A stretch of 64,000 nt of DNA from Myroides odoratus DSM 2801 (GTDB taxonomy: Bacteria; Bacteroidota; Bacteroidia; Flavobacteriales; Flavobacteriaceae), in contig NZ_CM001437.1 in NCBI RefSeq assembly GCF_000243275.1, positions 1,763,782 through 1,827,781 on the forward strand, written 5' to 3'. The notes beneath the pieces are model-generated. The model worked only from the letters and a program-made list of their open reading frames with translations. It ran no database searches and was not told the DNA's origin. This document shows positions 1-64,000 of this stretch, piece after piece. Position 1 is the stretch's first letter, and each line of letters opens with the position of its first letter. Made by a program: the position numbers and the translations under genes.

Positions 1-254
1 ACAAGTTGATCGAGCATCGACTGAAATTTGTTTCCCGTTTCCTTTTGTGAGAAAGCATATAGGCAGGATAGAATTCGATTTTTCATCTCTGCTACTGCTT
101 TATTGGTAAAGGTAATGGCCAGAATTTTTCGATACGCATCATCTAATCGATCGACCAAGACAATTTTTAAATATTCTTTTACTAACGTATGTGTTTTTCC
201 TGAACCTGCAGAGGCATTATATACTGAAAATGAGGCTTTTTCCGCTCTAACCAT
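1..254 (-). CDS. UvrD/AddA-like helicase-nuclease, N-terminal part
   Basis: Partial gene running off the left edge; 84 residues are visible from the ATG at 254. They contain a Walker A of the UvrD type (ASAGSGKT, residues 14-21) and a motif Ia-like segment (AITFTNKAVAEM, 46-57). Both are typical of superfamily 1A helicases. The extremely short N-terminus before the Walker A resembles the long AddA/RecB-like exonuclease helicases of Bacteroidota that process double-strand breaks. The gene is divergent from sodA, with about 100 bp between them. The total length and any nuclease domain lie outside the window, so UvrD versus AddA-type cannot be decided. Confidence 0.85.
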   Translation of the reverse strand, partial: MVRAEKASFSVYNASAGSGKTHTLVKEYLKIVLVDRLDDAYRKILAITFTNKAVAEMKNRILSCLYAFSQKETGNKFQSMLDQL

Positions 255-313
255 TGAATTATCCCTTAACTTTTATTAACCCTTAAGATTTTTTATATTC
301 CATAGAAAATCCC

Positions 314-321
314 TAAATTTG
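314..321 (+). promoter_or_regulatory. Bacteroidota -7 element upstream of sodA
   Basis: TAAATTTG fits the Bacteroidota -7 consensus TAnnTTTG and sits 36 bp before the sodA ATG, giving a leader of about 30 nt. No clear TTG -33 element is visible upstream, so the assignment rests on the -7 box and its position. Confidence 0.5.
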
Positions 322-357
322 AATAAAAATAACACTAATCTTTAAATAATACGAATT

Positions 358-963
358 ATGGCTTTCGAATTACCACAATTACCTTATGCGTATGACGCAT
401 TAGAACCACATATTGACGCACGTACAATGGAAATCCACCATACGAAACACCACAATGCTTATACTACTAATTTAAATGCTGCTATTGCTGGTACTGAATT
501 AGAAGGAAAAACAATCGAGGAGATTTTAGAGAACCTTGATATGGCTAATGGTGCAGTTCGCAACAACGGTGGAGGTTTCTACAACCACAACTTATTCTGG
601 ACAGTAATGAGCCCGAATGGTGGTGGAGAGCCAACAGGAGAATTAGCAGATGCAATTGCTAAGGATTTCGGTTCATTTGCAAACTTCAAAGAAGCTTTCG
701 CAAAAGCAGGTGCTACTCAATTTGGTTCAGGTTGGGCATGGTTATGCGTTAAAAATGGTAAATTAGAAGTATGTGGTACACCAAACCAAGACAACCCGCT
801 TATGCCAGGTGTTGCTTGTGGTGGAACTCCAATCTTAGGAATGGATGTTTGGGAACATGCGTACTACTTAAACTACCAAAATAGACGCCCTGACTATATT
901 TCTGCTTTCTTCAGCGTAATCAACTGGGCTGAAGTTGCTAAGAGATATGCAGCAGCAAAATAA
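358..963 (+). CDS. Superoxide dismutase, Fe/Mn family (Mn-type features)
   Basis: Detoxifies superoxide in the cytoplasm. The 201 residues match the usual family length. Metal ligands are visible as His27, His77, Asp163 and His167, the last two in the family signature DVWEHAYY. The GGGFYNH segment (71-77) has Gly where Fe enzymes carry Gln, and a Gln occurs at 144 (NQDNPLM), which is the Mn-type arrangement; cambialistic use is possible. There is no signal peptide. It is monocistronic, with its own promoter box and a strong terminator. Confidence 0.96.
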
Positions 964-991
964 GACATAAAGAGATTACTCTTTAGATAGC

Positions 992-1027
992 AAAAGGGAA
1001 GTATCGGTGATACTTCCCTTTTTTTTA
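992..1027 (+). terminator. Rho-independent terminator of sodA
   Basis: A 14-base arm (992-1005) ending GGGAAGTATC pairs with GATACTTCCC and following Ts across a 3-nt loop, then a T run. It lies about 30 bp after the sodA stop. Confidence 0.9.
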
Positions 1028-1139
1028 TTTGAAAAACGTAGGTATTCACTCGTTTTCCTTCTAATCTTCTACGTTTTTTTCCCACTACGCTACGCTAATT
1101 TTTTGTACTTTTCCTATCTATCACTTTTACCTCAAGCAC

Positions 1140-2540
1140 ATGCAATTAGATTACGAACCAGAAAGCACCAGACACAAATCCAAACGAAACTACCTCATTA
1201 TTGGTTTCAACATCTTACTGCTATTTGCATTAATTTATTTTTTACCCTATGAGCCTCAAGTAAATAAAGGACTCGCCTTGCTTGCCTTTGTTGCTGTACT
1301 ATGGCTGACCGAGGCATTGCACGTGACAACGACGGCTGTTTTTGTTCCGGTTCTCGCCATTGGATTAGGACTAACTGATGTTCAACCGGCACTCGTGTCT
1401 TTTGCAGATCCCAATATCTTCCTTTTCCTAGGTGGATTCGTATTAGCTGGAGCTTTACACGTACAAAAACTAGACTTGATTATCGCCAGTAAGATCATGT
1501 ACTTGGCCAAAGGGCGATTATCGCACGCCATCTTCTACTTGTTTCTTACCACTGCCATACTCTCGATGTGGATTAGCAATACCGCTACGGTAGCCATGAT
1601 GCTTCCACTTGTTATGGGAATATTGAGCCAATTGGATAGAACTCAACACCACAATACTTACGTGTTTGTTCTCTTAGGCATTGCCTATAGTGCGAGTATT
1701 GGAGGCATGGGTACTATTGTTGGAAGTCCGCCCAATGCGATTGTTGCTTCTCAATTGAATCTCTCTTTTGCTGCTTGGTTAAAAATGGGACTTCCCATGG
1801 TTATTATCTTACTGCCTTTGATGATTGCCATCATCTATTTAGTCTTCAAGCCAAAACTGAACTTGCAATTCGAGCATCAGATGGATGTAATTCCGATGAA
1901 TACAGACCGCTGGATTACACTAGGGATTTTCTTACTAACAGCCATCTGTTGGATCTTTAGTACCCAAATCAATCCGTTATTTGCCGCTTTGGTTGGATTT
2001 GAAGGTTCTTTCAAGAACTTTGATACCTTCATTGCTTTGGGCGCGTTTATTTTAATCTGCGTCAGTCAAGTATCCCGTTGGAAGGAATTGCAACACAATG
2101 TGGATTGGGGGGTTCTATTATTGTTTGGTGGGGGGTTAACCTTAAGTATGGTTCTCAAAGAATCAGGAGCAAGCAAAGTCATGGCTGATTTATTGGTCTC
2201 CATGATTCACGATAGCTCTTTCTTTGTGATTAGCTTAATCGTTGCTTTCTTTATTGTATTCTTAACGGAATTTACGTCAAATACGGCTAGTGCGGCACTC
2301 TTAGTTCCAATCTTCTTTTCGATCTCACAAGAATTGGGCATGCATCCCCTTGGTCTTTCCATGATTATCGGACTCGGTGCATCTTGTGCATTCATGCTCC
2401 CGGTAGCCACACCACCCAATGCGATTGTATTTGGTACGGGTAATATTCAACAAAAGGAAATGATGAAAGCAGGGTTTATCTTGAATATTTTCTGCGCCAT
2501 TATTATTGCTACGGTTGCTTACTTTTTTTGGTTGGGGTAA
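1140..2540 (+). CDS. DASS-family (SLC13-like) anion/dicarboxylate symporter
   Basis: Inner-membrane transporter of the divalent anion:sodium symporter family (VcINDY/SLC13 relatives), probably importing dicarboxylates or sulfate with sodium. The 466 residues form about a dozen hydrophobic segments after a short charged N-terminus. Both inverted-repeat signature SNT motifs are present: residues 146-148 (WISNTATVAMMLP) and 380-382 (FTSNTASAALLVP). Each is followed by a Pro-Pro-Asn-Ala loop (GSPPNAIVAS near 195-204; ATPPNAIVFG near 423-432). The substrate cannot be read from sequence. It stands alone, facing the RT island across a shared terminator. Confidence 0.9.
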   Translation: MQLDYEPESTRHKSKRNYLIIGFNILLLFALIYFLPYEPQVNKGLALLAFVAVLWLTEALHVTTTAVFVPVLAIGLGLTDVQPALVSFADPNIFLFLGGFVLAGALHVQKLDLIIASKIMYLAKGRLSHAIFYLFLTTAILSMWISNTATVAMMLPLVMGILSQLDRTQHHNTYVFVLLGIAYSASIGGMGTIVGSPPNAIVASQLNLSFAAWLKMGLPMVIILLPLMIAIIYLVFKPKLNLQFEHQMDVIPMNTDRWITLGIFLLTAICWIFSTQINPLFAALVGFEGSFKNFDTFIALGAFILICVSQVSRWKELQHNVDWGVLLLFGGGLTLSMVLKESGASKVMADLLVSMIHDSSFFVISLIVAFFIVFLTEFTSNTASAALLVPIFFSISQELGMHPLGLSMIIGLGASCAFMLPVATPPNAIVFGTGNIQQKEMMKAGFILNIFCAIIIATVAYFFWLG

Positions 2541-2573
2541 AATATGATATAATCCTCAAATTATTAGATATAA

Positions 2574-2602
2574 AAAAGGGAAGTGTTGATTACTTCCCTT
2601 TT
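2574..2602. terminator. Bidirectional terminator
   Basis: AAAAGGGAAGT (2574-2584) and ACTTCCCTTTT (2592-2602) form an 11-bp stem with a 7-nt loop. A/T runs on both sides let it serve the transporter (+) and the converging unknown gene (-). It also marks the left edge of the AT-rich island. Confidence 0.8.
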
Positions 2603-2629
2603 GAAAGTATAATTTACTTCTAATAACCA

Positions 2630-3589
2630 TTATTCTTCATTAATTGTCTTACGTATATCTGTATACCTAAAATAGATAAATGAATTCATTACGTTAAATT
2701 CTAATGGATTATCTTCAGTAGGACCTATCCCCAAGAAGAAAACATATGCTTCATATTCACTATCTTTTGTATCAAGTCTTAAACGTTCCAAAGTACTATT
2801 AAACACATTATTATAATTATTTCTTATCCTAGTCACCATTGCTTTACTTAATCCTTTTTTCTGTAAGATCACTTTATACCCCTCATTTCCATTAGTTCTA
2901 TAACGATATAATTGAAATTCCATTTTATCCTCATCTTCATATAATGCTCCACTTTTAATCAACTTTATAGGAGCATAAAAAATTTTATTATCAATATAAG
3001 GCTTATGATTTTTACCTGACGTTATATGTCTAAATAAATATTTATATTCAATCTTATTACCTAATACTTCTATTTCTACATCTCTATTTCGTTCAAAACC
3101 GAGATAGAAATCAACTATTCTTTTAATTGAACTTACTTTACTATTCCGTTTCCCATCTTCTGGATCAAAAGACACCTCATCATTATATCCAACTCTTCCC
3201 GCGCTAGTCGTAGTCCCTTCATCCTCGTTATGTTTCTTTACTTCTACTACACTTTCTTCAATATCATCAGAAACTTCGGGCATTACTAATAAAGAAGGAT
3301 ACCCAACAACTTTTAATTCCTTAACTGTTAACTTATGGTTTTTAGCTTTACCTATAAGTCCATTTAACAGCGCTTCTTCACAGGCTTCAGCATGTTCTTG
3401 TCTAGGACTTATACTAAAGTAGGGTATTCTTTTGTTTGTCAATTTATAACTATTAGCTACAACTGCCACTCTACAATTTTCAGAAGGGCATTGAAACAAT
3501 ACATCATCTTTTGACTTATCTTTCATAATTGTAGGCAGATCTACCGCCCAAATGACTTCTTGAGTATCTACTCGGAATGCTCTATCCAT
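2630..3589 (-). CDS. Unrecognised protein with N-terminal Cys/His cluster
   Basis: 319 residues, not recognised. Near the N-terminus Cys34, Cys39, His66 and Cys70 form a CPxxxC ... H-x3-C pattern around an aromatic stretch (RIPYFS). This resembles the zinc-ribbon-like start of CoiA-type and other DNA-associated proteins; the comparison is inference. Residues 100-160 are acidic and low in hydrophobics, so probably a linker; the C-terminal half looks like a mixed alpha/beta domain. There is no signal peptide or membrane segment. The gene is AT-rich like its two island neighbours and unlike the core genes. It lies downstream of, and in the same direction as, the 485-residue gene, with a 167-bp gap. 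Confidence 0.75.
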   Translation of the reverse strand: MDRAFRVDTQEVIWAVDLPTIMKDKSKDDVLFQCPSENCRVAVVANSYKLTNKRIPYFSISPRQEHAEACEEALLNGLIGKAKNHKLTVKELKVVGYPSLLVMPEVSDDIEESVVEVKKHNEDEGTTTSAGRVGYNDEVSFDPEDGKRNSKVSSIKRIVDFYLGFERNRDVEIEVLGNKIEYKYLFRHITSGKNHKPYIDNKIFYAPIKLIKSGALYEDEDKMEFQLYRYRTNGNEGYKVILQKKGLSKAMVTRIRNNYNNVFNSTLERLRLDTKDSEYEAYVFFLGIGPTEDNPLEFNVMNSFIYFRYTDIRKTINEE

Positions 3590-3756
3590 TATGTTTTGAT
3601 CAAGTTAAGTTAATTATTTTGTTTTTCAACAAGCATGCCTATTTTAATAAAACTTACATTTTATTACATCCAGATAACTCGCAAAAAAAAACCTACTTAT
3701 ATACAAGACATTATATATAAAGTATATCAGTTGATTCTTTTTTCATTTTTTATTTT
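3590..3756. other. AT-rich gap between two island genes
   Basis: A 167-bp, very AT-rich spacer with long A and T runs. I see no gene and no perfect TAnnTTTG element on the minus strand, so transcription of the distal gene may rely partly on read-through from the 485-residue gene. Confidence 0.4.
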
Positions 3757-5214
3757 TTATTCACTCACATATAATATTTCCTCTTCAAACCAATCACTAC
3801 CATTTTTAATGCTCTGTATTTCATAAATTCCATCCAACCTAAAATGTCTAATTTTACCTTTTCTTAACAGACAATTTGTTTCTAACAAAATACTGACACT
3901 ACTATGGTGTAAAATTGTATTTGAAGTAGTCACCTTTATCTGTTCTGAATCAATAGATATACCAACCATATTATTATCTAAATTTAATTTTATAGAGAAC
4001 ATATTATATTCACTAGATAAAATATCCTTTAATTTTTTTTCGTTATTATTCATCGTTTTTCTATTTAAACCAATATCTTCTATCAATTTATTTTTATCTG
4101 ACACAAATAAACTAACCTCCCGAACTTTAATTACACGTTTTGAAAAACGATTAAATTTATCTGCATACGAAATATAATAGTATTCCCCCGCTTTAAATTC
4201 AAAACTAAATATACTAGTACTTCTTCTATTTAAATAATCAGGAAACCTAGTCCCCCAGAGTTCATTATCAGGTATCTTATTTATTTGGCTAACTAAAATA
4301 GAATCTTTTTTATTTTTTAATAAATCATCCACTAACGCCATGTAGAAGTAATGCTTAAATGTAATATCCTCAATTTGAACTAAAGTGTTTCTAATTTCTG
4401 TTTTCCCAACATCCAAGCCAATCTCTTCTAATTCAAAAGGTTCCTTTAATTTAATCTGATGATAATAATTACTATCTATATAACTTGAATAATCCTCTAG
4501 CAAATTTCTTTTATCTGAATTTTCTCCTACCTCTAAACCTAAATCAATTTTATAAAGTGTATCAACCTTTAGATACTCTTCAGAGTACGTTTTTAATTGA
4601 GAATTAAACCATTTACATTTAAACTCCAATAAGGGCTTACCTTCAATCTGACAAAATTTATTTTTTTCATCATAAAATCTATAACCAATCACCGTCATTA
4701 CTGGAGGTAAAAAATCTAAATGATTCGTAACTATCAATTCTCCATTATCTTTTTCTCTATTAATTTTCTCTTTATGTAATTCTATATCTACAGATTTAAG
4801 AACCACCTTTACATTAAAATAATTACTTTTAATATGAGTCTCAATCTCTTTTACAGTTATCTCTTTATCTTGAGATTCTAATGTTTTCTTCTTATTTATT
4901 TCAAAATTAATATCTATATCATGAAGTAATTTTTTTCGCTCTTCTGCTAAAACTTTATCTTCACACTTTACTAGATCGAGACTACTTATTCTTTTACTTT
5001 CATATTTACCAGTTTTTGAATTATAATAAACACATTCTAATATTTCACCTATTTTCTCTCTCGTTATGGAGTCAAAATATTTATTTTCTGTTCGCTTATT
5101 CACAACCATCAAAGGAGAAGTATAATCTGCATATCCCCCAATTTTAATATTTTGATTTCTAGAAGTATAAGGATGCGTTTTAAAAACAACAACATCACCA
5201 AAGTTAAAATACAT
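3757..5214 (-). CDS. Unrecognised 485-residue protein of the RT island
   Basis: Not recognised. The N-terminal 80 residues begin FGDVVVFKTHPYTS and are rich in short beta-prone segments with Gly turns; they could be a small SH3-like barrel (inference). The rest is highly charged and Lys/Glu-rich, with no membrane segment, signal peptide or familiar nucleotide-binding motif. Codon use is strongly AT-biased. Its ATG at 5214 is about 28 bp from a perfect minus-strand -7 box that shares a palindrome with the promoter of the RNA-RT unit, so it is transcribed divergently from the RT. That shared promoter suggests, but does not show, a common role. Confidence 0.75.
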   Translation of the reverse strand: MYFNFGDVVVFKTHPYTSRNQNIKIGGYADYTSPLMVVNKRTENKYFDSITREKIGEILECVYYNSKTGKYESKRISSLDLVKCEDKVLAEERKKLLHDIDINFEINKKKTLESQDKEITVKEIETHIKSNYFNVKVVLKSVDIELHKEKINREKDNGELIVTNHLDFLPPVMTVIGYRFYDEKNKFCQIEGKPLLEFKCKWFNSQLKTYSEEYLKVDTLYKIDLGLEVGENSDKRNLLEDYSSYIDSNYYHQIKLKEPFELEEIGLDVGKTEIRNTLVQIEDITFKHYFYMALVDDLLKNKKDSILVSQINKIPDNELWGTRFPDYLNRRSTSIFSFEFKAGEYYYISYADKFNRFSKRVIKVREVSLFVSDKNKLIEDIGLNRKTMNNNEKKLKDILSSEYNMFSIKLNLDNNMVGISIDSEQIKVTTSNTILHHSSVSILLETNCLLRKGKIRHFRLDGIYEIQSIKNGSDWFEEEILYVSE

Positions 5215-5241
5215 AATTATTTAATTTTCGTTAGTAATCAC

Positions 5242-5260
5242 CAAATATAATTTATATTTG
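5242..5260. promoter_or_regulatory. Back-to-back promoter palindrome (divergent -7 boxes)
   Basis: A perfect 19-bp palindrome with arms CAAATATAA and TTATATTTG around one central base. Each arm contains TATATTTG, a perfect TAnnTTTG element: minus strand 5249-5242 towards the 485-residue gene, plus strand 5253-5260 towards the RT. On the plus strand the predicted start site falls at about 5264-5267, exactly where the 5' arm of the putative RNA's terminal stem begins. Confidence 0.65.
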
Positions 5261-5264
5261 TACA

Positions 5265-5684
5265 AACTGCGAATAAAAGCGATATTTACGTTTGTGTGGA
5301 TTAAAGACATTTTACATGTCTACTTTTTTGCATAGAGGCAATAAAGGCAACAAAATCATAATTTCTTTACAAGTCAAGTCTTTCTTGATATTTATTTCTT
5401 TACCTCTATAGTGGCATACATACCACCAGGAGAAGGAAGAACAAATCATAGATAAGATTTCTAGTAAAGTAACTATTGTGTCTATAGAAAGGTCTTTCCC
5501 TAAATAAAGCTTTAGGAAGATTGATATTATTGTTATTATTAGCTCCATAATTTGGGGGATATATTTATAATTAGTTATTTTAGATACAAAGATAATCGTC
5601 AGTCCAATGACCCAGTTACTGGGTACTGATCCAACCACTACAAGGTGTATGTAGTATCATTAGCGTTATTGTTTATTCGCAGTT
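5265..5684 (+). ncRNA. Putative structured RNA upstream of the reverse transcriptase
   Basis: The two ends pair perfectly over 13 bp: AACTGCGAATAAA (5265-5277) with TTTATTCGCAGTT (5672-5684). The stem continues after a 2-nt bulge with CGATA (5280-5284) against TATTG (5667-5671). Local hairpins inside include 5305-5310/5316-5321, 5332-5338/5403-5409, 5493-5504/5511-5520 (2-nt bulge), a two-part stem 5599-5603 plus 5610-5615 against 5619-5624 plus 5625-5629, and 5637-5642/5650-5655. A perfect -7 box lies just before the 5' arm and the RT ATG is 13 nt after the 3' arm. This matches the layout of ncRNA templates in DRT2- and DRT9-type defence RT loci (established for those types). Transcription and use as a template are inference. 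Confidence 0.6.
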
Positions 5685-5697
5685 GATTTTTAAGATT

Positions 5698-7326
5698 ATG
5701 GAAAAACCAATTTGGCTCAAAGAAAAAGGCTATCTTCATCTATCACCTTCATTACAAATCGGCGAGGATTATGAAGAAATTGCCCAAATAATTCAAAATG
5801 AAAAATTTGTAAACAAGTATGCTTTCTATCCCCTAATTCATACCAACATAAAAGATCGAAAATATAAAAAAGGAAACTCTAAAAAGCATACTTTTGATGA
5901 CAGAAGTCACACACATTACGATATCCAAACAAAAAAACCAATCAGAAATGCTAAAATTCGTCCTTTACACTATGCAAGTCATTTTGATGCATTAGTATAT
6001 AGCTACTATGCTCACATCCTAAATGAAAAGTACATTAAAAAACTAGAGCAAGAACCTTTGTTAAATGAGGCTATTACTGCCTATCGAAAAATATTAGTTA
6101 ATAAAAATTCTACTAGTGGCAAAAGTAATATCCACTTTGCAAAAGAATGTTTTGACGAAATAACATTTAGAGCAGATAACTCAGAGAATGTACTCGTTTT
6201 GGCTTTTGACTTAAAGAGTTTCTTCTCATCTTTAGACCATAAATATTTAAAAGAAAGATGGGCCTGGTTAATTGAAGAGGAAAAATTACCTAAAGATCAT
6301 TATAATGTTTTTAAATCTTGTACAAACTTTAGCTATGTTCTACTTGATGATCTTCGTCTAAAAAAAACAAAACAAGGGGGCAAAAAATTGGGTTTTGATG
6401 AGTCTAAACTCGCTGATATAAGAAAAAGAAGAGGGTACAGATCGTTCTTCTATGATAATTCAGATTTCCGAAATCAAATCAAAGAAGGGAATTTACCAAT
6501 ATATAAAAATCATTTTTACAGAACCTTACCTAATGGCAAAAAAATTAAAATGGGAATTCCTCAAGGGCTTCCTATAAGTGCCACATTAGCAAATTTATAC
6601 CTTTATGAATTTGATCTAACCATTATAAATACTATTGTAAAGCAACAAGGAGGGTTTTATAGACGTTATTCGGATGATATTTTAATAATTTGTAAACCAG
6701 AAGAAGAAATTCAAATAGAAGAATTTGTACTCAACCTAATCAAAAAATACCATATCAAGATTAGTGAAGAAAAGACAGAAAAATTCTTATTTAAAAAAAA
6801 CACTTATAACAAAGCTCAAGACATACGTTTAGAATGCTTTAAGATTCTTAATTCTTCTAAACACATTTCTTCTCATCTAACCTACTTAGGTTTTGAGTTT
6901 AGAGGGTACAACGTTTGTATAAAGTCCCAAAATCTATCTAAATACTATAGAAAAATAATTTCCACTATAAAAAGAAGAAGTAAGAGAACAATAAAGCTTA
7001 TAGATAGTAATCCTGAAACTAAGATTGCTTTATACATGACCCAACTAAAAAAAGTATATAACCTCCCTATAAAAAAACCAAACACTGACATACAAGAACT
7101 ACGCACATTAAAACGCAAACGTTATAAACTAGTCAAACACTCTGAAGGCTTTTTTCATTTTGAACATTTCCCCATAAAAGATAAAAAACAAGCTAACTAT
7201 TATAGCTATGTACTCCGTTGCTGCTCAACTTTTGAAACCAATAGTTTTAAAAAACAGGTAAGAAAAAGAAAACATATCGCTTATACTGCCATTAATAAAC
7301 ATTTTACTATTAACACAAAAAAGTAA
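5698..7326 (+). CDS. Reverse transcriptase of the UG/Abi (DRT-like) type
   Basis: 542 residues from the ATG at 5698. An in-frame TTG at 5683 lies inside the RNA stem and is rejected as start. RT motifs are complete: FDLKSFFSSLD with catalytic Asp171 (motif A), GIPQGLPISATLAN at 286-299 (motif B), YRRYSDDILI with Asp326-Asp327 (motif C) and TYLGFEF at 395-401. Upstream, AYRK (129-131) and KSNIHFAKECF (142-152) resemble the unknown-group and abortive-infection RTs. There is a long insertion between motifs A and B (about 212-285). The C-terminal 140 residues are basic and helical, with no protease, integrase, maturase or nuclease domain seen. It sits just after a putative structured RNA and has no transposase nearby, so a phage-defence role is the best inference; the exact DRT/UG group is not assigned. 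Confidence 0.9.
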   Translation: MEKPIWLKEKGYLHLSPSLQIGEDYEEIAQIIQNEKFVNKYAFYPLIHTNIKDRKYKKGNSKKHTFDDRSHTHYDIQTKKPIRNAKIRPLHYASHFDALVYSYYAHILNEKYIKKLEQEPLLNEAITAYRKILVNKNSTSGKSNIHFAKECFDEITFRADNSENVLVLAFDLKSFFSSLDHKYLKERWAWLIEEEKLPKDHYNVFKSCTNFSYVLLDDLRLKKTKQGGKKLGFDESKLADIRKRRGYRSFFYDNSDFRNQIKEGNLPIYKNHFYRTLPNGKKIKMGIPQGLPISATLANLYLYEFDLTIINTIVKQQGGFYRRYSDDILIICKPEEEIQIEEFVLNLIKKYHIKISEEKTEKFLFKKNTYNKAQDIRLECFKILNSSKHISSHLTYLGFEFRGYNVCIKSQNLSKYYRKIISTIKRRSKRTIKLIDSNPETKIALYMTQLKKVYNLPIKKPNTDIQELRTLKRKRYKLVKHSEGFFHFEHFPIKDKKQANYYSYVLRCCSTFETNSFKKQVRKRKHIAYTAINKHFTINTKK

Positions 7327-7404
7327 CGATACCACCTTTTTCACCTATGGACAAGTCTTTTATAATTAAAATTCACTTAAACAAAAAAACCAATTTTACA
7401 TATT

Positions 7405-7433
7405 AAAAAAGCATCAATCTCTCGGTGCTTTTA
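7405..7433 (-). terminator. Terminator-like hairpin, duplicated copy
   Basis: AAAAGCA and a TGCTTTT arm around a loop containing ATCTCTC. It is a diverged copy of the hairpin at 8321-8348 after the purF-like gene, and here serves the TonB-domain gene on the minus strand. Confidence 0.55.
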
Positions 7434-7451
7434 TATGAAAATTATTTTCTA

Positions 7452-7514
7452 TTAATACGGTTTTTCATCTCTACCTTCGCAGTTGATGAAGGCGCGGTTG
7501 ACTACGCGGTTTCC
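7452..7514 (-). pseudogene. Remnant of a purF-like 3' end
   Basis: Read on the minus strand, this piece encodes GNRVVNRAFINCEGRDEKPY followed by TAA. The intact gene at 8370 ends GNRVVNRAFINYYEGRDEKPY, so the remnant is one codon shorter and has several base changes while staying in frame. Homology stops abruptly upstream of GNR. Together with the copied terminator at 7405-7433 it looks like a leftover from integration or replacement at the 3' end of the gene. It has no start and cannot make a functional enzyme. Confidence 0.8.
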
Positions 7515-7536
7515 TAAATTAGTGAAGATAACTCAA

Positions 7537-8286
7537 TCACAAAAACAATTGCTTTTCATAATAACTACGCACCGCCGTACTATTTACCTTAGCGGGTCTC
7601 CATTTACCAAGTCCTTTTACGATGCGTTCTACTACATTTCTCACCTCTTCATTCGATGTATTACGCACTTTTACCTGACTCACAGAACCATCCACTTCCA
7701 CAATAAATTGGACATCAATATTTTTCATTTCAGCCAAAACTAATGGGTCTTTCATTCTTTCATAAGCTTGTATAAACTGTTTTTCAAAAACCAATACACC
7801 CGCTTCATAATAAGCTTGAGCATAAAAAGCTTTTACTCCTTTATAGGCAAGAGTATCAACAAGAAAATCAGCACTTTCAAACTTTTTTAACGTCAAAGGC
7901 AAAGTAAATGTACTTTCTATTTTTTTATCATTTTCAATTGCGGGTTTCCATTTTGACATCCTTCCTAAGACACGTACTGCTTCAGTTCCAATCCCAAAAC
8001 CAGGATCTCTTAATATTTTAATATCTGTTACTCTCCCTTGATCTTCAACAGTAAACTGTAAAATCAATTGAAAAACGTTTTCTTCAAGTGCCTCCTCTGA
8101 GAAAATGAATCTCGATTTGAATTCCTGAATAAAATTGGCCATCCCACCTGGATATTCAGCTGGCACGGCAAAAATACTACAAGCTATTTCAGATTCAAGC
8201 TTCTCTCCTCTATTCTTCTGAGCAAACCCTTGTTGAACACCTAGCAACAGTAAACTAGTTACAATCAAAACAATACTTATTTTCAT
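7537..8286 (-). CDS. Secreted protein with two TonB-C-like domains
   Basis: 249 residues with an N-terminal signal peptide (hydrophobic 4-20, cleavage near GFAQ). Two repeats resemble the TonB C-terminal fold. The first, residues about 40-130, has FTVEDQGRVTDIKIL and ends near MSKWKPAIENDKKIESTFTLPL. The second, about 160-249, has FIVEVDGSVSQVKVRNTS and ends near LGKWRPAKVNSTAVRSYY. The pattern of a V.xDG.V.xVxV strand followed by W.PA is common in Bacteroidota periplasmic TonB-box-like proteins. There is no transmembrane anchor beyond the signal. The gene lies between two copies of the purF-like 3' end and may be a cassette carried there. Confidence 0.75.
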   Translation of the reverse strand: MKISIVLIVTSLLLLGVQQGFAQKNRGEKLESEIACSIFAVPAEYPGGMANFIQEFKSRFIFSEEALEENVFQLILQFTVEDQGRVTDIKILRDPGFGIGTEAVRVLGRMSKWKPAIENDKKIESTFTLPLTLKKFESADFLVDTLAYKGVKAFYAQAYYEAGVLVFEKQFIQAYERMKDPLVLAEMKNIDVQFIVEVDGSVSQVKVRNTSNEEVRNVVERIVKGLGKWRPAKVNSTAVRSYYEKQLFL

Positions 8287-8320
8287 CTGCTCTACTTTTA
8301 CTGAAATTTAAACAAAAAAA

Positions 8321-8348
8321 AAGCACCGATCTCTCAATCAGTGCTTTT
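8321..8348 (-). terminator. Terminator of the purF-like gene
   Basis: AAAAGCAC ... GTGCTTTT hairpin about 20 bp after the purF-like stop on the minus strand, followed there by a T run. Confidence 0.75.
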
Positions 8349-8369
8349 TATTATCATGTATCTGTTCTA

Positions 8370-10268
8370 TTAATACGGTTTCTCGTCTCTACCTTCGTAA
8401 TAGTTGATGAAAGCGCGGTTTACTACGCGATTTCCTCCTTTTGTAGGATAGTCTCCGGTGAAATACCAATCCCCTAAGTTTTTCGGACACGCTTTGTGTA
8501 GGTTCTCAATCGATTGGAATACGATTTTGATTTCTGATTTAGTACCTTCTTCTGTTACCATCTCTGCAATCTTAGCTGAAACTTCCTCATCTGTAAATGG
8601 CGCGTAAATCTCTTTTACGTAGTTGATCACCTCGTCATCTTTTAAGCCTACTTGTGCTTTTGATTTTTGGTATACTTCTTCTACGATGTGATACATATTG
8701 CGTTCTTTTAGCATTTCAATTACTGCTTGGAACGCGATTAACCCTTCTAATTTCGCCATATCAATTCCGTAGCAATCTGGGTAACGCACTTGTGGTGCTG
8801 CAGAAACAACTACAATACGCTTCGGATTCAAACGATCCAACATGCGGATGATACTTTTCTTCAACGTCGTACCACGTACAATACTATCGTCGATAATCAC
8901 CAAGTTATCCGTTGGTTTAATCACCCCATAGGTTACGTCGTATACGTGTGCTACTAAATCATCACGACTGCTATCATCTGTAATAAACGTACGCAATTTT
9001 GCATCTTTAATTGCAATCTTCTCTGTGCGCAACTTAACAGATAAAATCTCTTGTAGTTTCGCTTCAGATAACGCCTCTTTGTTCTTTAAGATATCCGAAA
9101 TCTTGCGTTGATTCAAGAAATCTTGTGCACCTTCAATCATTCCGAAGAACGATGTTTCTGATGTATTTGGAATATAAGAGAATACTGAATTATCGGTATC
9201 GTTTTCAATAATATCTAGTACTTGAGGGAAGATAAACTTTCCTAAGTCTTTGCGCTCTTGGTAAATATCCGCATCATTTCCTCTTGAAAAATACACGCGT
9301 TCGAATGAACACGCTTTCAATGGAAGTGGCTCTAAGATTTGCTCAAAGTGTACACTTGCATCTTTCTTCACGATAATTGCCTGACCTGGTGTTAATTCTT
9401 TGATGTCTTCAAAAGGCACATTCAACGCCGTTTGAATAACAGGACGCTCACTTGCTACGACAACGATTTCATCATTTTCATAGTAGAATGCAGGGCGAAT
9501 ACCCGCTGGATCTCTGAATACAAAAGCATCTCCATGACCTAACATTCCAGCCATTGTAAATCCACCGTCCCAGTTTTTAGAAGCTCTTCTCAAGATACGA
9601 GCAATATCCAAACGCTCACCAATAATCGGCGAAGCTGTTTTTTTCGAGAATCCTTCTTGTTTTATTTTGTAGTATAAATCATCAATTTCATCATCTAAGA
9701 AATGGCCGATTTTCTCCATTACAGTAATGGTATCTGACATTTCTTTTGGATGTTGACCCAAGCGCACTAAATCGTCAAACAACTCTCTAACATTGGTTAG
9801 ATTGAAGTTTCCGGCAACGATTAAGTTTCTGTGCATCCAATTATTTTGACGTAAAAAAGGATGAACGCTTTCGATGCTATTTTTTCCAAAAGTTCCATAA
9901 CGCACGTGACCTAAGAACACTTCTCCTAAATAAGGGATGTGTTTTTTTTGCAATTCAGCGCTATCCGCATATTCTGGGTGTTCTTCCATTTCTGCATTAA
10001 TGCGTCCATTGATTTGGGCAAAAATATCTTGAATCGGCTGTGCTTTATTTGAACGCACACGACTAATATAGCGTTCTCCTGGTTCCATATCGAGTTTAAT
10101 ACTCGCTAAACCAGCTCCATCTTGTCCTCTATTATGTTGTTTTTCTAATAACAAGTACATTTTTTGAATCGGATAAAATGCACTCCCATATTTTTCTTTA
10201 TAATAGGATAGAGGCTTTTTTAATCGTAAAAAAGCAATTCCACATTCGTGTTGTAGTGCGTCGCTCAT
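8370..10268 (-). CDS. Amidophosphoribosyltransferase (PurF-like paralogue)
   Basis: Glutamine PRPP amidotransferase, the first step of purine synthesis, or a close paralogue. It has an N-terminal Ntn-hydrolase glutaminase (HECGIAF, Cys9 as likely nucleophile, only a few residues from the start; GHVRYGTFG at 120-128; FRDPAGIRP at 251-259). A C-terminal phosphoribosyltransferase domain carries the PRPP loop VIIDDSIVRGTT at 457-468. At 632 residues it is longer than classic PurF (about 500), with extra segments near 60-115 and 340-425; this long form is common in Flavobacteriaceae. Its 3' end is duplicated at 7452-7514. A PfkB kinase gene lies just upstream. Confidence 0.88.
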   Translation of the reverse strand: MSDALQHECGIAFLRLKKPLSYYKEKYGSAFYPIQKMYLLLEKQHNRGQDGAGLASIKLDMEPGERYISRVRSNKAQPIQDIFAQINGRINAEMEEHPEYADSAELQKKHIPYLGEVFLGHVRYGTFGKNSIESVHPFLRQNNWMHRNLIVAGNFNLTNVRELFDDLVRLGQHPKEMSDTITVMEKIGHFLDDEIDDLYYKIKQEGFSKKTASPIIGERLDIARILRRASKNWDGGFTMAGMLGHGDAFVFRDPAGIRPAFYYENDEIVVVASERPVIQTALNVPFEDIKELTPGQAIIVKKDASVHFEQILEPLPLKACSFERVYFSRGNDADIYQERKDLGKFIFPQVLDIIENDTDNSVFSYIPNTSETSFFGMIEGAQDFLNQRKISDILKNKEALSEAKLQEILSVKLRTEKIAIKDAKLRTFITDDSSRDDLVAHVYDVTYGVIKPTDNLVIIDDSIVRGTTLKKSIIRMLDRLNPKRIVVVSAAPQVRYPDCYGIDMAKLEGLIAFQAVIEMLKERNMYHIVEEVYQKSKAQVGLKDDEVINYVKEIYAPFTDEEVSAKIAEMVTEEGTKSEIKIVFQSIENLHKACPKNLGDWYFTGDYPTKGGNRVVNRAFINYYEGRDEKPY

Positions 10269-10292
10269 AGTTAGTTGTGTTGTGTGTTATCA

Positions 10293-10318
10293 TTAAAAAA
10301 AGCCCCACGACGAGGCTT
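10293..10318 (-). terminator. Terminator of the PfkB gene
   Basis: AAGCC and GGCTT arms with a 9-nt loop; on the minus strand the stem is followed by a T run. It lies between the PfkB stop and the purF-like start. Confidence 0.65.
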
Positions 10319-10332
10319 AGTATGTTGCATGT

Positions 10333-11259
10333 TTATTTGAGTTCAATGTCGAACTGTGTTAACATTTTAAATTGCATTAATCTTTTTTTCATTTCGGCTT
10401 CTTCTAACTGCTCCATACGTTGTGTTCCGAATTCTTCTACACAGAAGGAGGCTAAATTAGATCCAAAAATAATTGCGTTCTTCATACATTGAAAGGATAT
10501 ACTTCCTCTTTCTGTTAAGTACCCGGCAAATCCACCTGCGAAAGTATCTCCTGCTCCGGTTGGATCGAATACTTCTTTTAGCGGTAATGCTGGAGCAAAG
10601 AAAACATCTTTCCCTGAAAACAACAAGGCGCCATGTTCTCCTTTTTTAATTACGACATATTGAGGTCCCATTTCATGAATCACTTCAGCCGCCTTTACCA
10701 AAGAATATTCTCCAGAAAGTTGACGTGCCTCTTCATCGTTAATTGTGATTACGTCGACGTGTTTCAAAACGGATTTGAGTTCGTCTAACGCACAATTCAT
10801 CCAAAAATTCATGGTATCTAACACCACTAGTTTCGGTTTTTGTTCCAATTGATCCAATACAGATTGCTGAATAGCGGGATGTAAATTCCCCAACATCACA
10901 ACATCGGCATTTTTAAAATCAGCGGGAACGACAGGATTGAAATTCTCCAACACATTAAGCTGTGTGTCTAATGTATCCCTTGCGTTCAAATCGTTGTGGT
11001 ATCTACCACTCCAAAAGAAGGTTTTACCGCCTGGAACTACTTCAATACCTGTTGTATTGATATTCTTACTTTCTAGTAATGCTATGTATTCTTTAGGAAA
11101 GTCATCCCCTACAACAGAAACGATAGCTGTTTCAACATCAAAATGCGAAGCAGATAGTCCTATATATGTAGCTGCACCTCCTAATACTTTGTCCGTTTTC
11201 CCGAATGGTGTTTCTATACTGTCAAACGCCACCGTTCCGACGATCAATAACTTGTTCAT
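10333..11259 (-). CDS. PfkB-family carbohydrate/nucleoside kinase
   Basis: 308-residue cytoplasmic ribokinase-fold kinase. PfkB signature 2 is intact at residues 232-243 (DPTGAGDTFAGG), with Asp238 as catalytic base. The N-terminal substrate region contains GGAATYIGLSASHF (27-40). The substrate (sugar or nucleoside) cannot be read. It is co-directional with the purF-like gene, a common pairing in Flavobacteriaceae, which hints at nucleoside or ribose-phosphate metabolism (inference). A terminator separates the two. Confidence 0.88.
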   Translation of the reverse strand: MNKLLIVGTVAFDSIETPFGKTDKVLGGAATYIGLSASHFDVETAIVSVVGDDFPKEYIALLESKNINTTGIEVVPGGKTFFWSGRYHNDLNARDTLDTQLNVLENFNPVVPADFKNADVVMLGNLHPAIQQSVLDQLEQKPKLVVLDTMNFWMNCALDELKSVLKHVDVITINDEEARQLSGEYSLVKAAEVIHEMGPQYVVIKKGEHGALLFSGKDVFFAPALPLKEVFDPTGAGDTFAGGFAGYLTERGSISFQCMKNAIIFGSNLASFCVEEFGTQRMEQLEEAEMKKRLMQFKMLTQFDIELK

Positions 11260-11631
11260 ATTTTTGGAAAAGAAATAAGATGCAAATATATATCTTTCCT
11301 GATTTTAGACCAAAAATTAATCCCCTTTATTCTAAAATTAACTTATAGTCAATGCATTACAATTCACTCCTAGCTTATTTCACTCCCATACCAGAAGCAG
11401 AAACCGCCTTATTTTTCTAATAGTGAAGCACATATCCTTTCTTTCTAGGTGAGGATAAGCAATCGACCTAACAACAGATCGCCGCCAATTACCTCAAGTA
11501 TTTCAACCCTTTTAAACCGCTTTTTCACACTATTTTCACCCCATCTTCAACCCAACCTATTCCTAACCTATTCCTAGTATACCCTAACATACGCCTAAGT
11601 ATAGTATAAGAATACTGGGAGCTACCTTTGA

Positions 11632-11723
11632 CCTTCCTTCGAGTTTCCTTCGACATTCCTTCGACAAAAACCCCTTTTTACGAGGCAAACTCGAAGGAAA
11701 CTTGGAGGAATGTCGAAGAAAAC
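11632..11723. repeat. 11-bp repeat array forming an imperfect hairpin
   Basis: Three tandem 11-mers, CCTTCCTTCGA, GTTTCCTTCGA and CATTCCTTCGA (11632-11664), are followed after 26 bp by three inverted 11-mers, TCGAAGGAAAC, TTGGAGGAATG and TCGAAGAAAAC (11691-11723). The arms can fold into an imperfect stem of about 30 bp. Function unknown. Confidence 0.75.
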
Positions 11724-11850
11724 AGAACGCAAACTATACCAAAAAGGGACTACTATTCCATTCAGAACACCTGTTTCGCTTACCTCTAACTACGAATAAC
11801 ATCCTTACTAAAGTTCGTTTCAAGGAAAAAACTCAGCCCCTATCTCCATA

Positions 11851-11885
11851 AAAAAAAGGTTCAGCTGTTCTGCTAAACCTTTTTC
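11851..11885 (-). terminator. Terminator of rnhA
   Basis: AAAAGGTTCAGC and GCTAAACCTTTT arms with one mismatch and a 6-nt loop, 20 bp after the rnhA stop. A and T runs on both sides allow either direction. Confidence 0.75.
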
Positions 11886-11904
11886 TATCTTCATATCGTA
11901 TGTT

Positions 11905-12381
11905 CTACTCTCTATTTTGCTCATAATATTCATCGACGAGCAAATCTTTTTGTTTTCCTGCTTGCACGGCTAAGAAATCACAACGCTCATTCATGGGATG
12001 GTTATTGTGTCCTTTGACCCATTGAAAAGAAACTTGATGACGTCTATAAATGCGCAAGAAACGCATCCATAGGTCTGGGTTCTTCTTGTCTTTGAAATTT
12101 TTCTTCTCCCAACCAAATACCCATCCTTTGGTAACGGCATCCACTACATATTTAGAATCGGAAACCACCAACACGCGTGTTTGTGGGTTTTTCAGCTTTT
12201 CTAATCCTACAATTACCGCGAGTAATTCCATGCGGTTATTTGTGGTGAGTCGATACCCTTGTGCAAATTCCTTAAATATTTGACGTCCGGCCCATTCCAA
12301 CACCAAACCATATCCACCTGGTCCGGGATTTCCTTGTGCAGATCCATCGGTATATAAAATAACTTGAAAAGACTGACTCAT
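11905..12381 (-). CDS. rnhA: Ribonuclease HI
   Basis: Cleaves the RNA strand of RNA-DNA hybrids. The 158 residues match the bacterial RNase HI length. The catalytic quartet is visible: Asp12 (YTDGSAQGNPG), Glu52 (NNRMELLAV), Asp75 (VVSDSKYVVDAV) and Asp135 (NERCDFLA), with the catalytic-loop His125 in WVKGHNNHPMN. It starts 3 bp after purN ends, so it is translationally close to purN. Confidence 0.96.
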   Translation of the reverse strand: MSQSFQVILYTDGSAQGNPGPGGYGLVLEWAGRQIFKEFAQGYRLTTNNRMELLAVIVGLEKLKNPQTRVLVVSDSKYVVDAVTKGWVFGWEKKNFKDKKNPDLWMRFLRIYRRHQVSFQWVKGHNNHPMNERCDFLAVQAGKQKDLLVDEYYEQNRE

Positions 12382-12384
12382 TTA

Positions 12385-12951
12385 TTATTTTTTAGCTAAC
12401 AACTGTTCAATGACAATTGGAAAGTGTTTGTATTCTAAGGCTTGTACTGCTTTTGCAATATCTTCTGCTGTATAATGTGCTTCTACAGGAGTTGTTTCTT
12501 GTAAAATGATTGCTCCTTCGTCGTAATTTTCATTGACAAAGTGAATCGTAATTCCCGTTTCTGGTTCTTTATTTGCCAAAACAGCTTCGTGAACAAAGTG
12601 TCCATACATCCCTTTGCCGCCATATTTAGGTAATAAGGCTGGATGAATGTTAATCACTTGATTGTGATATTTTTTTACTAAATCCTCAGGGAACTTCCAC
12701 AAGAAGCCCGCCAAAACGATTAAATCTGGCTCGAAAGTTGCCAGTTTTTCTTCTAACTCGCCGTTATTCAGCTTATTTTTATCAAAAATATAAACCGGAA
12801 CATTTCTTTTTTCAGCTTTTTCTATTACTTTAGCATGAGGGTTATTGACCAAAACGAGGTATTGGTTGACAATTGAATTATTCTCAAAGTAATTGATAAT
12901 ATTCTCCACGTTAGTCCCTGAACCAGAAGCGAATAGCGCTATTTTTTTCAT
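12385..12951 (-). CDS. purN: Phosphoribosylglycinamide formyltransferase
   Basis: Third step of purine synthesis: transfers formyl from 10-formyl-tetrahydrofolate to GAR. 188 residues, usual length. The N-terminal phosphate-binding loop is FASGSGTN (7-14). Catalytic residues Asn101, His103 (VINIHPALLPKYGG) and Asp144 (NENYDEGAII) are present. It forms a short operon with rnhA and is divergent from acpP. Confidence 0.95.
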   Translation of the reverse strand: MKKIALFASGSGTNVENIINYFENNSIVNQYLVLVNNPHAKVIEKAEKRNVPVYIFDKNKLNNGELEEKLATFEPDLIVLAGFLWKFPEDLVKKYHNQVINIHPALLPKYGGKGMYGHFVHEAVLANKEPETGITIHFVNENYDEGAIILQETTPVEAHYTAEDIAKAVQALEYKHFPIVIEQLLAKK

Positions 12952-13109
12952 GTTATAAGCAGTATTTAAGTTTTTAAAACACTTTATTTAAGTACAAAAA
13001 AAAGAATAATTACTGACAATAAACAGAAAAATAGTATTAAGTATTAATTATTTTTATAATTTCGCACTGACAATTAACATGTATAATCAGGATATAAAAT
13101 AAAGTTTTT

Positions 13110-13117
13110 TATTTTTG
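13110..13117 (+). promoter_or_regulatory. -7 promoter element of acpP
   Basis: TATTTTTG matches TAnnTTTG, 33 bp before the acpP ATG. Confidence 0.5.
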
Positions 13118-13149
13118 CCCTAGGAAATTAAATTTTAAAATTAAAGATT

Positions 13150-13386
13150 ATGTCAGACATTGCATCAAGAGTAAAAGCGATTATCGTTGACAAATTAGGA
13201 GTTGACGAGAACGAAGTTGTAGCAGAAGCAAGCTTCACTAATGATTTAGGAGCTGATTCACTAGACACTGTTGAGCTTATCATGGAGTTCGAAAAAGAAT
13301 TCGATATTCAAATTCCAGATGATCAAGCTGAAAACATCGCTACAGTTGGTCAAGCTATCTCTTACATCGAAGAAGCTAAGAAGTAA
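13150..13386 (+). CDS. acpP: Acyl carrier protein
   Basis: 78-residue acidic carrier of fatty-acid intermediates. The phosphopantetheine site is Ser37 in [10 protein letters not shown]. The four-helix length and the DxxxDLGADS context are typical. It lies upstream of fabF with a palindromic terminator between; the acpP-fabF-rnc order is conserved across bacteria. Confidence 0.98.
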
Positions 13387-13396
13387 TAACTAATAA

Positions 13397-13422
13397 CCCA
13401 CGTGTTGTTAACAACACGTGGG
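13397..13422 (+). terminator. Perfect 26-bp palindrome after acpP
   Basis: CCCACGTGTTGTT pairs with its exact complement, with no unpaired centre required. It is followed by a T-rich but interrupted tract (13423-13434). Probably a partial terminator or mRNA 3'-end stabiliser that keeps ACP expression above fabF. Confidence 0.7.
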
Positions 13423-13581
13423 CGTTATTATTTTCGGACATACCTGCTTATTTTAGAATAGAAAAAAGGACAGATTTACTAGTAAGTAATCTGATAAACA
13501 AATATAAAGCTACCCAATGTTTCCTTTTACAAAAGTGAAAAATTGGGTTTTTTTAACTTATTAAACCATAATATTTACTTT

Positions 13582-14835
13582 ATGAAATTAAGGCGAGTTG
13601 TTGTAACAGGTTTAGGTGCTCTTACCCCAATCGGGAATAATATCCAAGAGTATTGGAACAGTCTTATTAATGGCGTAAGTGGAGCCGCTCCGATTACACA
13701 TTTTGATGCTACCAATTTCAAAACCCAATTTGCGTGCGAAGTAAAGAATTTCAATGTAGAAGATTTTATTGATCGTAAAGAGGCACGTAAAATGGATCGA
13801 TACGCTCAATTAGCCATGGTTAGTGCTGATGAAGCAGTTGTAGATTCTAAATTAGACTTAGAGAATATAGATAAAGATAGAGCTGGAGTTATTTGGGGTT
13901 CTGGAATCGGTGGATTAGAAACCTTCCAAAACGAGGTGACTGACTTCGTAAACGGAAATGGAACACCGAGATTCAATCCTTTCTTTATTCCAAAAATGAT
14001 TGCAGATATTGCAGGAGGACATATTTCAATTAAATATGGCTTACGCGGACCAAACTTTACTACGGTATCGGCTTGTGCTTCGTCTACCAATGCAATTATT
14101 GATGCATTCAACTACATTCGTTTAGGTATGGCAGACATCATGGTAACAGGAGGTTCTGAAGCAGCTGTAACGATTGCAGGAGTGGGTGGATTCAACGCAA
14201 TGCACGCTTTATCTACAAGAAATGACAGTCCAGAAACAGCTTCTAGACCGATGGACAAAGACCGTGATGGTTTTGTATTGGGAGAAGGTGCTGGAGCATT
14301 AGTATTAGAAGAATACGAACACGCGATTGCGCGTGGAGCGAAAATATACTGTGAAATCGGCGGTGGCGGAATGTCAGCAGATGCACATCACTTAACTGCA
14401 CCACATCCAGAAGGATTAGGAGCAACAAACGTGATGAAAAACTGTTTGAGAGACGCAGGCCTTGAGCCAAAAGATGTTGATGTAGTAAACTTACACGGAA
14501 CGTCTACTCCATTAGGAGATATCGCTGAATCAAAAGCTATTTTAAACGTTTTTGGTGATCACGCTTATTCAATGAACCTAAACTCTACCAAATCTATGAC
14601 AGGTCACCTTTTGGGAGCTGCAGGAGTGATAGAGGCAATCTCAGTAATCTTATCCATCGAGCATGGAATTGTACCTCCAACAATCAATCACTTTACAGAT
14701 GATGATCAAGTGGATGCTAAATTAAACTTTACCTTCAACAAAGCGCAGAAAAGAGACGTGAAAGTAGGTATGAGTAATACATTTGGTTTCGGAGGACACA
14801 ACGCTTGTGTACTAGTAAAAAAATTAGATATTTAA
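13582..14835 (+). CDS. fabF: Beta-ketoacyl-ACP synthase II
   Basis: Condenses malonyl-ACP with acyl-ACP in chain elongation. I take the ATG at 13582 (MKLRRVVVTGLG), giving 417 residues; an in-frame start 39 bp upstream adds residues absent from the family. The Cys-His-His triad is Cys165 (TVSACASSTN), His305 (LHGTSTPLGD) and His342 (KSMTGHLLGAAG). The C-terminal Gly-rich motif GFGGHNA is present. Confidence 0.97.
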   Translation: MKLRRVVVTGLGALTPIGNNIQEYWNSLINGVSGAAPITHFDATNFKTQFACEVKNFNVEDFIDRKEARKMDRYAQLAMVSADEAVVDSKLDLENIDKDRAGVIWGSGIGGLETFQNEVTDFVNGNGTPRFNPFFIPKMIADIAGGHISIKYGLRGPNFTTVSACASSTNAIIDAFNYIRLGMADIMVTGGSEAAVTIAGVGGFNAMHALSTRNDSPETASRPMDKDRDGFVLGEGAGALVLEEYEHAIARGAKIYCEIGGGGMSADAHHLTAPHPEGLGATNVMKNCLRDAGLEPKDVDVVNLHGTSTPLGDIAESKAILNVFGDHAYSMNLNSTKSMTGHLLGAAGVIEAISVILSIEHGIVPPTINHFTDDDQVDAKLNFTFNKAQKRDVKVGMSNTFGFGGHNACVLVKKLDI

Positions 14836-14848
14836 GCACGACAACGTA

Positions 14849-15595
14849 ATGTTGAGTAACGTACTAAATAAGATATTTAAAAATTCCCGTTCAAGTCAAA
14901 AGGACGGGAATTTTTGTCGTAAGATATCTCAAATCACAATGACCAAGCCTTTGGATGTCGCTTACTATAAATTAGCGTTCACCCATCGTTCAATGAACAT
15001 CGTTGATACTCAGGGAAATCCAATTAATTACGAACGATTAGAGTTTTTGGGTGATGCCATGCTCAACGCTGTAATTGCCTCGCATTTATATTTAGAGGTT
15101 CCCAGTGGAGATGAGGGGTATTTAACGAAAATGCGCTCTAAAATTGTAAGTAGAGAAAACTTAAACACGATTGGCAAGAGCTTGGGATTAATTGATATTG
15201 TTGAAAGCAAAATGGGCAATCAACAGTTCGGAGAAAACATCCATGGTAATATTTTAGAGGCCTTAATTGGGGCGATATACTTGGATCAAGGTTATCCTGC
15301 ATGTGAGAAATTTATTCATCAGCGCTTAATTTCTACCATCACAGATATCCATGTTCTAGAAACAAAGATTACCAGCTATAAAAGTTTACTCATCGAATGG
15401 TGTCAAAAGACGAAACATACGTTCAAATTTGACGCTTATGAGGAAACAACGAATGAAGACGTCAAGTATTTTGGAGTTAAATTATTCATTGACAATAAGT
15501 TAATATCAAAAGGACGAGCTACATCAAAGAAGAAAGCAGAAGAAAAAGCTTCGCAACGTGCGTATTTTGCGTTGCAAGAAAAAATAAACCATTAA
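14849..15595 (+). CDS. rnc: Ribonuclease III
   Basis: Cuts double-stranded RNA for rRNA and mRNA processing. 248 residues: an RNase III domain with signature ERLEFLGDAML (Glu65, Asp69), then a double-stranded-RNA-binding domain from about 175 ending KKKAEEKASQRAYFAL. The second metal-site segment reads HGNILEALIGAIYLD: Glu137 is kept, but the position equivalent to E. coli Asp114 is Asn134. The N-terminus has about 30 extra residues. It begins 13 bp after fabF. Confidence 0.95.
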   Translation: MLSNVLNKIFKNSRSSQKDGNFCRKISQITMTKPLDVAYYKLAFTHRSMNIVDTQGNPINYERLEFLGDAMLNAVIASHLYLEVPSGDEGYLTKMRSKIVSRENLNTIGKSLGLIDIVESKMGNQQFGENIHGNILEALIGAIYLDQGYPACEKFIHQRLISTITDIHVLETKITSYKSLLIEWCQKTKHTFKFDAYEETTNEDVKYFGVKLFIDNKLISKGRATSKKKAEEKASQRAYFALQEKINH

Positions 15596-15646
15596 ATTGG
15601 GTAATCAATTAACATTTACTTAATCTTTCTTCTAAATATCTACATA

Positions 15647-15675
15647 TTGTTTGCATTATAAAAGTTGTATCTTTG
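15647..15675 (+). promoter_or_regulatory. Promoter of the IPExxxVDY-pyk unit
   Basis: TTG (15647-15649), 18-bp spacer, TATCTTTG (15668-15675): a full Bacteroidota-type promoter 18 bp before the ATG. Confidence 0.65.
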
Positions 15676-15693
15676 TAACTAACGAATAAACAA

Positions 15694-16182
15694 ATGGGAC
15701 CAGTAGTTCTAAGATTAGAAGATTTTGAAGCTGAAAACTATAGTCTGATAGCGATTCACTCTTCGCGCAAAGAAGATTTTAAAGTTACCTATCTTATTAA
15801 CACTATTCTAGGCCTTTATTTAGAACGTACATCGTATGATGTTGAAGTTGAAACGGATCAAGGCTTAGCTTCCTTCTCTTTATTTGAATACGACGATCCA
15901 GATTACCATGTATTGTGGAAATTGGTATCAAATAAAGCTTTTATACTTCCAGAGTCACAGATGGCTTCTCCCCTCTTTCAATATGTTGTTTCAACCATTA
16001 GCAAGCAAGGTTATCTCTTACCGGAACACAAAACGGTGGATTACTTTCTAAAAGTTGAAAATACAGATGAGCAATTTGAGATTGGCACAGTCATTGAAAA
16101 ATTAAAATCAATAAAAGTAATTTCTACAGCATACGAAATCCGAGTAGAAGCGATCAAATCGAAAAACAACCTAATTTTTTAA
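15694..16182 (+). CDS. IPExxxVDY family protein
   Basis: 162-residue small soluble protein of a Bacteroidota-specific family named for a C-terminal motif, here LPEHKTVDYFLK at about residues 109-120. Function unknown. It is almost always found next to rnc and pyk in this phylum, as here: 4 bp before pyk and therefore in one transcript. No signal peptide or membrane segment. Confidence 0.85.
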   Translation: MGPVVLRLEDFEAENYSLIAIHSSRKEDFKVTYLINTILGLYLERTSYDVEVETDQGLASFSLFEYDDPDYHVLWKLVSNKAFILPESQMASPLFQYVVSTISKQGYLLPEHKTVDYFLKVENTDEQFEIGTVIEKLKSIKVISTAYEIRVEAIKSKNNLIF

Positions 16183-16186
16183 AAAT

Positions 16187-17617
16187 ATGGTAGCAAAAAA
16201 AAGAACAAAAATTGTAGCAACGTTAGGTCCTGCATCAGGAACAAAAGAAGTGTTGCACAACATGATTAAAGCAGGTGTAAATGTATTTAGAATTAATTTC
16301 TCCCATGCAGATTACGCCGATGTACAAGAGAAAATCGACATCATTCGAGAATTAAATAAAGAATACGGTTACACAACGTCAATTTTAGGAGACTTACAAG
16401 GTCCTAAATTGCGTGTGGGAATTATGGCAGAAGATGTAGTGGTTCACCCTGGTGATATGATTACATTTTCAACAAAAGAAGAGTTCAAAGGGGACGCAAA
16501 ACGCGTTTACATGAACTACAAACAATTTCCTAATGATGTAAACAAAGGAGAGACTATTTTATTAGACGATGGTAAATTGATCTTTGAAGTAGTATCAACA
16601 AATAATACAGATGAAGTTGTTGCGAAAGTAATCCAAGGAGGTCCTTTGAAATCGAAAAAAGGAGTAAACCTTCCGATGACTAAGGTTTCATTACCTGCCT
16701 TGACGGAAAAAGACATCAATGACGCTATTTTTGCAATTAAAGCACAAGTGGATTGGTTGGCGTTATCTTTCGTTAGAACACCAGAGGATTTATTGGATTT
16801 ACAAGAAATTGTAAAACAACATTCAGAGCACAAAATTCCAATCGTTGCGAAAATTGAAAAACCGGAAGCGGTTAAAAATATCAATAAATTAGTTGCTTAC
16901 TGTGATGGATTGATGGTAGCTCGTGGAGATTTAGGAGTTGAAATTCCAGCTCAAGAGGTTCCACTTATCCAAAAGCAATTAGTACAAATCGCTAAAAATG
17001 CTAGAATTCCAGTAATCATCGCAACACAGATGATGGAAACGATGATTTCTAGTTTAACACCGACAAGAGCAGAGGTAAACGACGTTGCAAACTCGGTAAT
17101 GGATGGTGCAGATGCTGTAATGTTATCAGGAGAAACATCTGTAGGTAGTTACCCGGTTCAAGTAATTGAGAAAATGACACAAATTATTCAAAGTGTTGAA
17201 AATTCTCCATTAATCAATGTACCGCAAAGTCCACCGACAATTAAGACAAATCGTTATATCACGAAAAACATTTGTTATCACGCTGCCTTAATGGCAAATG
17301 ACATTGAAGCAAAAGCCATTTGTACGTTGACAAACAGTGGATACACTGCATTCCAGATTTCTGCTTGGAGACCAAACAGTGACATCCTTGTTTTTACATC
17401 AAATAAGCGCATTTTAACGCAGTTAAACCTATTATGGGGAGTACAGGCTTACTACTACGATAAATACGTAAGTACAGACGAAACCATTGAAGATATCAAC
17501 AATATGGTGGTGGAAAAGAAACACGCTGTAAAAGGAGATATGGTGATTAACTTAGCGGCAATGCCAATCATCGATAAAGGGATGGTAAATACGTTGAGAA
17601 TATCTGAGATTAAGTAG
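16187..17617 (+). CDS. pyk: Pyruvate kinase
   Basis: Last glycolytic step, phosphoenolpyruvate to pyruvate with ATP formation. 476 residues. N-terminal KIVATLGPAS and INFSHADY, active-site IPIVAKIEKPEAV with Lys222 and Glu224, and ARGDLGVEIP (245-254) are all present, followed by the regulatory C-terminal domain. Ends about 240 bp before a shared terminator. Confidence 0.97.
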   Translation: MVAKKRTKIVATLGPASGTKEVLHNMIKAGVNVFRINFSHADYADVQEKIDIIRELNKEYGYTTSILGDLQGPKLRVGIMAEDVVVHPGDMITFSTKEEFKGDAKRVYMNYKQFPNDVNKGETILLDDGKLIFEVVSTNNTDEVVAKVIQGGPLKSKKGVNLPMTKVSLPALTEKDINDAIFAIKAQVDWLALSFVRTPEDLLDLQEIVKQHSEHKIPIVAKIEKPEAVKNINKLVAYCDGLMVARGDLGVEIPAQEVPLIQKQLVQIAKNARIPVIIATQMMETMISSLTPTRAEVNDVANSVMDGADAVMLSGETSVGSYPVQVIEKMTQIIQSVENSPLINVPQSPPTIKTNRYITKNICYHAALMANDIEAKAICTLTNSGYTAFQISAWRPNSDILVFTSNKRILTQLNLLWGVQAYYYDKYVSTDETIEDINNMVVEKKHAVKGDMVINLAAMPIIDKGMVNTLRISEIK

Positions 17618-17619
17618 TG

Positions 17620-17680
17620 ATGGGTGAAGGGGTTATGAGTTGTGAGTGAAGGGTTATGGGTTATGAGGTTATGGGTGAAA
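17620..17680. repeat. GGGTTATGA-like low-complexity repeat
   Basis: Irregular G/T/A-rich units such as GGGTTATGA, GAGTGAAGG and GGTTATGGG, directly after the pyk stop. Confidence 0.5.
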
Positions 17681-17821
17681 TCGAAACGCATTGTTTTTCT
17701 AAATAGTCTAGATGTTCCTTTCATCACTAAATCGTACAACTTCACAAACAAACTGAAGACGAATTGCACTTTTCTCTTATAAAAAGAATAAATCGAAAGG
17801 CATATAATGCTGATTAGCTAT

Positions 17822-17856
17822 AAAAAAGCGGAATCCAAAAGGATTCCGCTTTTTTA
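17822..17856. terminator. Bidirectional terminator of pyk and the HD gene
   Basis: AAAAAAGCGGAATCC, loop AAAA, GGATTCCGCTTTTTT: perfect stem with A and T runs on each side, between converging genes. Confidence 0.92.
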
Positions 17857-17887
17857 TTTATTTTTTATAAGCTGGGGCTTAGTTACT

Positions 17888-17925
17888 AGTTAACAGTATT
17901 CAGTTAACAGTGTTCAGTTAGCCGT
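17888..17925. repeat. Tandem 14-mer AGTTAACAGTRTTC
   Basis: Two full copies (17888-17901, 17902-17915) and a degenerate third ending GCCGTAAACTA. A related sequence (AACTGTTCACAGTCAATCGTAAACTA) sits after the DinB-fold gene near 62154-62179. Confidence 0.55.
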
Positions 17926-17958
17926 AAACTACAAACCTTCCACCGTAAACCATCTGCA

Positions 17959-18609
17959 CTACTTTTCCCCTTGCCACTCTGCATAAAAACGCGCTAAGAA
18001 GTCTTCCATATAACGGTGTCTATCTTCGGCCATTTTCTTTCCTGCATCGGTGTGCATTAGATCTTTCAACAACAGCAATTTCTCATAGAAATGATTAATT
18101 GACGTTCCTTTATGTGCCTTATATTCTTCTTTGGTCATACCAAATCGAGGCGCTTGCTCTGGGTCGTGAATGGGATTATTTTGGAATCCTCCGTAATTAA
18201 AAACTCGCGTTATTCCAATCGCACCAATGGCATCTAATCGATCCGCATCTTGTACGATTTGCAATTCCTTCGAAGTGAACTTTTGGTCGAAATTCCCGCC
18301 TTTAAACGAGATATTTTCAATTCCCTTGACTACATGATCAACCACTTCGGGTTCATAGTCTAAAGATTCCAGCCATTCTTTCGCTTTACGAGGTCCTATT
18401 GTTTCATCTCCCTTGTGGAACTTACTATCCGCAATATCGTGAAGCAAAGCAATTAACTGCACTACTTCAACCTGAGCTTCTGGTTCGAATTTTAAAATAT
18501 TGATCGCATTATTGTATACGCGTTCGATATGGAACCAATCATGTCCACCTTCGGCATGCTTCAACTCCTCTTTAACATAGGCAATAGTTGCTTCAATCTT
18601 CTTACTCAT
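17959..18609 (-). CDS. HD-domain phosphohydrolase
   Basis: 216-residue cytoplasmic metal-dependent phosphohydrolase. Metal-site residues: His23 (GGHDWFHIERV), His57-Asp58 (IALLHDIADSKF) and an Asp in QDADRLDAIGAIG. The layout matches YedJ/YpgQ-type HD proteins, some of which act on nucleotides; the substrate here is unknown. It starts 5 bp after the acyl-ACP desaturase and is probably co-transcribed with it. Confidence 0.88.
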   Translation of the reverse strand: MSKKIEATIAYVKEELKHAEGGHDWFHIERVYNNAINILKFEPEAQVEVVQLIALLHDIADSKFHKGDETIGPRKAKEWLESLDYEPEVVDHVVKGIENISFKGGNFDQKFTSKELQIVQDADRLDAIGAIGITRVFNYGGFQNNPIHDPEQAPRFGMTKEEYKAHKGTSINHFYEKLLLLKDLMHTDAGKKMAEDRHRYMEDFLARFYAEWQGEK

Positions 18610-18614
18610 TCGAT

Positions 18615-19613
18615 TTATTTAATTATAGCGGGTTGTACCCATTTAAAGATATGTGGATCTTTTCCAATACTCATTCGTTCTGCCACACGTAACATACGAG
18701 CAGGTAACTTCATCAAGTATTCTCTTGATTTTTCTGCTTCATCCGTTAACCCTGTTAAGTTTGCAATTTGCCAACGGTCAATTAATTTCTGCATGATATC
18801 CACATAATCCACAGCTGTATATACTCCTATACGTTGTGCTGAATCCGAGAATAATTCAAATGCATCTCCCATTTTTCCTCCTGATTCTCTAATTAGGTTT
18901 GCAGGCATGGTGATTTTTCGTTTCATCATGTCTACGAAAGCCAATAGCATTTCACTTGGATCTACTTTAAAGATTCGATCTACGAATTCAGAATAAGCAT
19001 GGTGGTGACGCATCTCATCTCCCGCAATTAAACGACAGATTTTAGATAACTTATGATCTCCGTATTGCTTCGCTAATTTCGCCACACGATTGTGTGAAAT
19101 GTATGTAGCTAACTCTTGGAAACTTGTAAATACGAAGTTTTTATATGGGTCTCTATCTGTCCCTGGGTCAAACCCATCATTTAATAAATATTGTGTTGTG
19201 ATTTCAACTTCACGCATATTTACACGTCCCGATAGATAAAGGTATTTATTTAATAAATCTCCATGTCTATTCTCTTCTCCAGTCCAGTGGCGAATCCATT
19301 TTGCCCATCCATTTCCACTTTCACCTTCTTTTTGGTTTACTCCTTCTACATCCATTAACCAAGATTCATACGTAGGTAAGGCTTCTTCTGTAATGGTATC
19401 ACCAACTAAAACTACCCAGAAATCATATGGTAATTCTTTGGCGTATTCTCTCAATTCTTTGACATCTTCTAAAAATGTTTCACTTTCCGAATTCGGCAGT
19501 AAATCAGAAGGTTGCCAAATTTTCTCCACAGGTATTAGATAATCATCAACGAAGCTATCTATATTTTTTTCCAAGAAGTGCATTACTTCTAAACGAACAT
19601 TGTGTGTTGACAT
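18615..19613 (-). CDS. Acyl-ACP desaturase (soluble, di-iron)
   Basis: Introduces a double bond into acyl-ACP. 332 residues of the plant-type stearoyl-ACP desaturase family. Di-iron ligands are visible as EENRH (113-117), Glu167 (SFQELAT) and DEMRH (199-203). Soluble, with no membrane segment. Close to plsC and in the same direction, fitting membrane lipid synthesis. Confidence 0.9.
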   Translation of the reverse strand: MSTHNVRLEVMHFLEKNIDSFVDDYLIPVEKIWQPSDLLPNSESETFLEDVKELREYAKELPYDFWVVLVGDTITEEALPTYESWLMDVEGVNQKEGESGNGWAKWIRHWTGEENRHGDLLNKYLYLSGRVNMREVEITTQYLLNDGFDPGTDRDPYKNFVFTSFQELATYISHNRVAKLAKQYGDHKLSKICRLIAGDEMRHHHAYSEFVDRIFKVDPSEMLLAFVDMMKRKITMPANLIRESGGKMGDAFELFSDSAQRIGVYTAVDYVDIMQKLIDRWQIANLTGLTDEAEKSREYLMKLPARMLRVAERMSIGKDPHIFKWVQPAIIK

Positions 19614-19690
19614 TTCAATTAGTTTTTACTTCGCAACTAGCTCTTCGGTTTGGTTTAGTTTGTTTGGGAGTAACTGCGAGAATTAGTATT

Positions 19691-20422
19691 TTATTCTATT
19701 TTAGACTTTACGGCTGCCTCCGTTTTAGCGAAGAGTTCTTCAAAAGAATAATCGCTAATTTTCATTGGTTTATGTGCATAAAGACTAATTTTGGCTCCTA
19801 ATCCTAAAGGAAATTTTCCAAATCGAAACAATTTCCATGAATTATTAATAGTCAAGGGGACAAGATAAGCATCTGGTGAAAACTTACATAACATTTTAAC
19901 CCCATTTTCTGAAAAACGTTTGGGGTGTCCGTCACGGCTTCTTGTTCCTTCAGGAAAGATCACAGCAGCCCTATTGTATTTTGAGATATATTGACCCAAT
20001 CCGCGAATAACGGTTAAGGCTTGTTTTGCATCTTTACGATCAATTAATACAGATCCACCGTGTTTTAAGTTATATGATACACTCGGGATTCCTTTTCCCA
20101 ATTCTTTTTTACTGACGAATTTGGGGTGATTTTTTTTAAAAAACCAGATAATCATCGGTATATCAAACATACTCTGATGATTAGAAACGAAGACAATTGG
20201 TTTATCCGTAGGGAGTTCCTCTTCTTTTGAAACGCGATACGTAGTACCTAAGATACCTGTACACAGCATAATCCACCATACCATAGCATCTACCACTTTC
20301 TTGTGGGCATTATAACCAAAAAGATTAAGTGCTAACCATTGTAGTCCATGAAAAAAAAGGAGTACAAGTAGTAAACAGATAACGAATAGTACAGATAACG
20401 GATATGAAATTATTTTTTGCAT
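19691..20422 (-). CDS. plsC: 1-acyl-sn-glycerol-3-phosphate acyltransferase
   Basis: Makes phosphatidic acid from lysophosphatidic acid at the inner membrane. The active-site motif is NHQSMFD (Asn81-His82 to Asp87 counted from the ATG at 20422); the second motif is FPEGTRSRDG. Two hydrophobic N-terminal segments anchor it. An in-frame TTG 24 bp upstream (20446) could add eight residues; I prefer the ATG (MQKIISYPLSVL). 243 residues, usual length. Confidence 0.92.
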   Translation of the reverse strand: MQKIISYPLSVLFVICLLLVLLFFHGLQWLALNLFGYNAHKKVVDAMVWWIMLCTGILGTTYRVSKEEELPTDKPIVFVSNHQSMFDIPMIIWFFKKNHPKFVSKKELGKGIPSVSYNLKHGGSVLIDRKDAKQALTVIRGLGQYISKYNRAAVIFPEGTRSRDGHPKRFSENGVKMLCKFSPDAYLVPLTINNSWKLFRFGKFPLGLGAKISLYAHKPMKISDYSFEELFAKTEAAVKSKIE

Positions 20423-20456
20423 TAGCTCAATGTATATCTTGAGCAAATATACACTT

Positions 20457-20485
20457 TAAAAAAAAACCACCTTATAGAAGGTGGT
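20457..20485 (-). terminator. Terminator of the bacilliredoxin gene
   Basis: ACCACCTT (20466-20473), loop, AAGGTGGT (20478-20485); on the minus strand followed by a T run. Confidence 0.8.
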
Positions 20486-20491
20486 GTCTTT

Positions 20492-20902
20492 TTAGCAATA
20501 TTCTTTGTATGCGTCGATCAAATTTTCAGCAATCAACTCTGCAGGATTACCTTCAATATGATGTCTCTCTAACATGTGAACTAATTCTCCGTCTTTAAAC
20601 AAAGCCATAGAAGGTGAAGATGGAGGGAAAGGGAACATGTGTTGACGTGCTGCATCAACAGCATCTTTATCAACTCCAGCAAATACAGTTACGATTTGCG
20701 CTGGTTTCTTTTCTCCATTTAAGCTCATGATTGCTCCTGGACGTGCATTACGTGCCGCACAACCACAAACTGAGTTTACTACTACTAATGTAGTTCCTTC
20801 TTTACTTAAAGCAGCTTCTACTTCGTCTGCTGTATATAATGCTGAAAATCCTGCATCAACTAACTCTTGACGCATTGGTTTTACTATTTCTTCTGGATAC
20901 AT
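20492..20902 (-). CDS. BrxA/BrxB-type bacilliredoxin (DUF1094/YphP family)
   Basis: 136 residues from the ATG at 20902 ([12 protein letters not shown]); an in-frame start 33 bp upstream is not family-like. Thioredoxin-like fold with the CxC motif [12 protein letters not shown]. In Firmicutes these proteins reduce bacillithiol mixed disulfides; the same motif and length support a thiol-disulfide role here. Typical C-terminal block [15 protein letters not shown]. Confidence 0.9.
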
Positions 20903-20993
20903 ACTATTACCTTTAATTAAAAATTGTAATAACAAAGTTACACTTTTTCTCTTATTTTGTCCAATTTCAATGCTAAAGTATTCCCAACATGCA

Positions 20994-22145
20994 CTAGGCT
21001 GCTTTTTTGGGTTTCTTTTTCATTTTATTCAACCAAATAAAAATTCCTGTAATCGGCAATGAAGTTGCTATTAAACAGGTTATGAAGTAGATGACCTTAG
21101 AGAACAATCCATAGATATCACCAAAGTGTAGTGCTCGAATAGAGCCAGCTAATTTCTCTCCAATTGTTTTATCTGCAAAGATTTCTTTTTTGATTACCGC
21201 TCCAGAATACTGATCGATAAACACGCGGTCATTCACCGTTTCATTCCATCTGGCCAATTCATTTTTATTTACCTCATAGGCGCCAACTTCATCTTTCGGC
21301 AAGCTTATCGCAAGGGTACGGTAGTCATACTCCATTTCTTTATTTGCAATAGCTAATGCCTCTTCTAAACTAATCGTTTGCTTGTCTTGTACTACCGATT
21401 CTGGTTTTACTTCATCGCGTCCACCAAAAACCTTTGTTCCCAATACAGCACTCAATCCGTCTCTATACCATTCAAACGACCAACACAAGCCCGTTAACGA
21501 CATAATCAAAACGAGTAATAACGTATAAAATCCAAGGGTGTTATGTAAATCGTGGTTGATACGCTTCCAATTGGCGTTGAATTTAATTTTGAATCCCGGT
21601 TTAATGCTTTTCCATCCTTTAATTTTCTTTGGGAACCACAAGATTAAGCCTGAGATTGAAAGAAAACAAAAGATAATGGTTGCGATTCCAACGATAGGTC
21701 TTCCAATTGACGAATCAAGGAGTAACCAACGGTGCAATTTGAAAACAGTCATAAAAAACTCATCCCCAGGTCCTTTCCCTTTCCCCAAGACTTCGCCTGT
21801 ATAGGGATTTACATGAACTGCATCTGGGCGTTTTGCCTCTTCTCCGCTGCTTACAGAAAACACATACGGTTTGCTTTCATTGCTCACCATAGTTACGCGT
21901 TGTACTTTCCCTTGGGTAGCAGCTTCCACTAGCTGCACTAATTCTGCCACGGGTTTACTTTGTCCGGTTCCTTTATCTGTAACTTGATAACGTGCAGGCT
22001 CCATCCAATCCTGGATTTCAGTCTTGAACGTATAGATCGTTCCGGTTAAACAAACCACAAACAATACAAGCGAACTTGCGATACCCAACCACAAGTGTAG
22101 GTCATTCATCAATTTGCGAAAAGGAGAGGTCTTCTTTGTTTTCAT
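20994..22145 (-). CDS. PepSY-associated membrane protein
   Basis: About 383 residues from the ATG at 22145; an earlier ATG at 22157 is possible. Four or so membrane helices (near 18-40, 145-170, 205-225 and close to the C-terminus) with a large periplasmic region containing PepSY-like segments such as [16 protein letters not shown]. Proteins of this type sit next to TonB-dependent siderophore receptors and are thought to help reduce or release iron in the periplasm. It follows such a receptor here. Confidence 0.88.
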
Positions 22146-22163
22146 ATGGACATTCAAAAACGA

Positions 22164-22198
22164 ACAAACACGATTTTATATTATAAAACCGTGTTTGT
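22164..22198 (-). terminator. 35-bp near-perfect palindrome between receptor and PepSY genes
   Basis: ACAAACACGATTTTATA (22164-22180) and TATAAAACCGTGTTTGT (22182-22198): 17-bp arms, one mismatch, one-base centre. On the minus strand it is followed by an imperfect T run. It may end or attenuate the receptor transcript just before the PepSY start, or bind a regulator. Confidence 0.6.
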
Positions 22199-22243
22199 AC
22201 TTATTATTATTTCAATTATAATGACACTAATTAAAGGGATATT

Positions 22244-24682
22244 CTAGAATCTATACGTCAATTGTGCTGCAAAATTTCGAGGTGAAATTTCGTTGATGTA
22301 TCCTCCTCTGAAATAAGATGTGTATCCTCTTTCGTTGAAAAGGTTGTTCATAAACACACTTAACGTCGCGTTTTTGTAAGTATAAGCTGCTTGTGCATTC
22401 ACTGTTGTGTAGCTAGGCATATCAAATGGTCTTACGTTTACGTTTGTATTATGGCTATTATCTAATGTTCTGCTGTATTCATTAACTGGACGTTTTCCAA
22501 CAAAGTAAACCCCAGCACTCAATGATAATCCGTTTAATGTACCTTGATCAAATTTATAGCTTACCCATCCGTTTGCTGTATGCTCTGGTGCGTTCATTGG
22601 CGCAGAACCATCAACATATTGTGGGCTATCTTGGTATCTTGCATATAAGTTAGCATATCCTAACATTACCTCTAAGTTGTTGGTAATTTTACCGTTGATT
22701 TCCAACTCAAATCCATTGCGTTTTAAATCTCCAGCTAAGATGCTTTCTGTTTTAGATTGCTCATTTGTTACTGGATCAATATAAGGCGCAACTAAATTAC
22801 TTTGGTTGATGAAGAAGTACGTAAAGTTCACTCCTAAATGGTCATTATACCAGTTTGATTTGAAACCAAACTCAAATTGTTTGATATCTGATGCTCCTGC
22901 ATATCCACCACCGTGTAATAATTTATTTGATTGTCTCAAACTACTTGTTGTTGTATAAGAAGCAAATGTGCTAATATTTTCTTGTGGTTTGAAGATTAAT
23001 CCCAACATTGGATTCCAACGATCTACGGTAGCATTTTCAGTTGTATTACCATTCAAACGGCTGTAACGCAATCCTAACATTGCGCTTAATTTATCACCAA
23101 TAGCGATATAATCTTGTGCCATGAATCCGATTGTTGGTGACATTGTTCTTGTTGTAGCAATGTCTCCGTAGATGATGTTATCTGGTAATGTATTGTCAAT
23201 TGGGCCTAATACATTGATATCACTTCTGAAATCAACTAAAGCGTCGTTTCCTTGTTTGTCTTTCCCCCAAACTTTACCTGTCGCAGAACCCGCGATTGTT
23301 TTCGTTTGTCTGTAGTCAAATCCAATTTGGAATGTATGTTTTAAAATACCAGTAAAGATATCTTTTCCGATTAAATCTGCTTGGAATACTGAGTTATAAT
23401 CGTCAGATTGTCCTTGAGAAACTGTGCGTTTAATATCGCCATATTTGCTCCAATCGTCTCCAATTTCTTTTTTCGGTAAAACAGTTGTTACGTTTGTTGA
23501 ACGACCATTTTCATTGTAAATAGAAGCCGTATAAGATGTTCTGAAGCTCAATTTCTCTGTTAATTGTCTTTCGAAACGAGCAACATAGTTTTGCATTGTA
23601 ATTTTCTTAGAGTCTCCTTTGAAACCTAAGAATTTATTATGTGGCATTTTATATAACTCATTCGCATAATCTGGACCTAAGTTTACAGTTCCTTTGTCTG
23701 TAACATAATCTCCATTTAAGTAATCCATTTCAACCGTTAACTTGGTTTTGCTATCGATTTTCCATGTTAGGGATGGGTTGATGTAAAAGTGTTCGTTATT
23801 TACAAACGTTCTCCATCCGTCATTTCTTTCGTATGCTCCGTTGAAGCGGAAAGAAACTGTTTCTTTTTTATCTAATACTTGTTCAAAGTCAACTGTTGGT
23901 CTCACTTGTCCGTAGCTTCCAACTCTGAAACCTACTTCTCTGTGATTCTTGAAGTTTGGTGTTTTAGTCACCATATTAATCACTCCACCTGCAGCACCTA
24001 AACCGTTTCCGATTCCTTGTAATACAGCAGCCGAACCTTTAATTACCTCAACACTTTCAATTCCTTGCATATCTGCAATCGCTGAAGCTGTTCTAAAGTC
24101 AGAATCCATTCCAACACCATTTCTCAATACTGGTGTTCCTCTGAATCCGCGGATTGACATACTCTCTGCAGGTCCACCATACGTAGAAAACTGAGTTACC
24201 CCTGCTACGTTACGTGCTGCATCTGTAATTGTCAAGGCTCCTTGCTCTTTAATTACGTGCTCAGAAACAATACTGATTGATTGTACTTGATCTTGTAATC
24301 CAAGTGGCAAACGCGTGATATACTGAAGATTTTTTACGTTTTTGTTGCTTCTACCGTACACTGTGATATTCTCTAATTGGCTATCAGCCACTAAAAGGAA
24401 ATTCACAATTTCTTCGTTTTTAGCTAGGGTAATTTCTCGTTGAGAAGTTGAATATCCCACAAAAGAAGCTTTCATTGTGTGCTTTCCTTTTTGAATATTA
24501 TTCAATTTGAACTCCCCGTTCTCATTGGTTTGAACAGCTGTTTGCCCTTCTCCCAATACAACTGTTGCGAAAGGTAATGGTTTATTAACCTCATCTACAA
24601 CTCTTCCTTTGATTGTGATGTTTTGAGCGAAACTTACCATTACTCCACAAATGGTAACTAACAATGTAGTATACGTCTTCAT
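22244..24682 (-). CDS. TonB-dependent siderophore receptor
   Basis: 812-residue outer-membrane receptor. Signal peptide (1-19, ending VSFAQ), carboxypeptidase-like beta-sandwich (about 20-110), plug domain (about 115-270, with SIVSEHVIKEQGALTITDAA and ESVEVIKGSAAVLQG), then a 22-strand-type barrel ending in an aromatic residue (FAAQLTYRF). The plug and barrel resemble FhuA/FoxA-type hydroxamate siderophore receptors. Upstream lies a promoter with TTATTTAGA/TCTAAATAA boxes. Downstream is a PepSY protein. Confidence 0.92.
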   Translation of the reverse strand: MKTYTTLLVTICGVMVSFAQNITIKGRVVDEVNKPLPFATVVLGEGQTAVQTNENGEFKLNNIQKGKHTMKASFVGYSTSQREITLAKNEEIVNFLLVADSQLENITVYGRSNKNVKNLQYITRLPLGLQDQVQSISIVSEHVIKEQGALTITDAARNVAGVTQFSTYGGPAESMSIRGFRGTPVLRNGVGMDSDFRTASAIADMQGIESVEVIKGSAAVLQGIGNGLGAAGGVINMVTKTPNFKNHREVGFRVGSYGQVRPTVDFEQVLDKKETVSFRFNGAYERNDGWRTFVNNEHFYINPSLTWKIDSKTKLTVEMDYLNGDYVTDKGTVNLGPDYANELYKMPHNKFLGFKGDSKKITMQNYVARFERQLTEKLSFRTSYTASIYNENGRSTNVTTVLPKKEIGDDWSKYGDIKRTVSQGQSDDYNSVFQADLIGKDIFTGILKHTFQIGFDYRQTKTIAGSATGKVWGKDKQGNDALVDFRSDINVLGPIDNTLPDNIIYGDIATTRTMSPTIGFMAQDYIAIGDKLSAMLGLRYSRLNGNTTENATVDRWNPMLGLIFKPQENISTFASYTTTSSLRQSNKLLHGGGYAGASDIKQFEFGFKSNWYNDHLGVNFTYFFINQSNLVAPYIDPVTNEQSKTESILAGDLKRNGFELEINGKITNNLEVMLGYANLYARYQDSPQYVDGSAPMNAPEHTANGWVSYKFDQGTLNGLSLSAGVYFVGKRPVNEYSRTLDNSHNTNVNVRPFDMPSYTTVNAQAAYTYKNATLSVFMNNLFNERGYTSYFRGGYINEISPRNFAAQLTYRF

Positions 24683-24694
24683 TCTGAATCTGTG

Positions 24695-24765
24695 TTATTT
24701 AGACTTATTAAAAACGCCACAAATGTAAAGTGATTCTAAATAATCCGCAAATTTTATTTAGACTT
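24695..24765 (-). promoter_or_regulatory. Receptor promoter with candidate iron-regulator boxes
   Basis: On the minus strand TTTG (24751-24748), 20-bp spacer and TACATTTG (24727-24720) form a Bacteroidota promoter. TCTAAATAA (24735-24743) and TTATTTAGA (24754-24762) are exact inverted partners around the -33 region, and another TTATTTAGA lies at 24695-24703 between promoter and gene. Placement over the promoter of an iron receptor suggests Fur-type control (inference). Confidence 0.5.
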
Positions 24766-24857
24766 TTTTTACATAAGAATTTTAAGGAAAATTCACCAAA
24801 TAGGCTTCCCTTTTCAAAAATCGATAAAATATCAAATAAAATCTGGTCTTTTTCTAC

Positions 24858-25217
24858 TCAAAACCAATAAAAAGCTTGCTCAATATGCTCTATTTCAGGA
24901 ATAGACTTTTTTATACTGATAGCTACTATATCGAAGCGAACCTCTTCTTTTCGCTTAAATTGTGTGGTAAAAGCGTCAGCTGCAGTAATTAATCGTCTGA
25001 TTTGTGGGTTCTTTAAAAACTCTTGAGGGAGCCCAAAATCGGTTGAGCTTCTGGTTTTAACTTCGACAAAAACCAAAAAAGAATCTACCTCCGCAATGAT
25101 ATCTACTTCTGCTTTTCTATACTTCCAATTTCTAGCAATGATTTGATACCCTTTATCTTGTAAAAAATCAACCGCTAAATCCTCTCCTAACCTACCTAAT
25201 TCATTTGTTTTGCTCAT
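24858..25217 (-). CDS. YraN family endonuclease-like protein (UPF0102)
   Basis: 119 residues. Restriction-endonuclease-like fold: GRLGEDLAVDFLQDKGYQII near the N-terminus, then VDIIAEVDSFLVFVEVKTRS with the PD-(D/E)xK-like residues Asp and Glu-x-Lys. Role unknown; possibly Holliday-junction-related nuclease activity in the family. It follows the LD-carboxypeptidase by 9 bp. Confidence 0.9.
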   Translation of the reverse strand: MSKTNELGRLGEDLAVDFLQDKGYQIIARNWKYRKAEVDIIAEVDSFLVFVEVKTRSSTDFGLPQEFLKNPQIRRLITAADAFTTQFKRKEEVRFDIVAISIKKSIPEIEHIEQAFYWF

Positions 25218-25226
25218 ATTTTGTGT

Positions 25227-26129
25227 TTAACTAAAAGCGACAGTCACCTGATTGTCTTGTGCTTCTAGTTCAACAATAGTGCCTAATTTTAACGCCCAAT
25301 TAGAAGCGCCATGTCCAGCTGGAAAATTAAATACGACCGGATAGTTGTAGTCTTGCACTGCATCCAGAATGATTTCTTGTGCATTATAACCAAACGGAAT
25401 TGAATTATCGTGCATATCAGTCATTCCCCCTACAACAAGACCTGCCAACTCTTGTAGCATTCCATTTCGCTTGAGGTTATGCATCATGCGATCTACATGA
25501 TATAAGTACTCATCCAAATCTTCTATAAATAAAATTTTCCCCTTGGTTTCAAGACTAGAAACAGAGCCCAATAAACTATAGAGAATAGAAAGATTCCCGC
25601 CTACAATTTCCGCCTTAGCTTTTCCGTTTCTATTACCTGGAGCCGCAGAAATGGCATAAGATAAAGGCAAACCAAATAACGCCTTATACAAGGAAGTTTT
25701 AGATTCTTCTTTGGCTAAGGGAACACTGAATGCCATAATCCCGTGAATGGTAGCTATCCCCAAGTTATGCACATGACTGTGTAGGGTCGTTACATCGCTG
25801 AACCCAATCATCCACTTTGGCTGTTGCGCCAACGATGAAAAATCAATCGCATCGATGATGCGCACCGTTCCATAGCCTCCTCTAGCACACCAAATCGCTT
25901 TGATTTCGGGATCTTTTAGTTGCGCATTAAAATCTGCAATTCGCTCAGCATCTGTACCTCCTAACTGAAAATTATCTAAACCAATCGTTTGCCCTAAAAC
26001 TACTTGCAATCCCCAAGACTCTAAAAGAGCCACGGCAGGTTTCGCTTCTTCGATTGAAAATTTTCTAGCGGTACAAACGATTGCTACTTTATCGCCTTTT
26101 TGTAAATAGGGAGGGATTGTATAACTCAT
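25227..26129 (-). CDS. LD-carboxypeptidase (peptidase S66)
   Basis: 300-residue cytoplasmic serine peptidase of the LdcA/MccF family, which trims the terminal D-Ala from murein tetrapeptides during recycling. The nucleophile is the Ser in MIGFSDVTTLH; the Arg-Gly-Gly-Tyr-Gly loop CARGGYGTVRI precedes it, and C-terminal Glu/His region NFPAGHGASNW is present. Clustered with dinB and yraN in the same direction. Confidence 0.9.
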   Translation of the reverse strand: MSYTIPPYLQKGDKVAIVCTARKFSIEEAKPAVALLESWGLQVVLGQTIGLDNFQLGGTDAERIADFNAQLKDPEIKAIWCARGGYGTVRIIDAIDFSSLAQQPKWMIGFSDVTTLHSHVHNLGIATIHGIMAFSVPLAKEESKTSLYKALFGLPLSYAISAAPGNRNGKAKAEIVGGNLSILYSLLGSVSSLETKGKILFIEDLDEYLYHVDRMMHNLKRNGMLQELAGLVVGGMTDMHDNSIPFGYNAQEIILDAVQDYNYPVVFNFPAGHGASNWALKLGTIVELEAQDNQVTVAFS

Positions 26130-26146
26130 GGTGACTATATTCAGAT

Positions 26147-27220
26147 TTAAAAATCAAAGCGCAGCTGTACAGCTACGGGTTTCTTCGCTACTTTAATATT
26201 GTTTAAATTACTCAAAGATACGCCAATCAGACGCACTGAGTTTTGCAATTTTTCTTGGTAGAGCAATTCTTTTGCACAATCTAGGATAATTCCTGCATCG
26301 GCAATAAAATAGGGAAACGTTGTACTTCGCGTTTGCTGTACAAAGTCGGCATACTTTATTTTCAAAGTAACTGTTTTACCTGCTAGCCCTTGTTTTCGCA
26401 AACGCAAACTCAATTCTTCTACAATATGCGCCAGTTTATTTTCCAAATACACTTCAGAACTCAAATTTTCATCAAAGGTACGTTCGGTTCCCACAGATTT
26501 GGTCAATCGATCTGGGCTAACGGGAGAATTGTGAATCCCGCGAACAATGTAATAGTACGCCTTTCCTGCTTTACCAAAATGCTCTTCTAGAAAATCGATG
26601 GATTTCGCCTTCAAATCACGTCCTGTAAAAATACCGAAATGATACATGCGATCTGCAGTCTTCTTACCAATCCCAAAAAACTTTTTTATTTCTAGGGCCT
26701 CTAAAAATGCTTCTACTTCTTCGGGGTTAATGGTCTTTTGTCCATTCGGCTTATTGTAATCGCTGGCCACTTTCGCTAAGAACTTATTGATTGAAATTCC
26801 TGCTGAGGCTGTTAATTGGGTGCGTTCAAAAATCTTTTGTCTGATTTCCTGTGCAATTAAGGTAGCACTAGGGCAACCTATTTTATTTTCTGTTACATCT
26901 AAAAAAGCTTCATCCAATGCGAGAGGCTCAACCAGATCCGTATATTCATGAAACACCTGGCGAATTTGTCTTGAAATCTCCTTATAGCGATCAAAACGAG
27001 GAGGTACAAAGATCAGGTGAGGGCATTTCTTTTTCGCCAATATTCCACTCATTGCACTTCTTACACCATACTGACGCGCTTCATAACTCGCTGCAGCAAC
27101 TACTCCTCTTTCGCTACTTCCACCCACGACAATAGCCTTCCCTCTTAATTCGGGATTATCTAATTGTTCTACCGAGGCGTAAAACGCATCCATATCAATA
27201 TGTATGATCTTTCGATTCAT
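26147..27220 (-). CDS. dinB: DNA polymerase IV
   Basis: Y-family translesion polymerase, 357 residues. Catalytic residues: Asp9 in HIDMDAFYASVEQ and the Asp-Glu of LALDEAFLDVTEN. The steric-gate region, the helix-hairpin-helix FFGIGKKTADRMYHFGI and the little-finger domain follow. It ends QLRFDF, a plausible beta-clamp-binding tail (Q-L-x-F). Confidence 0.95.
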   Translation of the reverse strand: MNRKIIHIDMDAFYASVEQLDNPELRGKAIVVGGSSERGVVAAASYEARQYGVRSAMSGILAKKKCPHLIFVPPRFDRYKEISRQIRQVFHEYTDLVEPLALDEAFLDVTENKIGCPSATLIAQEIRQKIFERTQLTASAGISINKFLAKVASDYNKPNGQKTINPEEVEAFLEALEIKKFFGIGKKTADRMYHFGIFTGRDLKAKSIDFLEEHFGKAGKAYYYIVRGIHNSPVSPDRLTKSVGTERTFDENLSSEVYLENKLAHIVEELSLRLRKQGLAGKTVTLKIKYADFVQQTRSTTFPYFIADAGIILDCAKELLYQEKLQNSVRLIGVSLSNLNNIKVAKKPVAVQLRFDF

Positions 27221-27325
27221 CTCAAGGCTAATTGGGTCAAAATTAATTGAAAAAATTCAGTTTATATTCCTAAAAAAAATATCGTTTTTTTTTAACTTTT
27301 CTATGCAAATCAAAGCTGTATTACG

Positions 27326-27333
27326 TAAATTTG
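27326..27333 (+). promoter_or_regulatory. -7 promoter element of the antiporter gene
   Basis: TAAATTTG, about 100 bp before the ATG; no clear -33 partner. Confidence 0.4.
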
Positions 27334-27433
27334 TATGTATTTCAAATACTTTTTGAGTAAGTATGCGTTATTTCTAACAAACAAACGTTATAGTTATCAT
27401 ACTGTTATTTAATTCAAAAAATACAATCATAAA

Positions 27434-29299
27434 ATGAATGATTTTTTAGCACAGGCCTTTATTTTTTTATTTGCCGCAGTAATTTGTGTTCTCATTTCTA
27501 AGAAACTAGGAATGGGATCTGTCTTAGGCTATTTATTTGCCGGAGTTTTAATTGGGCCTTTTGTTTTAGGGTTTGTTGGAAAAGATGGAGCTGATATTAT
27601 GCATGCAACCGAGTTTGGAGTTGTCATGATGTTGTTTCTTGTTGGGCTTGAACTCGATCCCAAGGAGTTTTGGAAAATCCGGAAAGAAATTATTGGACTA
27701 GGAACCGCCCAGGCATTAGGTACCACCCTTATCACCACAGCGGTTTGTTACTTTGCTCTCAATCTCGGAATAGGGACTTCTATTACTATTGGATTTGTGG
27801 TAACCATGTCCTCTACGGCTATTATTTTACAGACCATTTCTGAAAAAGGGCTTAATAAATCGAATGTAGGGAAATCGAGTTTTGCGGTATTGCTCTTCCA
27901 AGATATTATGGTGATTCCTGTTATGGCACTGATTCCGCTATTGGCTGTTTCTAAAAAAATACCGATTTCAACCACACATAGCAGCATGCTTGATGGGCAA
28001 CCCGTGCTCATGAAAACCATGGCTATTTTAGGGGCTATCACTGTTATTTTCTTGGTTGGAAACTATATTGTTAATCCGCTTTTTAAATCTGTAGGGCGTT
28101 TACAAATACGCGAAATTTATACTGCTTCTGCTTTACTACTCGTCATTGGTGTATCGCTATTGATGCAACAAGTAGGACTGAGTCCTGCATTAGGAGCGTT
28201 TATTGCGGGTGTAGTTTTAGCGAACAACCCTTATAAACATCAATTAGAAAGCGATATTGAACCGTTCAAGGCTCTCTTGCTCGGTATCTTCTTTATTGCA
28301 GTAGGATCTACCATTAACTTTGGTATCATCGCTGCGGAGCCACTTATCATTCTTTCGTTGTTAGTAGGTTCTATGGCAATCAAAGCGATTGTTTTATTTG
28401 CTATCGGTAAGTGGAAAAAATTCCCGAAAGATCAATCGTTCCTCTTCGCTATTTTACTTTCTCAAATTGGAGAATTTGCCTTTGTAATTTTAGCCTTAGG
28501 AAAAACCATTAATATCATTGACCAAACGTGGTATGACTACCTCTTGGCAACAACCGCCTTATCTATGGTAGTAACGCCTATTTTAATGTTGTTAAACGAA
28601 AAGTGGATTAGCCCTTATTTAGGATTAACTCCTTCGGCTAAGAATGATCAGCCGTATGATGATTTATCTCACATCAGTGCGGATAAAAAGATCATCATCG
28701 CTGGATTTGGAGACTTTGGAAATACAATTGGGCGTTTATTACAAGCGAATGACATTCCTACTTTAGTATTGGACAACGATGCGGAGCGTGTTGATCACTT
28801 GCGCAAATTAGGCTTTAATGTGTACTATGGGGATGCTACATCCATCAATATTTTAAAATCTATTGGTGTAGAAAAGGCCGATTATGTTATTGCGGCTATG
28901 GATCCGCCAGATGTGAACCAACACTTAGTTGAAATACTACACAAAAACTTCCCTGATGTTGAAGTCATCATTCGCGCTAAAAACAGAAAGAATGCGTACG
29001 AGTATTTACAAGATGGCTTTACGGAAGTCTATCGTGAAAACTTCTTTACGGCTGTTTACGTTGGATCAGTGATGCTAGAGAAATTGGGATTAAGCCATGA
29101 AGATGCGAGAACACAAAGTGAGCTATTCATCCGAAGTGACCGTGCTTCCTTGAGAAAATTGGCCAAAAACATTCACAATTTAGAAGATTACATCACAGTA
29201 TCTCGACTGGAGTTTGAGCAGCAATCTAACTTATTAAAAGAAAGTTTGCGTCAGAAAAGAGAAACAAAAGACACAGACACTACAGATACTACCGAATAA
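27434..29299 (+). CDS. CPA2 monovalent cation:proton antiporter with RCK domain
   Basis: 621 residues. About 12 membrane helices (to about residue 400) with the CPA2 hallmarks MLFLVGLELDP and PALGAFIAGVVLANN, then a TrkA-N/RCK nucleotide-binding domain starting KIIIAGFGDFGNTIGR (about 416) with GDATSINIL. KefB/KefC relatives exchange K+ or Na+ for protons and are gated by nucleotides or glutathione adducts. The Thr/Asp-rich tail is unusual. Confidence 0.92.
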   Translation: MNDFLAQAFIFLFAAVICVLISKKLGMGSVLGYLFAGVLIGPFVLGFVGKDGADIMHATEFGVVMMLFLVGLELDPKEFWKIRKEIIGLGTAQALGTTLITTAVCYFALNLGIGTSITIGFVVTMSSTAIILQTISEKGLNKSNVGKSSFAVLLFQDIMVIPVMALIPLLAVSKKIPISTTHSSMLDGQPVLMKTMAILGAITVIFLVGNYIVNPLFKSVGRLQIREIYTASALLLVIGVSLLMQQVGLSPALGAFIAGVVLANNPYKHQLESDIEPFKALLLGIFFIAVGSTINFGIIAAEPLIILSLLVGSMAIKAIVLFAIGKWKKFPKDQSFLFAILLSQIGEFAFVILALGKTINIIDQTWYDYLLATTALSMVVTPILMLLNEKWISPYLGLTPSAKNDQPYDDLSHISADKKIIIAGFGDFGNTIGRLLQANDIPTLVLDNDAERVDHLRKLGFNVYYGDATSINILKSIGVEKADYVIAAMDPPDVNQHLVEILHKNFPDVEVIIRAKNRKNAYEYLQDGFTEVYRENFFTAVYVGSVMLEKLGLSHEDARTQSELFIRSDRASLRKLAKNIHNLEDYITVSRLEFEQQSNLLKESLRQKRETKDTDTTDTTE

Positions 29300-29303
29300 A
29301 TAC

Positions 29304-29337
29304 AAAAAGGGAGAGGCCAATGACCTCTCCCTTTTTT
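29304..29337. terminator. Bidirectional terminator
   Basis: AAAAAGGGAGAGG, 7-nt loop, CCTCTCCCTTTTTT between the converging antiporter and Gcr-family genes. Confidence 0.92.
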
Positions 29338-29352
29338 ATTTCACAGATGTGA

Positions 29353-31425
29353 TTACTTTTTATCTGGTGTTTTTTCCGTTGCTACCTCAACCGTATTTCC
29401 TGTTGGAATAAAGAATTCCATTGGAAAGCTTTTGAAGTATTTCAATACAGCCACAGCCAGTTCTCTCGTCTCCTTAAATGGAATATTTCGAGAGCGGAAA
29501 GCCAATAGAATAGATAGACCGAAACTCACAATAAAGTTCATAAATCCAATCAACCACATTCCGATAAATGCCCATACTAGAAGTGACGTTGGTGCTTCAA
29601 ATCCTGATCCATAGAATCCGATGGCGATATTTCCACTGACAAATGTAATGTGTCGAATGTCTATATCTAAACCGATGAAGGTTCCAATAGCCCCACAAGT
29701 ACCCATAAATAGACCGAAACAAATATTCGAAGCAATACCTGGCCATTTGGTATCTACCCAGTTGGCGATTTTTGTTGAACGTTGAATTCCAAAATTATAT
29801 TTCAACCAAGGGTGTTCTTGAATGCGGTAAAAAACGCGGTTGTGTTTATTTCTGTTGGATACATTTCCAGAGATAATACCTGAAAGGAATAAGAAAATAC
29901 CAGCAATACCAGCGTGAAACAATGCTTTTGATTCGATTGGATCAGCGTCAACAAGCATACCTCTCCATTCTTTTTGAGCGAGGTTTACATCAAAGACAGA
30001 ATCAAATCCCCACATCAGTAATAATGCAATTGGAAAAGCTAAAATTACGTTTCCAATGAAGGCGATAAACTGAGAGCGCACTAATCGCGCAAATAATTTA
30101 GCAAAGCCAATGTGTTTATTTGCACTATCTACATGTTGTTTTTGTCCGTCTTCAATTGCTTTAATGATCGCAGCAGCTGTCATTGCAGGTTGCTTCGTTG
30201 CTAATGTAAAGCCTAATAGATAGATTAAACAGAATCCTAAAGCATAATTCAAACTATACAACATAGCATGACCAAAAATACTGGCATCTAGCTTATGTGC
30301 TAATAGCTTAAGGATACACATAAAACCAACCACAATACCAGCCCCCATGGATCCTCTAAACATATGCCAGTACTCCCCTGCGGTTTTGGTTATGTAGTGT
30401 TCTCCTGTTTTGGCTGTGTGCTGTGTAATTTCATAAGAGATCAATTGCGTACTTTCCTTAATTAATCCCGATACGTTGTATTTATAACAGTTGTATCCGA
30501 TTAATTTACGCGCCAATTGAATTGTATTTTGTTTCTGTTCTAAGGCGGTATCTTCTCCTTCAATAATGATGAGTGAAAGCAAAACGTCAACGCGCTGCAA
30601 TTGCTGTCTTAAACGCAATAAACTTTGGTTGACCTTAATCGAAATTCCATATTTGGAACTGTTCTTGAAGGCCTGGTTGACAAAATCTAAACACTGTTTA
30701 TGAAAGATTTTAATTTGCTTGCAGTTGATATCACTAGGCGTCAAATAGCTGATATTTCCTTTTAGGATGCTGGAAGCCACTTCCATAAACTCTTTCTCTA
30801 AAGCTAAAAATGGGCTTTCAAAATGAGAATATTCTGGCACCATGCTAATAATCGAACTCTCCATCGCTCTACCACTCATGCGTTGTGTGATTAGACCAAT
30901 AGAGTTCAACAACTCGCCCATGACAGACTCGTCAGAAATATTAGTAAAGATGTCCATGAAGTTCAACTGATCGAATAGTTCTAACAGTTGTTCTTCTGGT
31001 ATCAAATCAACCCATGCGGCATCTGTATGCTTGTGAAACACTTGGTTTAACACATACTCATAGGTATCTTTTTCGGGTTGATACGGTAAAACTTTAGCCC
31101 ATAAACGCTTTTTAACTTCGTAGAAGAAGTCAGAATCTTGTAAAATTCCCGCATCTGAAATCATACGGCTGAAACGTCTATTTGAAAGGATTTCTTTCAA
31201 ATATTCAATCAAGGCTAATCGTTCGACTTCGTGGGTTTTTAAATAAGATGTAAAAGAATCTATGGAAACTCGATTTGTTTTTTTTATATTTCGCGGTCGA
31301 AAAATATGTACAAGATCGACTAAAAATGAAATATCTTCACTTGTATATATTTTACCATCAACTACATATTTATTAAAAAGCTCCTCAATTCCTTGAGGTG
31401 ATTGCAATATGTATCTTAATTTCAT
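29353..31425 (-). CDS. Gcr/SpecificRecomb-family membrane protein (COG4389)
   Basis: 690 residues. The N-terminal half is helical and soluble-looking; the second half has at least six hydrophobic segments (from GSMGAGIVVGFMCILKLLAH, about 355, to the C-terminus). The family is labelled site-specific recombinase after a gonococcal gene, but no tyrosine- or serine-recombinase catalytic motif is visible and the protein is clearly membrane-embedded, so the label is doubtful. Function unknown. Confidence 0.75.
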   Translation of the reverse strand: MKLRYILQSPQGIEELFNKYVVDGKIYTSEDISFLVDLVHIFRPRNIKKTNRVSIDSFTSYLKTHEVERLALIEYLKEILSNRRFSRMISDAGILQDSDFFYEVKKRLWAKVLPYQPEKDTYEYVLNQVFHKHTDAAWVDLIPEEQLLELFDQLNFMDIFTNISDESVMGELLNSIGLITQRMSGRAMESSIISMVPEYSHFESPFLALEKEFMEVASSILKGNISYLTPSDINCKQIKIFHKQCLDFVNQAFKNSSKYGISIKVNQSLLRLRQQLQRVDVLLSLIIIEGEDTALEQKQNTIQLARKLIGYNCYKYNVSGLIKESTQLISYEITQHTAKTGEHYITKTAGEYWHMFRGSMGAGIVVGFMCILKLLAHKLDASIFGHAMLYSLNYALGFCLIYLLGFTLATKQPAMTAAAIIKAIEDGQKQHVDSANKHIGFAKLFARLVRSQFIAFIGNVILAFPIALLLMWGFDSVFDVNLAQKEWRGMLVDADPIESKALFHAGIAGIFLFLSGIISGNVSNRNKHNRVFYRIQEHPWLKYNFGIQRSTKIANWVDTKWPGIASNICFGLFMGTCGAIGTFIGLDIDIRHITFVSGNIAIGFYGSGFEAPTSLLVWAFIGMWLIGFMNFIVSFGLSILLAFRSRNIPFKETRELAVAVLKYFKSFPMEFFIPTGNTVEVATEKTPDKK

Positions 31426-31505
31426 TTAAAAATATATTTTTTTCTTAACAGTTGAATAGAAATGACTAAAACTTGGCATAAATTTACGCCTTTATTTTAT
31501 ATCCT

Positions 31506-31976
31506 ATGATTGAAATCGAAAGAAAATTTCTTACCAAACGTACAAATTTTGAAACTTTGGCGCATTCGAAAAACACGATTGCACAAGGATACCTCAATAG
31601 TGATGCGGAACGCACAGTTCGCATTCGCTTAAAGAATGACAAGGGTTATATTACCATCAAGGGAAAAAGTAACGCTGCAGGAACCTCTCGTTTTGAATGG
31701 GAAAAAGAAATCGACTTCAAAGAAGCAGAAGCTTTATTAGCCTTATGTGAAGACCATGTTATTTCGAAAACGCGCTACCTTATTCCTGTCGGGCGTCACA
31801 CCTTTGAGGTGGATGTCTTTCACGGTAAAAATGAAGGACTTATTGTAGCTGAAGTGGAGCTTCAGGATGAAAATGAAAGTTTTGAAAAACCAGATTGGTT
31901 AGGCGAAGAGGTTACAGGGCAATTGGAATATTACAATTCCTATTTATCCAATCATCCTTTTACTACTTGGAAATAA
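31506..31976 (+). CDS. CYTH-domain protein (triphosphate tunnel metalloenzyme)
   Basis: 156 residues beginning MIEIERKFL, the EIERKFL/ExExK signature of CYTH enzymes. Alternating charged beta strands follow (TVRIRLKNDKGYITIKGK, FEWEKEIDF, FEVDVFHG, VAEVELQDE). Small bacterial members hydrolyse tripolyphosphate or similar; substrate uncertain. Confidence 0.9.
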   Translation: MIEIERKFLTKRTNFETLAHSKNTIAQGYLNSDAERTVRIRLKNDKGYITIKGKSNAAGTSRFEWEKEIDFKEAEALLALCEDHVISKTRYLIPVGRHTFEVDVFHGKNEGLIVAEVELQDENESFEKPDWLGEEVTGQLEYYNSYLSNHPFTTWK

Positions 31977-32010
31977 AAGACGAGGTATTTTCGTCTTGCC
32001 TATAAAAAGT

Positions 32011-32043
32011 AAGCCCCTATTGATGCTCAATCAATAGGGGCTT
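32011..32043. terminator. Shared terminator
   Basis: AAGCCCCTATTGAT, 4-nt loop, near-perfect complement ending AGGGGCTT; converging CYTH and giant-protein genes. Confidence 0.75.
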
Positions 32044-32093
32044 CTTCACTAAGAAATCAACAATTTAAAAGAAACAACACGAAGTCATCTAGT

Positions 32094-35000
32094 TTATCTA
32101 TTTATTTGAATCCATCCTGTACGCATTTTAGCATTGGTTACTACCACATAGTAATACGTACCTGAAGGCAAATTATTTCCTCTTTTGTCTTTACCTGAAA
32201 ACTCATCGGTATAATATCCATTGAAGTTAAATACTTCAATTCCGTTTCTATTGTAAATTTTCAGATTCGTTACTCCATAGTTTGATAGATCTAAACGATC
32301 ATTAATCCCATCCCCATTTGGTGAAAATCCTTTCGGCAATGGACATTCTTCATACGTGACACGGAAACTAGATTGGTCTGTACAATCTACCTTACCTTTA
32401 CTCGATTTCGAATAGATATAGATCACCTGATCTACTAAAATCTGTTCTCCAGGTTGTAATTCACGTCCCTGTCCGTCTGGTTCTGTAAAGTACTTGTTTC
32501 CTCTTGGCAATAGCGGCAAGCTATAAAGTTCACAGTACATCACTTGATCTTCAATCTCAAAGGCAGGAATAAATTCCAGAATTTCGATCGTCAATTTACT
32601 TTGATACGCACATCCTTCTTTCACCCCATAAACATACAATTGATGCTTTCCTACGTTCTCAAATATATCGCCACCTTCCCAACGCTCTCCTTTTCCATAA
32701 GGCTCTGTATAGTATGCTTCTCCTTCTGCTAATTCAGGCAGTACGTAGCTTTGACAAGCGAGAATAGGCTCAACAGTTGTTGCAGTCAATATTGTATTGA
32801 CAACTAAAGAAAAACTACTGTAGGTGAAACAATGTGTGTATTTGTCCTCTAGTTTCACATATATTTCCGTTGGTTCTACCGCCGTTGTTGTATACGTTGT
32901 AGGCAGACTATTGATATTAGCTAATAAATCTTCCTCCGAAGCAAAATAGGTAACCAGTAAATCTTTCGCTTGTAAAGATCCTATGACCTGTTTATCATTT
33001 TGAGCTAGATCATACGTATAGGCAAATCCAGGTTCTCTATGACAAGCATCTAAATTCATTGGTTTTGTTATCTGAGGTTTCTCTTTAATAAAGCGGAATT
33101 CTTTATCAATAATTTGCTCATTCCCATTACAATGTAGATACGTAATACGCCCTGTATAGGTTACTGATTGATCAATATTTACATTAATATCTTGCTGTTC
33201 CGTCAAGAATTCTCCATCTTTTAACCAGCTAAATGTAGCGATTGATTCTCCACTTGGTACAAAACGCCAAGCCTCATTCGCTGCTGTCCATGTTCCCACA
33301 TTTCGATTTGGAGGAACGACAGCTGCAGTTCCCGTTGCATTTTGAATTCCAACTACACCTAATCCGCCGTTGAAATTTGAACAACTCGGTCTATTTTTAA
33401 TATACACCTCAATAATATTTGTGCCTTCGTAAAGTACAATTTGAGATGTTTGCGTAGTTCCGTCCACATCATTAGCATCATATGGACATCGAGCTGCATC
33501 AAATAATCCTAAATGATAAATATTAAAGACCAAAGCACGACAAGGGAAAGTTCCTAACACTTGGTAATTAATAGAATAATCAGCTGGTGAATTACGTGGG
33601 TACAAATCTTGCATCACACCAAAAATCGTATTGACATAAGGTATAGTACTTGCATTTGAACTATTCGTCGGCAATTGTACCGTTGGATTCATCGAATATC
33701 CCGAAGAAGAATTCGGGCTATATAGTCCATTTTCGGTATGTCCTTTTACACTAAATGTAATCATCCCATTAGTTCCAATCAACACTTTGTCATAAGACTT
33801 GCCATAAAAACAAAAATCAAAACCTAAATCAATCACATGAGACCAATAATCATCTTCCGTTAATGGAATTAAATCTCCTCCAACAAATGGGAAAGGAGGT
33901 TTGTATTCAATGGCTTCTACAGTATAATCAGAAGTATCTTTGATATCAAAGTAGCTTGCCTTTAAATCAAGGTTTACGCTTTCATCGTCACAAATAACAT
34001 AACTTCCGTCTTCTGTTTGTGGCAAATCAATCGGCTCTACTTCAATATTAGCACATCCCGGTGGGTTAAAAATATTAAATAATACAGCAGGACTCCAAGT
34101 TCCTTGTTCACTATCCGAACAAATCGCGCGTACATAAACATGGTAGAAAGCGCCTTCAACGGCATCCCTGAATACATATCTCGGTGTATTCTCTACTCTA
34201 ATTCCTGCATTTAATGGCGTTGGATCAGGCTGATTTGATTCTACAATATAAACCTCCCATTGCTGTTCTTGACCAAGAGGTGTCCACGTAATTTCAATAT
34301 TGGATGAATTTGAAATTCTGACCGCTTGGACGTCAATCACATCTTTACAAGTAAAAGGTTTAATCCATAAATTATCAATCGCTGCAGGTGGTTGTTCTCC
34401 ACTGCGATTATCTTGTTTCCATTCGAAGACAATGCGAACATCTTGTCCTGCGAAAGCACTAATATTCATTCGGGTTTGGAATCGCTGAAATTCTCGACTA
34501 TTAAAGAAGCCTCGTTCATCGATAGCCACTGCCTGATTTGAGCTAGCAACACTTACCCCCGCTTCTGGGATATATGATAATGGAACAATCCAAGCCTTTA
34601 CAAAATCTACTCCCACATTTTCTCTTGCTCTACTATCATATTGCTGTTCTCCTTGAGAACGCCAATCAAAACTAATTTCCAATTGCTCTAGGTTGGCAGG
34701 AATATGAATGTTTTTATACGCATGTACAATTTGATTTTTATTGAAGGTGTATTTGTTACTCACCCCATTGTCATTTGAAATATACAAGGCTTTATTTCCG
34801 CCATTATTCACTGCATTTCCTATCACCCATTGATTCGGTAATGCATGTGTAACACCAATTTCCAATGTGTCTTCAAAATCTTCATAATACGGTAAAGGAT
34901 TCACCGAAACCAAAGGCGTTGTAGCAATAAAAGGTCCCGTCCATAAACTTGATTCCCCTTGGCTACACGCCGATCGTATCCAAACATAATACATCGTACC

Positions 35001-38000
35001 TTCCTCTAAATTCGCAAACGTATAATTCGTTTCGGTCGTTGTATGAGTTGGAACTGTTGTTTCGTTCGCTCTTATATTCTGATCCGTGGTCAAGAATAAA
35101 TCATACCCGTTTTGTCCACTTTGTCCCGTCCAACTCACATCAAATCCTTGGTCTCTTATTCCTCCAATCGTCACTGCTGTTGGCGGTAAACAACTCTTGA
35201 TAAAGAATTCAATATTGTCAATCGCAGCAGCTGGATTTTCACCCGTACTTGTGTCTTGCGTCCATTCAAAAATAATACGCATGGTACGGCCTAAGTATTC
35301 TTGAGCCGGAATTGTAATATGTTCGGTGGCAAAGGTTCTACTTCCAGCGTAGTATTCTTGACCTAATCGCACAGCACGACGGTTATCACTTTGTACAAGA
35401 ACACCCGCACGTGGAGTATAATCCGCAGGAACAAACCAAACGCGGAAATTATCATAGCTTCCTTCTCCTAGATTACGCCAATCAAAATTCAATAACAATT
35501 CGATTCCCGTAGCTGGGATAGCAAAATCCTTGTATACATGAGAGGTTTGCCCTCTTCCTGGCACTGTTTGTAAGTAATTATTACTTAATCCGTTATCATT
35601 CGAAATATACAAAGCCTTTGTTCCTCCATTATTGACTGCATTTCCAATAATCCACTTATTATGGGTGTCATTTTGGTATGCAAAACTTGGATTTTGTTCA
35701 AAATCTTCTGTATAAGGCAACGCCGCAGGAGTTAATGTTGTTTGTACAACAAGAGGACCTACCCAAAAACTTTTATCGCGTCCACAAACGGCGCGAACCC
35801 AAAGGGTATAATAAGTTCCTTCCGCTAAATCTGGAAACACAAAGTTGGTATTCATCGAACGATAGTTTCCTGGTGTATCCGCTGTTGGAATTTCATTCGT
35901 TGTAGTTAAATATAAATCGTAAGAACGCGCTCCATCTCCTTCCCATGTTGTAGCAATTGTACGGCTTGTTATCGCACCTGCAGCAAAATTTCTTGGCGGA
36001 CTACAAGTCACGACTTCTATATTCAGATTATCAATAGCTGCAGCAGGTTGATATCCGCCACTATTATCTTGTTGCCATTGAAAAACAAGACGATACACTT
36101 GTCCTTGAATGCCGCCTACCTCAACGACAAAGTTTTCTCTCTTAAATGCTGTTTGTTGCCCAAACATTTCATGTCCTACAGGTATAGCTCCAGCTACACT
36201 TGTTGAAATCAATGTACCTCCAACTGGTGTATAAGAGGCTGGTACCAACCAAACGCGGAAGAAATCATAGTCTATTTCTCCTAAACAACGCCAATCAAAT
36301 CCAATAGACAATTCGGCAGCATCTGTAGGAATTCTAAAATCTTTATAGGCATGTACCACTTGATCATACGCGGTATAATACGTATTATTTGCACCTTGAT
36401 CTTCACTGATGTATAATCCTTTTGTTCCTGATGCCTGCGCAGCAGTACCAATATACCAACGATTATTTCTATTTGTCGTAAAGTCAAAAGTAGGATTCGA
36501 TTCAAAATCTTCTACATAAGGTAAATCAACCGGTGTATTGGCTAAGGTTACCTCTTGTGGTCCAACCCAATCGCTTTGATCCGTATTAGAGCAAGCAGAT
36601 CTCACCCATACCCAATAGGATTGCCCTGCTGTTAATCCTGCAAAAGTATAAGAAGCAGTTGGTGTACGGTGTGTAGGTGCCGTTTCGCTTGTTGGTATAG
36701 GGGTAGCCGTTTGACTTAAAAACAGCTCATATTCTTGTACCCCTGTTACGGCTTCCCATTGCGTCTGGAATCCCTGATCCGATACGTTTTGTACCGTAAT
36801 TGCAGTAGGAGCTCCGCAGAATGTCGTCGATAATGCTAAATTATCAATAGCGGCTGGTGGATTGTTTCCACTATATAAATCTTGTGTCCACTCAAAAACC
36901 AAACGCATGGTTTGTCCTGCATAGGTTTGTGCATCGATGTTTATCGTTTCTGTAGCAAAAGCAGTTGCATTACTATAGGTCGTTCTACCTAGGCTTATTC
37001 CTCCACTAGCATTTGCTGTTATTGGCACGCCTGCTTGTGGAGTAAATGTCACAGGTATCCACCATACTTTAAGCACATCATATCGGTCTTCCCCTTTGCA
37101 CATCCAATCAAACTGTAGACTTAAGTCAACTGCTCCTGTTGGAATGGCAAAATCCTTAAACACATGAGACGTTACAGGATGCGGAACATTTCCTGTATAA
37201 GCATGGGTATGTCCCCCATCATTAGAAACATACAAAGCCTTTGTTCCACCGTGATTCACGGCTTGTCCAATAAACCATTGATTGATGGTATCATTGATTA
37301 TTCCGTACTCTTGTGCTGCTTCAAAATCATCTGAAAACGGCAAGTTTGCAGGAACTAAAGTCGTTTGTACCGTTAGAGGTCCAATCCATCTTGAAGTCTC
37401 TGTTCCACAAGTTGAACGAACCCAAATGTAATAATTGGTCGCTTGATTTAAATTTTCAAATGTAAAAGTGGATGTATTTGAGGTAAAAGAAGCAACAGTT
37501 GATGCAGTAGGCGCTTCATTCGCTGTAGCCAAATACAATTCATACGCTTGTACATTGGTTCTCGATTGCCAAGAAGTAGTAATTGTATGTGCTGTAAAAG
37601 CATCCACTTGTAACCCCGTAGGCTCGCTACAGTGAACAGGACTAATGACTACATTATCAATAGCTGCAGGATTTTGACGTCCATCTCGCTCATCTTGTTG
37701 CCATTCAAAAACAACACGTACTGTTTGTCCTTGAAACTGACTCACATCGACATTCTTCGCAAAGGAAGTAAAGGTATTGGTTAAATATAGTTCTTCCGCA
37801 TTGATTGCCAACGCCTGTGTCTGGTTTCTAATGGCTTCCCCTGCCTGTGGTAAATATGTATTGGGTACTAGCCAAACACTTAAATAATCCGTAGGCTTAT
37901 AATTGCCAATATTCCAATCATATCCTTTTTCACCTTGGGCACGCCAATCGAAACTTAGCGCTAACATATCTACGTCTTGTGGGATCTCAATATTTTTATA

Positions 38001-40274
38001 TGCGTGAATGATTTGACTTCCCTCGTAATTATACGTATTGCTCACACCGCCATCCTTCGTAATATAGAGCGATTTTTCTCCTCCGTGATTCACTGCATTT
38101 CCAACAAACCATTGATTGGGTTGAGCATGTGTAAATCCCCAATTTGGATTCGCCTCGAAATCTTCTGTATAAGGCAAGCTAATACTAGAAATTAAAGGAG
38201 TTTCCATGAAGTAAGGCCCCACCCAAGTGCTATTTTCCCCAGGTTGACAACTCGAACGAATCCACGCATGGTATTTCGTCGCTTCATTTAAATTCGAAAA
38301 GGAATAAGTAGTCTCACTTGTAGAAGCCAACGGAGTTGTTGTATCTGTTGGAATTAAGTTTAAATCTGTTGTAATAAAAACGTCATACGCTGTGGTGTTA
38401 TTTGAAGCTGCCCAAGTAAGATCAAAGGCACCCGCTCTTAAATTGCTTGTACGCACCCCTGTTGGTGCTACACAATTGATCGCCGTAACGTTTAAATTGT
38501 CAATTGCTGCTGCAGGATTATTTCCTTGACTTTCATCCTGAGACCATTCGATTAGCAAACGCATCGTTTGCCCTGCAAAAGAAGCTGCGTCTAAAAGTAC
38601 TTGTTCTCGTTGAAAATTTGCAGCGTTAGAATAGGCATTTTGCCCCACGCGAATCATAGCGCGATCTCTATCATTTATCTGCGTGCCTGCCTGAGGTACG
38701 AAGGTGATCGGTACCAACCAAACTTTAAAATTGTCATAAGAACCTTCACCCACACATCGCCAATCAAAAGCTATGGCTAATTTTAAAGCATCCGAAGGAA
38801 CTATAAAGTCTTGGTATAGGTGAGAAAATTCTCTCCTACCTGTATTAGGATTATATTCATTCGATTGTCCTCCATCTTTGGAAATATACAACGATTTACT
38901 TCCTCCATGATTTACAGCAGTTCCTACCACCCATTTGTTAACCGTACCATTGACGAAAACAAAGGAAGGCGCTCCTTCAAAATCTTCACTATAGGGAAGG
39001 GTCTTCGCAATTAGTTGCGTTTCTACTTCTAGAGGACCAATCCAAATACTGGTTTCATCCTCACAGATAGAACGTGCCCAAATAAAATAAGTTGTTGCTG
39101 GTTGTAATTGATCAATGATCAAATTATTCGTTGTCGCAGTATAGGTTCTCGCATTAGTACTAGAAAGAGAAGCCTCTGTACTCAGGCGAACTTCATATCG
39201 TTGATTGCTACTAGCAATCCATTCTAATTTCATTGATTCAGCTCCAATCGTGTTTAGCTTAAAATCCATGGGAGGAGCACAAGACACTTGTTCCAATTTC
39301 AAATTGTCAATAGCTGCGGCTGGTTGAGCACCGCCACCACTTTCTTGTTTCCATTGAAAAACGAGGCGATATACTTGTCCACCCTGTCCTTGTACAGGAA
39401 CGATAATAGTTTCATTCTTAAACACCGCATTTTCATGATAATATCGCAGACCAATTGGTCTAACCCCTGCTCTATTTGGGTCAATTGGCGTACGAGCTAC
39501 TGGTATATAGTCTTGAGGAACCAACCAAACACTCAAATAATCCTCTTCATGTTCCCCAACTGAACGCCAATCGAAAGAAATGGCAATATTTTCAGCATCT
39601 TGTGGAAATATAAAATCTTTATAAACATGGGAAACTTGATTTGAATACAACGCATATTCATTGGTTCTACCCTCATCTTTGCTGATGTATAACGCGTGAT
39701 CTGCATTACTTTTTGCTCCACTTCCAATATACCATTGATTGGTTATATCATTGCTATATCCAACTAAGGGAGCCTGTTGAAAGTCTTCAAAATAAGGTAA
39801 AGAAACGGGAGTCATAGGCAAGTGAATAGCGAATGGTCCTGCCCAATTGCTTTGCTCATTAAAGCTATTTTCACAAGTAACTCTTATCCAAACATACACG
39901 TTGACCTGATTGGTAGGTAAATCCAGCGTTAGCGTAGCCTCTGTGGTGGTATGCGTTGGATTCATAAGTCCTGCTCCAGGTACACTCGTTGAACTCACAA
40001 AGAGGTCATAGGAAATAGCATTTGACATCGCTTCCCATCCTAAAGTATAGGAATCTGCAGAAACATTCAGCAGTTGAATACGCTCTGGTGAATAACAAAA
40101 AGCAAATGTCGGAGCTTCTGTGTGTTCCTTTGGTTTGGATAGTACTTCGACATCCGCTGTCTGAAGCGTTACTTTATCCTTACTTACTTCTATATTGGCC
40201 CGTAGGACATAGCCCCACAAAACAAAAAAAAGTAACGTGACTAAAAAGGTATTTCTTACCTTTACCTTGTTCAT
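32094..40274 (-). CDS. Giant type IX secretion substrate with FN3 and choice-of-anchor-J modules
   Basis: 2726 residues. N-terminal hydrophobic signal (about 7-27). Then eight fibronectin-III-like domains alternate with seven MAM-like choice-of-anchor-J domains, each starting LPYxEDFE and containing LYISxDxG, SFDWR and PAAAIDNL. A further domain begins near 2120 and contains FDFCFYGKSYDKVLIGTNG, as in other gliding-associated proteins, followed by Ig-like strands. The C-terminus (PKGFSPNGDGINDRLDL to the end) is the gliding-motility-associated sorting domain used by the type IX system, so it is exported and probably surface-attached or released. Likely an adhesin; ligand unknown. Transcribed alone from a strong promoter. 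Confidence 0.92.
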   Translation of the reverse strand: MNKVKVRNTFLVTLLFFVLWGYVLRANIEVSKDKVTLQTADVEVLSKPKEHTEAPTFAFCYSPERIQLLNVSADSYTLGWEAMSNAISYDLFVSSTSVPGAGLMNPTHTTTEATLTLDLPTNQVNVYVWIRVTCENSFNEQSNWAGPFAIHLPMTPVSLPYFEDFQQAPLVGYSNDITNQWYIGSGAKSNADHALYISKDEGRTNEYALYSNQVSHVYKDFIFPQDAENIAISFDWRSVGEHEEDYLSVWLVPQDYIPVARTPIDPNRAGVRPIGLRYYHENAVFKNETIIVPVQGQGGQVYRLVFQWKQESGGGAQPAAAIDNLKLEQVSCAPPMDFKLNTIGAESMKLEWIASSNQRYEVRLSTEASLSSTNARTYTATTNNLIIDQLQPATTYFIWARSICEDETSIWIGPLEVETQLIAKTLPYSEDFEGAPSFVFVNGTVNKWVVGTAVNHGGSKSLYISKDGGQSNEYNPNTGRREFSHLYQDFIVPSDALKLAIAFDWRCVGEGSYDNFKVWLVPITFVPQAGTQINDRDRAMIRVGQNAYSNAANFQREQVLLDAASFAGQTMRLLIEWSQDESQGNNPAAAIDNLNVTAINCVAPTGVRTSNLRAGAFDLTWAASNNTTAYDVFITTDLNLIPTDTTTPLASTSETTYSFSNLNEATKYHAWIRSSCQPGENSTWVGPYFMETPLISSISLPYTEDFEANPNWGFTHAQPNQWFVGNAVNHGGEKSLYITKDGGVSNTYNYEGSQIIHAYKNIEIPQDVDMLALSFDWRAQGEKGYDWNIGNYKPTDYLSVWLVPNTYLPQAGEAIRNQTQALAINAEELYLTNTFTSFAKNVDVSQFQGQTVRVVFEWQQDERDGRQNPAAIDNVVISPVHCSEPTGLQVDAFTAHTITTSWQSRTNVQAYELYLATANEAPTASTVASFTSNTSTFTFENLNQATNYYIWVRSTCGTETSRWIGPLTVQTTLVPANLPFSDDFEAAQEYGIINDTINQWFIGQAVNHGGTKALYVSNDGGHTHAYTGNVPHPVTSHVFKDFAIPTGAVDLSLQFDWMCKGEDRYDVLKVWWIPVTFTPQAGVPITANASGGISLGRTTYSNATAFATETINIDAQTYAGQTMRLVFEWTQDLYSGNNPPAAIDNLALSTTFCGAPTAITVQNVSDQGFQTQWEAVTGVQEYELFLSQTATPIPTSETAPTHRTPTASYTFAGLTAGQSYWVWVRSACSNTDQSDWVGPQEVTLANTPVDLPYVEDFESNPTFDFTTNRNNRWYIGTAAQASGTKGLYISEDQGANNTYYTAYDQVVHAYKDFRIPTDAAELSIGFDWRCLGEIDYDFFRVWLVPASYTPVGGTLISTSVAGAIPVGHEMFGQQTAFKRENFVVEVGGIQGQVYRLVFQWQQDNSGGYQPAAAIDNLNIEVVTCSPPRNFAAGAITSRTIATTWEGDGARSYDLYLTTTNEIPTADTPGNYRSMNTNFVFPDLAEGTYYTLWVRAVCGRDKSFWVGPLVVQTTLTPAALPYTEDFEQNPSFAYQNDTHNKWIIGNAVNNGGTKALYISNDNGLSNNYLQTVPGRGQTSHVYKDFAIPATGIELLLNFDWRNLGEGSYDNFRVWFVPADYTPRAGVLVQSDNRRAVRLGQEYYAGSRTFATEHITIPAQEYLGRTMRIIFEWTQDTSTGENPAAAIDNIEFFIKSCLPPTAVTIGGIRDQGFDVSWTGQSGQNGYDLFLTTDQNIRANETTVPTHTTTETNYTFANLEEGTMYYVWIRSACSQGESSLWTGPFIATTPLVSVNPLPYYEDFEDTLEIGVTHALPNQWVIGNAVNNGGNKALYISNDNGVSNKYTFNKNQIVHAYKNIHIPANLEQLEISFDWRSQGEQQYDSRARENVGVDFVKAWIVPLSYIPEAGVSVASSNQAVAIDERGFFNSREFQRFQTRMNISAFAGQDVRIVFEWKQDNRSGEQPPAAIDNLWIKPFTCKDVIDVQAVRISNSSNIEITWTPLGQEQQWEVYIVESNQPDPTPLNAGIRVENTPRYVFRDAVEGAFYHVYVRAICSDSEQGTWSPAVLFNIFNPPGCANIEVEPIDLPQTEDGSYVICDDESVNLDLKASYFDIKDTSDYTVEAIEYKPPFPFVGGDLIPLTEDDYWSHVIDLGFDFCFYGKSYDKVLIGTNGMITFSVKGHTENGLYSPNSSSGYSMNPTVQLPTNSSNASTIPYVNTIFGVMQDLYPRNSPADYSINYQVLGTFPCRALVFNIYHLGLFDAARCPYDANDVDGTTQTSQIVLYEGTNIIEVYIKNRPSCSNFNGGLGVVGIQNATGTAAVVPPNRNVGTWTAANEAWRFVPSGESIATFSWLKDGEFLTEQQDINVNIDQSVTYTGRITYLHCNGNEQIIDKEFRFIKEKPQITKPMNLDACHREPGFAYTYDLAQNDKQVIGSLQAKDLLVTYFASEEDLLANINSLPTTYTTTAVEPTEIYVKLEDKYTHCFTYSSFSLVVNTILTATTVEPILACQSYVLPELAEGEAYYTEPYGKGERWEGGDIFENVGKHQLYVYGVKEGCAYQSKLTIEILEFIPAFEIEDQVMYCELYSLPLLPRGNKYFTEPDGQGRELQPGEQILVDQVIYIYSKSSKGKVDCTDQSSFRVTYEECPLPKGFSPNGDGINDRLDLSNYGVTNLKIYNRNGIEVFNFNGYYTDEFSGKDKRGNNLPSGTYYYVVVTNAKMRTGWIQINR

Positions 40275-40297
40275 ACTTTCAGTGTTTTAATTTAGAC

Positions 40298-40328
40298 CAA
40301 ATATAAATAGCAATTAAAACATTACAAA
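40298..40328 (-). promoter_or_regulatory. Promoter of the giant secreted protein
   Basis: Minus strand TTTG (40328-40325), 19-bp spacer, TATATTTG (40305-40298): a full-consensus Bacteroidota promoter about 24 bp before the ATG. Confidence 0.7.
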
Positions 40329-40779
40329 TTGAGAAGTAGCGATCTCTTTTAGCAGAGTAGTGTAAGATTTAAACTAAAAAAATTAAAAGCACAAAAAAAC
40401 GGAGTATTTTCCCTTTACTTTTTAACTTAAAACACCATTTATAAGCATAAAAAGCAAAGTTGTTAACGTTTTACTTTTATCTATAAAGCAAGTAAACTCA
40501 ATAGATTACTCGTAAAAAAACAGTTTTTATCTTAAAACAACCTTCAAATAAGCAAAAAATAAAATCTCCCACTACAAGGTTATACGCCTTTATCGTGATA
40601 AACTCGCGTTGATTCACGCTTAGAAATAGCCTTAAGCCAGCCATTAATGCAACAAACGCACCAATTTGCGACACTTTATGAGCAGGTTATTTATAATCCC
40701 TTTTGCCCGTATTTCTCTTTTTTTTTAAACAGTAGTTATATTTTTTAAAAAAAAATCTTCCCTAAGATTTGGAATTGGC

Positions 40780-40807
40780 ACAAAAAAAAAGATGTGCGGT
40801 GCACATC
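40780..40807 (-). terminator. Terminator of the RlpA-like gene
   Basis: GATGTGC, GGT, GCACATC with nine Ts following on the minus strand, about 175 bp after the stop. Confidence 0.75.
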
Positions 40808-40982
40808 CTCGACTTGTGGAATTTTTCCACATTTTCATTACCCACTTTTTAGTTATTGAATCACAATACCTTAGCTTGTATTCGATGTAAAAAGTGAATC
40901 GGTATATTAATTTTCTCTTTTTATTCCTTCCAATACTGGAGCGAAATAGAGATACTAAATTCCTTTTTAGGTATGGAAATGT

Positions 40983-41492
40983 TTACTGAATATCTTCAAT
41001 CATACGTTCTACCTTAACGTCTAAAACTCCACGTCCCAGGTTATCTGTTAAATCCATAAACGCACGTTTTGAAATATCAACCGATCTTCCTTTTGTAAAA
41101 GGTCCACGATCAGTTACCGTCAATACAACTGAACGTTTATTTCTCAAGTTAGTCACTTTGATTTTCGTTCCAAAAGGCAGTGTTTTATGGGCTGCCGTGT
41201 ATTTTGAGTTGTCAAAAACTTCACCGCTTGCTGTTTTTTTACCAGAGAATTTATCGTGGTAATACGAAGCTTTTGTTTCATCGCTAACCACTTCAAAAGA
41301 GTCTTCCTCTACTTCTGCCATCACGATAGAATCTTCTTCTATCATTGGTAAATCTAACGTTGCGACAGTATCTAACACCTGCTCCATGCTAACAGCAGCA
41401 GGCTTGATTTTTTCTTTTAATTTGCCCGCCTCTTCAAAACTTGATAAAGTGAAGATTATTAGAGCAAAAATTATATATTGAACATATTTCAT
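40983..41492 (-). CDS. RlpA-like septal ring protein (DPBB domain)
   Basis: 169 residues. N-terminal signal peptide, acidic linker, then a double-psi beta barrel with ASYYHDKFSGKKTASGE, LPFGTKIKVTN and VTDRGPFTKGRSVDISKRAF. This is the RlpA family, peptidoglycan lytic transglycosylases in some species. No SPOR domain, so it is the short form. No lipobox is evident; probably periplasmic. Confidence 0.9.
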   Translation of the reverse strand: MKYVQYIIFALIIFTLSSFEEAGKLKEKIKPAAVSMEQVLDTVATLDLPMIEEDSIVMAEVEEDSFEVVSDETKASYYHDKFSGKKTASGEVFDNSKYTAAHKTLPFGTKIKVTNLRNKRSVVLTVTDRGPFTKGRSVDISKRAFMDLTDNLGRGVLDVKVERMIEDIQ

Positions 41493-41545
41493 ATTTCTTG
41501 TTTCAAAAAATGGATACTATTTCAAAACAAGAAGTGTACCAAAAT

Positions 41546-41577
41546 AAAAAAGAGAGCTTGAAGCTCTCTTTTTTTTT
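41546..41577 (-). terminator. Terminator of the four-helix membrane protein gene
   Basis: AAAGAGAGCTT/AAGCTCTCTTT stem with A and T runs on both sides. Confidence 0.8.
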
Positions 41578-41592
41578 ATCTTTTATATGCCA

Positions 41593-42018
41593 TTATGCAA
41601 ACCAAGCGGTCCAAGGAATTCTAGATAAGATTAAAACTAATCCAATCGTATAGAAAATAGCGAACATTTTAAATTTCTTGTTGCTATCTGTGGTCTTTTT
41701 GTGTTTAGACCATCCAATTGTAATCAACGCAATTGCAATGATGTTAATTAGTGGGTGCTCTAAAGCATACAATCTTAAAGTAGAGTCTTTCATTGCTACG
41801 CCAAAACCTTGTACTAAAGGTGAAACGAAATACAAGATAATCCCTAACAATAATTGAATGTGACAGAAGATTAACCCTATCAAACCTAATTTGCGATCTT
41901 TCTCTGTAAACTCTTTTTTAGAGCTTAATCCTACAAAAGCATTAATTACTACGATTACCAAAAAAATCAATGCTAAATATGCAACGCCTGAATGCGCTGG
42001 CTGTAACATTTTATCCAT
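41593..42018 (-). CDS. Conserved four-helix membrane protein
   Basis: 141 residues, four hydrophobic segments (about 12-30, 46-66, 90-106, 116-134). His8 (PAHSG), His53 (CHIQ) and His88 (LEHPL) are well placed for metal or haem binding; some relatives are labelled cytochrome b, which I cannot confirm. Common as a single gene in Flavobacteriaceae; function unknown. A minus-strand TATATTTG box (42048-42041) lies upstream. Confidence 0.75.
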   Translation of the reverse strand: MDKMLQPAHSGVAYLALIFLVIVVINAFVGLSSKKEFTEKDRKLGLIGLIFCHIQLLLGIILYFVSPLVQGFGVAMKDSTLRLYALEHPLINIIAIALITIGWSKHKKTTDSNKKFKMFAIFYTIGLVLILSRIPWTAWFA

Positions 42019-42040
42019 ATTGTTGTTATTAGTTTACTGA

Positions 42041-42048
42041 CAAATATA
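42041..42048 (-). promoter_or_regulatory. -7 element for the membrane protein gene
   Basis: TATATTTG on the minus strand, 23 bp before the ATG at 42018. Confidence 0.45.
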
Positions 42049-42268
42049 AATAAAACAATTGAAACTAAACGCTTTGCTTCTTGATTTACATTCTACCATT
42101 TCGATTGCTTTATTCCGTACGAATACCTCAATATAATCCGTTAATCTCAAGAAAAATATGCAAAAATAAAGGTTCCCTCGTTTTGATTCCCCTAATCAAA
42201 GTTTTGACCAAATCAAGTCAATATATCCGTAAAAACAAATATCTTAGGTCTTTGTAATTTATTTTCAC

Positions 42269-42532
42269 ATGATCAAAACTCTGCGTATTCTTTATCCTTA
42301 CTATCTCCTTTCTTGCGGGATAACGGTACTTCTTGGACTGACGACTGCGCTCTGGTGGTGCATCCCTCCACTTCTTGCTACTTTACTTTCGATGGTTTAT
42401 TTTTGGGCTTTTCGCTCCTATGAACTTTATTTTTTCAAGAACAAAGGATGGCAACCCCTTCACCTCGTCTTCACTTTATTTGGTAGTATGATGATTCTAT
42501 CCCTTATGCTCTCCAAGTTTAAAACAACCTAA
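42269..42532 (+). CDS. Small membrane protein paired with an ABC ATPase
   Basis: 87 residues with three hydrophobic segments (about 8-25, 27-47, 65-81). Ends 2 bp before the ATPase gene, so translation is probably coupled. It may be a membrane partner of the ATPase, though it is short for a permease. Not recognised otherwise. Confidence 0.7.
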   Translation: MIKTLRILYPYYLLSCGITVLLGLTTALWWCIPPLLATLLSMVYFWAFRSYELYFFKNKGWQPLHLVFTLFGSMMILSLMLSKFKTT

Positions 42533-42534
42533 TT

Positions 42535-43125
42535 ATGTCTACCTTATACTTGGATAGCCTTGTGTATCAAGTGCAGCACAAAAACATACTCAACAATATC
42601 TATTTTCAACTGCAGACGGGTGAGCTTATCGAACTCATTGGATCAAATGGAGCAGGAAAATCTACCTTTCTTGAGGTGCTATTTGGCACAAAAAAAGCGC
42701 AGCATTTACACCTTCGAGTTGATCAAAAATTAATCCGAAGAACCCGTGAGTTGCAACGCTATTTTGCGTTGAAACCTCAGTTTTCATTTTTTCCAAAACA
42801 ACTTCGACTCCAAGAGGTATTACCCAAGAGATATTGGCATTGGTCTGAATTTGAAGAGCAGCTCCATTCCCCTATTTCTAGCTTTTCAACGGGAATACAG
42901 CAATTAATTCAAACCTTGTTTGTACTCGAGCTACCTCAACCCTTTATTCTTTTAGATGAGCCTTTTGCTGGTCTTTCGCCAATTCTACAGGAACAACTCC
43001 TCGTTATTCTTCAAGAAAAGAAACAAACCAAGGGGATACTCATCGTCAACCATATTCCAGGTTTATTATCGTCCATTCGCACCAAACAATTGCGACTTCA
43101 TAACGGTAGCATCCAATCTAATTAA
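42535..43125 (+). CDS. ABC transporter ATP-binding protein
   Basis: 196 residues. Walker A GSNGAGKS (36-43), a degenerate signature SFSTGIQQL in place of LSGGQ, and Walker B/D-loop FILLDEPFAGLSP. The C-terminal H-loop His is in IVNHIPG. Slightly short. Pairs with the upstream 87-residue membrane protein. Its last 100 bp are copied at 44727-44830. Confidence 0.88.
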   Translation: MSTLYLDSLVYQVQHKNILNNIYFQLQTGELIELIGSNGAGKSTFLEVLFGTKKAQHLHLRVDQKLIRRTRELQRYFALKPQFSFFPKQLRLQEVLPKRYWHWSEFEEQLHSPISSFSTGIQQLIQTLFVLELPQPFILLDEPFAGLSPILQEQLLVILQEKKQTKGILIVNHIPGLLSSIRTKQLRLHNGSIQSN

Positions 43126-43296
43126 CAAGGCTTTCAACGTATATTGAAAGCCTTTTTTTATATCAAATAAAACCATTCAAAGACCTATTAGCGAATGCAT
43201 TAAACATTCAAATACACCTTATGATTTCTCCTTTTTGGGTTTTATATTCACGCTATAATCAAACAAAAACCGGGAACAGGGAGAGAATACTGAACA
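43026..43296. repeat. 270-bp direct repeat, copy 1
   Basis: Covers the ABC gene's 3' end, its terminator (43127-43159) and the leader before the first lipoprotein gene. Nearly identical to 44727-44996; the leader parts are the most conserved. Confidence 0.92.
43127..43159 (+). terminator. Terminator of the ABC gene (copy 1)
   Basis: AAGGCTTTCAA, loop, TTGAAAGCCTT then T run. Copied at 44828-44859. Confidence 0.9.
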
Positions 43297-43302
43297 ACAT
43301 TT

Positions 43303-43854
43303 ATGATGAAAAAATTATTATTCTTATTGTGTACCACTTTATTTATTTCTTGTTCATCAGATGATATAGAATTAAATAGAACCGAATTAGATACTAAAGA
43401 CTTGTATCTACAATCTAATCTTCCAAAAATTCTTGAATTAAACCAGTCAGAAATAAACCATTTCAAAAAATACATGGTACTTAATGAAAGAGGAGTTTTG
43501 ACATCTTGGGACGGAGATTTTTTAGAAAAAGTATATGGAAGCGGAGAAGAATATAAATCAATCATAGTAAAAATATACAATGATCTAGATATAAATCCTA
43601 CTCAAATCATTATTGTTGATACAAATAATAACGAAAGAATAATTAATCTAGTGGAGACTACAGCATCGCGAAGCAAATACTCAACATTTAAAAGAGAAGA
43701 TCCTTATGTACGTGAAATAAGAGGAGCGTCAAATAGACAAAATAATGATGACGGATGCTTTGCACAAGAAAATAGTACATGTATCATTGTAGTTAAAGAA
43801 AAAAACCTATTGCCAAATTTTCTATTGATGGAGTGCAATAAAACTAATTCCTAA
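43303..43854 (+). CDS. Lipoprotein, paralogue of the next gene
   Basis: 183 residues (start at 43303 or 43306). Lipoprotein signal with lipobox LFISC (Cys at about 17). Residues 40-120 align with the next gene: LPKILELNQSEINHFKKYMV, TSWDGDFLEKVY, DINPTQIIIVDTNNNERI. After residue 125 the sequence diverges, lacks the CGTC motif of its neighbour and ends with Cys-containing segments. This may be a truncated or re-tailed copy. Function unknown. Confidence 0.75.
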   Translation: MMKKLLFLLCTTLFISCSSDDIELNRTELDTKDLYLQSNLPKILELNQSEINHFKKYMVLNERGVLTSWDGDFLEKVYGSGEEYKSIIVKIYNDLDINPTQIIIVDTNNNERIINLVETTASRSKYSTFKREDPYVREIRGASNRQNNDDGCFAQENSTCIIVVKEKNLLPNFLLMECNKTNS

Positions 43855-43900
43855 CTTAACACTAAGTGATTACAAATCAAAATTTTACAAACAATCCAGT

Positions 43901-44650
43901 ATGATTAAAAAAATATGTTTATTATTATTTTCTCTTTTACTAATAGCTTGCAAAAAAGAATCATCAGAAGAAATTTATATTAAAACTTATCTGCCCAAGA
44001 TTTTAAACTTAATGCCCCCAGACATTGACCGTTTCAAGAAGAGTATGGTTATTAATCAAGAAGGTAATCTAACCTCTTGGGATGGAGAAATATTGGAAAA
44101 AGCATATCATACAGACGATGATTATATGTTTGCAGTCTTAGGGATCTATAACAAACTAGACCTATATCCTGCGCAAATAACTATTGTGAATAAAGATAAT
44201 AGCGAAAGAATTCTATATCCTGGTTTTTTGGATATCAATAACACCAAAGTACCTTTATCTGAAATTCAAGATTGGGATGCGCTATTCTATATCACTTCAA
44301 CCAATTGCGGAACATGTATGCAAGACTATCAAAGAATGAATCAACTAACCACTAAATACGCGGATAAAAAGATAAAGTTTGTTGCTCTTTTTGACAAAGT
44401 CAAAAACATAGAAAATTATAAAAAGGGTGAAATCTACAAGACTGATGGTTTTCTTAATGAAAATTGGATTATTTTACAAAAAAACAACCTCTTACCTTTC
44501 TTGACAGAAAAATATCATGATAGTTTAGGCGTGCCCTTTATCTTTTTCAGAAAAGACGATGTAGATTTAAAAAAATATTTCACCTCCTCTCGTAACGGTG
44601 ACATTGAGGAATATATATCCAATAACTTTGAGAGCAAAACTGAAGAATAA
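43901..44650 (+). CDS. Thioredoxin-like lipoprotein
   Basis: 249 residues. Lipobox LLIAC (Cys17). Residues 30-110 match the preceding lipoprotein (TSWDGEILEKAY). The C-terminal half carries TSTNCGTCMQDYQRM, a CxxC motif in a TlpA-like position, with a later VPFIFFR cis-Pro-type strand. Likely an outer- or inner-membrane-anchored thiol-disulfide or redox protein. Lies between the two 270-bp repeats with its paralogue. Confidence 0.8.
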   Translation: MIKKICLLLFSLLLIACKKESSEEIYIKTYLPKILNLMPPDIDRFKKSMVINQEGNLTSWDGEILEKAYHTDDDYMFAVLGIYNKLDLYPAQITIVNKDNSERILYPGFLDINNTKVPLSEIQDWDALFYITSTNCGTCMQDYQRMNQLTTKYADKKIKFVALFDKVKNIENYKKGEIYKTDGFLNENWIILQKNNLLPFLTEKYHDSLGVPFIFFRKDDVDLKKYFTSSRNGDIEEYISNNFESKTEE

Positions 44651-44726
44651 TCTCTTTCCTAAAAACACCTAAACTATTGATTCCTTTGTCTGGAATGGAT
44701 ACCCAATATATTCCATTAATCAAACC

Positions 44727-44996
44727 AACCAAGGGGATACTCATCATCAACCATATTCCAGGTTTATTATCGTCCATTCACACCAAACAATTGCGACTAC
44801 ATATCGGTAGCATCCAATCTACTTAACAAGGCTTTCAACGTATATTGAAAGCCTTTTTTATTTTGATTAAAACCATTCAAACACCTATTAGCGAATGCAT
44901 TAAACATTCAAATACACCTTATGATTTCTCCTTTTTGGGTTTTATATTCACGCTATAATCAAACAAAAACCGGGAACAGGGAGAGAATACTGAACA
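44727..44996. repeat. 270-bp direct repeat, copy 2
   Basis: Copy of 43026-43296, carrying a non-functional piece of the ABC gene's 3' end (44727-44827), the terminator and the leader, now placed before the 58-residue peptide gene. Confidence 0.92.
44828..44859 (+). terminator. Duplicated terminator (copy 2)
   Basis: Same hairpin as 43127-43159; now ends the lipoprotein transcript. Confidence 0.88.
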
Positions 44997-45004
44997 TCTA
45001 GAAA

Positions 45005-45181
45005 ATGAAAAAGATAGCATTAACTCTTTCGCTTTTTGCGTTATCTACAGTAAGTTTTGCAGGCTGTTTTACCATTGATTACTCCTGTGGTGGAGGCACC
45101 TATTACTGCTCTCAGGAGAACGATACTATGGATCAAATTCACCAAGATATCCAAGATATTGACAAGTTTATTTGTGGATAA
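45005..45181 (+). CDS. 58-residue secreted Cys-containing peptide
   Basis: MKKIALTLSLFALSTVSFAG begins a clear signal peptide; cleavage near residue 19. The mature part has four Cys (21, 28, 35, 57), a Gly-rich CGGGTYYC core and an acidic helix-prone tail. It directly follows the 270-bp leader repeat and is followed 55 bp later by a GLPGLI gene and a beta-barrel receptor-like gene. It could be a secreted bacteriocin-like or structural peptide; this is inference. Confidence 0.65.
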   Translation: MKKIALTLSLFALSTVSFAGCFTIDYSCGGGTYYCSQENDTMDQIHQDIQDIDKFICG

Positions 45182-45236
45182 AAAGACACAGCGTGTTTGT
45201 ATAACACGCTGTTTTCAAATACCTAATAATTTTATT

Positions 45237-46028
45237 ATGAAAAAAATATACTATACATTCCTACTTTTAATGCTAACCTTACCAATACACGCCCAAGAAC
45301 AAACAGTTATGCGCTATACTTACTTGGGCAAAATCACATTAGATAAAACACAACCTAATAAAATAGACGAAAGTGTATTTATATTAGATATTGATTCTAC
45401 ACAATCCTCGCATTTTCTTGAATTACCACTATTAGAAAGAATGCGAGGTGCAGCTACTGTAAAAAACCAAGAGGAGCTCATGCAAATTATCTATACTTAT
45501 CGCCCTAAGACAAATTTTATAGTACTAGCTACAACTACTATGCTGACAACCAAAACTAGTCTGGGTAAAACAACCTATACGTATGACCAACCCAAAAACA
45601 CTTTAGTTTGGCAAATAGAACCTCATCATGAACAATGGCAGAACTATACCGTTCAGAAAGCTAAGACCTTTTTTGAAGGACGCTATTGGAATGTCCTCTT
45701 TACTAGTGCTATTCCCTTAATCGAAGGGCCTTATAAATTTAAAAACCTACCTGGCTTTGTTGTTAAAGCTTGGGACGATGAACATCACTATGAATTTGAA
45801 TTTTTAAACAGCGAAAAAGTAACAATCAACAATTGGGACTTGAGTAATCCAAAAGATATCATAACTCCTATTACGGTGACACAATACGAAAAAGCATTAA
45901 AAATTTACTTAAATAAAACATATAAAGACAGTTTTATTGAGATGAATCCAAAAAACGCAGCAAATGTTCCTGATGAATTTGCAGTAAAAATAGGACTTCG
46001 TTCGAATCCGATTTTTAAAGTGGAATAA
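45237..46028 (+). CDS. GLPGLI family protein
   Basis: 263 residues from the ATG at 45237 (MKKIYYTFLLLMLTLPIHAQ); an upstream in-frame start would overlap the 58-residue peptide gene and lacks a signal. Signal peptide 1-19. The family motif appears as GPYKFKNLPGFVVKAWDD. GLPGLI proteins in Bacteroidota sit next to outer-membrane barrel proteins, as here. Role unknown. Confidence 0.9.
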   Translation: MKKIYYTFLLLMLTLPIHAQEQTVMRYTYLGKITLDKTQPNKIDESVFILDIDSTQSSHFLELPLLERMRGAATVKNQEELMQIIYTYRPKTNFIVLATTTMLTTKTSLGKTTYTYDQPKNTLVWQIEPHHEQWQNYTVQKAKTFFEGRYWNVLFTSAIPLIEGPYKFKNLPGFVVKAWDDEHHYEFEFLNSEKVTINNWDLSNPKDIITPITVTQYEKALKIYLNKTYKDSFIEMNPKNAANVPDEFAVKIGLRSNPIFKVE

Positions 46029-46069
46029 CCTTCAAGCACATTATTTCATTCTTTTTATTTTTCTATTGT

Positions 46070-48751
46070 ATGCCAAATCCTTTTCGAAACACTTTTATCT
46101 TTTGCTTGTTTTACTGCATAAGCGGATCCCTTATGGGACAACAACGCATTCAAGGAAGAATTGCAAATACATCCAATACGCCTATTGAAGGAGCCATCAT
46201 CTCCCTCGTAAAAGCAGAAACAGAAGAAGTGATTCAATATACACAATCCAATACAGCAGGTGTTTTTGAAATGACTCTACCTACACCTAGTCCAAACCTC
46301 AACTTGCACATTCAACATCTTGATTATGCTTTATATCGTCATGCTTTAGTTTTTCCTGTTCCCTATCTCAATCTTACCTTACTGGAACAGCAAACAGAAC
46401 TAGAAGAAATTTTCATTAAACCTACGCCCATTACTCAGCGCAACGATACCCTCAGCTATCGCGTAGAATCTTTTGCCACCAAAACAGACCGTGTCTTAGA
46501 AGATGTGCTTAAACGTTTGCCCGGGATAGAAATTACTACCGCTGGTCAAATCAAGTATCAAGGGGAAAACATCAATCGATTTTATGTAGAAGGACTAGAT
46601 TTAATACAAGGGCGTTATACAGCCATTACGAAAGCTATTTCCCCTGACGACATTAGTCGGGTAGATGTATATGAAGATCATCAACCCATCAAAATGTTGG
46701 ACGGCAAGGTTGCAACAGGTAAACCTGCTTTAAATATTCGTTTAAAAAACAAAGTAAGTCGTGCAGGTACCGCCAAAATAGGTGGAGGATTTAGTCCTTT
46801 TATTTGGGATGTTGCTCTTTCTCCTATGCTCTTTAGTCGCAATTTCCAAACCTTAGGAAGTTATGAAACCAACAACACAGGATCTACTTTAGTAACTAAA
46901 ATGAACAATCTTTACTCTTTTGAAGAATATGATACTTTTTTATATTCCCCTACCAACACACCTTTTCTACAAATTGCCACTAATGCTGATCCTTCCATCA
47001 AGCAAAACCGCTATTGGTTTAATAAAAGTCATTTAGGGAATCTAAATGTACTGCAAAAATTCAAAAACAACTGGGAACTTACAGGAACTCTATACTATTT
47101 AAATGAAAATAATGATGCCAACGACAGAGTACAAACCACTACGATACACTATCTAAATCCAACACTTGGTACCTCTGAGCCCATAACATATGAAAGGACA
47201 ACCTCTAGTCGTGCCGCAAAAGAAATCTTAAATGCTGAATTTACCTTAACGCAAAATCAAAAACAAAACTATACCAAAAACAAAACGACAATCCGCGTAT
47301 CAAAAGATAAAACAAGGGGAGATTTGATGGTCAATACGCCAGAAAATTTGATTCAGCAAAAAGTAAATGCTCCTATTTTTCAGTTGCAAAATACGTTGAG
47401 TACGCTTATTCCTTTAACAGAAAAGCATTGGATTAATTTTCGTTCGCTCCTAGATTTTTCAAACAGCAAAGAAGAGTACGCTGCTTCTCCAACTGCACTT
47501 TTTAATTTAGACAATCCAGATTTAGCCTCTTACCAATCCTTATCCCAACACTATGATAATCAATCATTCTATACAAAAAATGCTGTAGCCTATGTATGGA
47601 GGCAGCATGCTTGGACTTTTTCTGAAGAATATAATTTCACCTTTCAACAAACGCATTTCAATACGGATTTGTATGGAAGTGAAACTGGTTTTTGGAGTCC
47701 TATCCCTGGAGATTATCACAATCAACTGCGTTATCAAACGAGCAGTAATGCCTTACATTCCAAAATCAGTTTCAAGGCCAAGCGTTGGTCCTTTAACCTT
47801 AATCTTCCCTTAAATTGGACCACAGCTTCACTGATAGACAAAGAAAACAACAAACGTGACAGCAATCGCAAATTATTTCTTTCTCCCACTTTTTATGCAC
47901 AATATGTTGCATCTTTATACTGGACATTTAAAGGAAATATAGCCTACAAGAGTGTTTTCACACCACTAAATCAACTGTATTCTTCTACGGTACTCAATGA
48001 ATTAAATTTTAGCGCTTACACCAATCGTATTTTATCTAATCATCGGTTTACGAGTAAAATTGAAACCAACTATAAGGATCCTTTTACTGGGTGGTTTGCG
48101 TATTTTAATCTGGAGTATGCTGAACAACAAAATCCTATTTTATTTTCTCAGGAAATTGGCGAAAATGGGCAACAAGTTATTCAAGCTATTGAACAAAACA
48201 ATACCCAAACAACACAACGCTTAGAACTAAATATCAACAAGTTGATTGAACCAATTAGCACCACCTTAAAAGGAAATTTCTCACATAGTAGGAATAAAAA
48301 TCCGATGCTAATTAATCAAGCGCACAATACAGTGAGAACCCATCAAAATACGTATCGATTCAGTTTAGCCAATACCTCTTTTACTTGGTTGAATATTGAT
48401 TATTCCTTTAGCTATCAACAAACCAAAAACAAAGATTTTTCTTCTTCCAAAAGCGCTAAAACAACACATGATGCGACCTTAAGTCTACTTCCGTTTGCAC
48501 AACATACTTTACTGACTACATTAGCCTATCAACAAGATCACATTCAACAACAATCATTCAGCAATACATTTGTAGATTTAACCTATCGCTATACCTTTTC
48601 CAAACGCAAAATTGATTTGGAACTCGCTTGGACAAATATTTTTAATTATAAAGAATACAATCAGGTCATCATCAATGATATAATGACAAATGTAATGCAG
48701 GCACCAATACGACCTAGACAATTCATGGCGTCGATTCGTTTTTCGTTTTAA
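46070..48751 (+). CDS. Outer-membrane beta-barrel protein, TonB-receptor-like
   Basis: 893 residues. Signal peptide (about 1-23), carboxypeptidase-like domain (about 25-115), plug-like segment (LEDVLKRLPGIEITTAGQIK, NRFYVEGLDLIQGRY), and a long barrel ending ASIRFSF. The class pairs with GLPGLI proteins and lacks a typical siderophore-receptor barrel. Transcribed with the GLPGLI gene and probably the 58-residue peptide. Substrate unknown. Confidence 0.88.
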   Translation: MPNPFRNTFIFCLFYCISGSLMGQQRIQGRIANTSNTPIEGAIISLVKAETEEVIQYTQSNTAGVFEMTLPTPSPNLNLHIQHLDYALYRHALVFPVPYLNLTLLEQQTELEEIFIKPTPITQRNDTLSYRVESFATKTDRVLEDVLKRLPGIEITTAGQIKYQGENINRFYVEGLDLIQGRYTAITKAISPDDISRVDVYEDHQPIKMLDGKVATGKPALNIRLKNKVSRAGTAKIGGGFSPFIWDVALSPMLFSRNFQTLGSYETNNTGSTLVTKMNNLYSFEEYDTFLYSPTNTPFLQIATNADPSIKQNRYWFNKSHLGNLNVLQKFKNNWELTGTLYYLNENNDANDRVQTTTIHYLNPTLGTSEPITYERTTSSRAAKEILNAEFTLTQNQKQNYTKNKTTIRVSKDKTRGDLMVNTPENLIQQKVNAPIFQLQNTLSTLIPLTEKHWINFRSLLDFSNSKEEYAASPTALFNLDNPDLASYQSLSQHYDNQSFYTKNAVAYVWRQHAWTFSEEYNFTFQQTHFNTDLYGSETGFWSPIPGDYHNQLRYQTSSNALHSKISFKAKRWSFNLNLPLNWTTASLIDKENNKRDSNRKLFLSPTFYAQYVASLYWTFKGNIAYKSVFTPLNQLYSSTVLNELNFSAYTNRILSNHRFTSKIETNYKDPFTGWFAYFNLEYAEQQNPILFSQEIGENGQQVIQAIEQNNTQTTQRLELNINKLIEPISTTLKGNFSHSRNKNPMLINQAHNTVRTHQNTYRFSLANTSFTWLNIDYSFSYQQTKNKDFSSSKSAKTTHDATLSLLPFAQHTLLTTLAYQQDHIQQQSFSNTFVDLTYRYTFSKRKIDLELAWTNIFNYKEYNQVIINDIMTNVMQAPIRPRQFMASIRFSF

Positions 48752-48775
48752 ATCATCCAACGTCGTATCATAAAC

Positions 48776-48810
48776 AGCAAAGACCTTCAACTAAGTTGAA
48801 GGTCTTTGCT
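48776..48810. terminator. Bidirectional terminator
   Basis: AGCAAAGACCTTCAACT and its complement form a 17-bp stem between converging genes. Confidence 0.88.
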
Positions 48811-48841
48811 AACTAACATATCTAATTCAAAAAGTAATAAT

Positions 48842-50830
48842 CTATTTCTTCGTAATAATTTCAATTACTCCACTTTCACCTTCTTTTCCATATTTTTCTT
48901 TTGCCATTTCTCCTTTTAAAACATTCATACTTTCAATATCTTCCGATTTAATCGCACTTATTTCGACAGCCTGTACTGCTTTTCCATCCAACATATACAA
49001 AAAAGGACTGCTCGTATCATCTTGCGTCGAAGTAAAAGAAAATGAACTAGACGTTTGTCCTTTTCCGTTTGTAGTCTTCACTTGTTTTGTCTCAGAATTA
49101 ACAATGATAACCCCACTTTTCCCTTTGTCCCCATATTTTTCGATACTCTTCTCTGTACTGTAGATTTTGATATTTCCACCTCCTAGTCCATTGGGGTTTA
49201 TTTTTTCTAATTCTTCCAAAGAAACTTCTTTACCGTTGTAAATAATTAATTTGTCCTTTATTTGCTCTAAATCTTGCTTTCTCGATTTCTCCATTTTTTT
49301 TCTCGAGGCTTCCATGTCCTTTCTTGAAGCTTCCATATCCTTTCTAGACTTTTCCATTTCCTTACGGGACGCTTCCATTTTCTTACTCGCTTCCTCTTTT
49401 TCTCTTGCAAGTTGTTCTTTTTTTCTTGCAAGTTGCTCTTTGTTCTTAGTTGAAATTTCCTTCATTCTTTGAGCATTTCTTTCGGAGGTCTCTTTAGCTA
49501 TAGTATACGAATAGGCCATTTCATCTTCATTGGTCTCCTTCCCTATTTTCGAAAATTCCTCCATGGTATACTCTTTTCCATTGATGATAATACGCGCATT
49601 TGAATCAGCAGCTCCAGAGGTATTAAAACTATAAGTTTGGGTTTTGCCCTCTGCCATTCGTTTTACTGTGTGCAAACGATGCTCCTCTTCCGTCATTTCT
49701 TTTCCATTCAGTGTCATCTTCATTTTTCCTGAAGGATCATTGGTTGTAATATAAATCGTTCCATCTTTTCCTTGACTATCGTCAGCTGTTTCTTTAGCTG
49801 ATGTTCCCTGTCTTGCCTCTTTTACTGCCGTAGCAACCTCGTCTTTTTCTGCCAGTGTTAGTTCTCCTCCGTTAGTAAGTGAAGGTGCTACATGCTGTTC
49901 TTGTTTTTTTTCTGGTTCCTGCTCTGTAGGGGTTGATTCTTGATCAATAAATCGAACTTCCGCTTGGGTTTTGATTTGAAAAAGCAAAAAGAATCCCACC
50001 GCTAAAGGAAGGCATAAAACAAATTTTGATTTTCTCATATTTTTAGATTTTGGTTGGTTTAACATGATGATTCTCTTTTTTAAATCCGAAGATCCAAAAG
50101 AGTTAACTAAAGAAAATGAAGGTGTCTTAGCTTGTTCAAACTGCACCAAAGTCATTTGATAATCGTAGCTATTTTGTATGGCTGTTACCTTTTGATCTAC
50201 GACATACTCTAAATTAAGGCGAACCACTCGCTCCAAGATTACTAATAGGGGATTGAACCAAAAAATTCGACGTAAAAAATGGACTAGTAGCAAATCAACA
50301 GTATGTTTCTGTTGCACATGGATATGTTCATGCTGGATGATTGTTTCCAATGCTGCTATATCCTTATAATTGGAGGGTAATACAATCCAATTCCAAAACG
50401 AATACGCTTCTTGTGTAGTCGTATCCACTTTGATATTCGATTGTGATTTCCACAATTGCAATTGTTTAATATGGCGAATCAATCGCAACACTTTACCACA
50501 AAAGAAAAGACCTATAATCAGGGTAATTCCTCCAAATAGTACGGGTATCCACGCCTCTACATTCAACTGCTCGAAGAAACTTTGTTGTTCTTCTATTCTA
50601 GGTACCTCATTGGTTTGGTTAAGCAACATAGACCAATCGAAACGCTGTTCAATGTATACCGTTTTTGTAAAGCTCATCAGTGGTAATAAGAAACTACATG
50701 CAATCCCAATAAGAAAATAATAACGAATAGCCGCAAAAAAAGTTTCCTTTCTCAAAAACAAAAAATAAAAACCTAAGACTAGTAACAACAAGCCGTTTGC
50801 TTTGAGTACATACAAGATAAAAGGAGTCAT
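48842..50830 (-). CDS. M56-family (BlaR1-like) metalloprotease with TonB-plug-like C-terminus
   Basis: 662 residues. N-terminal membrane domain (helices near 5-25, 35-52, 93-112) with zinc motif HEHIH (167-171). A further helix near 270-288 leads to a periplasmic tail. The tail contains a coiled Lys/Glu/Arg repeat (KKMEASRKEMEKSRKDMEAS and onward, about 450-510) and two segments resembling TonB-receptor plugs (KYGDKGKSGVIIV, KYGKEGESGVIEI). Such tails occur in Bacteroidota BlaR1-like sensors. It follows blaI by 21 bp and probably relieves BlaI repression by proteolysis. Confidence 0.9.
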   Translation of the reverse strand: MTPFILYVLKANGLLLLVLGFYFLFLRKETFFAAIRYYFLIGIACSFLLPLMSFTKTVYIEQRFDWSMLLNQTNEVPRIEEQQSFFEQLNVEAWIPVLFGGITLIIGLFFCGKVLRLIRHIKQLQLWKSQSNIKVDTTTQEAYSFWNWIVLPSNYKDIAALETIIQHEHIHVQQKHTVDLLLVHFLRRIFWFNPLLVILERVVRLNLEYVVDQKVTAIQNSYDYQMTLVQFEQAKTPSFSLVNSFGSSDLKKRIIMLNQPKSKNMRKSKFVLCLPLAVGFFLLFQIKTQAEVRFIDQESTPTEQEPEKKQEQHVAPSLTNGGELTLAEKDEVATAVKEARQGTSAKETADDSQGKDGTIYITTNDPSGKMKMTLNGKEMTEEEHRLHTVKRMAEGKTQTYSFNTSGAADSNARIIINGKEYTMEEFSKIGKETNEDEMAYSYTIAKETSERNAQRMKEISTKNKEQLARKKEQLAREKEEASKKMEASRKEMEKSRKDMEASRKDMEASRKKMEKSRKQDLEQIKDKLIIYNGKEVSLEELEKINPNGLGGGNIKIYSTEKSIEKYGDKGKSGVIIVNSETKQVKTTNGKGQTSSSFSFTSTQDDTSSPFLYMLDGKAVQAVEISAIKSEDIESMNVLKGEMAKEKYGKEGESGVIEIITKK

Positions 50831-50851
50831 ACGCTTTTCTGTTTTACTGGT

Positions 50852-51217
50852 TTACACCTGTTTATTTTTTTCAATGATTGAAAGAATCTCATTCAATTCT
50901 TTTTGTGATACCTGCTTGTCCTTAACAAAAAAGTTAACCAGGTTACTGAACGAATTATCGAAATACTTTTGCATGGTTTCTTCCATGAACATCGAACGAT
51001 AAGCCTCCATCGTCACCACAGGATAATATTGATGTGATTTACCAAAAGCATGATAAGCAACCACTCCCTTTTCCTCCAAAATTCGCACTAAAGTTGATAA
51101 GGTATTATAATGTGGTTTCGGTTCTGGCATTTCTGCCAATATATCATTAATGAAACCTTTTTGCAGCTTCCAAAGGATGTGCATGATTTCTTCTTCTTTG
51201 TTCGTTAATTTTTCCAT
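50852..51217 (-). CDS. BlaI/MecI-family repressor
   Basis: 121 residues from the ATG at 51217 (MEKLTNKEEEIMHILWKL); a longer frame start overlaps the operator region and is rejected. Winged-helix DNA-binding domain (about 5-75) with NTLSTLVRILEEKGVV, then a dimerisation tail. In the BlaI-BlaR1/M56 pair this is the repressor cleaved after signal sensing. Palindromic boxes lie upstream. Confidence 0.92.
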   Translation of the reverse strand: MEKLTNKEEEIMHILWKLQKGFINDILAEMPEPKPHYNTLSTLVRILEEKGVVAYHAFGKSHQYYPVVTMEAYRSMFMEETMQKYFDNSFSNLVNFFVKDKQVSQKELNEILSIIEKNKQV

Positions 51218-51247
51218 TTGTGTTTCTTTTAACTCAAACAAACATAT

Positions 51248-51283
51248 AACTAAAAATTTAGTTATCAAACTAATTTTTTAGTT
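51248..51283. promoter_or_regulatory. Candidate BlaI operator, two dyads
   Basis: AACTAAAAATTTAGTT (51248-51263) and AACTAATTTTTTAGTT (51268-51283) share AACTA...TAGTT arms and are 20 bp apart centre to centre, i.e. on the same helix face. A third AACTAAAA lies at about 51287-51294. Autoregulation of the blaI-M56 operon is inferred. Confidence 0.7.
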
Positions 51284-51305
51284 TTCAACTAAAATTAATT
51301 GAAAA

Positions 51306-51352
51306 ACATAAAAAAAAGCACCGTAAATCTTTCTGATTTACAGTGCTTTTAA
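51306..51352 (-). terminator. Terminator of the receptor-thioredoxin operon
   Basis: AAAAGCACCGTAAATC, loop, GATTTACAGTGCTTTT with a T run on the minus strand. Confidence 0.85.
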
Positions 51353-51373
51353 AGAAAAATAACACGTAGTCTC

Positions 51374-51841
51374 CTACAACGCTTTCAATAATTGAAGCAT
51401 CTCTTTTGGTCCAACATAGGCATAATGTTGGTATATAATTTCATAGTTTTTATTCAAAATAACCAGAGCGGGATAAGCATTTTGCGAAGTCAGCGCCTCA
51501 GCTAATTCATGTACGCCAGACTGAAGTCCTTTTTTTCTATACTCGAATACGTTCCCTTTAAACTGTATTTTCTCCTTAGATTCTGCATCAAAAGAAACAA
51601 AATATACGTTGTCCTTTAAGGCTTCTTGTACTGCAGTGTTTGAAAACGTTTTCTTCTCCATCAAAGCACAGTAATTACACCAATTGGTATGTAGAAAAAC
51701 AACGATCGGTTTTTCTTGTTCCTGCATCTTTTTCTCCAACGTTGAAAAAGTTACTTCTTGCGCTTGGGCAGTAGACGTCCAGATGGTACAAAACAGCACA
51801 ACCCCTAACATAGCAAAATAGTTTATACTTCCCCCTCTCAT
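51374..51841 (-). CDS. Periplasmic thioredoxin-family protein
   Basis: 155 residues. Signal peptide (about 10-28, ending TAQAQ), then a thioredoxin fold with the active site NWCNYC (FLHTNWCNYCALMEKKTF). The C-terminal cis-Pro strand is NAYPALVIL. Follows the TonB receptor by 12 bp; the pair suggests redox help in metal uptake or folding. Confidence 0.88.
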   Translation of the reverse strand: MRGGSINYFAMLGVVLFCTIWTSTAQAQEVTFSTLEKKMQEQEKPIVVFLHTNWCNYCALMEKKTFSNTAVQEALKDNVYFVSFDAESKEKIQFKGNVFEYRKKGLQSGVHELAEALTSQNAYPALVILNKNYEIIYQHYAYVGPKEMLQLLKAL

Positions 51842-51853
51842 ACACGAACTAAT

Positions 51854-54106
51854 TTAAAAAATACTATAACGCACCCCTATAAAACCTCGAATTCCCTGTA
51901 AAGCAGTATAGCTATAATCATTCGGTTCAAAGATCACATCCGTTCTACCTGGAGGAGGTGTTACCCCATTACCCGGTTCTCCATACGGATCCCACCATCT
52001 AGCAATGGTATCTTCCTTTGGAAGGGTATTGAATAAATTCTTTACTCCTCCATATACTTGAAAATTATTACCGAATTTCTTCGTCACTTGAATATTCGCA
52101 ATTACCGTCCAAGGAGAATACTCTGGTCTATAATCATTTTCTACACGAGGCAATCGCATAGGTCCTTTCCAGTCTCCAGTTAAATCAGCCGTAAATCCAT
52201 GGCCAAAATTATAACTTGCTAAAACATTACCCGACCATTTTGGCGAATGATAAATTTGCTCACGTAATCCATCCTCTTTGCGGTACACTTCCATATAGGT
52301 TGCACCCGCCATTACTTTCAAAGGAAAATCAAACGCCACATCAACATTCAACGAAATACCTTTAGAAATAGCATGCCCATCTAAGTTTGCATAGATGATT
52401 TTTGTTTGATCCGTGTCGGTATCTGCATCAATCTTATTGGTAAAATAAGTATAGAACCCGTTGATATCAAAATTAAATGCTCCGAAATTCGTCGGTACTT
52501 TAACCGTATAATTCAAATTGGCATTGTATGATTTTTCTGGATCTAACGATTCTGCGAATACTACCTCTCTCGCTCCAGTCAAAGCACGATGGTCTTCCGT
52601 AAACACGTTGACAACTCTGAATCCAGTACCGAAACTCGCACGTAAAGCATGATTCGCGTTCGGTGCAAACTTATATCCTACACGAGGAGAATGAATTCCT
52701 CCATGTGTTTTATCGTAATCAAAACGATAACCTAGCAATAATTTATGCTGTTTATTCAGCGACCATTCATCTTGCACAAAAAGACCCGGAATTGGCGTTT
52801 CTTGTGGTTGATTTTTAACCAACCCATTTTCATCGTATATCCCCGTTGCTCTTGTATTATCATCGTAGTACGTATACTTAAACGATCCTCCAACTAACAA
52901 GCTATGATCCCCTACTGTTTTATCCCAATACGCTTGAGCAAAAGCTACTTGTTGTTTCGCATCATACGATTCTGGCCCATACATTGAGTTTTGGTTGTGG
53001 TAGATATATGAAAACTGGGTATAGATATTTTCAGTTGTAGGTAATTGATACATTCCTATTGCCTCGAAGCGATTGGTAAAAATACTTTCAGCATATACTT
53101 CTTCACTTCCTCTATGTTTCTTGCGTTGCCAATTAGTTTCACCTCCCCAACGATCTTCGTACACATAACGCAAAGCCAAACTAGCGACTCTATTTTCAGG
53201 TCGTTTCAAGCTAAATTTATTAAATAAAGAAACGCGTTCTTGTTGCGTTACATCTGTAAATCCATCGCCATTCTTATCTTTTCGTTCTCCAAATTTGAAG
53301 TAATTACCACCAAAAAGTCCGTTTACCTTTTTACCTAATTTATAACCTGCTCCTAAGTCGATATTATTCTCCAACCAAGTCGTAGTAAAAGCATCAACAC
53401 TTAATCGTGCTGCATGTTCTGGGTCTTTGGTAATGACGTTAATAATTCCACCCATGGCCTCAGTTCCATACAAAGAAGACGCAGGACCTTTCACCACTTC
53501 GACACGTTCAATCATATTGGTTGGAATACCAAATAATCCATACACCGTTGACAGCGAAGACACAATAGGCATCCCATCAATCAAAATCATTGTATACGGT
53601 CCTTCCATTCCATTAATATGGATATCTCCTGTATTACAAACGTTACAATTCAATTGCGGTTGTACCCCATTAATCATTTGCACGGCATCAAATAGATTCG
53701 CCGTAGGGTTCTTTTCAAAAAATGCAGGCGTATAAATTTCAACAGGCGTCACAGCATCCGACTTTAATACGGGTTTTAAGGAGCCTGAAATCACAATTTC
53801 CTCTAAACTAGCGTCTTCTTCTAAGTCAAAATTCAACGTTGCAACTTGTCCTTCTTTTACTGTAACTCGTTTTGACAATTTTTTAAACCCTACAAAATCG
53901 GCATAAACAAGATACGTTCCAGGTTTTACCCCTTCAATTTTATAATTTCCACGGTCATCAGCCGTTGTTCCTTTGGTTGTTTGTTCAATGACAACACTAG
54001 CATATGATAGAACTTCCCCTCTTGAAGTAATCTTTCCTTGAATAGTTTGAGCTTCTATTGCACTAGAAAAAACTAGGAGAAACAAAAAACTTATTAATAC
54101 ACGCAT
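51854..54106 (-). CDS. TonB-dependent receptor, metal-regulated type
   Basis: 750-residue outer-membrane receptor. Signal peptide, carboxypeptidase-like domain (about 20-105), plug (GDIHINGMEGPYTMILIDGM with an unusual NCNVC just before), then barrel ending GVRYSIF. It is divergent from a DtxR/MntR-type regulator and precedes a thioredoxin gene, so it probably imports a metal chelate (iron or manganese) or a related ligand. Confidence 0.9.
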   Translation of the reverse strand: MRVLISFLFLLVFSSAIEAQTIQGKITSRGEVLSYASVVIEQTTKGTTADDRGNYKIEGVKPGTYLVYADFVGFKKLSKRVTVKEGQVATLNFDLEEDASLEEIVISGSLKPVLKSDAVTPVEIYTPAFFEKNPTANLFDAVQMINGVQPQLNCNVCNTGDIHINGMEGPYTMILIDGMPIVSSLSTVYGLFGIPTNMIERVEVVKGPASSLYGTEAMGGIINVITKDPEHAARLSVDAFTTTWLENNIDLGAGYKLGKKVNGLFGGNYFKFGERKDKNGDGFTDVTQQERVSLFNKFSLKRPENRVASLALRYVYEDRWGGETNWQRKKHRGSEEVYAESIFTNRFEAIGMYQLPTTENIYTQFSYIYHNQNSMYGPESYDAKQQVAFAQAYWDKTVGDHSLLVGGSFKYTYYDDNTRATGIYDENGLVKNQPQETPIPGLFVQDEWSLNKQHKLLLGYRFDYDKTHGGIHSPRVGYKFAPNANHALRASFGTGFRVVNVFTEDHRALTGAREVVFAESLDPEKSYNANLNYTVKVPTNFGAFNFDINGFYTYFTNKIDADTDTDQTKIIYANLDGHAISKGISLNVDVAFDFPLKVMAGATYMEVYRKEDGLREQIYHSPKWSGNVLASYNFGHGFTADLTGDWKGPMRLPRVENDYRPEYSPWTVIANIQVTKKFGNNFQVYGGVKNLFNTLPKEDTIARWWDPYGEPGNGVTPPPGRTDVIFEPNDYSYTALQGIRGFIGVRYSIF

Positions 54107-54138
54107 AAAAAATTATTTACTATTGGTTTAAATTAAAA

Positions 54139-54154
54139 TTTAGGCAAAGCTAAA
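54139..54154. promoter_or_regulatory. Candidate DtxR/MntR operator
   Basis: TTTAGGCAAAGCTAAA, an imperfect dyad with TTTAG/CTAAA arms, resembling DtxR-family sites. Sits between the receptor and the regulator gene, 33 bp from the receptor ATG. Confidence 0.5.
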
Positions 54155-54179
54155 AATATTATTTAAATAAAAAAAGATG

Positions 54180-54187
54180 TAAATTTG
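54180..54187 (+). promoter_or_regulatory. -7 element of the DtxR-type regulator
   Basis: TAAATTTG 21 bp before the ATG at 54209; it overlaps an upstream in-frame TTG, which argues against the longer start. Confidence 0.6.
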
Positions 54188-54208
54188 TATTTTATAAAAA
54201 ATCACTCC

Positions 54209-54865
54209 ATGCTTACTTATTCAGAAGAAAACTATTTGAAAACTATTTTCCACTTATCACAAGGTGAAGAGGACGGAATTTCTACTAATGCAATTGCAGC
54301 GCGAATAGAGACGAAAGCTTCTTCAGTAACGGATATGATTAAGAAATTAAATGAGAAGAAATTAGTTACGTATCAAAAGTATCAAGGAGTTCGCTTAACA
54401 CCAGAGGGTCTTTTAGCCGCAAAAATGATTGTTCGTAAACATCGTTTATGGGAAGTTTTTTTAGTGGATAAGTTAGGATTTAGTTGGGATGAAGTTCACG
54501 ATGTAGCCGAAGAGCTAGAGCATATTAAATCTGAAAAGTTAATAAATAAATTAGAAGCTTATTTAGGCTACCCAACAGAAGATCCACATGGAGATCCTAT
54601 TCCCAATGCAAAAGGGGAAATTAAACAGATTAAGAAGAAATTATTAGCTGAAACAAAAATTCAACAAGCCGTGATTTGTGTAGGAGTTAAAGATTCCTCA
54701 GCTGAGTTTTTACAATATTTAGATAAGCAAAAAATCGCTTTAGGCAGTGAAATTGTCATTTTAGAAATTGAACCATTTGATCAATCGTTTTTAATTGAGA
54801 TCAATGGTACTAAAATAACGATTACCAAAAAGATTGCTAACAATCTTTATGTACAACTGAAATAA
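54209..54865 (+). CDS. DtxR/MntR-family metal-dependent regulator
   Basis: 218 residues from ATG 54209 (MLTYSEENYLKTIFHLSQ). N-terminal winged helix (about 1-65), iron-dependent dimerisation domain (EELEHIKSEKLINKLEAYLG), and a C-terminal FeoA/SH3-like domain. The family represses metal-uptake genes when Mn2+ or Fe2+ is bound. Divergent to a TonB receptor with a DtxR-like box between. Confidence 0.92.
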   Translation: MLTYSEENYLKTIFHLSQGEEDGISTNAIAARIETKASSVTDMIKKLNEKKLVTYQKYQGVRLTPEGLLAAKMIVRKHRLWEVFLVDKLGFSWDEVHDVAEELEHIKSEKLINKLEAYLGYPTEDPHGDPIPNAKGEIKQIKKKLLAETKIQQAVICVGVKDSSAEFLQYLDKQKIALGSEIVILEIEPFDQSFLIEINGTKITITKKIANNLYVQLK

Positions 54866-54921
54866 TAGCAAGGCTTACTCACCAGTAAGCTTTTTTTATT
54901 AATTCCATCAAAACTAGCATT

Positions 54922-55986
54922 ATGAGCCAATTATTTAGTCCACTTCAATTGAAGCATCATACCTTAAAAAACAGAATTATTGTATCACCTATGTGTCAAT
55001 ATACCGCCACGGATGGATTCGCCACAGATTGGCATCTCGTTCACTTAGGTCAATTTGCCACTGGACAAGCTGCTGCTATTATTCAAGAGGCAACCGCTGT
55101 TGTCCCTGAAGGGCGAATCACGTATGGGGATTTAGGTATTTGGTCAGATGAACATATCGCTAAATTACAACAGATTACACAATTCATTCGAGAACAAAAT
55201 TGTATTCCGGGTATTCAGCTAGCACATGCCGGACGCAAAGCCAGTTGTGAAAAACCGTGGATTAGCAGAGATCAAATCGCGCCAGACCATCAAAATGGAT
55301 GGCAAACGGTTGGACCATCAACAATTCCCTTTCACGCAAAAGATCATCCGCCAGTTGCCTTAACAAAAGCAGAAATTCAAGAAACGGTAGAAGCCTTTAA
55401 ACAAGCGGCCCTTCGTGCAATACAAGCTGGTTATGAAATTATTGAGCTACACGGAGCGCATGGCTATCTCATTCATCAATTCTTCTCACCCTTAATCAAC
55501 AATAGAACGGACGAATACGGTGGAAGTTTTGAGCATAGAATTCGCTTTTTACTTGAAATTGTTGATGCCATTCAACCCTTGTTAACAACTCAGAGTTTAT
55601 GGGTTAGAATTTCAGCAACCGATTGGGCCGACGGCGGTTGGACAATTGAAGAAAGCGTTGAGCTCGCTAAAATATTACAAGAAAAAGGAGTTGAAGTGAT
55701 TGATGTAAGTACAGGCGGTGGTGTAAGAGAGCAGAAAATCACAACGGGACCTAATTATCAAGTGCCTTTTGCTGCACAAATTAAAAACAATACAACTTTG
55801 GTCGTGGGAGCTGTTGGAGAAATCAAAACAGGGCCACAAGCCGAAACTATTTTACAACAAAACGAAGCGGATTTGATTTTTATCGCCCGTGAGTTTTTAC
55901 GAGATCCTCATTTTGTTATGACAGCATCACGCCAACTCCAAGTTGAGATTCCGTGGGCTCCCCAATATGAGAGAGGAAAAGAATAA
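54922..55986 (+). CDS. Old yellow enzyme (YqjM-like NADH:flavin oxidoreductase)
   Basis: 354 residues, FMN TIM barrel. YqjM-type Cys in SPMCQYTATDG, HAGRKAS, and the substrate-binding HGAHGYLIHQF and SPLINNRTDEYGGS. Reduces activated C=C bonds; physiological substrate unknown. Co-directional with the MFS gene 22 bp on. Confidence 0.93.
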   Translation: MSQLFSPLQLKHHTLKNRIIVSPMCQYTATDGFATDWHLVHLGQFATGQAAAIIQEATAVVPEGRITYGDLGIWSDEHIAKLQQITQFIREQNCIPGIQLAHAGRKASCEKPWISRDQIAPDHQNGWQTVGPSTIPFHAKDHPPVALTKAEIQETVEAFKQAALRAIQAGYEIIELHGAHGYLIHQFFSPLINNRTDEYGGSFEHRIRFLLEIVDAIQPLLTTQSLWVRISATDWADGGWTIEESVELAKILQEKGVEVIDVSTGGGVREQKITTGPNYQVPFAAQIKNNTTLVVGAVGEIKTGPQAETILQQNEADLIFIAREFLRDPHFVMTASRQLQVEIPWAPQYERGKE

Positions 55987-56008
55987 TTAAATTTTACAAC
56001 TATATTCA

Positions 56009-57181
56009 ATGAATAAAAGCTTATTAGCCCTAGCTGTTGGTGGATTAGCCATCGGTATGACCGAATTTTCGATGATGGGTCTTTTGCCTGAAATCGCTAA
56101 GGACTTACAAATATCCATTCCAAAAGCAGGAAACTTTATATCAACCTATGCCCTTGGTGTGGTCGTTGGTGCACCATTATTGGTTATGTCATCCAACAAA
56201 TTTGCTCCACACAAAGTATTAATGGCCTTGATGCTATTGTTTTCCGTTTTCCACGTGCTTTTTGTACTATCTCCTTCCTACCCTACTCTTATAGCAACCC
56301 GTTTTATGTCGGGGTTACCACATGGTGCTTTTTTTGGTGTAGGATCTGTAGTAGCCACACAATTAGCTCAAAAAGGAAAAGAAGCACAAGCTGTTTCCAT
56401 AATGTTTGCCGGGTTAACAACAGCGAACCTTGCGGGAGTGCCTTTAAGTACCTGGATTGGTCAACATTATACGTGGCGTGAAGCCTATACCTTAATTGCT
56501 TCTTTAGGGGTAATAACTATATTGGCAATTTACTTTTGGATTCCAAAACTACAAGCTGATACCACCACAAATACCAAAAAGCAAATGGCCTTTTTCAAAA
56601 CGCCTCTCGCGTGGATTCTAGTTGCCTTAATTTCCATTGGAACAGGTGGTTTATTCGCTTGGATCAGCTATATTGCTCCAATGATGACTAATATCGCCTT
56701 GATCCCAGAAGCAAATATTCCTATCATCATGACATTAGTTGGATTGGGAATGTTTCTCGGTAATTTTGTTGGAGGAAAGATTGCAGATACCTTTTCCCCT
56801 GCCAAGGCTGTTATTTTTTCATTCTCCTTAATGGCGGTATGTTTAGTTGTAGTTTATTATACCGTTCATATTCAATGGATGGCGTATGCCATGTCATTAG
56901 TAACCGGGCTAGTTGCCTTTACTATTGGATCACCTTTACAGATGTTATTGATTAAAAATGCCAAAGGATCCGAAATGTTAGCGGCATCTGCTGGACAAGC
57001 TTGCTTTAACATCGGAAATGCCCTTGGTGCTTTCCTAGGGGGTATTCCTATTACGATGGGCTTTGGTTATAATTCACCGGAATGGGTAGGCGCAGGAATG
57101 GCCTTGTGTGGTGCGATGTTGGCCTATCTATTTATTCAATATAAAAAAAGAGCGGAATCTTTGCCACAAGAAATTCAGTAG
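56009..57181 (+). CDS. MFS transporter (DHA1, AraJ/YdhP-like)
   Basis: 390 residues, 12 hydrophobic segments. N-terminal LAIGMTEFSMMGLLPEIAKD is the AraJ/PbuE-type signature; TM4-5 has LPHGAFFGVG. Probable sugar, nucleoside or drug exporter. In tandem with the OYE gene. Confidence 0.9.
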   Translation: MNKSLLALAVGGLAIGMTEFSMMGLLPEIAKDLQISIPKAGNFISTYALGVVVGAPLLVMSSNKFAPHKVLMALMLLFSVFHVLFVLSPSYPTLIATRFMSGLPHGAFFGVGSVVATQLAQKGKEAQAVSIMFAGLTTANLAGVPLSTWIGQHYTWREAYTLIASLGVITILAIYFWIPKLQADTTTNTKKQMAFFKTPLAWILVALISIGTGGLFAWISYIAPMMTNIALIPEANIPIIMTLVGLGMFLGNFVGGKIADTFSPAKAVIFSFSLMAVCLVVVYYTVHIQWMAYAMSLVTGLVAFTIGSPLQMLLIKNAKGSEMLAASAGQACFNIGNALGAFLGGIPITMGFGYNSPEWVGAGMALCGAMLAYLFIQYKKRAESLPQEIQ

Positions 57182-57231
57182 TTTACAACTACATTCTTGA
57201 AGCAAAAGACCTCCGATTCACAATAAGTTTA

Positions 57232-57239
57232 TAAATTTG
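57232..57239 (+). promoter_or_regulatory. -7 element of aspS
   Basis: TAAATTTG, 18 bp before the aspS ATG. Confidence 0.5.
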
Positions 57240-57257
57240 CAGAAATAATTTTTTACC

Positions 57258-59009
57258 ATGTATAGAACTCATACTTGTGGAGCATTAAGTGCTTCTGATA
57301 TAAATACAACAGTTACCCTTTCAGGTTGGGTGAGCAAACACCGTGATAAAGGTTTTATGATTTGGGTTGATTTACGCGATCGTTATGGTATTACACAATT
57401 GATCTTTGATGCAGAGAGAACAGATAAAACTGTTTTTGAAACAGCTAAAAACTTAGGTCGTGAGTATGTAATTCAAGTAACGGGAACTGTAATTGAACGC
57501 GCATCAAAAAATCCGAATATGCCAACTGGGGATATTGAGATTTTAGTTGAGTCACTAACGATTTTAAACGAATCAAGTGTTCCCCCTTTCACTATTGAGG
57601 ATGAAACAGATGGTGGAGAAGATATTCGCATGAAATATCGCTACTTGGATATTCGTAGAAATCCAGTAAAAAACAGTTTACTTTTCAGACATAAAGTGGC
57701 ACAAGAGGTGAGAAATTACCTTTCTGCTCAAGATTTCTGTGAAGTTGAAACACCTTATTTAATCAGCTCTACACCTGAGGGAGCTCGTGATTTCATCGTG
57801 CCTTCCCGTATGAATCCAGGTCAATTCTACGCATTACCTCAATCGCCACAAACATTCAAACAATTGTTGATGGTAGGAGGTATGGATCGTTACTTCCAAA
57901 TCGTGAGATGTTTCCGCGATGAGGATTTACGTGCAGATAGACAGCCTGAATTTACGCAAATCGACTGTGAAATGGCTTTCGTAGACCAAGAAGATGTTAT
58001 GGATACTTTCGAAGGGTTAACTAAACATTTATTGAAATCTGTTCACGGCGTTGAAATTAAAGAATTTCCAAGAATGACGTATGAAGAAGCGATGCGTACG
58101 TATGGTAATGATAAACCAGATATTCGTTTTGGAATGAAATTCGGTGAATTAAATGCAGTAGCTCAACACAAAGATTTTGGTGTTTTCAACAGTGCTGAAT
58201 TAGTAGTTGGTATTGCCGTTCCTGGTGGAGCAGCTTATACAAGAAAAGAAATTGACGCTCTAATTGACTGGGTAAAACGCCCTCAAGTTGGAGCATCAGG
58301 TATGGTATATTGTAAATGTGAAGCAGATGGTTCATTCAAATCTTCTGTAGATAAATTCTATGATCAAGAAGATTTAAAACAATGGGCAGCTGTTACAGGT
58401 GCACAAGCTGGAGATATTATTTTGGTTCTTTCGGGTCCTGCAAATAAAACAAGAGCACAATTAAGTGCACTTCGCATGGAGTTAGGAAATCGTTTAGGTT
58501 TGAGAAAATCTGATGAATTTGCTCCACTATGGGTAATTGATTTCCCATTATTTGAGTGGGATGAAGAATCAGGGCGTTATTTTGCGATGCACCACCCGTT
58601 TACATCACCGAAGAAAGAAGATATCGCTTTATTAGATACTGACCCAGGTAAAGTACGTGCAAATGCCTACGATATGGTTTTAAATGGAAATGAAATTGGT
58701 GGAGGTTCTATTCGTATTCACGATAAACCAACTCAAGAATTGATGTTTAAACACCTAGGTTTCTCTAAAGAAGAAGCAGAAAAACAATTTGGTTTCTTAC
58801 TAAATGCATTCCAATACGGAGCACCACCGCACGGAGGATTGGCTTTCGGATTAGACCGTTTAGTTGCGATTTTAGGAGGACAAGAAACGATTCGCGATTT
58901 CATTGCTTTCCCTAAAAACAATTCAGGAAGAGACGTGATGATCGATGCACCAAGTGCTATCCGCCCAGAACAATTAGAAGAATTACATATCGCTATCAAA
59001 GCGGAATAA
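57258..59009 (+). CDS. aspS: Aspartate--tRNA ligase
   Basis: 583 residues, bacterial type. N-terminal OB fold with [20 protein letters not shown], class II motif 2 [16 protein letters not shown], inserted GAD domain (about 285-410), motif 3 [14 protein letters not shown]. Charges tRNA-Asp. Ends in a clear terminator. Confidence 0.98.
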
Positions 59010-59017
59010 TAACAAAA

Positions 59018-59047
59018 ACGGGAACTTTAAAGTTCCCGTTTTTTTAT
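59018..59047. terminator. Terminator of aspS
   Basis: AACGGGAACTTT and AAAGTTCCCGTT with T run; overlaps the end of the converging GNAT gene. Confidence 0.9.
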
Positions 59048-59544
59048 TGCTTTATTTTATATAGAACAGCCTCTTCGCCCTCTAATAGTATATCTTGCTC
59101 ATAGGTAAGTCCTAGTTTCTCTAAAACGCGTATAGAAGCGGTATTGGCTTTCATCGCTCGACCAATAATACAAGCTAATCGGAATTGATTTAATCCCACA
59201 TGCAAACAAGCTTCAGCGCTTTCTGTTGCATATCCTTTACCCCATTCTTCTTCAAAAAAGCGAAAACCGATATCTGTTTGTTGCGTATCAGCATCATACT
59301 TTAAACCACACCAACCAATAAATTGTCCCGAATCTTTTAAGATAACAGCCCATCGGCCATAGCCATTAAGCTGATAATCACTGTAATTCTCTAAAAATTC
59401 TTTAGCTTCATCCACGGTTGCAAAAGCTGTATTACCCGTATAGCGAATTACATTGGGATTTGAATTTAACGCATAGAATGACTGCGCATCTGTTGGTTGC
59501 AATTCTCGAAGCAACAATCTGGGTGTTTCAGCGATTAATTTCAT
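59044..59544 (-). CDS. GNAT acetyltransferase (RimJ/RimL-like)
   Basis: 166 residues. Acetyl-CoA-binding region EEWGKGYATESAEACL (motif A, QxxGxG/A-like) and C-terminal NTASIRVLEKLGLTYE. Acceptor unknown. 18 bp after pth in the same direction. Confidence 0.9.
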   Translation of the reverse strand: MKLIAETPRLLLRELQPTDAQSFYALNSNPNVIRYTGNTAFATVDEAKEFLENYSDYQLNGYGRWAVILKDSGQFIGWCGLKYDADTQQTDIGFRFFEEEWGKGYATESAEACLHVGLNQFRLACIIGRAMKANTASIRVLEKLGLTYEQDILLEGEEAVLYKIKQ

Positions 59545-59562
59545 CTGGATTTCTGAAAAAAG

Positions 59563-60129
59563 CTATTTGCCGTTATAAGTATTCATTGCATTATTCAATC
59601 CACCTAAAGCAAACTCCTGAATAGCCTTAGAAGACGTTTCTAGACGTTCTACGAGCTTTTGTTTCTCTTCTTCGTCCCATTCACCCAAAACATAATCCAC
59701 TTGCTGTCCTTTCTTAAATTCATCGCTAATTCCAAATCGAAAACGAGGGTAGTTGGTATTATTTAACACTGCTTGAATATTCTTCAATCCATTGTGTCCT
59801 CCGTCAGATCCTTTAGCCTTAATGCGAAGGGCTCCGAAAGGAATATTCAAATCATCCGTAACGACTAAAATATTCTCCAATGGAATATTTTCTTTTTGCA
59901 TCCAATATTGAACAGCTTTACCGCTTAAATTCATATATGTATTGGGTTTCAGCAAAAGCAGCGTTCTACCTTTTATCTTAACTTCTGCAAGACTTCCCAA
60001 TTTTACAGTTTGCCAATCTCCTCCTAAATCACGGGCTACTTGATCAACAATCTTAAATCCAATATTGTGACGCGTATGAATATATTCAGCACCTATATTT
60101 CCCAATCCTACAATTAAAAACTTCTTCAT
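59563..60129 (-). CDS. pth: Peptidyl-tRNA hydrolase
   Basis: 188 residues. FLIVGLGNIGAEYIHTRHNIG with the catalytic His20, Asn and Asp in VVTDDLNIPFG, and KPNTYMNLSG. Recycles peptidyl-tRNA. Typical rplY-pth neighbourhood. Confidence 0.97.
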   Translation of the reverse strand: MKKFLIVGLGNIGAEYIHTRHNIGFKIVDQVARDLGGDWQTVKLGSLAEVKIKGRTLLLLKPNTYMNLSGKAVQYWMQKENIPLENILVVTDDLNIPFGALRIKAKGSDGGHNGLKNIQAVLNNTNYPRFRFGISDEFKKGQQVDYVLGEWDEEEKQKLVERLETSSKAIQEFALGGLNNAMNTYNGK

Positions 60130-60203
60130 GGTATGATGTTACTAATTTTCAAGGTACAAAAATAACGCAAACCCAAGACATTCCATAAGTTATTTGACCA
60201 AAT

Positions 60204-60236
60204 AAAAAAAGCGCCTGTAAAAATACAGGCGCTTTC
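60204..60236 (-). terminator. Terminator of rplY
   Basis: AAAGCGCCTGTA, AAAA, TACAGGCGCTTT; T run on the minus strand. Confidence 0.88.
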
Positions 60237-60258
60237 AAACAATTTATATTGACTATAA

Positions 60259-60867
60259 TTATTTTTTCTTTGAAGGAGCTTTTGCTGCTTTTGCTGCTTC
60301 TTGAGCTGCTTTCATAGCTGCACGAGAAATTCTCACTTGACAAACTACAGTGTTGTCTGGGTGTAATAATTTGTAGTTATCAGTTGCAATATCTGTAACG
60401 TATAATTTATTACCCATTTCTAAGTTAGAAATGTTTACTTCTACGAAGTCAGGTAAGTTAGCTGGTAAAGCTCTTACTTTTAATTTACGGTTGTTGATGT
60501 TTAAAACACCTCCAGCCATAACTCCTTTTGAGTTACCTGCGATTTTGATAGGCACTTCTAAAGTGATTTCTTTATCGTCGAATAATTGGTAGAAATCGAT
60601 GTGTAAGATTTTGTCAGATACCGGGTGGAACTGAATATCTTGTAAAATTGCATTGATTTTTTTACCACCTTCTAATTCAATCACAACAGTGTGTACATTA
60701 GGAGTGTAAACTAAACTTTTGAATGCTTTCTCTTCTGCTGTGAAGTGGATTGCTGATTGTTCTCCTCCGTATACTACGCAAGGAACCATTCCAGCATTAC
60801 GTAAGGCTTTAGTAGACACTTTACCTACGCTTTCTCTTTCTGATCCTTTAATTGTAATTGATTTCAT
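60259..60867 (-). CDS. rplY: Ribosomal protein L25 (CTC/general stress form)
   Basis: 202 residues: the L25 5S-rRNA-binding N-terminal domain (about 1-95) plus the TL5/CTC beta domain (96-180) and an Ala/Lys-rich tail. Binds 5S rRNA. 26 bp after prs; this prs-rplY-pth order is common. Confidence 0.95.
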
Positions 60868-60893
60868 TACTTTAAATATTTAGTATTAATAAT

Positions 60894-61835
60894 TTACATG
60901 ACAAATGTTTTGCTAATCGATAAATTCGACTGCACATTGTGCATTGTTTCTGCAAACAAAGGCGCACAACTTAACACTTTAATTTTATTACATGGTTTCT
61001 TCAATGGAATTGAATCTGTAACGATTAATTCAGTTAATGAAGACTCCTCTATTTTTTCATAAGCGCTTCCTGATAAGATTGCATGTGTACAAATTGCACG
61101 TACGCTCAAAGCACCTCTTTCTAACATCATATCAGCTGCTTTCGCTAACGTACCTCCTGTATCAATCATATCATCCACTAAGATTACGTTACGCCCTGTA
61201 ACATCCCCAATCAACTCCATCTTTTCAATGATGTTCGCTTGTTTTCTTTGTTTATAGCAGATTACTACATCTGAATCTAAAAACTTAGAATAAGCATAGG
61301 CACGTTTTGAACCACCCATATCTGGCGAAGCAATAGTCAAATTGTCAATGTTTAAACTCTTCACGTATGGTAAAAATATCGTTGAAGCGTATAAATGATC
61401 TACTGGTTTTTCAAAGAATCCTTGGATTTGATCTGCGTGTAAATCCATAGTCATGATTCTCGTTGCTCCAGCTGATTCTAATAACTTAGCTACTAATTTA
61501 GCCCCAATCGGAACCCTTGGTTTATCTTTTCTATCCTGTCTAGCCCATCCAAAATAAGGGATTACTGCAGTAATATGTCTTGCTGATGCTCTTTTAGCTG
61601 CATCACACATTAACAATAATTCCATTAGGTTATCTGATGATGGGAATGTAGAACAAACAAGGAAAACTCGTCTTCCTCGAATTGATTCTTCAAAAGAGGG
61701 TTGAAACTCTCCATCACTGTAATGTGATAACGTAGCTTTACCCAATTCTACACCATATTCCTTTGCTATCTTCTCTGCTAACTCAACGCTTTGCGAGCAA
61801 GCAAAAATTTTTGCTTCTGATTCAGGATTTAACAT
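60894..61835 (-). CDS. prs: Ribose-phosphate pyrophosphokinase
   Basis: 313 residues. Makes PRPP from ribose-5-phosphate and ATP. Catalytic flexible loop ARQDRKDKPR and PRPP-binding VILVDDMIDTGGT are intact. A minus-strand TAAATTTG box lies upstream at 61901-61894. Confidence 0.97.
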   Translation of the reverse strand: MLNPESEAKIFACSQSVELAEKIAKEYGVELGKATLSHYSDGEFQPSFEESIRGRRVFLVCSTFPSSDNLMELLLMCDAAKRASARHITAVIPYFGWARQDRKDKPRVPIGAKLVAKLLESAGATRIMTMDLHADQIQGFFEKPVDHLYASTIFLPYVKSLNIDNLTIASPDMGGSKRAYAYSKFLDSDVVICYKQRKQANIIEKMELIGDVTGRNVILVDDMIDTGGTLAKAADMMLERGALSVRAICTHAILSGSAYEKIEESSLTELIVTDSIPLKKPCNKIKVLSCAPLFAETMHNVQSNLSISKTFVM

Positions 61836-61893
61836 TTTTTCTAATTAGTTGTTATGTTGTTAGTTAGTGCTTCCTTATAGTAATTCAGCGATG

Positions 61894-61901
61894 CAAATTT
61901 A
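61894..61901 (-). promoter_or_regulatory. -7 element of prs
   Basis: TAAATTTG on the minus strand, about 58 bp before the prs ATG. Confidence 0.45.
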
Positions 61902-61942
61902 TAAAATATTAATTGACTAGAACGATTTTTTTGCTTTTTTTC

Positions 61943-61972
61943 TTTGATAGCTTATTTTTTTCTGTAAATTTG
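61943..61972 (+). promoter_or_regulatory. Promoter of tRNA-Leu
   Basis: TTTG (61943-61946), 18-bp spacer, TAAATTTG (61965-61972); predicted start about 15 nt before the tRNA. Confidence 0.65.
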
Positions 61973-61994
61973 CACTCACAATTCAACACCAAAT

Positions 61995-62074
61995 GCCCGG
62001 ATGGCGGAATTGGTAGACGCGCACGACTCAAACTCGTGTTCCTAGGAGTGTGGGTTCGATTCCCACTCCGGGTA
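61995..62074 (+). tRNA. tRNA-Leu (anticodon CAA)
   Basis: Acceptor GCCCGGA pairs with TCCGGGT (G-U at the end), discriminator A, no encoded CCA. Anticodon stem CACGA/TCGTG with loop CTCAAAC gives anticodon CAA, reading UUG. T arm GTGGGTTCGATTCCCAC is canonical. The variable region is fairly short for a class II tRNA. Confidence 0.95.
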
Positions 62075-62078
62075 CGAA

Positions 62079-62109
62079 AAAAGCCTAACTTTTCAAGTTA
62101 GGCTTTTTT
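62079..62109 (+). terminator. Terminator of tRNA-Leu
   Basis: AAGCCTAACTT, TTC, AAGTTAGGCTT followed by Ts, directly after the tRNA. Confidence 0.92.
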
Positions 62110-62176
62110 ATTTACTATCCTTTTTGTTTCCAAAAACAAATATAATTTGAATCAACTGTTCACAGTCAATCGTAAA

Positions 62177-62671
62177 CTATCTAGCATCATCTGCAGAAGG
62201 ACCATACATTCCAGGAATTGGAATATCGAGCAAACGCAAATAAACTGATAGTTGTCCTCTGTGGTGATAGATGTGATTATTTACAATAAAGCGGTTAGCA
62301 CCAACCTTTGGCATTTCCATAATCGTATGATCACCTGCTTTTAATGCCCAGTTTTCCATCCATTGCTCCTCTGTAGTCGATTCAATGGCTGTTATAACGC
62401 GTTTTTCATACGCATCGATAAGTTGTAGTAGTTGATCTGTAGAAGTCGCGTCTAAAGGCTTATAATCCGTATGGAAGTTTAGTTCACCTTGTTTCGTAAT
62501 AAATTCTGTCCACACGATCAATTCAACAATATGTTTCGACAAATCTCCTAAACTCATCGACTTTTCATGTGGTTTCCACCCCCATTTATCTGTTGGCACA
62601 CAAGCAATAATCTTTCTTGTACTCCCTAATTCATGTTGCAATTCAAGCAAAAAACTTTTATTAATACTCAT
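62177..62671 (-). CDS. DinB-fold (YfiT-like) protein
   Basis: 164 residues from ATG 62671 (MSINKSFLLELQHELG); an earlier in-frame start is possible but adds non-family residues. Four-helix bundle with metal-binding His in LSKHIVEL and NHIYHHRGQLSVYLR. The DinB/YfiT family includes thiol transferases and hydrolases; activity unknown. Confidence 0.88.
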   Translation of the reverse strand: MSINKSFLLELQHELGSTRKIIACVPTDKWGWKPHEKSMSLGDLSKHIVELIVWTEFITKQGELNFHTDYKPLDATSTDQLLQLIDAYEKRVITAIESTTEEQWMENWALKAGDHTIMEMPKVGANRFIVNNHIYHHRGQLSVYLRLLDIPIPGMYGPSADDAR

Positions 62672-62800
62672 AATGTTAGTTGTTATTTTTCTTAAAGGAA
62701 AACTACAAAACTTAAAGCAAATAATCAATTTCTTTGAGAACTATAATTTATTGCAAAGGAAAAGCCCAACACATCTCTTCCAACTTCCTAAATCCTTTTT

Positions 62801-62808
62801 TATCTTTG
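62801..62808 (+). promoter_or_regulatory. -7 element of recX
   Basis: TATCTTTG, 16 bp before the TTG start, implying a leader under 12 nt. Confidence 0.45.
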
Positions 62809-62823
62809 TAAAAAACAAAACCA

Positions 62824-63303
62824 TTGAAAACAGATACTACCTACCTTTCCTTTGATGAAGCTAAACGCAAATTAGAAAACTATTGCGCGTATCAAGACCG
62901 TTGTCACTCTGAAGTAGTCAATAAGATGTTTCTATTGGGAATAACACCACAAATACACGATGAAATTATCGTTCACCTCATTGAACATAGTTTCTTAAAT
63001 GAAGAGCGATTTGCCAAGAGTTTTGTACGAGGAAAACACCGTTTAAGTGCTTGGGGAAGGAATCGAATTACCACAGAATTAAAATTCCGAAATATCAATA
63101 GTCGAATCATTACGATTGCTTTGGCTGAAATTGAAGATGAAGAATACTATCAGACCTTTGACCGCATTAGCGAAAACAAATGGAATCAATTAACGGATAC
63201 CGATATACAAAAGAAAAAACAAAAGTTTCAAGCTTATTTATTTCGCAAAGGATACGCGATGTCAGATATTATAAACAAAACCCAAGATTTAGAGATAACA
63301 TAG
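62824..63303 (+). CDS. recX: Regulatory protein RecX
   Basis: 159 residues, RecA modulator made of three-helix repeats. Motifs LNEERFAKSFVRGKHRLSAWG and LxxKGY-like FRKGYAMSDI. The start is TTG (KTDTTYLSF): an in-frame stop lies 15 bp upstream and the next Met is at residue 35, so no ATG start fits. Confidence 0.9.
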   Translation: MKTDTTYLSFDEAKRKLENYCAYQDRCHSEVVNKMFLLGITPQIHDEIIVHLIEHSFLNEERFAKSFVRGKHRLSAWGRNRITTELKFRNINSRIITIALAEIEDEEYYQTFDRISENKWNQLTDTDIQKKKQKFQAYLFRKGYAMSDIINKTQDLEIT

Positions 63304-63308
63304 TATAT

Positions 63309-63331
63309 AAGCCCTTTTTTAGGGCTTTTTT
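63309..63331 (+). terminator. Terminator of recX
   Basis: AAGCCCT, TTTTT, AGGGCTT, T run. Confidence 0.85.
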
Positions 63332-63370
63332 GTTGTTTCGCTTCTTTGCTTTTTTGTGGTGGATGCAGTG

Positions 63371-63411
63371 ATACGATATGTATCCTGCGATAAGGCCAAT
63401 TGCCATTGGCC
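63371..63411. repeat. REP-like unit, copy 1
   Basis: Palindrome ATACGATATGTAT plus GGCCAAT-TGCC-ATTGGCC hairpin. Direct copy at 63448-63488. Confidence 0.8.
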
Positions 63412-63447
63412 CTTACGATGCTTTCATTGTCACCATATTTTACCACA

Positions 63448-63488
63448 ATACGATATGTATCATGTAAGAAGGCCAATTGCCATTGGCC
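63448..63488. repeat. REP-like unit, copy 2
   Basis: Same two palindromes, same order and spacing as copy 1, 77 bp further on, just beyond the rRNA operon terminator. Confidence 0.8.
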
Positions 63489-63520
63489 CATACGTCTGTT
63501 TCCAAACCGGTATAAAACAA

Positions 63521-63552
63521 AAAAGCCTGACTACTTACGTAATCAGGCTTTT
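63521..63552 (-). terminator. rRNA operon terminator
   Basis: AAAAGCCTGA and TCAGGCTTTT arms; T run on the minus strand after the 5S gene. Confidence 0.85.
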
Positions 63553-63559
63553 CAAAAGA

Positions 63560-63667
63560 AGGGCGACGACATACTCTCCCACCATGTGGCAGTACCATCT
63601 GCGCTAGCGGGCTTAACTTCTCTGTTCGAAATGGGAAGAGGTGAGCCCCGCCGCAATAACCACCCTA
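63560..63667 (-). rRNA. rrf: 5S ribosomal RNA
   Basis: Minus strand reads from AGGGTGGTTATTGCGGC to GTCGTCGCCCT; the ends pair as helix I, and the internal CCATTTCGAACAGAGAAG block is the conserved loop C region. About 108 nt; ends approximate. Confidence 0.93.
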
Positions 63668-63790
63668 AAGCGGTTGTTATAAATTCCAACTAAGGATCCT
63701 ATAACTAATTCGGTATATTATAACGTAACAAATACTTATACTTTTTAGAAAGTTGCCCTCCCTCTACTCTTAAGTAGAGGGAGTACACAT
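63668..63790 (-). other. 23S-5S spacer
   Basis: Contains a CTCCCTCTACT hairpin (about 63753-63782) next to the 23S end, likely part of an rRNA processing stem. No tRNA. Confidence 0.6.
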
Positions 63791-64000
63791 AAGCTTACGA
63801 GCTATTAGTACTACTTGACTATGACATTACTGCCTTTACATCTATAGCCTATCAACGTTGTCATCTTCAACGGCTCTTTAAAGAAATCTCATCTTGTGGT
63901 GGGTTTCGCACTTATATGCTTTCAGCGCTTATCCCTGCCCAACGTAGCTACTCTGCGATGCCCCTGGCGAGACAACAGATGCACTAGAGGTTGGTCCAAT
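63791..64000 (-). rRNA. rrl: 23S ribosomal RNA, 3' end (partial)
   Basis: Minus strand shows conserved 23S domain VI sequence (GCAGAGTAGCTACGTTGGG, GCTGAAAGCATATAAG) and ends near CGTAAGCTTATG. Continues past the window edge. Confidence 0.93.

Follow-up and report, generated by a model that had tools for sequence, protein, structure and literature searches.

A 64,000-nucleotide stretch of the Myroides odoratus DSM 2801 genome, referred to here as the window, carries what we believe, with good confidence, to be a DRT2-type anti-phage system in which a template RNA would be copied by a rolling-circle process into concatemeric cDNA encoding a Neo gene. The chromosome appears, as far as its sequence can tell, to be without a Neo gene as such; the gene would be present only as head-to-tail reverse-transcribed copies. 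The first-pass annotation of this locus was right about a structured RNA and a defense reverse transcriptase (RT), and missed the antisense frame, the repeat-flanked template and the partner gene described below.

Results

Sequence and fold place the reverse transcriptase in the DRT2 family

5698-7326, + strand: DRT2-family RT, 542 aa, YSDD active site (profile, sequence and model matches)

The RT has 542 residues if translation starts at the ATG at 5698, and 547 if it starts at the TTG at 5683. Asp171, Asp326 and Asp327 are unchanged across 25 aligned RT rows and the YSDD motif is intact, bearing out the complete set of RT motifs (Asp171, Asp326-327) seen at first pass. The RT scored 421 bits with the PADLOC Drt2 profile (PDLC03757) vs. 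81 bits with the next family, UG17, and a second PADLOC test for Drt2/UG2 (PDLC02173) gave 254 bits. Drt2 (NF041746) was also the top NCBIfam profile, but at 306 bits, below its cut-off of 390. The closest solved chain in a phmmer search was that of K. pneumoniae DRT2 (9c0i, E = 1.6e-36); the PDB sequence scores of 129 bits for the DRT2 chain vs. 27 bits for the DRT9 chain speak against membership of DRT9/UG28. An AlphaFold model of the RT (mean pLDDT 75, low in parts) likewise matched 9c0i best (E = 8e-27), followed by DRT9 (E = 6e-11). Residues 6-432 align with residues 8-358 of K. pneumoniae DRT2; the last 110 aa are unaligned, vs. 67 aa beyond the aligned part in the K. pneumoniae protein.

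By these matches, the RT is a divergent DRT2 (UG2) enzyme. The first-pass annotation could match it to no named group, a statement that fails given the wide margin in favor of DRT2/UG2 in PADLOC and in the sequence and fold comparisons with 9c0i. For the same reason, its suggestion of a new branch or new DRT type holds for a branch of DRT2, while a new DRT type is ruled out by PADLOC (421 vs. 81 bits), phmmer and the structure match. The RT also stays far below the cut-offs for group II introns and retrons (62 bits for TIGR04416, cut-off 300; 48 bits for retron St85, cut-off 235), and by these profile scores it does not fall in either group, a placement that would have counted against the first-pass reading.

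The RT tree comprises 54 of the 56 requested rows (L021 and L056 were lost), among which K. pneumoniae DRT2 and the RTs of retrons and group II introns are not represented. The window groups with other Bacteroidota in a clade of 43 rows (support 100/100), outside which lie five plasmid RTs, four of them annotated as drt2. Within this clade, 37 rows including the window make up a nested clade, again with 100/100 support. Several terminal branches of the tree are long. Judged by its RT homologues, the window belongs to Bacteroidota and is nearest to Myroides.

The structured RNA upstream of the RT is very probably its template

5253-5260, + strand: -7 box TATATTTG of the promoter for the structured RNA, fitting the Bacteroidota consensus TAnnTTTG (PMC6847099)
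5265-5684, + strand: structured non-coding RNA made up of a 5′ handle, a template and a 3′ scaffold, its ends placed by the terminal stem
5265-5277, + strand: 5′ arm of terminal stem P1, AACTGCGAATAAA, pairing with 5672-5684
5305-5321, + strand: 5′ handle hairpin H1 (AGACAT...ATGTCT), from fold and alignment
5323-5346, + strand: 5′ handle hairpin H2, 24 nt, a covarying stem just 5′ of the template, from alignment and pair changes
5594-5671, + strand: conserved 3′ scaffold, core CCAATGACCCAGTTACTGGGTACTGATCC, from alignment
5672-5684, + strand: 3′ arm of P1, TTTATTCGCAGTT, exact reverse complement of 5265-5277

The -7 box and the perfect 13-bp stem noted at first pass can both be read directly from the sequence: the arms of P1 are exact reverse complements, and the 3′ arm ends 13 nt before the RT ATG. 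The region from 5260 to 5697 folds with a predicted energy of -105.6 kcal/mol (z = -4.0), and none of 100 shuffled sequences was equally stable, in agreement with the structured RNA proposed earlier. A terminal duplex is predicted in 12/12 close homologues (z = -3.3 to -6.7) and is retained in both the Myroides and the Flavobacterium groups despite differing arm sequences. Alignment of these 12 close loci revealed a conserved H1 and H2 and a conserved 3′ scaffold around a variable middle. In H2, 95 of 108 cells are paired across the 12 sequences, with two-sided changes at 7 of the 9 pairs. The upstream RNA is very probably the template of the RT.

As a raw count, 60 of 94 loci have a TAHHTTTG word somewhere between 230 and 520 nt upstream of the RT; judged by its sequence, this word would fit a conserved promoter of the RNA.

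Short direct repeats flank the proposed template

5354-5593, + strand: proposed reverse-transcription template, 240 nt = 80 codons (repeat scan, phase, join)
5354-5593, - strand: Neo-like endless reading frame, one unit = 80 codons, open through the head-to-tail join
5354-5357, + strand: 5′ jump-site direct repeat AATC at the template start, proposed counterpart of ACA-1
5594-5597, + strand: 3′ jump-site direct repeat AATC, proposed counterpart of ACA-2
5358-5591, + strand: alternative in-phase template unit, 234 nt (repeat scan)
5358-5362, + strand: alternative in-phase 5′ repeat copy ATAAT (repeat scan)

According to PMC12039810, the neo gene of K. pneumoniae DRT2 is encoded by the reverse complement of its ncRNA template. 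A fixed-offset scan for direct repeats identified two TTTA pairs at both borders of the variable region in 9/9 Flavobacterium loci. The inner pair is in phase (9/9), with one copy directly after H2 and the other directly before the scaffold; the outer pair is equally conserved (9/9) and out of phase. A template bounded by the outer TTTA/TACT pair beside H1 was rejected: it has a length of 3n+1 and no endless frame in 9/9 Flavobacterium loci, and the 5′ template end was therefore shifted to the 3′ side of H2. Since the repeat scan displayed the phase, the choice of ends in Flavobacterium was not blind.

In the three Myroides loci, repeats of 4-8 nt delimit units of 234, 207 and 273 nt that are in phase and endless; with these repeats and the inner TTTA pair, all 12 joined units are endless in the reverse complement. 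The AATC/AAT repeats define units of 240 (window), 213 and 282 nt, which are also endless. We prefer the AATC/AAT repeats because all three Myroides units then rebuild the promoter TTG-N20-TAnnTTTG, a choice made after seeing both options. Nearly any in-phase ends in the window leave the frame open (638 of 660 choices were endless), so the exact join is not fixed.

No ACA-1/ACA-2 pair was seen flanking the template when the window was judged by eye; the repeats are AATC in the window and ATTTA in Flavobacterium. From their placement, we suggest that these hold the same position and role as ACA-1 and ACA-2. The ACA form has been described in K. pneumoniae and close relatives, and we therefore call a non-ACA locus a DRT2 variant.

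Assigned units are multiples of three and endless in antisense

Each of the 24 assigned units (22 distinct) has a length divisible by three and is endless in antisense, the 13 lengths ranging from 102 to 282 nt; dinucleotide shuffles of units of the same lengths predict 1.18 endless units of 24. For the window's own unit, 0/400 shuffles were endless. The set consists of nine Flavobacterium, three Myroides and eleven Chryseobacterium-, Epilithonimonas- and Sphingobacterium-type units, plus L098. The ends of the Flavobacterium and Myroides units (12/24) were settled with the phase in view; for the other 12, the end motif was picked from the alignment before the length was computed, that of L039 by its likeness to L032. 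The eleven Chryseobacterium-, Epilithonimonas- and Sphingobacterium-type loci gave a multiple of three and an endless frame in 11/11 cases, the 5′ repeat copy being TTTG, not TTTA, in three of them (L032, L039 and L056), and the 144-nt unit of L098 is likewise a multiple of three and endless. Three further loci have in-phase endless units, and one further repeat pair, in L002 (94 nt), is out of phase. Unit ends were thus assigned in 27 of 94 distinct loci, the other 67 entering the comparison of antisense frame lengths only; many of the compared loci are related to each other.

Other TTTA words at a like distance served as a phase control. They fell into the three phases 32/36/34 (32 of 102 in phase) overall and 6/18/25 (6 of 49 in phase) in Flavobacterium. 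In the eleven Chryseobacterium-, Epilithonimonas- and Sphingobacterium-type loci the split was 26/18/9; with 26 of 53 words in phase, each locus of this group has close to an even chance of giving a multiple of three.

The strand opposite the RNA in the window has a 114-codon stop-free frame (5315-5656), which encodes a hydrophobic peptide, and the antisense unit contains an in-frame ATG at 5546-5548 (- strand). Within the 420 nt upstream of the RT, the longest antisense frame was longer than the longest sense frame in 78 of 94 distinct loci and shorter in 16. Measured against 200 dinucleotide shuffles per locus, the antisense frame reached p<=0.05 in 44/94 loci and p<=0.5 in 92/94. Half of the assigned units (12/24) are endless in the sense direction too. 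Summed over the 36 non-independent pairs of the nine Flavobacterium units, there were 813, 663 and 843 differences at codon positions 1, 2 and 3, respectively; this test is supportive only, since position 2 differs least but positions 1 and 3 are about equal.

Joining Myroides units end to end would rebuild a promoter

5587-5594, - strand: -7 box TATCTTTG of the split Neo promoter (join scan)
5375-5377, - strand: -33 element of the split Neo promoter, a TTG that only head-to-tail joining brings to 20 nt upstream of the -7 box

The Bacteroidota -33/-7 promoter consensus is given as TTTG/TAnnTTTG (PMC6847099). The joined unit of the window reads TTG-N20-TATCTTTG, a promoter of the Bacteroidota type, and TTG-N20-TAnnTTTG spans the join in 3/3 Myroides loci. 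On the chromosomal antisense strand of the same region, TTG-N17-23-TAnnTTTG was not found in any of these three loci; both strands of the 64-kb window together hold three TTG-N20-TAnnTTTG sites. With the -7 box of L001 taken as given, shuffling the repeat end produced a TTG at N19-21 in 1.6% of cases. The -7 boxes of L001 and L014 are identical, and the two loci are therefore not independent for this part of the promoter. The scan covered 23 units, L098 being left out, and was positive in 3/23, all of them Myroides, the window's own branch; the consensus promoter was not found in the nine Flavobacterium units nor in the eleven Chryseobacterium-, Epilithonimonas- and Sphingobacterium-type units.

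In the nine Flavobacterium units, TAnnTTTG recurs inside the coding frame, either exactly or with one mismatch, between 28 and 49 nt from the unit start and with no TTG at promoter distance. This recurrent -7-like word may be a mere reflection of the protein sequence.

Other explanations for the endless frame

Were the cDNA not translated, the cDNA itself or its complex with the RT could be the effector, as in DRT9 (homopolymer) and DRT10 (short tandem repeats). The RT and RNA alone would look identical, other class 2 systems make untranslated repeats (PMC12632851), and 20 of the 23 scanned units gave no consensus promoter. We nonetheless consider this unlikely in view of the 24/24 endless units vs. 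1.18 expected from shuffles, the 13 lengths that are all multiples of three, the lower variability of codon position 2 in the Flavobacterium units, the in-frame ATG of the window's unit and the split promoter in its branch.

It is less plausible still, and in our estimation very improbable, that the antisense frame is an ordinary small chromosomal gene, a regulator or poison that acts without reverse transcription as part of a toxin-antitoxin-like antisense pair. The 114 codons are open on the chromosome as it stands and the peptide is hydrophobic, but a scan of the antisense strand on the chromosome gave no complete consensus promoter in the three Myroides loci, and such a gene leaves both the flanking direct repeats and the conserved RT and RNA scaffold unexplained. 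Finally, we give almost no credence to the idea that the RNA is merely a structural cofactor of the RT, with the open frame and its phase as by-products of base composition or RNA structure: the sequence is AT-rich, 12/24 units are sense-open as well and in-phase TTTA words are common in one group (26/53), but shuffles yield only 1.18 endless units of 24, and 6/49 other TTTA words are in phase in Flavobacterium vs. 9/9 for the assigned pair. A Neo gene made from concatemeric cDNA is the reading we retain.

A divergent WYL-YodC gene accompanies the RT

3757-5214, - strand: partner gene, 485 aa, RT-associated WYL-YodC family, divergent from the RT; many short beta strands predicted

The product of this gene matches the PADLOC family RTasWYL-YodC (PDLC03787) with an E-value of 1.5e-96. 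A WYL-YodC homologue adjoins the RT in 60 of the 80 loci with more than 2.5 kb of upstream sequence and is divergent in 57 of the 60, some distant matches spanning just 51-76 aa; at an RT identity of >=49% it is present in 27/27 of those loci. A model of the partner (pLDDT 81) gave poor matches to small beta-barrels (SETDB1 Tudor, E = 4e-4; BrxR WYL, E = 0.013; TM about 0.1). We know of no tested function for RTasWYL-YodC, and a literature search on WYL genes of defense-associated RTs found no report among the papers within its reach. The partner is probably an infection sensor, or a regulator that restrains the system.

Adjoining the partner gene, 2630-3589 (- strand) has a weak match to PADLOC PD-Lambda-4_B (35.5 bits). 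A homologue with 66% identity lies in the equivalent neighborhood of L014 only (1/80 loci). By sequence, this could possibly be a second defense gene of a small island.

Relatives on mobile elements

Viral contigs contained a single relative (L093, 31% identity) and phages three protein matches (29-31% identity). A DNA-level search of plasmids gave no match; a protein search returned 28 plasmid records, every one below 60% identity. Among five plasmid homologues, four of them annotated as drt2, an ACA unit was seen in one only, with no promoter apparent at its join. This is L105, from a Psychrobacter plasmid and annotated as drt2, in which the same method found an endless 105-nt unit between two ACA words; on sequence grounds, it is a K. 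pneumoniae-like form. In L108, a Rhizobium plasmid, a 42-codon antisense "hypothetical protein" is annotated directly upstream of drt2 (877-1005, - strand), possibly part of a Neo frame that the annotation treats as a gene; a unit bounded by ACA words was not seen upstream of this drt2.

Discussion

The sequence itself shows the RT family, the RNA structure, the flanking repeats, the length in threes, the endless frame, the split promoter and the conservation of the partner; RT-RNA binding, jumping, second-strand synthesis, transcription, toxicity, defense and a role for the partner go beyond it and are proposed. The 5′ handle and 3′ scaffold of the 420-nt RNA would be bound by the RT, which would copy the central 240-nt template. 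On reaching the 5′ end of the template, the growing cDNA would have the complement of AATC at its tip; this would re-pair with the 3′ AATC and copying would restart, with repeated jumping giving rise to a tandem-repeat cDNA. Once this is made double-stranded, the TTG of one repeat would lie 20 nt upstream of TATCTTTG in the next, forming a Bacteroidota housekeeping promoter. The resulting mRNA would encode Neo, a hydrophobic protein that repeats every 80 residues with no stop and would halt the infected cell. The divergent WYL-YodC gene probably acts as a sensor of infection or holds the system in check.

On a broader scale, we lean somewhat towards the existence of a large Bacteroidota branch of DRT2, composed of RT, ncRNA and a divergent WYL-YodC regulator, that writes lineage-specific Neo genes by means of AU-rich jump sites; the Myroides promoter would follow Bacteroidota sigma rules, and in the other genera joining would give rise to some other promoter, which might depend on phage. 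The Neo logic can be read here in a divergent DRT2 clade with other jump sites, templates that range from 102 to 282 nt and a promoter that in one branch is of the host phylum's own type, extending the "gene made on demand" type of defense, as it appears, to a Bacteroidota group. The natural variants make the template-jump rule testable, and a conserved partner gene, unstudied so far, is brought into view. A flanking direct repeat, a length in threes and an endless antisense frame together provide a computational signature for genes absent from the chromosome; if the reading is true, genomes could reveal in this way many genes that are unannotated and come into being only through reverse transcription.

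A literature search on DRT2 and Neo in Bacteroidota, with supplements and most subscription papers outside its reach, found no such report among the matches listed. Tang et al. predicted ncRNAs by covariance models in divergent DRT2 clades, described Neo annotation there as harder and suggested alternative mechanisms (PMC11100668). Units and frames were found here, in a clade that may or may not be among theirs. Like the window's system, DRT9 and DRT10 (for DRT10, PMC12632851) rest on a class 2 UG RT and repeated copying of an ncRNA, but they are described as making homopolymer or short-repeat products with protein priming, and the window RT matches them far less well.

The closest comparison is with K. 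pneumoniae DRT2 as described in PMC12039810 and PMC11100668. Common to both are a UG2 RT, an ncRNA upstream of it that comprises handle, template and scaffold, a template flanked by short repeats, a unit in threes, an endless reverse-complement frame and a promoter built by the join. The jump sites are AATC/ATAAT in the window and ATTTA in its Flavobacterium relatives vs. ACA in K. pneumoniae, the template is 240 vs. 120 nt, and the RT 542 vs. 425 aa. The RNA, at about 420 nt vs. 280 nt for the published DRT2 RNA (PMC12039810), is indeed longer, as the first-pass annotation had thought. The promoter is of the Bacteroidota -33/-7 type vs. -35/-10 in K. pneumoniae, and the window has a divergent WYL-YodC gene, whereas K. 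pneumoniae DRT2 is described in these sources as ncRNA plus RT.
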